NCBI GenBank assembly: GCA_018304165.1
Contig: JAGVWS010000031.1
Span: 1-38,767, forward strand
Source of the DNA: Candidatus Pacearchaeota archaeon
GTDB lineage: Archaea; Nanobdellota; Nanobdellia; Pacearchaeales; GW2011-AR1
DNA: 38,767 nt
Direction of reading: 5' to 3'
Below the pieces are notes generated by a model, which saw nothing but the letters and a program-made list of their open reading frames with translations, had not been told where the DNA came from and ran no database searches. Below, piece by piece: positions 1 through 38,767 of this stretch. Position numbers and translations under genes: made by a program. How positions within the stretch are numbered: the stretch's first letter is position 1; each line of letters opens with the position of its first letter.

Positions 1-372
1 GAGAAAGAGGCATTTGACAAGGCTATGCAAATGCTTCAAAGTATAGACGTTAAAATAAGAACAATAAGGCTTGATAGATACTACAGCTGCCCAGTTTATG
101 CTGATATGTTTGGTGAATCAAAAGTTTATGTTATCCCAAAGAAAAACGTAACTCTTAAACACGGAGATAAATGGGCAAGAACAATGGGAGACTTTTTACT
201 TAACACAACAGAATATCTTGAAGAATACTTCAAGAGAAATAATTCTGAATCTGGATGGGCTTCAGACAAGAAAATGTTTGGCTGGAAAATCAGTCAAAAA
301 AGAGAGGACAGAATGAACACGGCACTATTTGTCAGAATGATATGGCACAACTTAACACTAATCTACAAATGA
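1..372 (+). CDS. transposase C-terminal fragment (ISNCY/ISA1214-like), truncated by window start
   Basis: Open frame from base 1 (EKEAFDKAMQ...) continuing into 'IRLDRYYSCPVYADMFGESKVYVIPKKN...MFGWKISQKREDRMNTALFVRMIWHNLTLIYK', which resembles archaeal IS transposase C-termini. Confidence 0.6.
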   Translation, partial: EKEAFDKAMQMLQSIDVKIRTIRLDRYYSCPVYADMFGESKVYVIPKKNVTLKHGDKWARTMGDFLLNTTEYLEEYFKRNNSESGWASDKKMFGWKISQKREDRMNTALFVRMIWHNLTLIYK

Positions 373-446
373 TATCTGTCCCACACTCGGTTAAGTTTAA
401 TCTTTTCTAATGTCTAAAAAAGACCAATTAAGGTAACAATGCAGCG

Positions 447-1199
447 TTATTTAAGCTCACCAATTTCTTTTTGATGTTTTTGAACAAAATCATAAGCCTT
501 CCTAAGAAAATCTGCAAAGTCCTTCCTGGAATCGTAAATCTCCTGAAGCTGATCAAGAAGAGGACGGCCATCGACATCAGTTTTCTGCCATTGAGTATAA
601 ATGTGGGGCTTATGGGGAAGAACTTTCTGAATTCTAGGGTCTGAAAGAACAGCCAGCGGAACCATCTCACTTAATTTCCAAGAAAGATAAGGTCCTTCAT
701 AGTGAGATTTTGGAATATCGGGGAAAACAGCAGCCAACTTGTCAAAGTATAAGAAGTGAAGAACTTCATGGGCACTTATTCTCCTCATTTTCTCAGAAGT
801 ACTCTTATAATAAACATCAAACACTCTTTTATCCAGAAATCTCGGACAGATCATATTCATTGAGACTCTGGCGGCAATATACGGAGCACCAGACCAAGGC
901 ATCTCAACAACATCAGAAAGAGCTTTCAAGAAAGAGGCATTAACACTATCCCAAGATTTTTGAAACCTTTGAGAAGTAGCTTCCAGGTTATCGCGGGAAA
1001 GGGAGTACTCCCTCCGAAAGTATTCATCAATCACTGCCTTTCTTTTTTTAGGATTAGTAGCTCTTTCAAGAGCCCTTTCCAATTCAGGATATTCATGAAG
1101 AAGAGCTTTGCTCCAAGGATGATTGACGGATAAGAAGTCCTGGAGACCTTTAAGCATACTATCAAGAGGAATAACACTAAACTTAACTCTTGGAATCAT
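447..1199 (-). CDS. putative zincin-like metallopeptidase (HExxH), 250 aa
   Basis: Long ORF with HEVLH motif (RRISAHEVLHFLYF) and downstream Glu candidates. Confidence 0.6.
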   Translation of the reverse strand: MIPRVKFSVIPLDSMLKGLQDFLSVNHPWSKALLHEYPELERALERATNPKKRKAVIDEYFRREYSLSRDNLEATSQRFQKSWDSVNASFLKALSDVVEMPWSGAPYIAARVSMNMICPRFLDKRVFDVYYKSTSEKMRRISAHEVLHFLYFDKLAAVFPDIPKSHYEGPYLSWKLSEMVPLAVLSDPRIQKVLPHKPHIYTQWQKTDVDGRPLLDQLQEIYDSRKDFADFLRKAYDFVQKHQKEIGELK

Positions 1200-1313
1200 A
1201 GAACAATCATAGAAACAGAAGTATAAAAAGTTAACATGATTGACAAAAAATTCCTAAAATAATCTTTCTCGTCCGCTAGTAATATTTAAAACCCTTCATT
1301 TCTCCAAATATTA

Positions 1314-2342
1314 ATGAACAAGACAGACAAGACGGATAATAAAAGCAAAGAATCTGATAACGAAAGAACCGCCAAATCCAACCTTCTTCGCAAGAGCGAA
1401 GAAGCGAGCGGAGAATCAGTAAGAGGCTACGACTTTGACAAAGGAATTAATTATAATGAAATTATTGACAGCTATGCAACTACCGGTTTTCAGGCAACAC
1501 ATTTAAGCAAGGCTATAGAAATAATCAATGAAATGATTAAGGAAAGGGCATTTATCTATTTAGGTTATACTTCAAACATGGTGAGCAGCGGCCTTCGCGA
1601 TGTTTTTAGGTTTTTAGTCAAGCACAAGATGGTGAATTTCCTCGTCACAACAGCCGGAGGAATTGAAGAAGACATAATTAAATGCTTGGGAGACTTCAAA
1701 ATAGGAGACTTTAAGGCGAGCGGAAACGAATTAAGAAAGAAGGGAATTAACAGGATAGGAAATATCTTCGCTCCGAACAATCGTTATATAGAATTTGAAG
1801 AATTCTTACAGCCAATACTTGAAGAATTATATCAAGAACAAAAAAGGACTGGAAGGATAATATCATCTTCAGAAATTATTTGGAAACTCGGAGAGAAAAT
1901 CAATAATGAAGAAAGCATCTACTACTGGGCTAATAAGAACAAAATCCCTGTCCACTGCCCGGCAATAGGCGACGGAGCAATAGGAGACAATATTTATTTC
2001 TTCAAATTCAAGCATCCCGAATTCAAAATTGACATAACTGAAGACATAAAGACAATCAACGATACCACGATGGGACTAAAAAAATCGGGACTAATAATTT
2101 TAGGAAGCGGAGTTATAAAACATGCAATATTAAACGCTAATATGCTTAGAAATGGTGCGGACTACGCTGTTTACATTAATAATTCCCAAGAGTTTGACGG
2201 AAGCGACGCGGGCGCGCTTCCAGACGAAGCTGTAAGCTGGGGAAAAATCCTCCCTAACGCGAAATCAATCAAAGTCTTCGGAGACGCAACGATATTATTT
2301 CCGTTGATAGTTGCGAAGACGTTTGCGGGAAGAAATAACTAG
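1314..2342 (+). CDS. dys: deoxyhypusine synthase
   Basis: Family signatures: YLGYTSNMVSSGLRD, VTTAGGIEEDIIKCLG, ..VHCPAIGDGAIGDNIYF, GADYAVYINNSQEFDGSDAGALPDEAVSWGKI. Confidence 0.95.
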   Translation: MNKTDKTDNKSKESDNERTAKSNLLRKSEEASGESVRGYDFDKGINYNEIIDSYATTGFQATHLSKAIEIINEMIKERAFIYLGYTSNMVSSGLRDVFRFLVKHKMVNFLVTTAGGIEEDIIKCLGDFKIGDFKASGNELRKKGINRIGNIFAPNNRYIEFEEFLQPILEELYQEQKRTGRIISSSEIIWKLGEKINNEESIYYWANKNKIPVHCPAIGDGAIGDNIYFFKFKHPEFKIDITEDIKTINDTTMGLKKSGLIILGSGVIKHAILNANMLRNGADYAVYINNSQEFDGSDAGALPDEAVSWGKILPNAKSIKVFGDATILFPLIVAKTFAGRNN

Positions 2343-2944
2343 CGAAGACCCAGTCTATCTACGCGAGCAACATTCCTCAAAATTGTCTCAGATACTAATC
2401 TGTCTAATTTAGACCCTCTTTCTAAACCTTCTTGTAATTTAACCATTAATTTAATACGCCATAATGTCCATTCCATGTCCTCACTATTCCTTCTTTTATC
2501 CTTTAACAACTGAGGTCTTCCTTTACTAACAAAGCTTTCTAATTCTGAAGCATAGGCATTACTTTCTATTACTTCTATTAGTCCCAAAATTCTATGAAAA
2601 CTCTGAAGCTTGTAGGTGGCATCATACGAAGTCATCATTGACGGATTGAGAGTAGAACCATCAATCAATTTCACACCATCAACAGCATCTTGAGCATGAA
2701 CATATTCATGATCAGCAATAACAATGACTAATCCTTCTGGAGTATAATCATTAAGGGCTCTAACAGTAACGTGAACATCAACAAATGGAAGCGAACCAAA
2801 CTGCTTATATCTTGCGCTTGTAGAAACTGTAGAGCTGATTGTTTTAGGTTTATAAACAATTCTCCTAACAAATTTACACGGATGCTGGACAAGAAAATCA
2901 TCAAGAAAATCCTGCCTAGGAGATACTGGCACCGAGATAGTCAT
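2339..2944 (-). CDS. putative zincin-like metallopeptidase (HExxH), 201 aa
   Basis: HEYVH motif (VIADHEYVHAQD) with downstream E..ASELE; 3' end overlaps dys by 4 bp. Confidence 0.55.
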   Translation of the reverse strand: MTISVPVSPRQDFLDDFLVQHPCKFVRRIVYKPKTISSTVSTSARYKQFGSLPFVDVHVTVRALNDYTPEGLVIVIADHEYVHAQDAVDGVKLIDGSTLNPSMMTSYDATYKLQSFHRILGLIEVIESNAYASELESFVSKGRPQLLKDKRRNSEDMEWTLWRIKLMVKLQEGLERGSKLDRLVSETILRNVARVDRLGLR

Positions 2945-2995
2945 TGATTAATTCATAAAAGGTAGTATTAAAGAATTTGTATAAATCAGTATTAC

Positions 2996-4474
2996 TCAAT
3001 AACTTCTTCCCACATATGCTGAATGACGCGCCTGCTGATTGCAGAAAGTGCATTTCTTGGCGCTCATTGATTTTGGCTGGTCAAGAGGATACATGAGAAC
3101 TTTCAATCCTTCAGCTTTAGCCCTGATTTCATCCTCGCAATCCTTACCACCGCAGACATTCGTTAATACTGTAAATCCCTCACCTACTAATTTTATTACT
3201 TCTTTTGAATTATCATTCTTCTTTAGCCTTGCATTCATAGATTTTTCGGCAGAAGAAAATAATTCGTTATGAATATCCTCAAGAATTTTAGGTACTTGCC
3301 TCTTCAAATCAGAAATTTTAATAGTTAATTTTTCTCCGGTATTCCTCTTAACGGCTACGACACTCTTATTCTTAAAATCCTTAGGCCCTATTTCAATCCT
3401 CAAAGGAATTCCTTTCAATTCCCACTCGTTATACTTCCATCCAGGACTATAACTTTCACGATCATCAAGAAAAGAATCAAAATCTTTCAAGTCACCATTA
3501 ATTTTCTTTGCCGCTTTAAGAACTTCTGATTTTGACTCATCATTATAAATTGGAACAATAACAACTTTATTATAAGCAACTCTTGGAGGCAAAACAAGGC
3601 CCTTATCATCGCTATGAGTCATGACTAATGCTCCTATAAGCCTCGTTGAGAAGCCCCATGAATTCTGCCATGGTAGAATTAACCCCCCGTTCCGGCCTAG
3701 TGGCTTGATACCAAAAGATTTTGCGAATCCTTGGCCAAGGTTGTGAGAAGTGCCGCATTGCAATGATTTTCCATCAGGCATTATGCTTTCAATAGTTGTT
3801 GTGTAGAAAGCTCCAGCAAATTTTTCTTTTTCGCTCTTCATGCCCATCAGAACTGGAAGAGCTAAAAGCTCTTTGCATAATCTAGCATACTCCTGAAGAT
3901 AATTTAGCGTTTCCTTGTCGCATTCTTCCTTAGTTTCGTAAACACAATGACCTTCCTGCCAGAGGAATTCTCGAGTTCGCAAGAAAAGACGCGTCGTCTT
4001 AGTCTCCCACCTGATAATATTTGCCCATTGATTAATGCGGAGAGGCAAATCCCTATAACTTCTGAGCCATTTAGAGTAAGAATCATACATTATTGTCTCG
4101 CTTGTTGGACGGATAGCTAATCTTTCACCTTCGCCGTTTTCATCACCATTCTTATTAGCAATCCATGCTACTTCCGGCTGGAAGCCGTGAGCATGTTCGC
4201 TCTCACGCTTGAAAAAACTTTCAGGAATAAGCAAGGGGAAATAAGCATTTCTAACATTCAAGACTTTCAAGCGCTCATTAAAATAATCCTGTATTTTCTG
4301 CCAGATGTAATAAGCATTAGGCCTTATAACCATGAAACCCTTGACTGGAGAATAATCGGCAAGCTCCGCTTTCTGAATAACTTGAGGATACCACTCAGAA
4401 AAATCCTTTGACTTGCTAAAAGTAATGCCCTCACTTGAACTCTTAGACTCTTTTTTATCCCCGCTTTTAGCCAT
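2996..4474 (-). CDS. proS: prolyl-tRNA synthetase (archaeal/eukaryotic type)
   Basis: KDFSEWYPQVIQKAELADYSPVKGFMVIRPNAY..., RPTSETIMYDSYSKWLRSYRDLPLRINQW, FLWQEGH, C-terminal CxxC zinc region. Confidence 0.97.
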   Translation of the reverse strand: MAKSGDKKESKSSSEGITFSKSKDFSEWYPQVIQKAELADYSPVKGFMVIRPNAYYIWQKIQDYFNERLKVLNVRNAYFPLLIPESFFKRESEHAHGFQPEVAWIANKNGDENGEGERLAIRPTSETIMYDSYSKWLRSYRDLPLRINQWANIIRWETKTTRLFLRTREFLWQEGHCVYETKEECDKETLNYLQEYARLCKELLALPVLMGMKSEKEKFAGAFYTTTIESIMPDGKSLQCGTSHNLGQGFAKSFGIKPLGRNGGLILPWQNSWGFSTRLIGALVMTHSDDKGLVLPPRVAYNKVVIVPIYNDESKSEVLKAAKKINGDLKDFDSFLDDRESYSPGWKYNEWELKGIPLRIEIGPKDFKNKSVVAVKRNTGEKLTIKISDLKRQVPKILEDIHNELFSSAEKSMNARLKKNDNSKEVIKLVGEGFTVLTNVCGGKDCEDEIRAKAEGLKVLMYPLDQPKSMSAKKCTFCNQQARHSAYVGRSY

Positions 4475-4547
4475 GATTTAACAACAGAACAGGATTTTAT
4501 AAAGGTAATGTGGAGAAGTTTTTAAAGATACCTAGCATCAATAAACT

Positions 4548-4766
4548 ATGTCTGAAGTAATCTACTCAGATCATTGCAAAAAGAGAATGATGAGAAGAGG
4601 CATTGAAGAATGGGAAATTGAACATGTTGTTAAATATCCAGAATATATTAAGAAGTCTATAGATGGAAGAAAGGTAGTCGTTGGTGAAGCAAAGGATAGA
4701 AAGATAAAAATTGTTTTTATTGAAGAGCAAAATTATAAAAAGGTAGTAAGCGTGATGTTCCTATGA
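4548..4766 (+). CDS. DUF4258-type small protein (putative toxin-like partner)
   Basis: SDHCKKRMMRRGIEEWEIEHVVKYPEYI...GRKVVVGEAKDRKIKIVFIEE; overlaps next ORF by 4 bp. Confidence 0.7.
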   Translation: MSEVIYSDHCKKRMMRRGIEEWEIEHVVKYPEYIKKSIDGRKVVVGEAKDRKIKIVFIEEQNYKKVVSVMFL

Positions 4767-4972
4767 AGATTGAATATGACTCAGATGTTGATGCAGCATA
4801 TATTTATCTAGATGAGTCTCCGCAAGCCAGAGCTGAGAAAACTATTGAATTAAATGAGAATATTATTGTTGATTTTGACAAAAATGGAAAATTGATAGGC
4901 ATTGAGATTTTAAGCGCCAGCAAGGTTCTCCGGGATAAATCCACCCTATCTACTAAAGCGATTTCTGCTTAA
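4763..4972 (+). CDS. DUF2283-type small protein (putative antitoxin-like partner)
   Basis: MKIEYDSDVDAAYIYLDE...IIVDFDKNGKLIGIEILSASKVL is a typical DUF2283 pattern. Confidence 0.75.
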   Translation: MKIEYDSDVDAAYIYLDESPQARAEKTIELNENIIVDFDKNGKLIGIEILSASKVLRDKSTLSTKAISA

Positions 4973-5024
4973 CTATCTTCCACATACAATTTTTAAACAC
5001 TCGAGCATAATCAACTATAGGTCA

Positions 5025-5096
5025 GGACCTATAGTTCAACGGATAGAATAAGCGGCTTCGGACCGCTTGATCGAGGTTCGATTCCTCGTAGGTCCA
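5025..5096 (+). tRNA. tRNA-Arg (anticodon TCG)
   Basis: Cloverleaf: GGACCTA/TAGGTCC acceptor, AGCGG-CTTCGGA-CCGCT anticodon arm, CGAGG-TTCGATT-CCTCG T arm; anticodon 5058-5060. Confidence 0.95.
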
Positions 5097-5124
5097 TAGG
5101 AATCGAAAATAAAAGAGGTAAAAT

Positions 5125-5238
5125 ATGGCAAATCGCAAGCTTTTTAAACTTAGAAATATTGATGTAGCCAGAATGTTCCCCAGTGATCCGCAAGGGTCGC
5201 TGGATGCTTATTTTTACAATTATTGGAGGTTTTTCTAA
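5125..5238 (+). CDS. possible 37-aa small protein coupled to the NYN gene
   Basis: ATG after 'aaagaggtaaaat'; MANRKLFKLRNIDVARMFPSDPQGSLDAYFYNYWRFF*; stop overlaps the next ATG (TAATG). Confidence 0.4.
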   Translation: MANRKLFKLRNIDVARMFPSDPQGSLDAYFYNYWRFF

Positions 5239-5840
5239 TGGAAGAAGAAACCTTAGTTTTTCTTGATGAAGGATTCTTGGATAAACTGACAAAATTTCTG
5301 GACGGGGGAAAAAGATTAAAATTTGACAAGTTTAAGTTTGCTGAGAATATAGCTAAAAAAAGCAATCTATTCTGCAAGCATCTCTTTTATTATACTTCTC
5401 CGCCATTTCAATCAAGCCCGCCAACATACGAACAAATAATAAGAAAAAGAGGTTATGATAATTTTATTAATGCTCTATCGGGTGATAAAAGAATTACTAT
5501 AAGGCAAGGAAGATGCCAGAGAATTATAAATGATAAAGGTGAAATTGAGTATCATCAAAAAGGAGTGGATATTTTATTAAGCATCGATTTAGGCCATATA
5601 AACGAGGATTTCCCAGAAATTAAAAAGATAATTTTAGTTTCTTCAGACACTGATTTTTGCCCAATTATAAAAGACATTGGCGGCAGGAATAATATAGAAG
5701 TAATTTTATATTCATACTTTGATAGAAAAAGAAACTCAAAATTTTCTTTGTCAAACGAGCTTATAAAATGCTGCTCCGAATATAGAAAATTATCTAAAGA
5801 GGATTTTATTATATCCCAATTAAACAGAAAGCCAAATTAA
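5238..5840 (+). CDS. NYN-domain (LabA/DUF88-like) putative ribonuclease
   Basis: TLVFLDEGFLDKL, QKGVDILLSIDL, IILVSSDTDFCPIIKDI; RBS GGAGG favours ATG at 5238 over the listed TTG at 5223. Confidence 0.7.
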   Translation: MEEETLVFLDEGFLDKLTKFLDGGKRLKFDKFKFAENIAKKSNLFCKHLFYYTSPPFQSSPPTYEQIIRKRGYDNFINALSGDKRITIRQGRCQRIINDKGEIEYHQKGVDILLSIDLGHINEDFPEIKKIILVSSDTDFCPIIKDIGGRNNIEVILYSYFDRKRNSKFSLSNELIKCCSEYRKLSKEDFIISQLNRKPN

Positions 5841-5843
5841 CAT

Positions 5844-6980
5844 ATGCCCCAACAAAAATCCAATTTTGCATTAACGATGCAGGCAATAGCTGCGCAGAGC
5901 GGGACTATAATCGGGGCGGGATTCCTGGGAATGCCATACGCTCTGTCAAGATCAGGATTCTGGATTGGATTCGCCTACATCTTAGGAATAGGACTAATAA
6001 TGCTGTTAGTTAATTTGTACTATGCCGAGATAATTCTTCGAACAAGCAAAGTACACCAGCATCCAGGATATGCAGAAAAATATTTTGGAAAGAAGTGGAA
6101 GAGAATGTCATTTATAGCGCTGATGGTGGGAGCTTACGCAATGTTCCTCGCGTACTTGATAGCTGAAGGACAAAGCTTATCAACATTATTTTTCGGAAAT
6201 ACGGGTTATATAATGGAGTTCGGGACATTATTCTTCATATTAATGTCTTACTTAAGCATCAGGGGAATGAAGGCTTTCAGAAAATACGAGCTCTTTGGAA
6301 GTTTGTTAGTAGTATTGATAACCCTCCTTCTTTTTTATCAATACTACCCCTCAATAAATATTGACAAGCTGCCAAAGTTCAACCCAGCATTCATAGGACT
6401 GCCATTCGGAATAATATTATTCTCCTTCTTGGGAATTGATGGAATACCAGGAGTGAGAATGATACTTGCCCGCAATGAACGCTTAATGAAGCGCTCAATT
6501 ATTATCTCAAGCTTAATACCAATAATAGTCTACGCTGCATTCTCGCTAGTAGTTGTTGGAAGCTTTAGTAATATACCGCAAATAGCGACGTTGGCATTGG
6601 GAAAGCTATTCATAATATTAGGAGTGTTGAGCATGTTCACTGCCTACTTCTCAACAAGCCTGACTCTAAAAGACTCATTCCAGATGGATCATGGGCTTCA
6701 TGGAATAATAGCATGGTTCTTCGCTATATGCCTGCCATATGTGATATTTTTGGCAATAGTGAATTATGGATTTCTGCAATTCGTTGATGTTCTGGGAATA
6801 GGAGGTATAGTGCTTGGAGGGTTCTATGTGATAATGACTCTGACAATGGTTCACAAAGCAAAAATTCACGGCGACAGAAAGCCGGAATTCTCGACGGTGA
6901 GCAATTGGGCAATAAGCACAGCAATAACGCTAATATTCTTAGCTGGGATAGTATGGACGATAATGCAAGTGGTGAAATAG
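5844..6980 (+). CDS. amino acid permease (aromatic/AAAP-like)
   Basis: Multi-TM protein starting with AIAAQSGTIIGAGFLGMPYALSRSGFWIGF. Confidence 0.85.
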   Translation: MPQQKSNFALTMQAIAAQSGTIIGAGFLGMPYALSRSGFWIGFAYILGIGLIMLLVNLYYAEIILRTSKVHQHPGYAEKYFGKKWKRMSFIALMVGAYAMFLAYLIAEGQSLSTLFFGNTGYIMEFGTLFFILMSYLSIRGMKAFRKYELFGSLLVVLITLLLFYQYYPSINIDKLPKFNPAFIGLPFGIILFSFLGIDGIPGVRMILARNERLMKRSIIISSLIPIIVYAAFSLVVVGSFSNIPQIATLALGKLFIILGVLSMFTAYFSTSLTLKDSFQMDHGLHGIIAWFFAICLPYVIFLAIVNYGFLQFVDVLGIGGIVLGGFYVIMTLTMVHKAKIHGDRKPEFSTVSNWAISTAITLIFLAGIVWTIMQVVK

Positions 6981-6989
6981 AAGTGTAAT

Positions 6990-7301
6990 ATGGAAATAAG
7001 AGAAGTGAAAGGATTTCTAGAAAGACTAAATAATGATAATATTTCCTTTGACAGACATTTTTATAAAAGGCTTGGTGAGAGGCCAATCAATGAAGGCATG
7101 GTTAGGAGCTTCATTCTGCAAACTAGCAAGCTTGAAAAGATTGAACTTGGAAAAGAAAAAAGCAGGTTCAAGCTCTGGTTTAAAATGAGCAACAAATATT
7201 CTTTAGTTGTAATTATTGAGGCATATGAAGAGTCAAAAGGCTTAAAAGTAATAAGTGCATGGAATACTTATAGAAAATGGCAAGACAAATTAAGATTATA
7301 G
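6990..7301 (+). CDS. DUF4258-like small protein
   Basis: ISFDRHFYKRLGERPINEGMVRSFIL...KLWFKMSNKYSLVVIIEAYEESKGLKVISAW; overlaps the DUF2283 ORF by 25 bp. Confidence 0.6.
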   Translation: MEIREVKGFLERLNNDNISFDRHFYKRLGERPINEGMVRSFILQTSKLEKIELGKEKSRFKLWFKMSNKYSLVVIIEAYEESKGLKVISAWNTYRKWQDKLRL

Positions 7302-7633
7302 ACTACGATTCCGAGAACGACGTCTTCTATATATCAAGAGGGGACAAAGTCAAAGCCTCGCTGGATATTGGAGACTTTGTTCTAGATGTAAATCATGATA
7401 ACCTAGTCTGCGGCATAGAAATAATGGATGCCAGTGAGAATCTTGGAATTAGCGGGGAAGAATTGGAAAATATTGCAAGCATTAGAATGTCTGTCACTTA
7501 CAAGACCAACCACGTCTATGTATTGCTGGTTATAATGTTTAAGAAAGAAGAAAAAGAAGTAAATATACCTATTCCTCTGACAATTGATTTAGGGCACAAG
7601 ACTCCTAAGAAAGAGATATTAGTGTACAACTAA
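7277..7633 (+). CDS. DUF2283-type protein
   Basis: IKIIDYDSENDVFYISRGDKVKASLDIGDFVLDVNHDNLVCGIEIMDASENL. Confidence 0.7.
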   Translation: MARQIKIIDYDSENDVFYISRGDKVKASLDIGDFVLDVNHDNLVCGIEIMDASENLGISGEELENIASIRMSVTYKTNHVYVLLVIMFKKEEKEVNIPIPLTIDLGHKTPKKEILVYN

Positions 7634-7667
7634 GTTTTTATAATGGAATAACCACGTAGAATACACC

Positions 7668-8705
7668 ATGAAGAAATTAGAAACTGAAAAATTTCAGGGA
7701 AACCATTACGAAATTGGAAAACAGCAAGGAAAGATATACAAGAAAAGAGGTATGAATCTTAAAACTATGAAGATTAATTATGAAGATTACCAAAAACAGT
7801 TAGCAATATACAAAAAACACTACCCCGAAATGCTTGATGAATTAAGAGGAGTGGCAGAAGGATTAGATGAAGATGAAGAAAGGGTTATGGGCTGGTTCAT
7901 AACAAACGAACTTTCATGGATAAAAAAGTTATTTGATAAAGGAAAATCGTGCACAATATTCAGTTATAAGATTGGGAAGAAATTATACGTTGGAAGAAAC
8001 TACGACTGGTTGCCAGAAACAGAAAGAGTTTTTGAAATTTACAAATATCATCTCAAGGAAGGAAATTCCTTTGTGGCAGTAACAGACGGAGCTTATGGAG
8101 GAGAAGCGGGAAGCAAAAATAATAACTTGTATTACAACCCTGATGATGCAATAAACGATAAAGGATTATTTATTGGGCTGACATTTGCATACTCTAACAA
8201 CTGGAACTATGGGCTGCAATGTATTCATTTCACAAAACTCATAGCAGAAACGTGTGAGACCGTTGAAGAAGCAATAAAAATATTCAAGAAAGTGCCAGCA
8301 TGCTCGCCAAAGAATTATTTCATAGCAGACAGATATGGAGACAGCGTAATTGTAGAGCATACATCTAAGAAATTCAGGATATTAAGGCCAAAGAAGGGAG
8401 TACTAATACAATCAAACCACTATGTTGATGAAGAGTTAGCAAAACAAGACATGGTTCTTGAAAGAGTACCTTATCACAATACATTTATAAGGTATTTTGA
8501 GACTCTTCAAAGTATTAATCTTGCCAAAAAGAACTTTAATTTTAATGACCTAAGCAAAGTTATGACAAGAAATGGCTCTTATACATGCCAAAACTTCCCA
8601 GGAATAAGAACAATATGGTCATTATCACCGGATATGACAAAAAAGAACTACAAAATGCATTACGATTTATTCGGAAAAAGAAAGACGATTAAATTGTCAA
8701 TATAA
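7668..8705 (+). CDS. C45/choloylglycine-hydrolase-like Ntn hydrolase (acyl-transferase fold)
   Basis: EKFQGNHYEIGKQQGKIYK..., KSCTIFSYKIGKKLYVGRNYDW, GLFIGLTFAYSNNW, EHTSKKFRILRPKKGVLIQSNHY. Confidence 0.75.
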   Translation: MKKLETEKFQGNHYEIGKQQGKIYKKRGMNLKTMKINYEDYQKQLAIYKKHYPEMLDELRGVAEGLDEDEERVMGWFITNELSWIKKLFDKGKSCTIFSYKIGKKLYVGRNYDWLPETERVFEIYKYHLKEGNSFVAVTDGAYGGEAGSKNNNLYYNPDDAINDKGLFIGLTFAYSNNWNYGLQCIHFTKLIAETCETVEEAIKIFKKVPACSPKNYFIADRYGDSVIVEHTSKKFRILRPKKGVLIQSNHYVDEELAKQDMVLERVPYHNTFIRYFETLQSINLAKKNFNFNDLSKVMTRNGSYTCQNFPGIRTIWSLSPDMTKKNYKMHYDLFGKRKTIKLSI

Positions 8706-8744
8706 TTTTCACTTCAACCCCTCCGCAAACAGCCTCTTGAATTT

Positions 8745-9302
8745 TTATATCAATTTTATCCCGTTCTGAAGAATTTCCCTTACCAAAGGGTCTCTTTTAT
8801 TTTTATGAAATTCCTTTGTGAAAAAATGTAACTCAATTTTCTTTTTAAAGAACTTGTCAAGTTTTTTAGCTGCCTTATTAACTAATTTTCTGTCAACTTC
8901 ATCAGAGATTACCGCTATATCAATGTCTGATTCTTCAGTAAATATAAGTTTTGAATAGCTTCCAAAGAGATAAACATCACCTATATCCCTAATCCTTGAC
9001 AATTCAGAAACAATATCAAGCATCATGAAATATTCCTTAAAAGGAAGCTGCTTTAACTTGTTATAGCTTTCTGAAGCATAGTTTAACAAAATTCTGGTTT
9101 CATTATTGTTAAAGTTCAGAGAGATAAACCCATTTTCCTTAGAAAGTATCTTCAGATTCAGCAGCAGTGCCAGAGTTTTATCCAGCACAATATTATTAAT
9201 GCCCGTCTTTTCCTGCATGACCTTTCTTCTTAGTCGTATCCCAGGAGAAGCTGAAAAAACAGTCATAATTTTTAGCACATTTCGGTCAAGAAACCCAATC
9301 AT
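8745..9302 (-). CDS. MNT-type nucleotidyltransferase with N-terminal HTH-like region
   Basis: YLFGSYSKLIFTEESDIDIAVIS (GS...DID). Confidence 0.8.
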   Translation of the reverse strand: MIGFLDRNVLKIMTVFSASPGIRLRRKVMQEKTGINNIVLDKTLALLLNLKILSKENGFISLNFNNNETRILLNYASESYNKLKQLPFKEYFMMLDIVSELSRIRDIGDVYLFGSYSKLIFTEESDIDIAVISDEVDRKLVNKAAKKLDKFFKKKIELHFFTKEFHKNKRDPLVREILQNGIKLI

Positions 9303-9778
9303 TTTATCAACTCCCGGATTTTTTCCAGATAGTTTACAACTGCACTAAAGAATTCTCTTGCTTTCTTCTTATATTCTTCCCTCATAAAAGCCGTGTCGGT
9401 ATAATACTGCATTTTCGTTCTTTCATTTTTTGCCTCTTCAAGATCGCTTGCCAGATTCAAGAATTCTTTATATCCCTTCTCTAGCTGAACGGCAAACCAG
9501 CGGTTTTTTATTACCTGTTCTAAAACCTCAATTGTGGTTTTGTGAATTTTAAAATCAATCTTAATCCGGAATTTTCTTGCAAGAAGAAGCTTAGTAATAT
9601 CATGCATTGCGTAATAACCAGAGATTATACTCCATCTTGGAAATTCTTCAATATCTTTCCTACTATGCCTTATGTTCTCCCTCCAGGAATTTTCAAAGAA
9701 ATTAGTATATCTCTCCAGCTCCAGTTCGTTAATCCTGCTTATTCTCTTCTTCTTGAATAAGGTATCTATATTTACCAT
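9299..9778 (-). CDS. HEPN-domain protein
   Basis: Helical protein with RWSIISGYYAMHDITKLLLARKFRIKIDFKIHKTT; overlaps the MNT gene by 4 bp. Confidence 0.7.
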   Translation of the reverse strand: MVNIDTLFKKKRISRINELELERYTNFFENSWRENIRHSRKDIEEFPRWSIISGYYAMHDITKLLLARKFRIKIDFKIHKTTIEVLEQVIKNRWFAVQLEKGYKEFLNLASDLEEAKNERTKMQYYTDTAFMREEYKKKAREFFSAVVNYLEKIRELIK

Positions 9779-9840
9779 ATTATAGAATTTAAAGCTTAAG
9801 TATTTAAATACTTTACTATTTTATAGAATTATAATCTCTG

Positions 9841-10974
9841 CTAACTCATTAATAATTTCTTAAACTTTTCCTTAAACCTCAAAACATCCTCTGCTGGCAT
9901 ACTGCTGCCGACGGCATTCTTGTGGCCTCCACCAGTAGCACCGGCGATTTCTTTTATGGCTTCTGTGGCTGGCTTTAAGATATCCCGCTTTGAGCGGATT
10001 GATATATTTGCCTTTGAGCCGGTAATATAACAAACAATAATTGTCTTATCAGAAAATTTATGAAATAATTCGTCAGAAATATCTGCGGACATGCTCATAT
10101 CCCCCCCATACTGGAAATAAAGAAGGTTGTTTTCTATGGGAGAATTCATGGCTTTAGAAATTAATTCCTGGTACTTCCTATTAATAAATGAAAATCTTTC
10201 AAGAAGAGTGTTCTTAGCTGATTCCTGAAAAATATCTGACGGGGACTTAACAGAGCAAAGAAATTTTATTGAAGAAATAACATTGGTAGTCCTGTCCTTG
10301 AGTCCAAAAGAGAAAATCATTCCTATTTTACCAACCTGGGTTTTGTAACGCCCGTCAGAAGCATCCTTGACTTGCTTCCAGAAATCAGGATATTGAAAAT
10401 ATAATTCTTCCGAGAATTCAGGCAAATAGGCATCAGCCAAACATCCAACCATTGCAATCCACATGTCTTCTTTTCTCTTAGTAACGAGCCAGGCCCAGTA
10501 AGTAGTGGGCTCTGAAGATTGGTGCTTAGAATTTAAAGTTCTTAAAGGATTAAAATATTCAACACCCTCCAAATTTGAAGGAACTGGAACATCATGATGA
10601 TCAATCCAAACAATAGGAATATTCTTTTTTCTGACAATATCTAAAAAATCCGGAGAAACCATGGCCTTATCAAGAATGAAAAGACAATCAGGGTTTAGCT
10701 CATCAATCTTGCGGGCATAAGAAGCCTTGAGTTCGGGAAATGACTTCACTGGAAATCCTTTTCCCCTGTCAATAAACCGGCGCAAAAGAAGAAAAGCGCA
10801 AAGCCCGTCGGTATCGTTGTCAAACAGAAAGAGAGGATTCTGGCTTTCTTCAAGACGCCTGCGAATAGCAGAGATTTGATCAACAGTTAACATAGAAGAA
10901 GAATTGGCAAACAAGATTGATAAATGTTTGCAGCCAAAAAATTGACATTCGATAATTTTAAAAGCCTCAATCAC
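9841..10974 (-). CDS. DHH-family phosphoesterase (RecJ-like)
   Basis: FLFDNDTDGLCAFLLLRRF, PIVWIDHHDVP, C-terminal GATGGGHKNAVGSSMP (DHHA1). True start may be ATG at 10893. Confidence 0.85.
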   Translation of the reverse strand: MIEAFKIIECQFFGCKHLSILFANSSSMLTVDQISAIRRRLEESQNPLFLFDNDTDGLCAFLLLRRFIDRGKGFPVKSFPELKASYARKIDELNPDCLFILDKAMVSPDFLDIVRKKNIPIVWIDHHDVPVPSNLEGVEYFNPLRTLNSKHQSSEPTTYWAWLVTKRKEDMWIAMVGCLADAYLPEFSEELYFQYPDFWKQVKDASDGRYKTQVGKIGMIFSFGLKDRTTNVISSIKFLCSVKSPSDIFQESAKNTLLERFSFINRKYQELISKAMNSPIENNLLYFQYGGDMSMSADISDELFHKFSDKTIIVCYITGSKANISIRSKRDILKPATEAIKEIAGATGGGHKNAVGSSMPAEDVLRFKEKFKKLLMS

Positions 10975-11071
10975 CTATATTTTTATTCATTTTATAATCA
11001 ATAAACATTATCTCTTATGTTTCTCGTAGTGTAAAAATTCCTGTCTTTGAATTTTTATCAATTGATAAACA

Positions 11072-12781
11072 CTATCTCCTGTGTTTTTCATATTCTCTTT
11101 CAATATCCTTTAATGTATTAGCATCTTCTACTTTCTTATCTGGCCTTATGACTTTTATTCTTGGAAAACGCAGGGCGTATCCTGAACTATAAGTTGGCGA
11201 TTTTTGTATGTTCTGGTATTGTACCATTGCGACTATTTTTGGCTTTACTATTACTTCTCTTCCTTCTTCTTTTTCAATGAGAGGTTTTAGGAGTTTTGTC
11301 ATTTCCTCAAAGCTCAGGCCAAGCTCGCTTTTTTCTTTCAGGCCTGTTGATACCTTCCCTACTTCAAGAAGCTCTCCTTCTCTGCCTTTACCTGCCAAGC
11401 ATGACACGCTATATGACGTCAGCCATCCTCCGCGTTTTCCTGTTCCATATTCAGCCTTCGTTATCACCAAGTCAAATTCATCTGCTTCCGGCTTTAGCTT
11501 AACAGCATATCCTATCCTCGCTCCGGGCTTGTAAGGAGAATCCAAGTTCTTTGCCATAACTCCTTCTTCTCCGGTCTCCAATGCCTCGCCGTAGAATTTC
11601 TCAACTTCTTTTTCATCGCTTGTTATTATCTGCTTTGCGAGTGAAACTCTGTATTTTTCTGTTTTGACAGTTCTTTCAAGCCTCTTTCTTCTTTCTATAA
11701 AGGGCTTTTCAAGGAGGCTTTCTCCGTCGATGTAAATCAAGTCAAACAAAACCAGTTCAACCGGAAGCTCTTTCTCAATCTTTTCAATGTTGTATATTCT
11801 CTTAATTCTCTGGCTTATATCCTGGAATGGCATGTATTTCTTTGTTTCAGGATCATAGCCTATTGCTTCTCCGTCAACTATCGCTGTTTCTGCCTTGATG
11901 TATTTCTTTGCGTACTTTACTAAGTCTGGGAATTGCCTGCTCACCTCTTCAAGGCGCCTTGTGTAAATTGTAATGTTTTCCTTATTCTTGCTTATTATGA
12001 CTCTAAAGCCGTCATATTTATATTCAAATGCTGCCGGTTTTCCTACAATTCTGAATGCATCTTCAATGCTGTCTGCTTTAGGGAAGAGCATTACTTTTAT
12101 GGGCTTTCCAGGCATCAGGCTCACTTCCTTCAATTTACTCACGCCCTCGCAGGCATAGTCAAAAACCAGCCCAAAATCAATTGTTAAGTCATAAGCTCTT
12201 TGAAGCAGTGCTTTATCTTCTTTTGTTTTTTCATCATTTGTAAAACAGGAATCAAATATTGCATCTCTCAATATCCCTCCCTTCACCCCGACTCTCATGT
12301 CTGACAGCAGCGTTCTCACTATGTATTTTGCTTCTTCCGGCGTCGCTTCTGATAAAAGCCCCGTTATTAATGAGAGTTTTTTCTCTACAGTTCCCTTCCC
12401 TTCAAATCCGGGCAGTTTTCTGAAATTGGTTATTATATTTTCTACTGTTAATTCTCTTCCGCCCGCTATTTTCTTCCTGTGCGCTATAATATCTTCTGCT
12501 ACTTCTCCAAGGTCTCCTCCCGCTTTCCACTTCTTCACTACTTCCTCCTTGCTCAGCCCTCCGGCAAGAGCTAATGCTTTAACAGTCAGCTGTTCACTCA
12601 CCCCAAGCACGCCTGCTTCGCTCTCCGGAAAGACATTTCCCTGAAGAAGATAAATTATGTCTCTTCTGTTTCTTTCTCTCTTTATTCCTTTGAGGAATTT
12701 TGCTATTATTTCGGTCTTCTCAAGCTTCTTCGTCGTGCTTTCAAGCCTTGAGTAAATCCCGCAGAGTTCAGAGTATTTCAT
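11072..12781 (-). CDS. lig: ATP-dependent DNA ligase
   Basis: Motif I EYKYDGFRV, DGEAIGYDP, LVLFDLIYIDGESLL, EEGVMAKNLDSPYKPG, ..VKLKPE. Confidence 0.97.
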   Translation of the reverse strand: MKYSELCGIYSRLESTTKKLEKTEIIAKFLKGIKRERNRRDIIYLLQGNVFPESEAGVLGVSEQLTVKALALAGGLSKEEVVKKWKAGGDLGEVAEDIIAHRKKIAGGRELTVENIITNFRKLPGFEGKGTVEKKLSLITGLLSEATPEEAKYIVRTLLSDMRVGVKGGILRDAIFDSCFTNDEKTKEDKALLQRAYDLTIDFGLVFDYACEGVSKLKEVSLMPGKPIKVMLFPKADSIEDAFRIVGKPAAFEYKYDGFRVIISKNKENITIYTRRLEEVSRQFPDLVKYAKKYIKAETAIVDGEAIGYDPETKKYMPFQDISQRIKRIYNIEKIEKELPVELVLFDLIYIDGESLLEKPFIERRKRLERTVKTEKYRVSLAKQIITSDEKEVEKFYGEALETGEEGVMAKNLDSPYKPGARIGYAVKLKPEADEFDLVITKAEYGTGKRGGWLTSYSVSCLAGKGREGELLEVGKVSTGLKEKSELGLSFEEMTKLLKPLIEKEEGREVIVKPKIVAMVQYQNIQKSPTYSSGYALRFPRIKVIRPDKKVEDANTLKDIEREYEKHRR

Positions 12782-12799
12782 AATATAACTTAAACAAGC

Positions 12800-13285
12800 T
12801 TATTTAATTAATTTTGCGAATTTAGTACGGTAGCCAGTTAGTTGTTCTTGCCCAAGCCGGGATATAAAGTCTAGTAGGCGCCCATTAAATTCCTCAGCAT
12901 TTTTTATAGCTTTCTCTGTGTCTTCCTTGATTATCTTAAAACCAACATAATATTGCTTATCAATTCTTTCAGATTTGGCTAGGATTATATCGGAGTTATC
13001 TAAGTCAAAGATTTCTTTCATTAAAATTACTGAGCCCATATGGTTCTCGCATTTTATTCCCGTCTTAAAAAGAAGGGAAGTAAGCATATGATACATGCTG
13101 TAATAAGTTGAAGCCACAGCTTCTGCAAGAAGGCCGCTTTTAAGCAGTACTCTTGAAGCAGTCAGGCTATCCATAGATTTATTTATATCTGCTTCCCTGA
13201 TATTCTCATTAGGCTCCACAAGCTGGAGCTTTTTATTCTTTCTCAGTTTATTTAAAAAATTTATTCCTCTCATAATATCTCTCAA
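12800..13285 (-). CDS. HEPN-domain protein
   Basis: SLTASRVLLKSGLLAEAVASTYYSMYHMLTSLLFKTGIKCENHMGSV. Confidence 0.8.
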   Translation of the reverse strand: MRDIMRGINFLNKLRKNKKLQLVEPNENIREADINKSMDSLTASRVLLKSGLLAEAVASTYYSMYHMLTSLLFKTGIKCENHMGSVILMKEIFDLDNSDIILAKSERIDKQYYVGFKIIKEDTEKAIKNAEEFNGRLLDFISRLGQEQLTGYRTKFAKLIK

Positions 13286-13808
13286 AGCCTTTTATTATTA
13301 TATGATTTTTTTCTATTTCTTTTATTAGGAGGCTGGATTTATCATACTTTCCTATTTTAACGCTCAATTTGCTGTCCAAAAGCCGGATGTTGTCCCTTAA
13401 ATCCCTGTTTTGGGTTTCAATATAAATGTCAATGTCGCTGTCTTTTCCGGCGAGTCCCTTTGCGTAACTTCCAAAAAGAACGGCCAGTTTTATTCTGGAG
13501 TCTTCTTGTATTTTGTCCACGATTATTCTTAGAGAAGGGTATCTACTGAGAAGCTTGACCAGCTTATAATTTTCAGATTTAATTATGTAAGATCTGGCTT
13601 CAGCAGTTTTCTTTAAAGAATATACTTTATTTTTACCTTTAATTTTATAATCTATAACGTTCTCTTTCTCCAATTCTTTAACCTTTCTCATGATAGTCAT
13701 TGGATTAGTAAATAGCTTCTTGGCAATTCCCCTTATGTGATTTTCTTCATTAGCTATATCTGCAACTATCTCAAGCTTGTAGTCCTGTTTGTAACTTTTT
13801 TGTTCCAT
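13248..13808 (-). CDS. winged-HTH + MNT nucleotidyltransferase
   Basis: IRGIAKKLFTNPMTIMRKVKELEKENVIDYK (wHTH) plus LFGSYAKGLAGKDSDIDIYIE; overlaps the HEPN gene by 38 bp. Confidence 0.85.
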   Translation of the reverse strand: MEQKSYKQDYKLEIVADIANEENHIRGIAKKLFTNPMTIMRKVKELEKENVIDYKIKGKNKVYSLKKTAEARSYIIKSENYKLVKLLSRYPSLRIIVDKIQEDSRIKLAVLFGSYAKGLAGKDSDIDIYIETQNRDLRDNIRLLDSKLSVKIGKYDKSSLLIKEIEKNHIIIKGFERYYERNKFFK

Positions 13809-13902
13809 ATGTAACTTAATTGTTATATGATTATTTAAAGCTTTCGCATAGTTCAGAGTGTTTCATAGTATTTATTAATATAAAGAGCTTTTAATACTTA
13901 GA

Positions 13903-14169
13903 ATGATAACTAAGATTAGCCTTTTTGAGAAGGTTGCTGTTAATATTTTTGCTCCAGCTGTTTATATTATCTGGAATATTGATAGTGAGGAAGAATGTAG
14001 ATTCAGGGATGTTCTCCGCCAGCATGTCCAAGATTATCGTGATATTTTAGCTCATTATAAGAACAATGTTTCCCTGAGTGAAAGTGCCTCTTATAATTAT
14101 AATACTATCTGCGGCTATCTTGCAAGAGGGGTTGCCAAGGCCAGAATGTGCTTAGAAAAAATAGTTTAA
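13903..14169 (+). CDS. hypothetical protein, 88 aa
   Basis: Intact intergenic ORF, no family recognised. Confidence 0.45.
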   Translation: MITKISLFEKVAVNIFAPAVYIIWNIDSEEECRFRDVLRQHVQDYRDILAHYKNNVSLSESASYNYNTICGYLARGVAKARMCLEKIV

Positions 14170-14247
14170 GACTCATAATACTTGCGAGAGTCCGCTCCCC
14201 GTTGCTTCGCAAAGCCAGTCTCACTTCATAGCTAAATTTATTAAGAT

Positions 14248-14805
14248 TTACCTTCCTCTTCTCTCCCACGCCCTCAGGGAAGGCCTGACCTTGAGTTCAG
14301 GGCTTCTGTGCCTCAATCCGCGCGCCTTTTTTCCTGCGCTTGTTAATCCTCTGTAAACTCTGTTCTTATTAGTTCCTCTAATTATCCAGCTTATTGTTGG
14401 ATCGCTTATTATCTCCGGCTTTGATGGGTCAATCATTATAACCTCATAAAAATAATGCTTTCCGTCCTTTCCTAAATTATATGAATTCAGAACTTCAAGG
14501 TTCGTGAATTTTTTCTGTGCCCTCTGCTCGGCAACCCACTGGTAATTCATTTTGAGAGTGAGGCGAACTGTCATTCTCTTTGAACGCCTGCCCCTTCTCG
14601 GCCTTGGCTTCTGCCTTCCCCCTCTCATAACTCTTACTCTTGCAATTATAAAGCCCTTCTTGTCCTTGTATCCGAGTGTTCTTGCTCTTCCAATATCTGT
14701 TGGTTTTTCAACTTTCACGACGCTGTTGCCCGCGCGCCAGTCAATCATTCTTTCTCTCAGAGAATTTCTTAAAGATTCCTTGATATAATAATAAGCGTTT
14801 GCCAT
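14248..14805 (-). CDS. rpl15e: ribosomal protein L15e
   Basis: MANAYYYIKESLRNS..., VRVMRGGRQKPRPRRGRRSKRM, GLTSAGKKARGLRHRS. Confidence 0.97.
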   Translation of the reverse strand: MANAYYYIKESLRNSLRERMIDWRAGNSVVKVEKPTDIGRARTLGYKDKKGFIIARVRVMRGGRQKPRPRRGRRSKRMTVRLTLKMNYQWVAEQRAQKKFTNLEVLNSYNLGKDGKHYFYEVIMIDPSKPEIISDPTISWIIRGTNKNRVYRGLTSAGKKARGLRHRSPELKVRPSLRAWERRGR

Positions 14806-14928
14806 GTTTAGTTAAGAAATAAATGGTTTAAAAACCTTAACATGCCTTTGCATGTTGGGGTCTCAAAGTCAGCATTACAAGACTTTGAAACTTTGAGATT
14901 GCCTGGATTTTTGAATATCCCGCCGTTT

Positions 14929-15579
14929 TTAAGAAGCTTTTCTAAGGCTGTCAATTCTTCTTGCAAGTCTTGCCTGGAAGAAATACTTCATCATTCTTCT
15001 TCCAGTTTCAAAAGAAGTTCTACCAAATGTCATCATTCCGTCTCTATGCCCGCCCATCCCAAATATCCCTGTATCTCTTACTCTTGTATCCCCGTACAAT
15101 CTCTGCACTTCTTCGGCCATTTCGGGAGTCCCACATTTTACATCCTCTCTGGTCATAGGTATGTCAAATCTTCTGCAGTAATCCCACATTACCTGAGAAT
15201 GAGAATGGAATACAAAATTTATGTCCGGGCTTGCCCGGTACAACGCCCAATGAGTGGGTGATTCAGAAGAGGCCTCTATTGGGCCTTTAGCAATGAGCCT
15301 GTCATCGGCGGGGTCATACATGATTACTCTGGAATAATGGCGGCCATCCATCAGCGCTCTTCCTCCTGTTTGAGAGCCAGTGACAATAAAACCTCCCTCC
15401 CTGCATCTTCTGCTTACATTGCCGTATCCAATTCCGGTTGGATATACTCCTATCAGCTCTTCCTGGTATAATAGCATTCTCCATACTTCGAGCTCTGCAA
15501 TGGCCCTAATCTCAAGCGGTCCGGCGGGTATCAATTCCTGATGAAATTTAATTACTCCGTCAACACTATCTTTTTTCAT
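14929..15579 (-). CDS. class II aldolase/adducin-family protein
   Basis: GIGYGNVSRRCREGGFIVTGSQTGG..., FVFHSHSQVMW (HxH metal site), RTSFETGRRMMKYF. Confidence 0.8.
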   Translation of the reverse strand: MKKDSVDGVIKFHQELIPAGPLEIRAIAELEVWRMLLYQEELIGVYPTGIGYGNVSRRCREGGFIVTGSQTGGRALMDGRHYSRVIMYDPADDRLIAKGPIEASSESPTHWALYRASPDINFVFHSHSQVMWDYCRRFDIPMTREDVKCGTPEMAEEVQRLYGDTRVRDTGIFGMGGHRDGMMTFGRTSFETGRRMMKYFFQARLARRIDSLRKAS

Positions 15580-15649
15580 TATATTAAAATTGTTAAATTT
15601 TTACTTATCAAAAACTTTAGTTTTTGATTAATTATAGAGAAAAACAACA

Positions 15650-16024
15650 TTAAAATACCTTGCCTTTTTGTCCTTTCTTTTTTTTATCTTTCCCTGAAGC
15701 ATGAACGACTCTCTCATAACACTCTTCTTTTAGGAATTCATCCAGCGATTCTATTCCATGATCATAGGACTCAAGCCTTCTATTATAGGAATCACTGATA
15801 ACAGCTATCCTTTTTTTATCCCCCTCATAATGAGTCCTGATTCTTATTATCTCCTCACTCCTCCATCTTAATTTTACCTCCACTACTTTCCCAACTATCC
15901 TGCTCAAATCTCCAGCCACCATTGGATGCTCATCAACGTAATACATGGGGTTTTGTCTTAAAATTCCAAGTATTAAAGCGAGTTTAGTTTCAGCATTCTT
16001 GTCAAGCCGTCCTGTCTTTGGCAT
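15650..16024 (-). CDS. hypothetical protein, 124 aa, Lys-rich tail
   Basis: Intact ORF with reasonable start; no family recognised. Confidence 0.6.
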   Translation of the reverse strand: MPKTGRLDKNAETKLALILGILRQNPMYYVDEHPMVAGDLSRIVGKVVEVKLRWRSEEIIRIRTHYEGDKKRIAVISDSYNRRLESYDHGIESLDEFLKEECYERVVHASGKDKKKKGQKGKVF

Positions 16025-16203
16025 AATTTAATGACTGAAAATCAGTTTATAATGATTTATATCCTCAATTAAGAATTGAGTCAGACTGGCGAGATAAGGT
16101 ATAAAACGAGAGACCAAAATATTTCCTCGTTGCTTTTTGTTCTCTCGAATATAACAACTGACAATTTGAGGAATTATTTAAGTCAGTTGCTATAAAAAGA
16201 AAA

Positions 16204-16293
16204 TGAGCCTGCGAGGATTTGAACCTCGGACCCCTGCCTTTCTGATTGCTTAAAGTATCAGAGCAGTGCTCTGCCGGGCTGAGCTACAGGCTC
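16204..16293 (-). tRNA. tRNA-Ile (anticodon GAT) with 16-nt intron at 37/38 (intron 16240-16255)
   Basis: GAGCCTG/CAGGCTC acceptor, CTGCT/GGCAG anticodon stem; loop CTGATA^CTTTAAGCAATCAGAA^A forms bulge-helix-bulge (CTGA:TCAG, 3-nt bulges TAC and AAA). Confidence 0.85.
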
Positions 16294-16407
16294 ATTCACA
16301 TTAAAGTTTATAGAAGCTGATTTAAAATCCTTTCTATGAAGCCTATGTTTAATTACTAATGAAGAATAATAAAGGAGTATAAATTCTTTAATCCTTTTAA
16401 TATTCTA

Positions 16408-16596
16408 ATGAGTACTATAAATGTTTCTGCTCCTAAAGAGCCTGCAGGGAGAAGGGCTGTTCTTATCGATGTTAAACATTCTAATCTCTCCTGCGAGCCT
16501 CAAGGCCTGAGAAGATTATTAGTTGATCTTGCTCATGAACTAGGCCAGAAAGTTTACGACAGAATGAAGACTGGCGAATTTCATTTAATATTTTAG
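16408..16596 (+). CDS. hypothetical protein, 62 aa
   Basis: ORF in a gene-sized gap; no family recognised. Confidence 0.4.
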   Translation: MSTINVSAPKEPAGRRAVLIDVKHSNLSCEPQGLRRLLVDLAHELGQKVYDRMKTGEFHLIF

Positions 16597-16796
16597 TGAT
16601 TAGTGTAAATTCGCACTAAACTTTTAATGGAGCAATATTAATGAACCTATAATAGCTATAAAATAGCCCATTAGAAAATAATTAATGTATAACAATTACC
16701 TGCAACTTAAATTACACCATTAAGCCTCATTAGACGATTTAAACTCATTATAAGGTGTCTACTTGGTCTGAATTATACCCAATCACCAAATAGTTT

Positions 16797-17543
16797 TTAA
16801 TCAGCTTCTATTAATTCAAGAACAAGCTTTCCGCCCCTGACAAGCCTGTAATTAGTTATGGGATAATTGAATGGCAGGTTCTTGAAATAGGATTTTCCGT
16901 CAGTGAAAGCTTTTATTTCAATCCCGTTCTCAAGCCTGTTTATCACAACGTCACCAAGGCTCTTCACTCCAGGAACTTCTATCTCATAAATTATTTTTTC
17001 TCCAAGCCTCCTGACGCTTGACTTCGCTTCTTCTCTTGGAAGCTTTGAGAACTTCCTTGCTTTCTCTGCAGATATCCTGTTGTTTGGAATGACTTCTTTA
17101 ATCTCCTCAATTTCTCCTATCTCCTCAATGACATTTCTCCCATCTCCTTCAAATCCCCCCCTTGCAGCATCCCCAAATCTCCTTACATTTATTCTTGGTT
17201 CTCCATTGCTGGAGGCGGTAATGCTGATGCTTATTCCGGACTGCTTTATGTTCTGAAATGCAGGTTCTTTCTTGATATTGTCTGCAGATTTTATTCTTTT
17301 GCTATTTCCATTATTCGCTTCGCGCATGATGCTGTTCATATTTTTCATTATCTCATTTGAAATGTTTCCAAGCAGCGAGCCGAATCCTGGAGGGAACTGT
17401 TTTAAAGAGCCAAAATCATCCTTTCCGAGCATCCCATAATCCCTTGGATTGTAATTTCTGCTTAAATCAAGCCCGCAATTTTGGCAGAAATTGCTTTCTT
17501 TAGAAGTTTTCTCTCCGCACCTCATGCATTTTTTGCCGAACAT
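16797..17543 (-). CDS. zinc-ribbon protein with Hsp20-like C-terminal beta domain
   Basis: N-terminal CMRCGEKTSKESNFCQNCG; C-term EKIIYEIEVPGVKSLGDVVINRLENGIEIKAF...YFKNLPFNYPI. Confidence 0.65.
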   Translation of the reverse strand: MFGKKCMRCGEKTSKESNFCQNCGLDLSRNYNPRDYGMLGKDDFGSLKQFPPGFGSLLGNISNEIMKNMNSIMREANNGNSKRIKSADNIKKEPAFQNIKQSGISISITASSNGEPRINVRRFGDAARGGFEGDGRNVIEEIGEIEEIKEVIPNNRISAEKARKFSKLPREEAKSSVRRLGEKIIYEIEVPGVKSLGDVVINRLENGIEIKAFTDGKSYFKNLPFNYPITNYRLVRGGKLVLELIEAD

Positions 17544-17878
17544 ATTATCTTTATCAATTTTGTTGCTTTAAATAGTTTATGAATTTGATTTTGTTTGACG
17601 AGAAGAGGTTATTTCTGGATAAGACAACATGATTCTTCATAAAAACATTGGTGATTAGACAATAATTGCACCAATAAGTTACCTCAGAACCAAGAATAAT
17701 TAACTGATAACCTGTAAAACACCAACGTAAGCTGCATGTAAGTGTCTGGCATATTAATTGATATTAAGGTGGTTATTTATAATGAGCATAAAGGCTATTG
17801 ATGATAGTTATATCAAAAATTAGTGCGGAATTTAGCTAATCACCAAACATTTAATAATCTCTTCTTCATGCTTTTTCC

Positions 17879-18400
17879 ATGGAAAAACCAGAGATTATTG
17901 CCGGCTTGCGTTCAGCTTTAACAAGGGGATATTCTCTGGAATTTGCCAAGAAGAGCTTTGTAAATTCCGGTTACAATCTGCAGGACGTCGAAGATTCTGC
18001 TTCTATTCTTGTATCGGGAGCAGGCGGAGTTTCAAGCAGCAGCTTTGCAAATAATCTTATAACTTCTCCTTCGGCAACTCCTTCGGCAGCTCCTTCGGCA
18101 GCCCCGCAGCCTCGGGCAATGCAGCAAACAGCTTATCCGGTTGCCATTGCGCCCCAACCGCAATCGCTTGGGCAGCAATCACTTTCTCAATCACCTTCTT
18201 TCAGGCCCCTTCCAAGAATTCCTCCGCAGATTGAAAACTATAAAAGAACGACCGACGAGGCGGGAAGGCCGAGAAGGAGAGGGTTGTGGCTCGTTATATT
18301 ATTAATAATCATCTTTCTTATTGTTCTGGGGGTTCTTGGATTGCTGATTTTCAAAAGAGAACTCGTGGAAAGTATGCTTCAGGGCTGGGGGTTGATATGA
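17879..18400 (+). CDS. hypothetical protein with Ala/Pro/Ser linker and C-terminal TM helix
   Basis: PSATPSAAPSAAPQP linker; LWLVILLIIIFLIVLGVLGLLIF TM. Confidence 0.7.
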   Translation: MEKPEIIAGLRSALTRGYSLEFAKKSFVNSGYNLQDVEDSASILVSGAGGVSSSSFANNLITSPSATPSAAPSAAPQPRAMQQTAYPVAIAPQPQSLGQQSLSQSPSFRPLPRIPPQIENYKRTTDEAGRPRRRGLWLVILLIIIFLIVLGVLGLLIFKRELVESMLQGWGLI

Positions 18401-18765
18401 GCGTTCCAGCGGAAATAATAGATCTTACCATGATTGCATTGAGCAGCCGCTGGCTTCCCTCTCCAGATCCGAATATTACAAGCGTAAGAAACCTGGACAA
18501 ACTTCAGGGGCTGTTTCCAGAAACTGATGTTTACCAGCCGGTAGTCTTCAACGAACCAACCTATGAAGATGATTTTGGTTTATATTTAAGGCCAATTAAG
18601 GGCTTTAGCGAAGAGGAAGTGACTGTTTTTAACTCTGACAAAGTCGGTTATGACTGCTTCAATTGCAATAAAATAGTTATTGCTTCCCCAATCTTAGAGG
18701 CTTCCTATGGTCATATTAGGGCCAGTTGTAGAGAATGCCGAGCACCAATTTCCAGGAAAGCTTGA
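18397..18765 (+). CDS. hypothetical protein with C-terminal zinc-finger-like CxxC pairs
   Basis: ATGA overlap with upstream gene supports ATG at 18397 (listed ORF starts 18286); CFNCNK...CRECRAP. Confidence 0.6.
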   Translation: MSVPAEIIDLTMIALSSRWLPSPDPNITSVRNLDKLQGLFPETDVYQPVVFNEPTYEDDFGLYLRPIKGFSEEEVTVFNSDKVGYDCFNCNKIVIASPILEASYGHIRASCRECRAPISRKA

Positions 18766-19255
18766 GAATTTTTTAAGAAAGTTATGTCCGTTCCTTCTGT
18801 TTCACGTTAGTTATTAGCTTGATTGACATTATTGGTTCCAGTATTTCTGATATATAGACAACTGCGTTACTTATATGACATGCTTTTTGCAGTTCTCTAT
18901 CTGTCTAACTGCATCCTTCTTGTAACCTAACCTGTGCAGTTATCCATAATTCTAATTTAGCAATAGATTTATGAAAATCAATTATTAATTTTAATCCGCT
19001 TAGTGAACATGAGTAAACTTTTGCCAGCATTTGTCAGCAATTACCTAGATGAACCTGCTATAAAAATTATATCTAACTATAGCCAAGGACTTTAGTATTT
19101 CCCCATTTTGTCATTGGCTATTTAGGGAAAGACTTGTGTCTTTCACTATAATGATAGAATTATTCCGATAACTATATTGCTTTTATAATATAATTCATCG
19201 GAGATACTTAAGCCATAGATAACTCTAAATACAATGTTCTATCCTTTTCATTATT

Positions 19256-19750
19256 ATGGTCTCTGTTAATCTTAGTGAACTCAACGATTTTCTTGGAAGG
19301 GCTGCTCTTTCTACTTATGCTGCTGGCGGAGAAGAAGTTGATCCTGAAGAAACAGGATTTAAGGAATTAGAATTTAAGGATGAAAGTGGAAAATGGTTTT
19401 ACAAGGATAGTTATTGCGGTTTTTTTCAGTCTTGGGGCAGGGAAGTTGTTTGGCTTGATGGGAAGCCTGTCTGGAATCAGATTTATGGCGGGGGAATGGC
19501 CAAAAAATTTCAGGGTGATGCTAATTTTGCTCATGAAACTTTCGATTTTTTGAAGAAGGCATTGTCTGCTGGTGAAAAAAAATCAGAATTTCAGCCAAGA
19601 GGTCCTAAATTATTCATTGCTGGTGATTGGCGTTATGTTTGTGATTGGAGCGGTGATATATCAAAATTTAAAGGCTATGAAGAAATATCTTTCAATGGAG
19701 AATCTGTCTTCACTCATGATTTTCTTGGAGGATTAGTTGTAGGGAAATGA
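19256..19750 (+). CDS. DUF5680-like protein
   Basis: WFYKDSYCGFFQSWGREVVWLDGKPVWNQIYGGGM pattern. Confidence 0.65.
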   Translation: MVSVNLSELNDFLGRAALSTYAAGGEEVDPEETGFKELEFKDESGKWFYKDSYCGFFQSWGREVVWLDGKPVWNQIYGGGMAKKFQGDANFAHETFDFLKKALSAGEKKSEFQPRGPKLFIAGDWRYVCDWSGDISKFKGYEEISFNGESVFTHDFLGGLVVGK

Positions 19751-20323
19751 TATCCTTTTAAAATCTTTGAACCTTCCCTTAGAGTCTTCTCTTGCTAAAG
19801 CTACATGATCTATTATCATTTCTTCTCTGAATTTTTTACGTCTCAATGCTTTTTTTGCTTTTTCAAATCCTTCCTTAGTTAAGTCTCCAAAAGCGACTGT
19901 TAAATGTGGTTTGTAAGGCCATGGTTGCTTGTAAGTGCTGAATCTTTTATCAGTGACTTTATTCTTGATATCGGCTGCTAGCTTGACAAGCTCTGGGGTT
20001 TTCTCAATCTTTAAGTAAACAACATAGTGTGTTAAGCCAAGACTTCTTAAGTTATCATGAATTAAAAACTCAAAATCCTTAACTTTGATTTTGAAGGGCT
20101 TGGAGTTTTTTGTTACCTCTTGAATGTCTCTAATTAATGAATTTATTGTTTTCGGTTTTTCATCGTCAACTTGTACTCCGTTACCAATAGTTATGTGGGG
20201 CTGCCAAGAATCAATACTCTTTCTAGAGCCAGTAACTCTTGCTAATTCTTTTTGAATTTTAATAATTTTATTAGACAACTCTTTGTCACAATAGATAACT
20301 AAGGGTAGAAAAGGTTTAGCCAT
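19733..20323 (-). CDS. 2'-5' RNA ligase-like 2H phosphoesterase
   Basis: Two HxTx motifs: WQPHITIGNG and YKPHLTVAFGD. Confidence 0.85.
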   Translation of the reverse strand: MAKPFLPLVIYCDKELSNKIIKIQKELARVTGSRKSIDSWQPHITIGNGVQVDDEKPKTINSLIRDIQEVTKNSKPFKIKVKDFEFLIHDNLRSLGLTHYVVYLKIEKTPELVKLAADIKNKVTDKRFSTYKQPWPYKPHLTVAFGDLTKEGFEKAKKALRRKKFREEMIIDHVALAREDSKGRFKDFKRISFPYN

Positions 20324-20336
20324 TTTTCATAATTAT

Positions 20337-20888
20337 CTATTTCTTCCTCACGATATGGTAAGTTAATCCGGCTCCTACCACCCCGCTCATTATCACTATG
20401 AGCCAGTTCACAATTGTTGAGTTAATAGATATCAGCGCAGTCTTGAAAGCAAACACAGTGAATATATAGAGAACAAAGAACCAGAATATATTGGCGAGAA
20501 TTTTCCAGTGCTCAATCCTGCTTTCTTCAATTACATTCTTTAAGTAAGTAGCTATCGCAAACCCTGCAACTATTAATATCAATGCTCCTGTCAGGGAAGG
20601 GATGACAAGGAGTATTGAGCTTAGCCAGCCCGTCAGTACAGGTATGTTCAATTCTACTAGCGCAAAATTAAGGAACAGGAGGTAGATTGACCATGTGATT
20701 ACCATTATGAACAGCTTGATGAAGTTGTAAGAGCGCGCCTTGTCCAATTCTCCTTTCTTTGCCATCTTCTTAAGGATTATATTAACCAGCGTCCCAAGTA
20801 TGACTCCGGCAACAATAAGAACAGCAGCAAATATGAGGTTTGTAAAAAAGTCACCTATGTCTATCTGAAGGATATCCTTTAATAGCAT
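20337..20888 (-). CDS. integral membrane protein with MscS-type conserved TM helices
   Basis: Four hydrophobic segments; ILIVAGFAIATYLKNVI and NIILKKMAKKG patterns. Confidence 0.65.
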   Translation of the reverse strand: MLLKDILQIDIGDFFTNLIFAAVLIVAGVILGTLVNIILKKMAKKGELDKARSYNFIKLFIMVITWSIYLLFLNFALVELNIPVLTGWLSSILLVIPSLTGALILIVAGFAIATYLKNVIEESRIEHWKILANIFWFFVLYIFTVFAFKTALISINSTIVNWLIVIMSGVVGAGLTYHIVRKK

Positions 20889-21378
20889 GATTTAAAGAAG
20901 TGTTTTATGTTTATAAAATTACTCTTTTTAGTAGAGGTATTGAAGCAGCGAGGATAGTTGTGGTTTCTTGGCTATATGCTTATTGAGTATCTCTGATGGA
21001 TAATTATTATATCAACATAAAAACAATATAGCTATTGTAAATTCTGATGATTAGAATAATATTTTCTCATAATCTCTGTGATAGATAATTCTAAAAACTT
21101 ATCATAATTAAAAGAATTATCTATATTAAGAATAATTCCATTATTAATTGGATACTATGTTTATAGCAGGTTCAACCGAGGGTAATTGCTAACAAAAGTT
21201 TAATTGTGCTCACTAAGCGGATTCAAATTATTGGTTGATTCTTTAAATCTTTCTGCTAAATTTGGACTGTATCGGAGAGACTGTTATCACAACTATCTTT
21301 ATATATCAGGCAGATTTTTCATGCCGATATTAAACAGGTTAATCGTAAATATCCCGCTAAACAGAGGTTTAAAGTACC

Positions 21379-22587
21379 ATGCGCTTCGCACACCTTTCTG
21401 ACTGCCATCTTGGGAGCTGGAGGCATCCGGAGCTTCAGGAACTCAATATGGCCTGCTTCAGGAGAACAATTGACATCTGCATTAAGGAGAAGCTTGACTT
21501 TGTCATAATTGCGGGTGATTTGTTTGATTCTCCGTATCCTCCGATAGAAATCCTCAAGGATGCATTCAGGGAGATTAGAAAGCTCAAGGATTCAGGAATT
21601 CCGTGCTTCTTCATAGCGGGAAGCCATGATTTCTCTTCCTCCGGAAAAACTTTTCTTGACGTCCTTGAGAATGCCGGGCTTTGCAGGAATGTATTCAATT
21701 CCCAAATAAGGGAAGGAGATGAGCACATTTATCTTAATCCGACAATAATAGGAGATGTTGCTATTTATGGATATCCGGGAAAGAAGACGGGGCTGGATGT
21801 TCCTGAAGTCAAGAAAATAAAGCTCATTGACGCCCCCGGATTTTTCAAAATTCTTATGCTTCACACTTCAATTAAAGATGCCATAGGAACCCTTCCCATT
21901 GATTCTGTAGATGAAACTCAGCTTCCGCATGCAGACTATTATGCTTTAGGACATCTTCACATTGATTACGAAAACAAGAACATAGTATATGCCGGCCCGA
22001 CCTTTCCGAACAATTTTGAGGAGATAGAAGAGCTTAAAGGAGGAAGCTTCTATATAGTTAATACTCTCCCGTTTGGTTTTAGGAAAATTCCTCTGGAACT
22101 AAAGGAAGTAGTCGGGATAGAAATGAAGATAACAAACGCCCTCGTCGCTACTGAACAGGTTTTGTTTGAGCTTGGAAAACACGAGTTAAAAGATAAGATT
22201 GTTCTTCTAAGGCTGTACGGGACTCTTGAGAAGGGCGGCCTGAACAACATTGATTTTCTTAAAATATCATCTTATGTTTTAGGCAAGGGTGCTTACTGCT
22301 TCCTTAAGAGCACTTCAAAGCTCCTTAAGGAAGAAACAGAGATAAAGATTGGCGACAGCGGAATTCACGCTCTTCCTAATATGGAGGAGGATATAATAAA
22401 GAGGTATATTTCAGAAAATAATTCCGGCATGAATAAATTTATTGAGCCATTAATACAAATTCTCTCTTCAGAAAAGAAAGAAGACGAGAAGACAATAGCC
22501 TTCACTGACAGGATAATATCTGAATCAAAGAGGGTGTTGAACATAGATGAAGAGCGGGGGGTATCTTGGGGAGGCGTTTTAAAATGA
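21379..22587 (+). CDS. mre11: Mre11-like DNA double-strand break nuclease
   Basis: MRFAHLSDCHLGSWRHPELQ, FVIIAGDLFDSPYPP, FFIAGSHDFSSSGK, ALGHLHIDYENKNIVYAGPTFP. Confidence 0.93.
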   Translation: MRFAHLSDCHLGSWRHPELQELNMACFRRTIDICIKEKLDFVIIAGDLFDSPYPPIEILKDAFREIRKLKDSGIPCFFIAGSHDFSSSGKTFLDVLENAGLCRNVFNSQIREGDEHIYLNPTIIGDVAIYGYPGKKTGLDVPEVKKIKLIDAPGFFKILMLHTSIKDAIGTLPIDSVDETQLPHADYYALGHLHIDYENKNIVYAGPTFPNNFEEIEELKGGSFYIVNTLPFGFRKIPLELKEVVGIEMKITNALVATEQVLFELGKHELKDKIVLLRLYGTLEKGGLNNIDFLKISSYVLGKGAYCFLKSTSKLLKEETEIKIGDSGIHALPNMEEDIIKRYISENNSGMNKFIEPLIQILSSEKKEDEKTIAFTDRIISESKRVLNIDEERGVSWGGVLK

Positions 22588-24641
22588 TTTTGAAGAAGAT
22601 TTTTTTGGAGAATATAAGAAGCTATGAACATGTGGAAATAGAATTTCCTTCCGGCTCTGTGCTTCTTTCAGGAGACATTGGCTCCGGGAAAACAACAATA
22701 CTTCTTGCGGTAGAATTTGTCCTGTTCGGCCTTCAGCCGGGCCAGAGAGGTTCTTCATTGCTGCGTTCCGGAAAAGATTCCGGCAGAGTATCTCTGGAAA
22801 TTGAGATAGACGGAAAGAACGTAATTATTGAGCGTGGATTGGAGAGGAGCAGCAAGACAATAAGCCAGGAGAATTCAGCAATAGTTTTCAATGGCGTGAG
22901 AGAGGAAATTTCGCACTCGGAGCTGAAGAACAGGGTTCTGAAGCTCCTGAATTATCCCGCAGAATTTGCCAAGAAAACAAACCTTCTCTACAAATTTACA
23001 GTTTATACCCCGCAGGAGGAAATGAAGCAGATAATTCTTGAGGATTCCCAAACAAGGCTTAATGCCATAAGGCATGTCTTTGGAGTGAACAAGTACAAAA
23101 ACATAAAAGAAAATATAGCTTTCCTTTCCACTCACCTCCGCGAGGAAATAAGAAACAAAGAGGGAATAATAAGAGATCTGGATTTAAAGAAACAGCAGCT
23201 TGAAGAGAGGGGAGAGATGCTGAAAGTCTTGGAGGAAAATCTCAAAGAATCTGAAAGAGTATACAATTCTTCTGTTGCCGGGAGAAAAGAAATAGAAATA
23301 GTAATGCGGGAAACTAAATCCAAGATAGATGAGAAAAAGAGACTTGAGCAGGAGATTGAAAAAGTAAAGGTGGCTATTGCCGGGAAAAAAGAGCTTATTT
23401 CAAATATGGATAAGGAGATTGCTCTTCTTAGCAAAGAAATAGAAGAAATAAAGAGATTGTCTTTTTCTGAGCAGGAATTAAGGAGGCTTGAGATTGAAAA
23501 AAGAGGACTTGAAGATCAGGAAGACAATAAAAGAAAGGAGAATTTTGAGCTTCTATTGAAAGTTAAATCTCTAAAAGCTAAGAATATGGAAATTCTTGCT
23601 CTAAAGGAGAGAATCATGAGAATACAATTCTGCCCTATCTGCCTTCAGAGTGTTGATAATGAATATAAGAAAAACATATTCGCAGGATTTGACAAAGACA
23701 TAGAGAAAAACGCACTGGCTCTGAAGGAAGGTGAAGCCAGCGTAAAGAGATTTGATGATGAGATGAGGCTTATTCTTGATAAGAGGAGGGAAATTGAAAA
23801 AACGCTTTCAGAATTTCATCTCATTAGGATGAAGCTCAACAGCATTAAAGATAAAGAAGCAAAACTACCTGATGATGAGAAGAGGAAGGAGAGCGCTGTT
23901 AAAGACATAGAAATGCTTTCTTCTCAGGTAGAGCGCCTTAAGGATTCAATAAGGGAGATTTCCAAATATGACGCTATTTTCATAAAGATAGAAGAGGAAT
24001 TTAAATCGGCTCTGAAAGTTGAGAGGGATGCTGATTTAAAGAGGAGCAGCATATCAAAAGAAATAGAGATAACTAATGACATAATAAAAGAGATGCATGA
24101 AGAGATAAAGAAGAAAGAAGATGTCAAGTCTCTTCTTGCAGTAATTCTTGAGATTTATGACTGGCTTGCAAATAAATTTTCTGAACTTATTGCGTTTACT
24201 GAAAGAAATGTCATGTTAAGGCTCAGGGAAGAGTTTGCCAAGTTATTCAATGAATGGTTCGGCGTCCTTGTTCCGGAGAATTTCTCTGTTTCCCTTGATG
24301 AAGACTTTACTCCCATAATCTACCAGTATGATTACGAGCTTGAATATAATTACCTGTCCGGCGGAGAGCGTACAGCGGTTGCTCTTGCTTACCGCCTCGC
24401 TCTCAACAAGACAATTAATTCAATGCTTAGCGACATAAAAACGAAGAATCTGGTTATTCTGGACGAGCCTACAGACGGATTCTCTGAACAGCAGCTTGAC
24501 AAGATGCGCGACGTCCTGAATGAGCTAAACGTAGAGCAGCTGATAATTGTCTCTCATGAGCAGAAAATAGAGTCCTTTGTTGAAAAAGTGATACGCCTGA
24601 GGAAGGAGAAAGGCGCGAGCGTGATTGTTAAGGCGGAGTGA
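22584..24641 (+). CDS. rad50: Rad50-like SMC ATPase
   Basis: Walker A GDIGSGKTTIL, zinc hook CPIC, signature YLSGGERTAVALAYRLAL, Walker B LVILDEPTDGF; RBS and ATGA overlap favour ATG at 22584. Confidence 0.95.
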   Translation: MILKKIFLENIRSYEHVEIEFPSGSVLLSGDIGSGKTTILLAVEFVLFGLQPGQRGSSLLRSGKDSGRVSLEIEIDGKNVIIERGLERSSKTISQENSAIVFNGVREEISHSELKNRVLKLLNYPAEFAKKTNLLYKFTVYTPQEEMKQIILEDSQTRLNAIRHVFGVNKYKNIKENIAFLSTHLREEIRNKEGIIRDLDLKKQQLEERGEMLKVLEENLKESERVYNSSVAGRKEIEIVMRETKSKIDEKKRLEQEIEKVKVAIAGKKELISNMDKEIALLSKEIEEIKRLSFSEQELRRLEIEKRGLEDQEDNKRKENFELLLKVKSLKAKNMEILALKERIMRIQFCPICLQSVDNEYKKNIFAGFDKDIEKNALALKEGEASVKRFDDEMRLILDKRREIEKTLSEFHLIRMKLNSIKDKEAKLPDDEKRKESAVKDIEMLSSQVERLKDSIREISKYDAIFIKIEEEFKSALKVERDADLKRSSISKEIEITNDIIKEMHEEIKKKEDVKSLLAVILEIYDWLANKFSELIAFTERNVMLRLREEFAKLFNEWFGVLVPENFSVSLDEDFTPIIYQYDYELEYNYLSGGERTAVALAYRLALNKTINSMLSDIKTKNLVILDEPTDGFSEQQLDKMRDVLNELNVEQLIIVSHEQKIESFVEKVIRLRKEKGASVIVKAE

Positions 24642-24724
24642 TTTATGCTATTGGTTTTTATAGCTTTATTATATTATAATAATTATCGTAAATTCTGATG
24701 ATTAGAGTAATATTTATTCAGAAT

Positions 24725-24828
24725 CTTCAAGAATGTTAATTCTTGAGGCCTCAAGAAGGTTACTTCTTGACGGACCGTCAAAATCTCTGATTTTGAGGCC
24801 TCGAAACATCAAGAACGTGAGTTCTTGA
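24725..24828. repeat. array of four hairpins with TCAA...TTGA 8-bp stems
   Basis: TCAAGAAT-GTTA-ATTCTTGA (24727-24746), TCAAGAAG-GTTA-CTTCTTGA (24751-24770), TCAAAATC-TCT-GATTTTGA (24778-24796), TCAAGAAC-GTGA-GTTCTTGA (24809-24828). Confidence 0.9.
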
Positions 24829-25020
24829 GTGTGTTCACTATAACACAAAACAATCAGGAATTATGCAGTCAACAATGCCACCATTACTCATTAAATAAGC
24901 GTCAACATTGAACATCCACTTAACTTACTTACTTCAGAAGATTGCTTCATCAACTACCAGCTCACCTCTGCTCATAACAAATTTAACAATTTATAGTTTC
25001 AAACAGTGAGTATATGTAAA

Positions 25021-25050
25021 ACCTTGCGCCTCACCGCAAGGTTTATAAAT
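25021..25050 (+). promoter_or_regulatory. psmB upstream region: palindrome ACCTTGCG-N6-CGCAAGGT adjoining TATA-like TTTATAAAT
   Basis: Perfect 8-bp inverted repeat 25021-25042 overlapping TATA-like box 25042-25050, about 64 nt before ATG. Confidence 0.5.
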
Positions 25051-25113
25051 CCGCAATTCAAAATAGAGATGTAACTAATATAAATTCTCTTGTAATTTTG
25101 AGGATTATTTAAT

Positions 25114-25791
25114 ATGAATAATATAAGTAATATGAATGAAGAAATAAGCAGGAATGTCCTGAAGACGGGCACTACTATTCTTGGTATTGTCTGCAGGGAG
25201 GGAGTTGTAATGGCTGCTGACAGGCAGGTCACTGCGGGAAATGTTGTTCTCAACAAAGACGCAAGGAAAGCCGTCCAGATAAATGATTATCTTGTAGGTG
25301 CATGGTGCGGAGGCTTCGCTGATGCACAGCTCCTGTCGAGGGTAGTGGCAGCTGAACTAAGACTCAAGGAATTAAGGTCTAAATCTCGTCCAACCGTCAA
25401 AGAGTCCGCCAGCCTGTTCGGAATGATAACTTACAGGAGTATCAGGCAGTTCTCAACGATTCCTTCAATAGTGGGATCCTTGGTAGGGGGCTTCAATGAA
25501 GACGGGAGCTTTGAGCTCTACAGTGTAGAACCTGCAGGAGGGATTGTCAAGGTTGAGGATTATGATGCAAACTTCGGCTCCGGAATGCCGTATGTTCTAG
25601 GATTGCTTGAAAGACAGTACAAAAGAGGAATAAGTGTTAAGGAAGGAGTAGATCTGGCGGTAGAAGCAATAAAATCCTCAACTCAGAGAGACACTGGGAG
25701 TGGATATGGAATTGATGTTTTCACAATAACCAAAGAAGGAATAAAGCATGTTGTAAAGCAGAGGATTGAGCCTAAGTATGAAAATGATTGA
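25114..25791 (+). CDS. psmB: proteasome beta subunit
   Basis: Propeptide then KTG|TTILGIVCREGVVMAADRQVTAGNVV; SGYGIDVFTITKEGI. Confidence 0.95.
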   Translation: MNNISNMNEEISRNVLKTGTTILGIVCREGVVMAADRQVTAGNVVLNKDARKAVQINDYLVGAWCGGFADAQLLSRVVAAELRLKELRSKSRPTVKESASLFGMITYRSIRQFSTIPSIVGSLVGGFNEDGSFELYSVEPAGGIVKVEDYDANFGSGMPYVLGLLERQYKRGISVKEGVDLAVEAIKSSTQRDTGSGYGIDVFTITKEGIKHVVKQRIEPKYEND

Positions 25792-25903
25792 TGAAATTTA
25801 TAGATGTTAGTAGTTTATATTAATAAGGATTTATCTTAAACAGAGATAATATCCCTCATCAATTAGCGATAATAAATTAAGAAGCCTCATGCAAATTGTC
25901 TGT

Positions 25904-26188
25904 AGTAGATTATTAGTTATAAATATTAAGTAAACCAGTTTGATGCAGCATCCTTAGCGAGATAATAAGCATAACATCAATAATCGCTTAGTAAATTATT
26001 AACCATAAATGTTAAGTGCTAAGTAAGTTAGTTTAACGCAACATTATCAGCAGTAAATTATTAACCATAAATATTAAGTGCTAAGTAAAATAAATAATGT
26101 TGAGAAACTTTATGCAAATTATCAGCAGTAAATTATTAACCATAAATATTAAGTGCTAAGTAAGTTAGTTTAACGCAACATTATCAGC
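25904..26188. repeat. degenerate tandem repeats (about 62-nt unit)
   Basis: 25990-26051 and 26127-26188 differ at one of 62 bases; 26052-26126 is a 75-nt variant; 25904-25958 is a diverged copy. Confidence 0.9.
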
Positions 26189-26202
26189 GTAATGTATATA
26201 AT

Positions 26203-26279
26203 ACTAATAACCAATCTATTAAATCATTGACTAATAACCAATCTATTAAATCATTGACTAATAATCACTCTCTTTAAAT
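26203..26279. repeat. 27-nt tandem repeat, two exact copies plus a degenerate third
   Basis: actaataaccaatctattaaatcattg at 26203-26229 and 26230-26256, then actaataatcactctctttaaat. Confidence 0.9.
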
Positions 26280-26324
26280 AAATTGTGAAAATTTTATAAT
26301 TTTTAAATCAGTACAAAACAAAAA

Positions 26325-28217
26325 ATGGCAGACATTTTAAAAACAATTCTCGCTGAATTGCCTGAAAAGAAAGTAAGCGAGTCGGCATTTGAAGGAGCAA
26401 ATATAGTTCTCTATACTGAAGACAAGGAATTTTTCAGGTCTTCAGATTCACTCATAAGGGAAATTGTAAAGAAGATAAAGAAGAGGATTGAATTAAGGGC
26501 TTCTGAGAGCATTTTGATGGGCCAGGAAGAAACGGAGAAGATTGTACGCCAATGCGTTCCGTCTGAAGCAGATATTACGGAAGTTTTATTTGATCCTGCC
26601 CGCAGCATCTTGATTGTTGAAGCCAAGAAGCCGGGAATTGTTATTGGCAAGCAGGGAAGCATTCTTCAGGAGATTAAAGAGAAGACTCTATGGATTCCAA
26701 CAGTTCAGAGAAGCCCCTCAATCCCGAGCAAGATTACTGAAAACATAAGAAAAGTTTTGTATTTAAACAGTGCTTACAGGAAGAAATTCCTGAATTCTCT
26801 TGGAAAGAAAATATACAAGGAGTGGAATCCTGAAAAGTCAAGGGGATGGGTTAGAATTACATGCCTTGGAGCTTCGAGGCAGGTTGGAAGATCCTGCTTC
26901 CTTCTTCAGACTCCGGAATCAAAGGTTCTTCTTGACTGCGGGATTGATGTAACAGGAAATAATTCAGAAAAATTCCCTTATCTGGACATTCCTGAATTCA
27001 AGCTGAATGAATTAGACGCTGTAATCATAAGCCACGCTCACATTGACCATGGCGGTTTGCTTCCGTACCTGTACAAAATGGGTTATAGAGGCCCATGTTA
27101 TATGACCCAGCCGACAAGGGATATTCTTGCCCTTCTGGATTTAGACTTTATAGGGGTTGCCTACAAGAAAGCCGAGGCTCCCCTCTACTCTCCTAAAGAC
27201 ATCAAGGAGGTGGTAAGGCATTCAGTATGCCTCAATTACAATGAAGTTACTGACATAACTCCAGATATAAGGTTGACTCTGTACAATGCAGGGCATGTTC
27301 TTGGAAGTTCGCTCATACATTTAAACATTGGAAATGGAAATCACAACTTTGTTTATACCGGAGATTTAAAATACGGCCGTACTCGTTTATTAGATCCTGC
27401 TATTGATACTTTCCCAAGAATAGAATCATTGATGATTGAGTCTACTTATGGTGGAAAGGATGATAAATATCCTCCGTACGCAGAGCAGGAGCAGTTATTT
27501 ATCTCAATAATAAAGAAAGTAATTGAAAGGAAAGGAAAAGTTCTTATTCCCGAGCTTGGGCTTGGCCGCTCGCAAGAAACAATGCTTGTACTTGAGGATG
27601 CAATGAGGCGTGGAGACTTGCCGCCCATCCCAATATACATTGATGGAATGATATGGGATATTAATGCTATTCACACAGCATATCCTGACTTTCTGTCTAA
27701 TAATGTAAGGGGGATGGTATTTCAGGACAAAAATCCTTTCCTGTCAGAGATTTTCAAGCGTGTTGGAGGCTCTCAGGAAAGGAAGAAAGTAATTGAGGGA
27801 GGCCCGTGCGTAGTTCTTGCTACGAGCGGTATGCTTGTCGGCGGCGCTTCGGTGGAATATTTAAGAGAATTTGCGGGCAACCCTAATAACAGCCTGGTAT
27901 TTGTATGCTATCAGGGAGTGGGGGGATTGGGAAGGATGATTCAGGATGGTGAAAAAGAGCTTCTGATTCCGAATAACGACGGAAAAGAAGAAGTGGTAAA
28001 GATAAACTTAGAAGTTCATACTGTCGGGGGTTTTTCCTCGCACTGCTTAAGAAACCAGCTCGTTGCTTTTATAAACAACTGCAATCCGCAGCCAAAGAGG
28101 GTCATGGTAGTTCATGGAGAGCAGTCAAAGAGCCTTGATTTTGCCTCAACAATCCATAAACTTCACAGGATTGAAACGAACGTTCCGAGGAATTTGGAGA
28201 CGATAAGGCTGAAGTGA
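26325..28217 (+). CDS. aCPSF1 / FttA: KH + beta-CASP metallo-beta-lactamase ribonuclease
   Basis: KH region ARSILIVEAKKPGIVIGKQGSILQEI; HAHIDHGG; GHVLGSS; C-terminal HTVGGFSSHC. Confidence 0.95.
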   Translation: MADILKTILAELPEKKVSESAFEGANIVLYTEDKEFFRSSDSLIREIVKKIKKRIELRASESILMGQEETEKIVRQCVPSEADITEVLFDPARSILIVEAKKPGIVIGKQGSILQEIKEKTLWIPTVQRSPSIPSKITENIRKVLYLNSAYRKKFLNSLGKKIYKEWNPEKSRGWVRITCLGASRQVGRSCFLLQTPESKVLLDCGIDVTGNNSEKFPYLDIPEFKLNELDAVIISHAHIDHGGLLPYLYKMGYRGPCYMTQPTRDILALLDLDFIGVAYKKAEAPLYSPKDIKEVVRHSVCLNYNEVTDITPDIRLTLYNAGHVLGSSLIHLNIGNGNHNFVYTGDLKYGRTRLLDPAIDTFPRIESLMIESTYGGKDDKYPPYAEQEQLFISIIKKVIERKGKVLIPELGLGRSQETMLVLEDAMRRGDLPPIPIYIDGMIWDINAIHTAYPDFLSNNVRGMVFQDKNPFLSEIFKRVGGSQERKKVIEGGPCVVLATSGMLVGGASVEYLREFAGNPNNSLVFVCYQGVGGLGRMIQDGEKELLIPNNDGKEEVVKINLEVHTVGGFSSHCLRNQLVAFINNCNPQPKRVMVVHGEQSKSLDFASTIHKLHRIETNVPRNLETIRLK

Positions 28218-28265
28218 GTTTGAGTTCAGCCTTATTAAACTATTATTAACTCAATCAGCGAGAAC

Positions 28266-28391
28266 ATGAAAAATAAAAAGATTGATTTAAGCGAGCTGGA
28301 TGATGATTTAATCATAAGTGAAAATAATCTAAAGTCAGTTGAAGAAGCTGAAGAAGATTTTAAAATGGGCAGGACAAGACGGCTAAATTAA
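28266..28391 (+). CDS. small acidic antitoxin-like protein, 41 aa (not in supplied track)
   Basis: MKNKKIDLSELDDDLIISENNLKSVEEAEEDFKMGRTRRLN*. Confidence 0.5.
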   Translation: MKNKKIDLSELDDDLIISENNLKSVEEAEEDFKMGRTRRLN

Positions 28392-28418
28392 ACATAATGA
28401 GCTGTTTTTACATTAATC

Positions 28419-28748
28419 ATGATATCCATTGATGATTTTTCAAGGGTTGATTTAAAAGTTGGCAGGATTATTAGTGTTTCTTTAATTCCTGACGCTAAGT
28501 TCTCAACTCATAAGCTAGAAGTTGATTTTGGCAGTGAAATAGGAATTAAGAAGTCCTGCGCTAGGCTTATTAATTATTCTCTTGATGAGCTTAAGAATAA
28601 ATTAGTTGTTGGTGTTACTAATCTTGAGCCTAGACAGATAGGCAAGAATATCTCTGAAGTTTTAGTCATCGGCGTGCCTGATGATAAAGGTGAATGCTTG
28701 TTATTGGATGTAAATAATCATGTAAAACTTGGGGCAAGAGTTTATTAA
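28419..28748 (+). CDS. tRNA-binding-domain protein (EMAPII / MetRS C-terminal / CsaA-like)
   Basis: SIDDFSRVDLKVGRIISVSLIPDAKFSTHKLEVDFG...KLVVGVTNLEPRQIG. Confidence 0.9.
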   Translation: MISIDDFSRVDLKVGRIISVSLIPDAKFSTHKLEVDFGSEIGIKKSCARLINYSLDELKNKLVVGVTNLEPRQIGKNISEVLVIGVPDDKGECLLLDVNNHVKLGARVY

Positions 28749-28825
28749 GCATATTTTATAAATTATTAATTAATCAAAAGAGGCAGAATGATTAAACTAA
28801 ATCAAAGGAAGTTGTTAGCAAGATG

Positions 28826-28872
28826 TCAAGATGTTTACATCTTGAACACACTCAAGAACAAAAAGTTCTTGA
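28826..28872. repeat. two hairpins of the TCAA...TTGA family
   Basis: TCAAGATG-TTTA-CATCTTGA (28826-28845) and TCAAGAAC-AAAAA-GTTCTTGA (28852-28872). Confidence 0.85.
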
Positions 28873-28894
28873 TGAACCTTTGGTGTCTTACACT

Positions 28895-29860
28895 ATGAAG
28901 CACAGTTGGAAAATAACCGCCGTTTTAATGCTCATGTTCTTAGCGGCGCAGTTGATAGGGCTATTTGTCATAAGCTCTTACAATACTCCCCTAAAAATAG
29001 GAAACCAGACTGTTAATGAAGTTCCTTACGGCATGGCTCCTCCCGAAGTAGATGCAGTTCCGGGATTGAGCAGCATTATTTTTTCATTCGTGCTTGCGGT
29101 GGCCATAATTTTTCTTCTGATGAAATTCAAAGCAGCCACTTTCCTAAGGCTGTGGTTCTTCTTCGTTGTTGTGATAGCAATAGGCATCGTAATTAATCTT
29201 GTTCTTATTAAGATAAGTCCGTCCCTAAGTTTAAACAAGCTTGATTTTTCCCTCTTCCAGCTAAGTTACTCTGAATTGATTTCATTCATCCTTGCCCTGC
29301 CTCTTGCTTATTCAAAAGTCTTCAGGCGCGATATCTTGATTCATAACATAAGCGAGTTATTGATTTACCCCGGAATTTCAGTAGTCTTTGTTCCAATCCT
29401 GAATATATGGACAGTTATTGTCCTTCTTGTTTTGATTTCTGCATATGACATCTATGCTGTCTGGCATTCCGGCATAATGCAAAAGATGGCAAAATACCAG
29501 ATTAACGAACTGAAATTCTTTGCAGGCTTCTTCGTGCCCTACATCCGCAGGGAAGACAGGCTCAGGCTTGAAAAGATTAAGAGCCAGAAATTGAGAGTGA
29601 AAGAGAAGCAGAGAAAGGCATCAAGGATAAAAGTCAATCTTGCCATTCTCGGCGGAGGAGATGTCATATTTCCGCTGATTACTGCTGGAGTCGTAATGCT
29701 GAGGTGGGGCCTGCTTCCGGCTTTAATGATTACGCTCGGGGCAACAATAGCCCTGTCATTGCTGCTTTACTTCTCTGAAAAAGGAAAATTTTATCCGGCC
29801 ATGCCTTTCATAACAGCAGGATGTCTCGCGGGATTGGGAGTTGGATGGCTGATGATTTAG
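28895..29860 (+). CDS. presenilin/signal-peptide-peptidase-like GxGD intramembrane aspartyl protease
   Basis: Multi-TM; LISAYDIYAVW (YD) and LAILGGGDVIFPLI (GxGD). Listed start 28823 would translate a hairpin array; ATG at 28895 (MKHSWKITAV) is preferred. Confidence 0.88.
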   Translation: MKHSWKITAVLMLMFLAAQLIGLFVISSYNTPLKIGNQTVNEVPYGMAPPEVDAVPGLSSIIFSFVLAVAIIFLLMKFKAATFLRLWFFFVVVIAIGIVINLVLIKISPSLSLNKLDFSLFQLSYSELISFILALPLAYSKVFRRDILIHNISELLIYPGISVVFVPILNIWTVIVLLVLISAYDIYAVWHSGIMQKMAKYQINELKFFAGFFVPYIRREDRLRLEKIKSQKLRVKEKQRKASRIKVNLAILGGGDVIFPLITAGVVMLRWGLLPALMITLGATIALSLLLYFSEKGKFYPAMPFITAGCLAGLGVGWLMI

Positions 29861-30080
29861 TTAAAAAGAAATCCCCGCAGCTCTGCTGTGCCTGTAAAAA
29901 CGGAAAAATATATAGCCAATTATTTAATCATTAGCCGATAATCTACATAATTTATTTAATAGGTTTGCGTCATCAGCATATATGTTTATTGTAGTGTATT
30001 ATTGATATTAATTTCCAGAATTATCTCTTGGGCTATTTTATACTGCTTATGAAACAGGTTATTAATGCCCTGTTTGAGAC

Positions 30081-30494
30081 TTAGTCGGGGTTAGTATTAA
30101 TAATTTTAAAAAATTCTTCCGGCTTTACAATTTTTATCCCTTTAAATTCCTTAACGCTCAGCAAGTGTTTGTCATAAGTCAAAATATAATCTGACTTAGA
30201 ATCAACAGCACACTCAATAACTTTATTGTCGTCAGGGTCATGTTTGACGATATCTACTTTTGAAGACGTTTCAATCATATTTATTGAGCCGAGGAAATTT
30301 ATTATAATCTCTTTAATTTTATCCAGATTTAAATTAAAATCTCTAATAAGAACATTTGAAAATTCTTCAAGAATTTCCTTAGTAGTAAAAATATCTATCT
30401 TTCTCCTTAAGATTTCTGTTAATAACTTACGACTAAGGCTATAGTTCCATTGAGTGGCTGATATGAGGAAATTAGTATCTGCTGTTACTCTCAT
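30081..30494 (-). CDS. PIN-domain toxin-like protein
   Basis: MRVTADTNFLISA..., TKEILEEFSNVL, KHDPDDNKVIECAVDSKSDYILTYDKHLL. Confidence 0.88.
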   Translation of the reverse strand: MRVTADTNFLISATQWNYSLSRKLLTEILRRKIDIFTTKEILEEFSNVLIRDFNLNLDKIKEIIINFLGSINMIETSSKVDIVKHDPDDNKVIECAVDSKSDYILTYDKHLLSVKEFKGIKIVKPEEFFKIINTNPD

Positions 30495-30768
30495 TTCTTT
30501 TTGATCTTCTGTATTTCTCTATTATGCCCGGAACATCACTTTCTTTTATTCCAAGCCTTTCGGCATTTTTTTGACCTTCTAGAGAAATTTTCTCAAGATT
30601 TCTGATTACCTCGTCTTTGGTTGGTACTTTTACTTTTTCAAGAACTATAGTGTTCCCTTTGTTAATAACTATAAAAAGAGTTCCCTCTTCGGCATTTATA
30701 GCATTTCTTATAACTCTGGGTATGACCACCTGTCCTTTTGAAGACATCTTAATCGCACTGATTACCAT
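30472..30768 (-). CDS. AbrB/MazE-type antitoxin-like protein
   Basis: IKMSSKGQVVIPRVIRNAINAEEGTLFIVINKGNTIVLEKV; overlaps the PIN gene by 23 bp. Confidence 0.88.
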   Translation of the reverse strand: MVISAIKMSSKGQVVIPRVIRNAINAEEGTLFIVINKGNTIVLEKVKVPTKDEVIRNLEKISLEGQKNAERLGIKESDVPGIIEKYRRSKRNESNSRY

Positions 30769-30813
30769 GTAAGAAAGTAAGAATTCCTTATTTATATATT
30801 TTTTGGTTCACGA

Positions 30814-30888
30814 TTTAGTGCTGGCTGTCTTGCGTGTTTTAGTGCCAGCGGCCTCGTGGGAATGGGAGCGGGATGGATGATTATATAG
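30814..30888 (+). pseudogene. relic resembling the presenilin-like C-terminus
   Basis: Translates as FSAGCLACFSASGLVGMGAGWMII*, compare TAGCLAGLGVGWLMI* of the intact gene; 36-nt stretch about 29/36 identical by eye. Confidence 0.6.
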
Positions 30889-30918
30889 GTCTGAAATCAC
30901 TAAGTTTAAAAATGAGGT

Positions 30919-31269
30919 TTGCTTAAGAATAATATGAGTTATGAATACGAAGAAGATTTAGACATATTATACATATCCAATAATCCTGAAAAAGAAAGGG
31001 CAGCAGAAAATTTAGTTATAGGGAATATTGTTGTAGATATAAGTGATAGTGGCAAAGTTTTAGGTGTTGAGATAGATTCTGCCTCCAGATTTCTTAATTT
31101 TCCGGCAAATCAGCTAAAAAATCTAAAAAATTCAAAAATAGAAGTTATGAGAGCAGGAAACATGCTGGCATTAGCAGTAGTATTAGCAACACCCTTAAAA
31201 GAGCATACTTTGCAGTTTGCAGTTATTCCTCATAATAGAAATAATCTATCTATTGTTGCTTCTTGCTAA
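30919..31269 (+). CDS. DUF2283-type protein (real start may be ATG at 30934)
   Basis: MSYEYEEDLDILYISNNPEKERAAENLVIGNIVVDISDSGKVLGVEIDSASRFL. Confidence 0.75.
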   Translation: MLKNNMSYEYEEDLDILYISNNPEKERAAENLVIGNIVVDISDSGKVLGVEIDSASRFLNFPANQLKNLKNSKIEVMRAGNMLALAVVLATPLKEHTLQFAVIPHNRNNLSIVASC

Positions 31270-31642
31270 ACTCTTTTCTCATCCAGTTTTTTATCTTTCT
31301 ACTCAATGTCTTATCTTGCTTGGTGTAATCAAAATAGGCATTAAAAAATTTTGGAGGATTTTCATCAAGGTAAAAACATAAAATTAATGACCTTGTTTCT
31401 TCAAGTTTGTAAATAAATGAATATTTGAATCCCCTATTTGCTGGTCTTTTAAAAGTTCCAATTATCTTATCAAATTGAGGATATATTTTTTCAATAGTTT
31501 CAATTTCAACAGCATGCTTAATATAACTTCCTCTGTCATAATAAGGATGAATCTTAAAATCGCTGAACTTTCTTTCTTTCAGAAAATTGATCTTCTCTTT
31601 TTCTTCTTCTTTTGTTAAAGGAATATCTATCTCATTATACAT
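31250..31642 (-). CDS. hypothetical protein, 130 aa, convergent with DUF2283 gene
   Basis: FKIHPYYDRGSYIKHAVEIETIEKIYPQFDKIIGTFKRPANRGFKYSFIYKL; overlaps 20 bp with the DUF2283 ORF. Confidence 0.65.
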   Translation of the reverse strand: MYNEIDIPLTKEEEKEKINFLKERKFSDFKIHPYYDRGSYIKHAVEIETIEKIYPQFDKIIGTFKRPANRGFKYSFIYKLEETRSLILCFYLDENPPKFFNAYFDYTKQDKTLSRKIKNWMRKEFSKKQQ

Positions 31643-31805
31643 TGTCAGGAAAAGTAAGATAAACTTATAAACATTATCATAATTTGAGATTATGTTTAAT
31701 CTGGCGTTGCACTTTAGTTAAATCATTTAATATATAGGGTCATTTTCCTCAATGAATGACAGATTCTCACTTCTGGATAACGCCTCTATCTGTTCTTTTG
31801 AGCAA

Positions 31806-32108
31806 TTAACTTTTTAATATTTCAATTAGCCCCTCTTCACTCCTCAAGATTCCTTCCTCTAATGCTTCAACGCTTTTTGAACTGCCTCCATAAATTTCAT
31901 AATACACTCGCCTTAGGGTAGCTACCTGTTGCATGAGAATATGGCAGGAGATATAAGCCCTTATATCAGTTAAAGTAATTTGTCCATCTCTTTTAGCTCT
32001 TTCTATCAGGGATTTTTCGGTTTCCATGGCAAAAGCCATATTTGCCAATTTTTCTTCTATCTTTTTGATTAAATACCCTTGTATTTTATTATTTTCTATC
32101 ATCTTCAA
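31806..32108 (-). CDS. hypothetical helical protein, 100 aa
   Basis: Intact ORF, no family recognised. Confidence 0.55.
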   Translation of the reverse strand: MKMIENNKIQGYLIKKIEEKLANMAFAMETEKSLIERAKRDGQITLTDIRAYISCHILMQQVATLRRVYYEIYGGSSKSVEALEEGILRSEEGLIEILKS

Positions 32109-32147
32109 TGTGCCATCACAGCTAATTTATACATTACATCCTCTCCT

Positions 32148-32690
32148 TCACATGCCGAACCTGTCAAAAGCTCTCCCGATTGCATCCCTTTCTTTTATTT
32201 TCCTGTAATTAAAAAGGAAATCTGCGTAGTCCATGATGGAGAAAAAACGCGGGTTTAAAGGGTATCCACGGGCTTCCGAAAGTCTCCTGCGTCTTTCATA
32301 GCCTTCCATAATCCTTCTGGTGGCTCCCGCTATCTCCTTTGGTATATCTGAATCATAAACAGTACGCTCCAGTTCTATGGCTCTCACTACTTTCTTGAAT
32401 TCATCCTGAATTGAAGGCCTGACGATATTATAAGCTAACAACCCAGCCTCTTTTTCGCTGTCTTTTCTGTTTATTACAACATGGAGCGGGGGATTGAAGA
32501 GGAAAGCTACCAGAAAATTGTTATCGCCGTTTCTATCACCTCTAAAAGAAGGCACTATGTCTGCGTCACTTCCCTTCATTCTCTTCAAAACATCAGCCAT
32601 TTCATCCAGAGACAGCCTGCTGAGCCCGCAGGTTCCAACAATATAAAGCTCACCGCGGGACAAAATAGTTAATTGCAATTTTCCTGCCAT
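32148..32690 (-). CDS. hypothetical protein, 180 aa
   Basis: Intact ORF adjoining the next minus-strand ORF. Confidence 0.6.
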   Translation of the reverse strand: MAGKLQLTILSRGELYIVGTCGLSRLSLDEMADVLKRMKGSDADIVPSFRGDRNGDNNFLVAFLFNPPLHVVINRKDSEKEAGLLAYNIVRPSIQDEFKKVVRAIELERTVYDSDIPKEIAGATRRIMEGYERRRRLSEARGYPLNPRFFSIMDYADFLFNYRKIKERDAIGRAFDRFGM

Positions 32691-32691
32691 T

Positions 32692-33039
32692 CTACCTTGC
32701 TTCCCCCCTTTCCCTTAGCTCACTCTGCTCATGAGCCGCAGAATAATATCCTCTTTCAGTTAAGTATTTAAGGGCGGTTTCTCGCAGGTTATTTAGCTCT
32801 TCTTCAGCTTTATTAAGAGTTGTCCTTCCATCTGAATACCTCTTTATAGCCCTCCTTATAGCAGGGCGCATATGTTTTTGATCGGCAAAGACTTTAATAT
32901 CCATACCCTCTCTTCTTCTCTCTGCGATATAATCAAACTTGCGCATCAGCATGCTGGCAAACCTGCTCTTTTCTTCATCAGTCCTTTCCTTTCTCTCAAA
33001 CTTATTTATCCTTCTTTCAAGGTCTCTTATTATTCCCAT
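32692..33039 (-). CDS. hypothetical charged helical protein (start chosen at MGIIRDLERR)
   Basis: Listed ORF runs to 33132, but ATG at 33039 follows 'aaggagataaaa' and avoids overlap with the signal peptidase gene. Confidence 0.6.
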   Translation of the reverse strand: MGIIRDLERRINKFERKERTDEEKSRFASMLMRKFDYIAERRREGMDIKVFADQKHMRPAIRRAIKRYSDGRTTLNKAEEELNNLRETALKYLTERGYYSAAHEQSELRERGEAR

Positions 33040-33055
33040 TTTTATCTCCTTTGTC

Positions 33056-33592
33056 TCAATAAACCAACACAACCAGTTTATATAAAATTTGCTCAAATCG
33101 TATCCTTCCATCACTGATAATATTATTATCACCCTTCATGATATAATAAGTTCCTTTCTCATCAAACCCAATACTCATTATCCTGTGTATTACTAAATCT
33201 CCGCTCTTATCCCTGTAAGTTATTATATCTCCTGCATGGAGCTGTTCAGGAGATGTTACAGGTATTTTAATTCCTTTTGAGTCCTCGTTAAGAACAGGCA
33301 GCATGCTTCCTGTTGCTGCATATCCGGAAAGTGAAGCATTAGATAGTTTTATTATTATCATGTCGGGCAGAATGGTTATGTCGGCCGGAGCAATATTGTA
33401 AGAGGGAGCGACAGCGCTTCCGGTTATTCCGAGGCTTAATGGCTTTTCAATCATGTTCAGCTGAGGAATTGCCTGGGACAGGAGAAATCCTGATATTAAA
33501 GATATTAATACAACTATGATTGTCCTTAGCTTATGCAGTTTGCTTAGATTATTAATGTTATTCATATTTTCTATACTACTTATACCATCCAT
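33056..33592 (-). CDS. signal peptidase I (archaeal, S26B-like)
   Basis: N-terminal TM; TGSMLPVL (Ser), GDIITYRDKSGDLVIHRI (His), YYIMKGDNN. Confidence 0.85.
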   Translation of the reverse strand: MDGISSIENMNNINNLSKLHKLRTIIVVLISLISGFLLSQAIPQLNMIEKPLSLGITGSAVAPSYNIAPADITILPDMIIIKLSNASLSGYAATGSMLPVLNEDSKGIKIPVTSPEQLHAGDIITYRDKSGDLVIHRIMSIGFDEKGTYYIMKGDNNIISDGRIRFEQILYKLVVLVY

Positions 33593-33667
33593 ATTTTCAT
33601 TACTTTCAGCTGGTTAATAAACCTTACTGTCTTTTAACTACTTTAAAGATACACTAAAATAGAAAGG

Positions 33668-33675
33668 TTTATAAA
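33668..33675 (+). promoter_or_regulatory. TATA-like box (TTTATAAA) for the repeat-protein locus
   Basis: TTTATAAA centred about 25 nt before ATG 33697, consistent with a short-leader or leaderless archaeal transcript. Confidence 0.5.
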
Positions 33676-33696
33676 GAGAGGAGGAGATGGGGATAT

Positions 33697-33888
33697 ATGA
33701 ATAAACAATTAAACAGAGCTTTAACATCATTATCTTTAGTCGGAGGTTTAGTTGGATGTGGCAAAGAAAATGCTGCTTCAATACAAACCAGAGTTGACCA
33801 AAGAGGCGGAAGCACAGAGCATCTTGTTATTGACGGAGTAAATACTGACGGAGTAAATAAACTTTCTTACAGGAGAGAGGGAAAATGA
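33697..33888 (+). CDS. small putative lipoprotein, 63 aa
   Basis: N-terminal MNKQLNRALTSLSLVGGLVGC resembles a lipobox; 4-bp overlap with the next gene. Confidence 0.55.
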   Translation: MNKQLNRALTSLSLVGGLVGCGKENAASIQTRVDQRGGSTEHLVIDGVNTDGVNKLSYRREGK

Positions 33889-34667
33889 GTCTTGAAAATA
33901 AATTTAGGGCTGGTTTGAAATGGATTTTGGACAATAAAAAGAAAACGCTGGCTTCCTTAGTTTTAGCGGGGCTTGCGGGCATTACCATTTCTAAAGATAA
34001 TGTTCATCTTGGTTCTACAACATTGAATAATGCTGGTGGTAATCATTATGTTTGGGGTTTGTTTCCAAGTGTTAAGATTATTGGCGATACTAATACTAGT
34101 GTCAGGACTTATGGTTTGGTAGCAATAAATACCCTTAACGGTAAGATTACTGGCGATATGAGCACTTACGGATTAATTGGAGGGAATAATTCTACAGGGG
34201 ATAATTCTTCCATCACTGGCGATATGGGCGCTTACGGATTACTTGTGGGGATTAATTCTACAGGCAATAATTCTTCCATCACTGGAGATATGGGCGCTTA
34301 CGGATTAATTGGAGGGGAGAATTCTACAGGCAATAATTCTTCCATCACTGGAGATATGGGCGCTTACGGATTACTTGTGGGGATTAATTCTACAGGCAAT
34401 AATTCTTCCATTACTGGCGATATGAGCGCTTACGGATTGTTTACAGGGAATAATTCTGCAGGCAATAATTCTTCCATTACTGGCGATATGAGCGCTTACG
34501 GATTGTTTACAGGGAATAATTCTGCAGGCGATAATTCTCCCATCACTGGCGATATTACTTCAAGAGGGATTTCTGCTATTACTCCTGTAGATTGGGGTTT
34601 TCTTTCTAACACCCAACTAAATCTTGAGAATTATATAGTTAAGAAAGAGGAGGCGAGTTCAAAATGA
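33885..34667 (+). CDS. putative exported tandem-repeat protein
   Basis: N-term basic stretch then LASLVLAGLAGITIS; six 22-aa repeats ITGDM(G/S)xYGLxxGxNS(T/A)G(N/D)NSS; ATGA overlap with the TrmB gene. Confidence 0.75.
   Translation: MSLENKFRAGLKWILDNKKKTLASLVLAGLAGITISKDNVHLGSTTLNNAGGNHYVWGLFPSVKIIGDTNTSVRTYGLVAINTLNGKITGDMSTYGLIGGNNSTGDNSSITGDMGAYGLLVGINSTGNNSSITGDMGAYGLIGGENSTGNNSSITGDMGAYGLLVGINSTGNNSSITGDMSAYGLFTGNNSAGNNSSITGDMSAYGLFTGNNSAGDNSPITGDITSRGISAITPVDWGFLSNTQLNLENYIVKKEEASSK
34146..34541 (+). repeat. six 66-nt coding tandem repeats
   Basis: In-register units starting 34146, 34212, 34278, 34344, 34410, 34476; units 2 and 4 nearly identical, units 5 and 6 nearly identical. Confidence 0.95.
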
Positions 34668-35455
34668 CATTCATAAAACCCGAACTCGTCAAGAAGATCA
34701 GGGCATACTTCAGTCTTAATATTTATGAAACGAGGGTTTGGCTTGCGTTGCTGACTCGCGGAGTTTCAAGCGTCGGAGAGATAGCAGAAGTAAGTGGAGT
34801 TCCGAGAAGCAGGACTTATGATGTTCTTGAAAGCCTTGAAAAGGCAGGCTTCACACTGATAAAGCTTGGTAAGCCAGTTAAATACATGGCAATAAAACCA
34901 GCTGTCATAATTGAAAAGCTAAAGAACAACGCGCGCAGGGAGGCGGAGGAGAAAGTAAAGACTCTTGCTAATTTGAGGGGAACTGAAGAATACAAAGTTC
35001 TTGAAGATCTCCACAAGTCAGGCATTGAGCCGATAAAGCACGGGGACTTATCAAGCGCCATAAGAGGAAAGAGCAATATATACAATTACTTAAAGGAAAT
35101 AGTTGAAAACGCTGAAAAGGAAGTAATAATTTGCATGGATGCCGCAGAGATATTGAGAAGATACAAGGTTTTTGACCAGGTATTTTCAAGGTTAAGAAAG
35201 TCTGGAGTTGTTGTAAAGTTAGCCCTCAGTGGAAATGATGTTGAATTAAGAGAAGTTACAAACCGCTTAAAGATAAAGGTAGTAAAGATGTCCATTAACG
35301 CGCGATTTATAATTATTGACAGGAACCAGGTGCTGATGATGGTTACCAACTCTCCTCACGACGACCAGGAAGTCGGCGTCTGGATTAATTCTGAGTTCTT
35401 CGCAGGCTCTTTAGCGACGCTGTTTGACATCGCTGTTGGCGGAAGAAGGATATAG
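34664..35455 (+). CDS. TrmB-family transcriptional regulator
   Basis: NIYETRVWLALLTRGVSSVGEIAEVSGVPRSRTYDVLESLEKAGF..., C-terminal phospholipase-D-like sensor region ARFIIIDRNQVLMMV. Confidence 0.88.
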   Translation: MTFIKPELVKKIRAYFSLNIYETRVWLALLTRGVSSVGEIAEVSGVPRSRTYDVLESLEKAGFTLIKLGKPVKYMAIKPAVIIEKLKNNARREAEEKVKTLANLRGTEEYKVLEDLHKSGIEPIKHGDLSSAIRGKSNIYNYLKEIVENAEKEVIICMDAAEILRRYKVFDQVFSRLRKSGVVVKLALSGNDVELREVTNRLKIKVVKMSINARFIIIDRNQVLMMVTNSPHDDQEVGVWINSEFFAGSLATLFDIAVGGRRI

Positions 35456-35464
35456 GGAGAGAAG

Positions 35465-35701
35465 ATGGTCTTGAAGAAATTAGTTGATGCTTTTAAGGAA
35501 GGAATGAGAAGTGCTGAAAGAGAAATAGACTTTTTAAGAGATTTAGCCGGAACTCCAAGGAGTAGTTATGATATCAACCACCAATTAGAGAAAATTGAAG
35601 GTACTAGAAGATTAGAGCCTGCACATGAACCATCTGGTGGTATTGCTTATTTAATGTTCTTTGCCGGCCAGTTAATTAGTTATGCCGGAGCTAGCTTATA
35701 A
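35465..35701 (+). CDS. hypothetical protein, 78 aa
   Basis: ORF closely following the TrmB gene; GIAYLMFFAGQLISYAGASL hydrophobic tail. Confidence 0.55.
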   Translation: MVLKKLVDAFKEGMRSAEREIDFLRDLAGTPRSSYDINHQLEKIEGTRRLEPAHEPSGGIAYLMFFAGQLISYAGASL

Positions 35702-35710
35702 TAAGATAAA

Positions 35711-36079
35711 ATGGCAATAGAATATAACGACTCTGGTTTTACTGAATGGAGTTGTCCCCTGTATCACGGGACGAATGATGTTGCTCCTGAAGATGAACCT
35801 GTAACTTCTTTGATGATGAGATATAGAGTTGCAGGTAAAGACGGAATCAATGCCTTCTCTCAATGGTTCTACAATTTCGCATTTCGCAACGGCATTACGA
35901 CAGATGACGAAAACACTTATTTCTTAGGCCCTAAAGATAAACAGGTAAGAATGGCAATTGGCCGCACAGACACTGTTCCGGAAGTCGTCTTTGATGCTCA
36001 TTCAGAAAAAGATATTAAGGCTGTTGTTTCAATATTCAATGGCTGGGAAGTCGGATTAGAGGAGATAACAAAGGAGTAA
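35711..36079 (+). CDS. hypothetical protein, 122 aa
   Basis: ORF in series with previous genes; no family recognised. Confidence 0.6.
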   Translation: MAIEYNDSGFTEWSCPLYHGTNDVAPEDEPVTSLMMRYRVAGKDGINAFSQWFYNFAFRNGITTDDENTYFLGPKDKQVRMAIGRTDTVPEVVFDAHSEKDIKAVVSIFNGWEVGLEEITKE

Positions 36080-36442
36080 GTTTTAGTGAGCGGGCGTTTT
36101 CTGAACCGAAATAAGTTATTAAATTATCAAATAATCTGTTGATATAACCTCTGAAGACAAGTTAGCTTACATATGATCGCTATGCAATAATTAATGTGTA
36201 AAATTGTCTTTTATATTATTTATAAGAACTATTATCATTACTCTAATTAAATTCATCTGAAAAACACTTTTAATCAGCAAGGCGAGATTATTGCTATATC
36301 TTATCATAATCAATAAAGTTGCTGATTCTCTGCTGTGTTGCATGAGCAGTTACAGCATACAATAAATTATATGATTTACAATAATTGATTATATGACCTC
36401 TTATTAGAGGATAAGTTTAATTACACTGATTAAAAAAGAAAA

Positions 36443-36462
36443 GAGGCTAATTTCTTAGCCTC
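36443..36462. repeat. hairpin GAGGCTAA-TTTC-TTAGCCTC
   Basis: Perfect 8-bp stem, 4-nt loop, directly abutting a tRNA-like fragment. Confidence 0.8.
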
Positions 36463-36590
36463 GCCCCAGTAGCGCCCCCTGCCGCGCCTGTCAACCGCGA
36501 CACAATAGTAGCATTAATGGTAATGTTTCAACCTGTTAAGCTGAATCTCGTCTACAGACTTAACATTTCTAGTTAGATTAACTATTTAAA
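36463..36590 (+). pseudogene. two degraded tRNA-Asp-like segments
   Basis: 36463 GCCCCAGTAGC...CCTGTCAACCGCG; 36503 AGTAGCATTAATGGTAATG...CCTGTTAAGCTGAATCTCGTCTACAGACTT closely matches the intact tRNA at 36622. Confidence 0.65.
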
Positions 36591-36621
36591 GTTTTCTGTC
36601 AGTTATACTCTAGCGGAGGAT

Positions 36622-36706
36622 GCCCCAGTAGCATTAAAGGTAATGCAACGGCCTGTCAAGCCGTGTCTGGTCTACAGACTTCCTGGTTCGAATCCCGGCT
36701 GGGGCG
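36622..36706 (+). tRNA. tRNA-Asp (anticodon GTC), unusual 17-nt variable region
   Basis: GCCCCAG/CTGGGGC acceptor, GCAT/ATGC D stem, ACGGC-CTGTCAA-GCCGT, TTCGAAT T loop, G73; one T-stem mismatch; variable GTCTGGTCTACAGACTT. Confidence 0.8.
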
Positions 36707-36835
36707 AATCCTCCGCTTTATTTTGATTGAAAGGAAATCCGCATGAGTTGTAGCTGAGGAAAAGACAAATAATTAGTTATAATCCACTAACTCGACGTTT
36801 AGATAAATTGGAGCAATTATTAGTATGAGCAATAA

Positions 36836-38188
36836 TTATCCTCTTATTTCCATCCAGGTTATCCCCATTTCTTTCATTCTCTTGCCGTTCATTTTCTTAA
36901 ATTGCCCAATAACTGTTATAGGATCGTTATTTACTTTTATTTTAGCCATCAGCCTTCCGCCGTGCTCGTAAACTGCTGCGCCATATTTCTTCCTGAACCT
37001 AATCATATCTTCCGCTTTGTTCAGAGGCGGTCCTCTTATGATTTTCTCTCTTATTCTTTTTCCGCTAAAATAAATCTTTCCTTTTTGTCTTTCGTCATAT
37101 TCAAAGTGCATTTCCGGCTTATTATAACAACGCTTCATTTCTTCATTGAAAAGCTTTGCAAATTTCAGAAGTTTTGTTCCGGCAATGTCGCCGGCTTGCC
37201 TGCTAGTTGTTATCTCAATTATCGCAAAATCTTGTTTTTTCTTTTGAGCTTTCCTTTTCAGTTTTTCCACATCAACGCTTTCATGCTCAAAAAGTTTTAA
37301 TGAAGGACTTTTCAGGAATTTAATGCAGTGCTGCCGGAATCTCATAAAGGTTTCCTGCGACAGGGCAGCAAGTGCATTCCTCTCCTTGAATGTAGGGTCA
37401 ATGAGAATTATAGGCGATGAAAGTTTCGCTTCGTTAATCTCCCTCAAGACATTTTCTCTTTTGTAATGCTTCTCAATATCAATGACCAGTTTTTGTCCCG
37501 CTTCGTTTTTTAGCCTGGCTATGGCTTTAATAAAGCTTAGGAAAGTTTTGTATTCTATTATGAGCAGCTCAAGAGCATACCCCGAAAATCCTCTTATATA
37601 GCTTTCGGCTCCATAACATCCAGCACCATGGCAGAAACTCTTCGCAAGGATTATTTCGTCAGCAAGCTTCCTGTTTTTTTTCAGAGCTTTCAGCACGTAA
37701 TTCACATGGAAATAACTCAGGTCAGTGATATTCCTGGCTTGCTTCGGAGCGCTTATTTTAAGGACAGGAATTATCTCAAAAATTAAGCTGCCTTTTTTTA
37801 TCTGCACATAATCCCTTGAGCCATGCACAACCTTGAATTTCTCGCCAGTTGCTTTCATTACACTTCTGAATTTATCAATATCTTCTTCTCTATTGAATCT
37901 TATAAAAATATCAATATCAATTTCATTGGCTTCCTCATTGGGCTTCCTTCTGACAAGAGTTCCCTTGGCAAGGCTCCCGCCGATAAAAGGGGAAAGCTTC
38001 ACTCTTAATTTTCTGGCAGAATTATTTATCTTATTGATGATATCTCTTGCCCCGCTATTAATTTTATTGATATCTCTTTCATAAGGCTTGGCTTCAGAGA
38101 GCTTGCTCTGTAATATGCTTCTTAAGGTCTTGCCTGAGGCTCTACTCCTTGCTATCTGGGGTTTTTTTCTGCTCATTCCTTGCTCCAC
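36836..38188 (-). CDS. cca: archaeal CCA-adding enzyme (tRNA nucleotidyltransferase, class I)
   Basis: PFIGGSLAKGTLVRRKPNEEANEIDIDIFIRF, FCHGAGCYGAESYIRGFSGYALELLII, IILIDPTFKERNALAALS. Confidence 0.93.
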   Translation of the reverse strand: MEQGMSRKKPQIARSRASGKTLRSILQSKLSEAKPYERDINKINSGARDIINKINNSARKLRVKLSPFIGGSLAKGTLVRRKPNEEANEIDIDIFIRFNREEDIDKFRSVMKATGEKFKVVHGSRDYVQIKKGSLIFEIIPVLKISAPKQARNITDLSYFHVNYVLKALKKNRKLADEIILAKSFCHGAGCYGAESYIRGFSGYALELLIIEYKTFLSFIKAIARLKNEAGQKLVIDIEKHYKRENVLREINEAKLSSPIILIDPTFKERNALAALSQETFMRFRQHCIKFLKSPSLKLFEHESVDVEKLKRKAQKKKQDFAIIEITTSRQAGDIAGTKLLKFAKLFNEEMKRCYNKPEMHFEYDERQKGKIYFSGKRIREKIIRGPPLNKAEDMIRFRKKYGAAVYEHGGRLMAKIKVNNDPITVIGQFKKMNGKRMKEMGITWMEIRG

Positions 38189-38672
38189 CTCTTTTTCTCC
38201 TTTCAGGTATCCTTATCTTTTTGTTTATTTCATCAATGCTTAGTTTTAGAGTAGAAGCTAAATCAATGATGTACTTTCCCTCGTCCAGTTTATATATCAG
38301 GGGCCTCTTCTTGTCAAACAGATTCACTACATCTATCTCAAACTTTCCCGGCCCGGAGATTTTTATGGATTCCAAGTCAAGAATTACGGGAATCTCCTCG
38401 TCTTCAATTCCTATCATTTCTCTGACATCTTTTTCAACCTGCTTTTTGTCCATAATAGAAAGCTCTTGGGGTATTTCCGCTGCGGCTGCCGTTCCAGCAT
38501 GGGATTTAACGGCAGCTTCTGCAGCAGCTTCAGCTCCGCCTTTTCTTTCAGAAGGCAGAACTTTCAAATAGTAGAAGAAATGGCTCCCGCATCCTTTATT
38601 GCTGCATCCTTCAAGCAATTCCTTGCTTGCATCAGGGTAAATGTGTCCGCAGTGTATGCATCGGTGTGGCAT
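38142..38672 (-). CDS. zinc-ribbon protein (archaeal Zn-ribbon, COG3364-like)
   Basis: MPHRCIHCGHIYPDASKELLEGCSNKGCGSHFFYYLK. Confidence 0.75.
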   Translation of the reverse strand: MPHRCIHCGHIYPDASKELLEGCSNKGCGSHFFYYLKVLPSERKGGAEAAAEAAVKSHAGTAAAAEIPQELSIMDKKQVEKDVREMIGIEDEEIPVILDLESIKISGPGKFEIDVVNLFDKKRPLIYKLDEGKYIIDLASTLKLSIDEINKKIRIPERRKRGGARNEQKKTPDSKE

Positions 38673-38767
38673 TTTGTTGATTGACTAAATTTATTTTAAT
38701 ATTAGTTTTTATTATTTAATTACTATCTTAATCAATGAAATGACATAAGCATTTTGTTGATTGACTA

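Follow-up and report, generated by a model that had tools for sequence, protein, structure and literature searches.

A twin-hairpin repeat in a Pacearchaeota archaeon is probably a non-autonomous mobile DNA element

A hairpin array downstream of a Rad50-like gene

We analysed a 38,767-nucleotide stretch of DNA from a Candidatus Pacearchaeota archaeon (the whole of which we call the window), whose genes, among them those for FttA, the archaeal CCA-adding enzyme and the proteasome, fit an archaeon with a small genome. A 472 bp gap between a Rad50-like gene (end, 24641) and a proteasome subunit gene (start, 25114), both on the + strand, holds four perfect palindromes at 24727–24746, 24751–24770, 24778–24796 and 24809–24828; their place just after rad50 and their stems are as an earlier sequence-only reading of this DNA had given them. 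Folded as RNA, the array region reaches −45.5 kcal/mol against a mean of −27.1 for shuffled sequences (z −4.9; 0/200 shuffles equal). The flanks consist of remnants of other hairpins and repeats, and the four hairpins are part of a larger array. Adjoining them on the left, at 24684–24724 (+), is a single hairpin from a decayed double-hairpin host repeat, F-C, with 89% identity to 21039–21075 of the window and to L038 11687–11721; beyond the array, the right half of this host was not recognisable by BLAST and no junction-spanning match was found.

The hairpin motif is strongly over-represented. The window contains 8 matches to the pattern TCAAGAANGTNANTTCTTGA (0.38 expected), and TCAAGAAN{4,9}TTCTTGA has 19 exact matches in the genome (866,627 bp, 79% complete; stretches totalling 632 of 867 kb were used, and covariance model (CM) searches covered the whole genome) compared with 1 for a reversed control. 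The same exact pattern is rare in 36 relatives (0–3 matches), so this sequence version is peculiar to the present genome. The sequence-only reading had made its case depend on such palindromes being commoner than in shuffled DNA, and they are: among 128 perfect hairpins of ≥8 bp in 392 kb, TCAA lies in the stem of 33, whereas each of three Markov shuffles gave 2. Perfect TCRR hairpins number 72 in 632 kb, against 2–11 for other starting sets.

Repeats of other kinds are also present. Of the 392 kb sample, about 14 kb falls in structured-repeat islands; further dispersed structured repeats lie at 17639–17878, 20970–21290 and 18853–18929 of the window and at L041 18078–18405, and a repeat family with TTGGTGATTAG..CTAATCACCAA ends has another repeat inside it at L041. 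At 34146–34555 of the window, tandem repeats of about 60–70 bp lie within a protein-coding region (a GDMxAYG-like stretch is repeated).

Grammar of the repeat unit

The repeating entity is a twin hairpin of 50–57 bp and not the single hairpin. Most of the hairpin copies listed occur in pairs, and an alignment of 20 such pairs was the basis of a first covariance model (R1). A grammar common to five genera can be written [YG][TCARRR..YYYTGA]g[CR]|[CN]n[TCARRR..YYYTGA][N'G]: on its inner side each stem has one bulged base, beyond which it carries on for two more pairs. The two hairpins stand directly side by side, and no unpaired bases separate or flank them. In 48 strictly parsed units with six-base spacers, the left closing pair is TG/CA (28), CG/CG (9), CA/TG (5), CT/AG (2) or unpaired (4), and the right one is CT/AG (21), CA/TG (20), CC/GG (2), TC/GA (1), TG/CA (1) or unpaired (3). 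The closing pairs past the bulge thus covary across genera (TG/CA and CG/CG; CA/TG, CT/AG and CC/GG), and the bulges keep fixed positions across genera. No description of a fixed bulge with covarying closing pairs was found in a limited search of the literature on comparable repeats.

Read against this grammar, hairpins 2 and 3 of the array form one unit at 24749–24798 (unstranded; a span that comes from this reading and not from a separate CM match), which on the + strand is [CC TCAAGAAG gtta CTTCTTGA c GG] A [CC g TCAAAATC tct GATTTTGA GG], with CC/GG closing pairs, one-base bulges and one additional central base. Hairpin 1 (24727–24746, unstranded; TCAAGAAT-GTTA-ATTCTTGA) is a further unit member that is closed imperfectly and falls within a match to the model R2 at 24725–24772. 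Hairpin 4 has a CA/TG closing pair and a bulged G, and is matched by both R1 and R2 at 24807–24845 (−); on the + strand, 24807–24831 reads [CA-hairpin-g-TG], and the partner hairpin to its right is degenerate. The GGCC and CGGACCG sequences that the earlier reading saw between the hairpins are there, but they are not spacers; they are structural, being the closing pairs and bulges.

Two other places in the window had been said to carry the same stem style. The one at 28824–28874 (+) is a complete twin-hairpin unit, TG[TCAAGATG..CATCTTGA]aCA|CAc[TCAAGAAC..GTTCTTGA]TG (R2 E 2.6e-13), whereas the one at 15608–15627 (unstranded; TCAAAAAC-TTTA-GTTTTTGA, perfect stem) is a lone hairpin that matches neither R1 nor R2 and is possibly half a unit.

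Pairing is kept while sequence changes. In a 24-unit alignment with an 18-pair structure, 98.8% of cells are paired and 72 are doubly changed (0/500 shuffles equal). Across 139 distinct CM matches—a set in which some units are counted on both strands and in which the alignment leans to the model—98.7% of 2446 pair cells are paired, with 554 double changes compared with 187 in shuffles (0/500). Because the model was built on perfect stems, badly decayed copies would be missed. Selection on structure, or a structure-dependent process, is thereby strongly supported, whereas a palindromic binding site, the other suggestion of the sequence-only reading, is unlikely to be the chief cause, given that stems vary freely in sequence as long as pairing is kept.

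A neutral origin would also account for double changes that pass through neither G-U nor mismatch intermediates: hairpin-templated repair (quasipalindrome correction), together with slippage, would make and keep palindromes without any dedicated mobility, and would account for the half-hairpins left in arrays. Such repair would, however, erase one-base bulges, yet the bulges are fixed across genera, so that a mere drive to perfect the palindromes does not account for the form. It also leaves the clean empty sites, shared ends and A|Y target described below unexplained. We regard a purely neutral origin as improbable; hairpin-templated repair may act in addition to mobility.

Folded DNA or RNA

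Structured RNAs normally pass through and retain G-U pairs. In the 139 CM matches only 16 of 2446 pair cells are G-U, and the four pairs that alternate most between A-T and G-C comprise 305 A-T, 240 G-C and 1 G-U. Given the near-absence of G-U alongside strong covariation, the constraint seems to bear on palindromes in DNA; judged by the general behaviour of RNA families, this points to pairing in folded DNA and not in RNA. Where genes are in tandem, 16 units have the same orientation as the genes and 16 the opposite; 19 lie in convergent gaps and 10 in divergent gaps, and 5 of 72 overlap predicted open reading frames. No family among the Rfam covariance models matched.

The strong predicted fold and the strong covariation would both be expected if the units were structured RNA (small RNAs, 3′-UTR or terminator elements) in which RNA pairing is selected and dispersal is secondary. 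The G-U counts, the even split of orientations, the lack of an Rfam match and the nesting of units in other repeats all weigh against this explanation, which we hold to be unlikely; an RNA gene or terminator was rejected on the first three of these grounds, and the small transcript or 3′ end that had been proposed for the array is accordingly not supported. Scarce G-U pairs accompanied by strong covariation form a useful marker that separates DNA-level hairpins from RNA genes, and repeats of this kind could otherwise be annotated as non-coding RNAs.

Insertion sites

Compared with their empty counterparts, filled sites show clean insertion of the unit, usually following an A and for the most part within other hairpin repeats. 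A double-hairpin host repeat of about 90 bp (DH) has an intact, empty copy at 16102–16194 (+) of the window, and its central junction is filled by a unit at other sites of the genome: DH is whole at at least 7 places and split by a unit at ten or so, almost always at the centre. The orientation of the unit within DH is constant, so the filled copies could descend from few events.

DH has several features of its own. Besides the window copy, copies lie at L042 3169–3256, L055 11106–11019 and L036 18701–18615, and in several copies the loops look complementary (ACCAT/ATGGT, CCTC/GAGG). Full-length relatives occur in G015 (84%) and G039 (75%). The window copy lies about 10 bp past the 3′ end of a tRNA gene (16293–16204, minus strand), which was found by an Rfam match and missed by ARAGORN; it is 90 bp long and perhaps contains an intron. 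DH had no match among plasmid records.

Other hosts with empty copies in this genome are CTTAATA|AAGCAG, CCTTATA|GGCAAGG and GTTAGCAAGA|AACC. The unit at 28824–28874 interrupts ...GTTAGCAAGA|AACCTTTGG... where a signal-peptide-peptidase-like gene (Pfam SPP) begins, and empty counterparts lie at L054 9302–9349 and L077 8977–8940. Hosts with empty copies in other genomes include TTTATCTA|TCTGGAGA and CCACAC|CTTTTAAGG, among others. Empty and filled sites are thus available for at least 4 host repeat families of this genome and for G038, G061 and G062, and no target duplication was found at any of the sites compared.

Units also enter one another. In G038, one unit lies at locus L118, and at L103 a second unit sits in the middle of the same one; the outer hairpin's closing pair has changed too, and the change is compensated. 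This unit inside a unit shows how arrays can grow. Both loci (L118 9450–9600 and L103 12680–12910) place the units between tandem duplicates of the 3′ portion of a tRNA gene.

An A precedes the unit in 45 of 55 cases, and a T or C follows it in 45 of 55. For 16 of 30 units both flanking sequences recur elsewhere, compared with 1–6 of 30 intergenic controls, and flanks are far more structured than random sites (mean minimum free energy, −12.4 versus −6.3). Insertion specifically into hairpin loops or junctions, which is convincing by eye, was rejected because tests gave control levels (4/24 and 14/57 at first; 13/68, or 19%, versus 17% with wider flanks). Insertion points fell within a predicted stem in 65% of cases compared with 44% of displaced controls, a difference that was seen after the loop test had failed and is hence weaker. 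In G346, several near-identical unit copies lie inside a longer repeat of about 190 bp, and it may be this composite rather than the bare unit that spread there; some copies, in DH as in G346, may have spread with their host repeat rather than alone.

Integron attC sites, at which gene cassettes are exchanged, are folded single strands with extrahelical bases. The units likewise have extrahelical bases and a structure more conserved than their sequence, and a MazF-like toxin gene and a likely antitoxin gene of G069 lie between two units that share one orientation (L139 4701–5544). The core boxes of attC are RYYYAAC and GTTRRRY; they are absent from the 24-unit consensus, which ends YGTCA...TGANG. 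Furthermore, most units lie inside small repeats and not between cassettes, and the host is inserted into rather than exchanged. We therefore consider it very improbable that the units are attC-like recombination sites.

Distribution

The unit occupies about 37 non-overlapping sites in this genome (60 matches on both strands at E ≤ 0.001). A search with R1 found pairs in 24 of 113 genomes, this one counted, with 13–26 copies in several other genera. Class-wide, 54 of 381 genomes carry the unit at E ≤ 1e-4, in a patchy distribution over 27 families; in a wider sample, which may be mostly the same class, 72 of 379 genomes were positive at E ≤ 1e-5 and the positives listed all belong to this class. 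In these two scans copy numbers were counted to a maximum of 15. The array itself had no match in collections of phage and plasmid records. We conclude that the unit is a real, widespread and structure-defined DNA repeat and probably a mobile one.

Candidate enzymes

The search turned up neither an autonomous copy nor a transposase gene to match; since the genomes are incomplete drafts, a missing gene is weak evidence. Genes for Y1 occur in this genome, and the unit is present in 12 of the 34 genomes that have Y1 (p 0.018). Y1 had no match in 4 of the 8 unit-richest genomes (G020, G061, G062 and G041; incomplete drafts). No units were found beside Y1, Y2 or TnpB genes, the search for TCRR hairpins at Y1 or TnpB genes returned a single one in 94 kb, and the transposon ends at L056–L058, compared by eye, differ from unit hairpins. 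IS110 showed no association with the unit. Y1, TnpB and IS110 were accordingly set aside as the obvious mover, since their association with the unit is weak or absent and they share no hairpins with it.

An IS91-type Y2 transposase (Y2_Tnp, PF04986), sought in 113 relatives, is present in seven genomes, six of which carry the unit (p 3e-4, with three families tested and the kinship of genomes ignored). None was found in this genome, and no units lie at the ends of Y2 genes, which weighs against Y2 as the mover in spite of the co-occurrence. A target of A|T without duplication is a trait of Helitron- and IS91-like elements with an HUH Y2 enzyme, and the units have A|T in 23 of 55 cases and A|C in 13 of 55. 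Our best guess, at less than even odds, is an enzyme of the single-strand (HUH) type.

The units might instead be terminal-only remnants of IS200/IS605-type (Y1/TnpB) transposons, that is, strict PATEs or REPINs mobilised by Y1, an explanation that overlaps the one we prefer. Two near-terminal hairpins, the lack of target duplication, a size near that of the 52 bp PATE, and the presence of Y1 genes here with their weak association with units are all consistent with it, but the four unit-rich genomes without a Y1 match and the solitary TCRR hairpin at Y1/TnpB genes are not, and on balance we think it rather unlikely.

A model for the array

What has been observed is a two-hairpin grammar with covariation, dispersed copies, insertion of units within repeats and within one another, empty sites that show no target duplication, and a preference for A|Y. 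In our preferred reading, the array is probably made up of copies of a mobile, non-autonomous piece of DNA of 50–57 bp, which comprises two inverted, abutting hairpins and has no gene of its own. Each hairpin is of about 10 bp and has an extrahelical base that lies two pairs in from the foot, and there are essentially no unpaired ends. Recognition would be of the folded DNA, probably as a single strand, such as arises on the lagging strand, and a transposase or recombinase acting in trans would move the element mostly into hairpin repeats, other units included. Repeated nested insertion would then build multi-hairpin arrays such as that at 24727–24828. The unit is most likely non-autonomous selfish DNA recognised as single-stranded hairpins.

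Relation to known repeats

Biologists have known of short palindromic mobile repeats for decades. The earlier reading, which had not noticed mobility, nesting in other repeats or a spread over many genomes, recognised no named archaeal element in the array, and that judgement held in the searches carried out, although comparable kinds have been described, namely PATE and SMR-A in Haloquadratum (PMC3119063). SMR-A of Haloquadratum walsbyi is about 110 bp long and gene-free, has terminal inverted repeats and tens of copies, makes no target duplication and strongly prefers the palindromes of other mobile repeats, and its mobilisation has been called enigmatic (PMC3119063). The unit shares with it shortness, the lack of genes and of target duplication, tens of copies and insertion within repeat palindromes. 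Compared by description, the unit has 50–57 bp and two complete bulged hairpins, whereas SMR-A (HqIRS42/43/55) has about 110 bp; unlike SMR-A, units insert into each other and are spread over many families of another archaeal class.

PATEs have near-terminal palindromes that resemble those of IS605-type transposons, no target duplication and terminal-only forms of 52 bp (PMC3119063). The host repeats DH and F-C look PATE-like, and the unit resembles PATEs in its palindromes near both ends and its lack of a gene and of target duplication, but differs in having no IS605-type link, with only the one TCRR hairpin noted above near Y1/TnpB genes. REPINs (BIMEs) consist of two inverted small palindromes in intergenic DNA, with compensatory changes and a possible 'clover' fold, and are paired with RAYT (Y1) genes (PMC3116915). 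Here, too, an inverted, intergenic palindrome pair with compensatory changes and a possible clover of two hairpins is the mobile unit; however, it has no RAYT neighbour, half of the richest genomes gave no Y1 match, and its A|Y target lies mostly inside hairpin repeats. By analogy the unit would work like REPINs and PATEs, but we file it as neither because a Y1/IS605 partner with matching palindromes was not found. The parts of the literature on organellar double-hairpin elements and Volvox palindromic repeats that we consulted describe sequences of about 50 nt with short loops that insert into one another to form composites (PMC2670323). The unit is like them in size, loops and mutual insertion, but it belongs to another compartment and has another sequence, and its fixed bulge and closing-pair grammar is not described in those parts. 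Finally, it differs from a classical MITE in having no target site duplication at its empty and filled sites.

Tentatively, the twin hairpin could be the non-autonomous form of an undescribed class of archaeal transposable DNA in which a folded single strand is read by its stem and extrahelical base and inserted at A|Y inside hairpins, by an enzyme that has not yet been linked to such repeats and is possibly of the IS91-type Y2 kind. Because the unit has precise ends, a bulge grammar that is fixed, and empty sites, and occurs in hundreds of copies across the class, both the recognition rule and the enzyme become testable.
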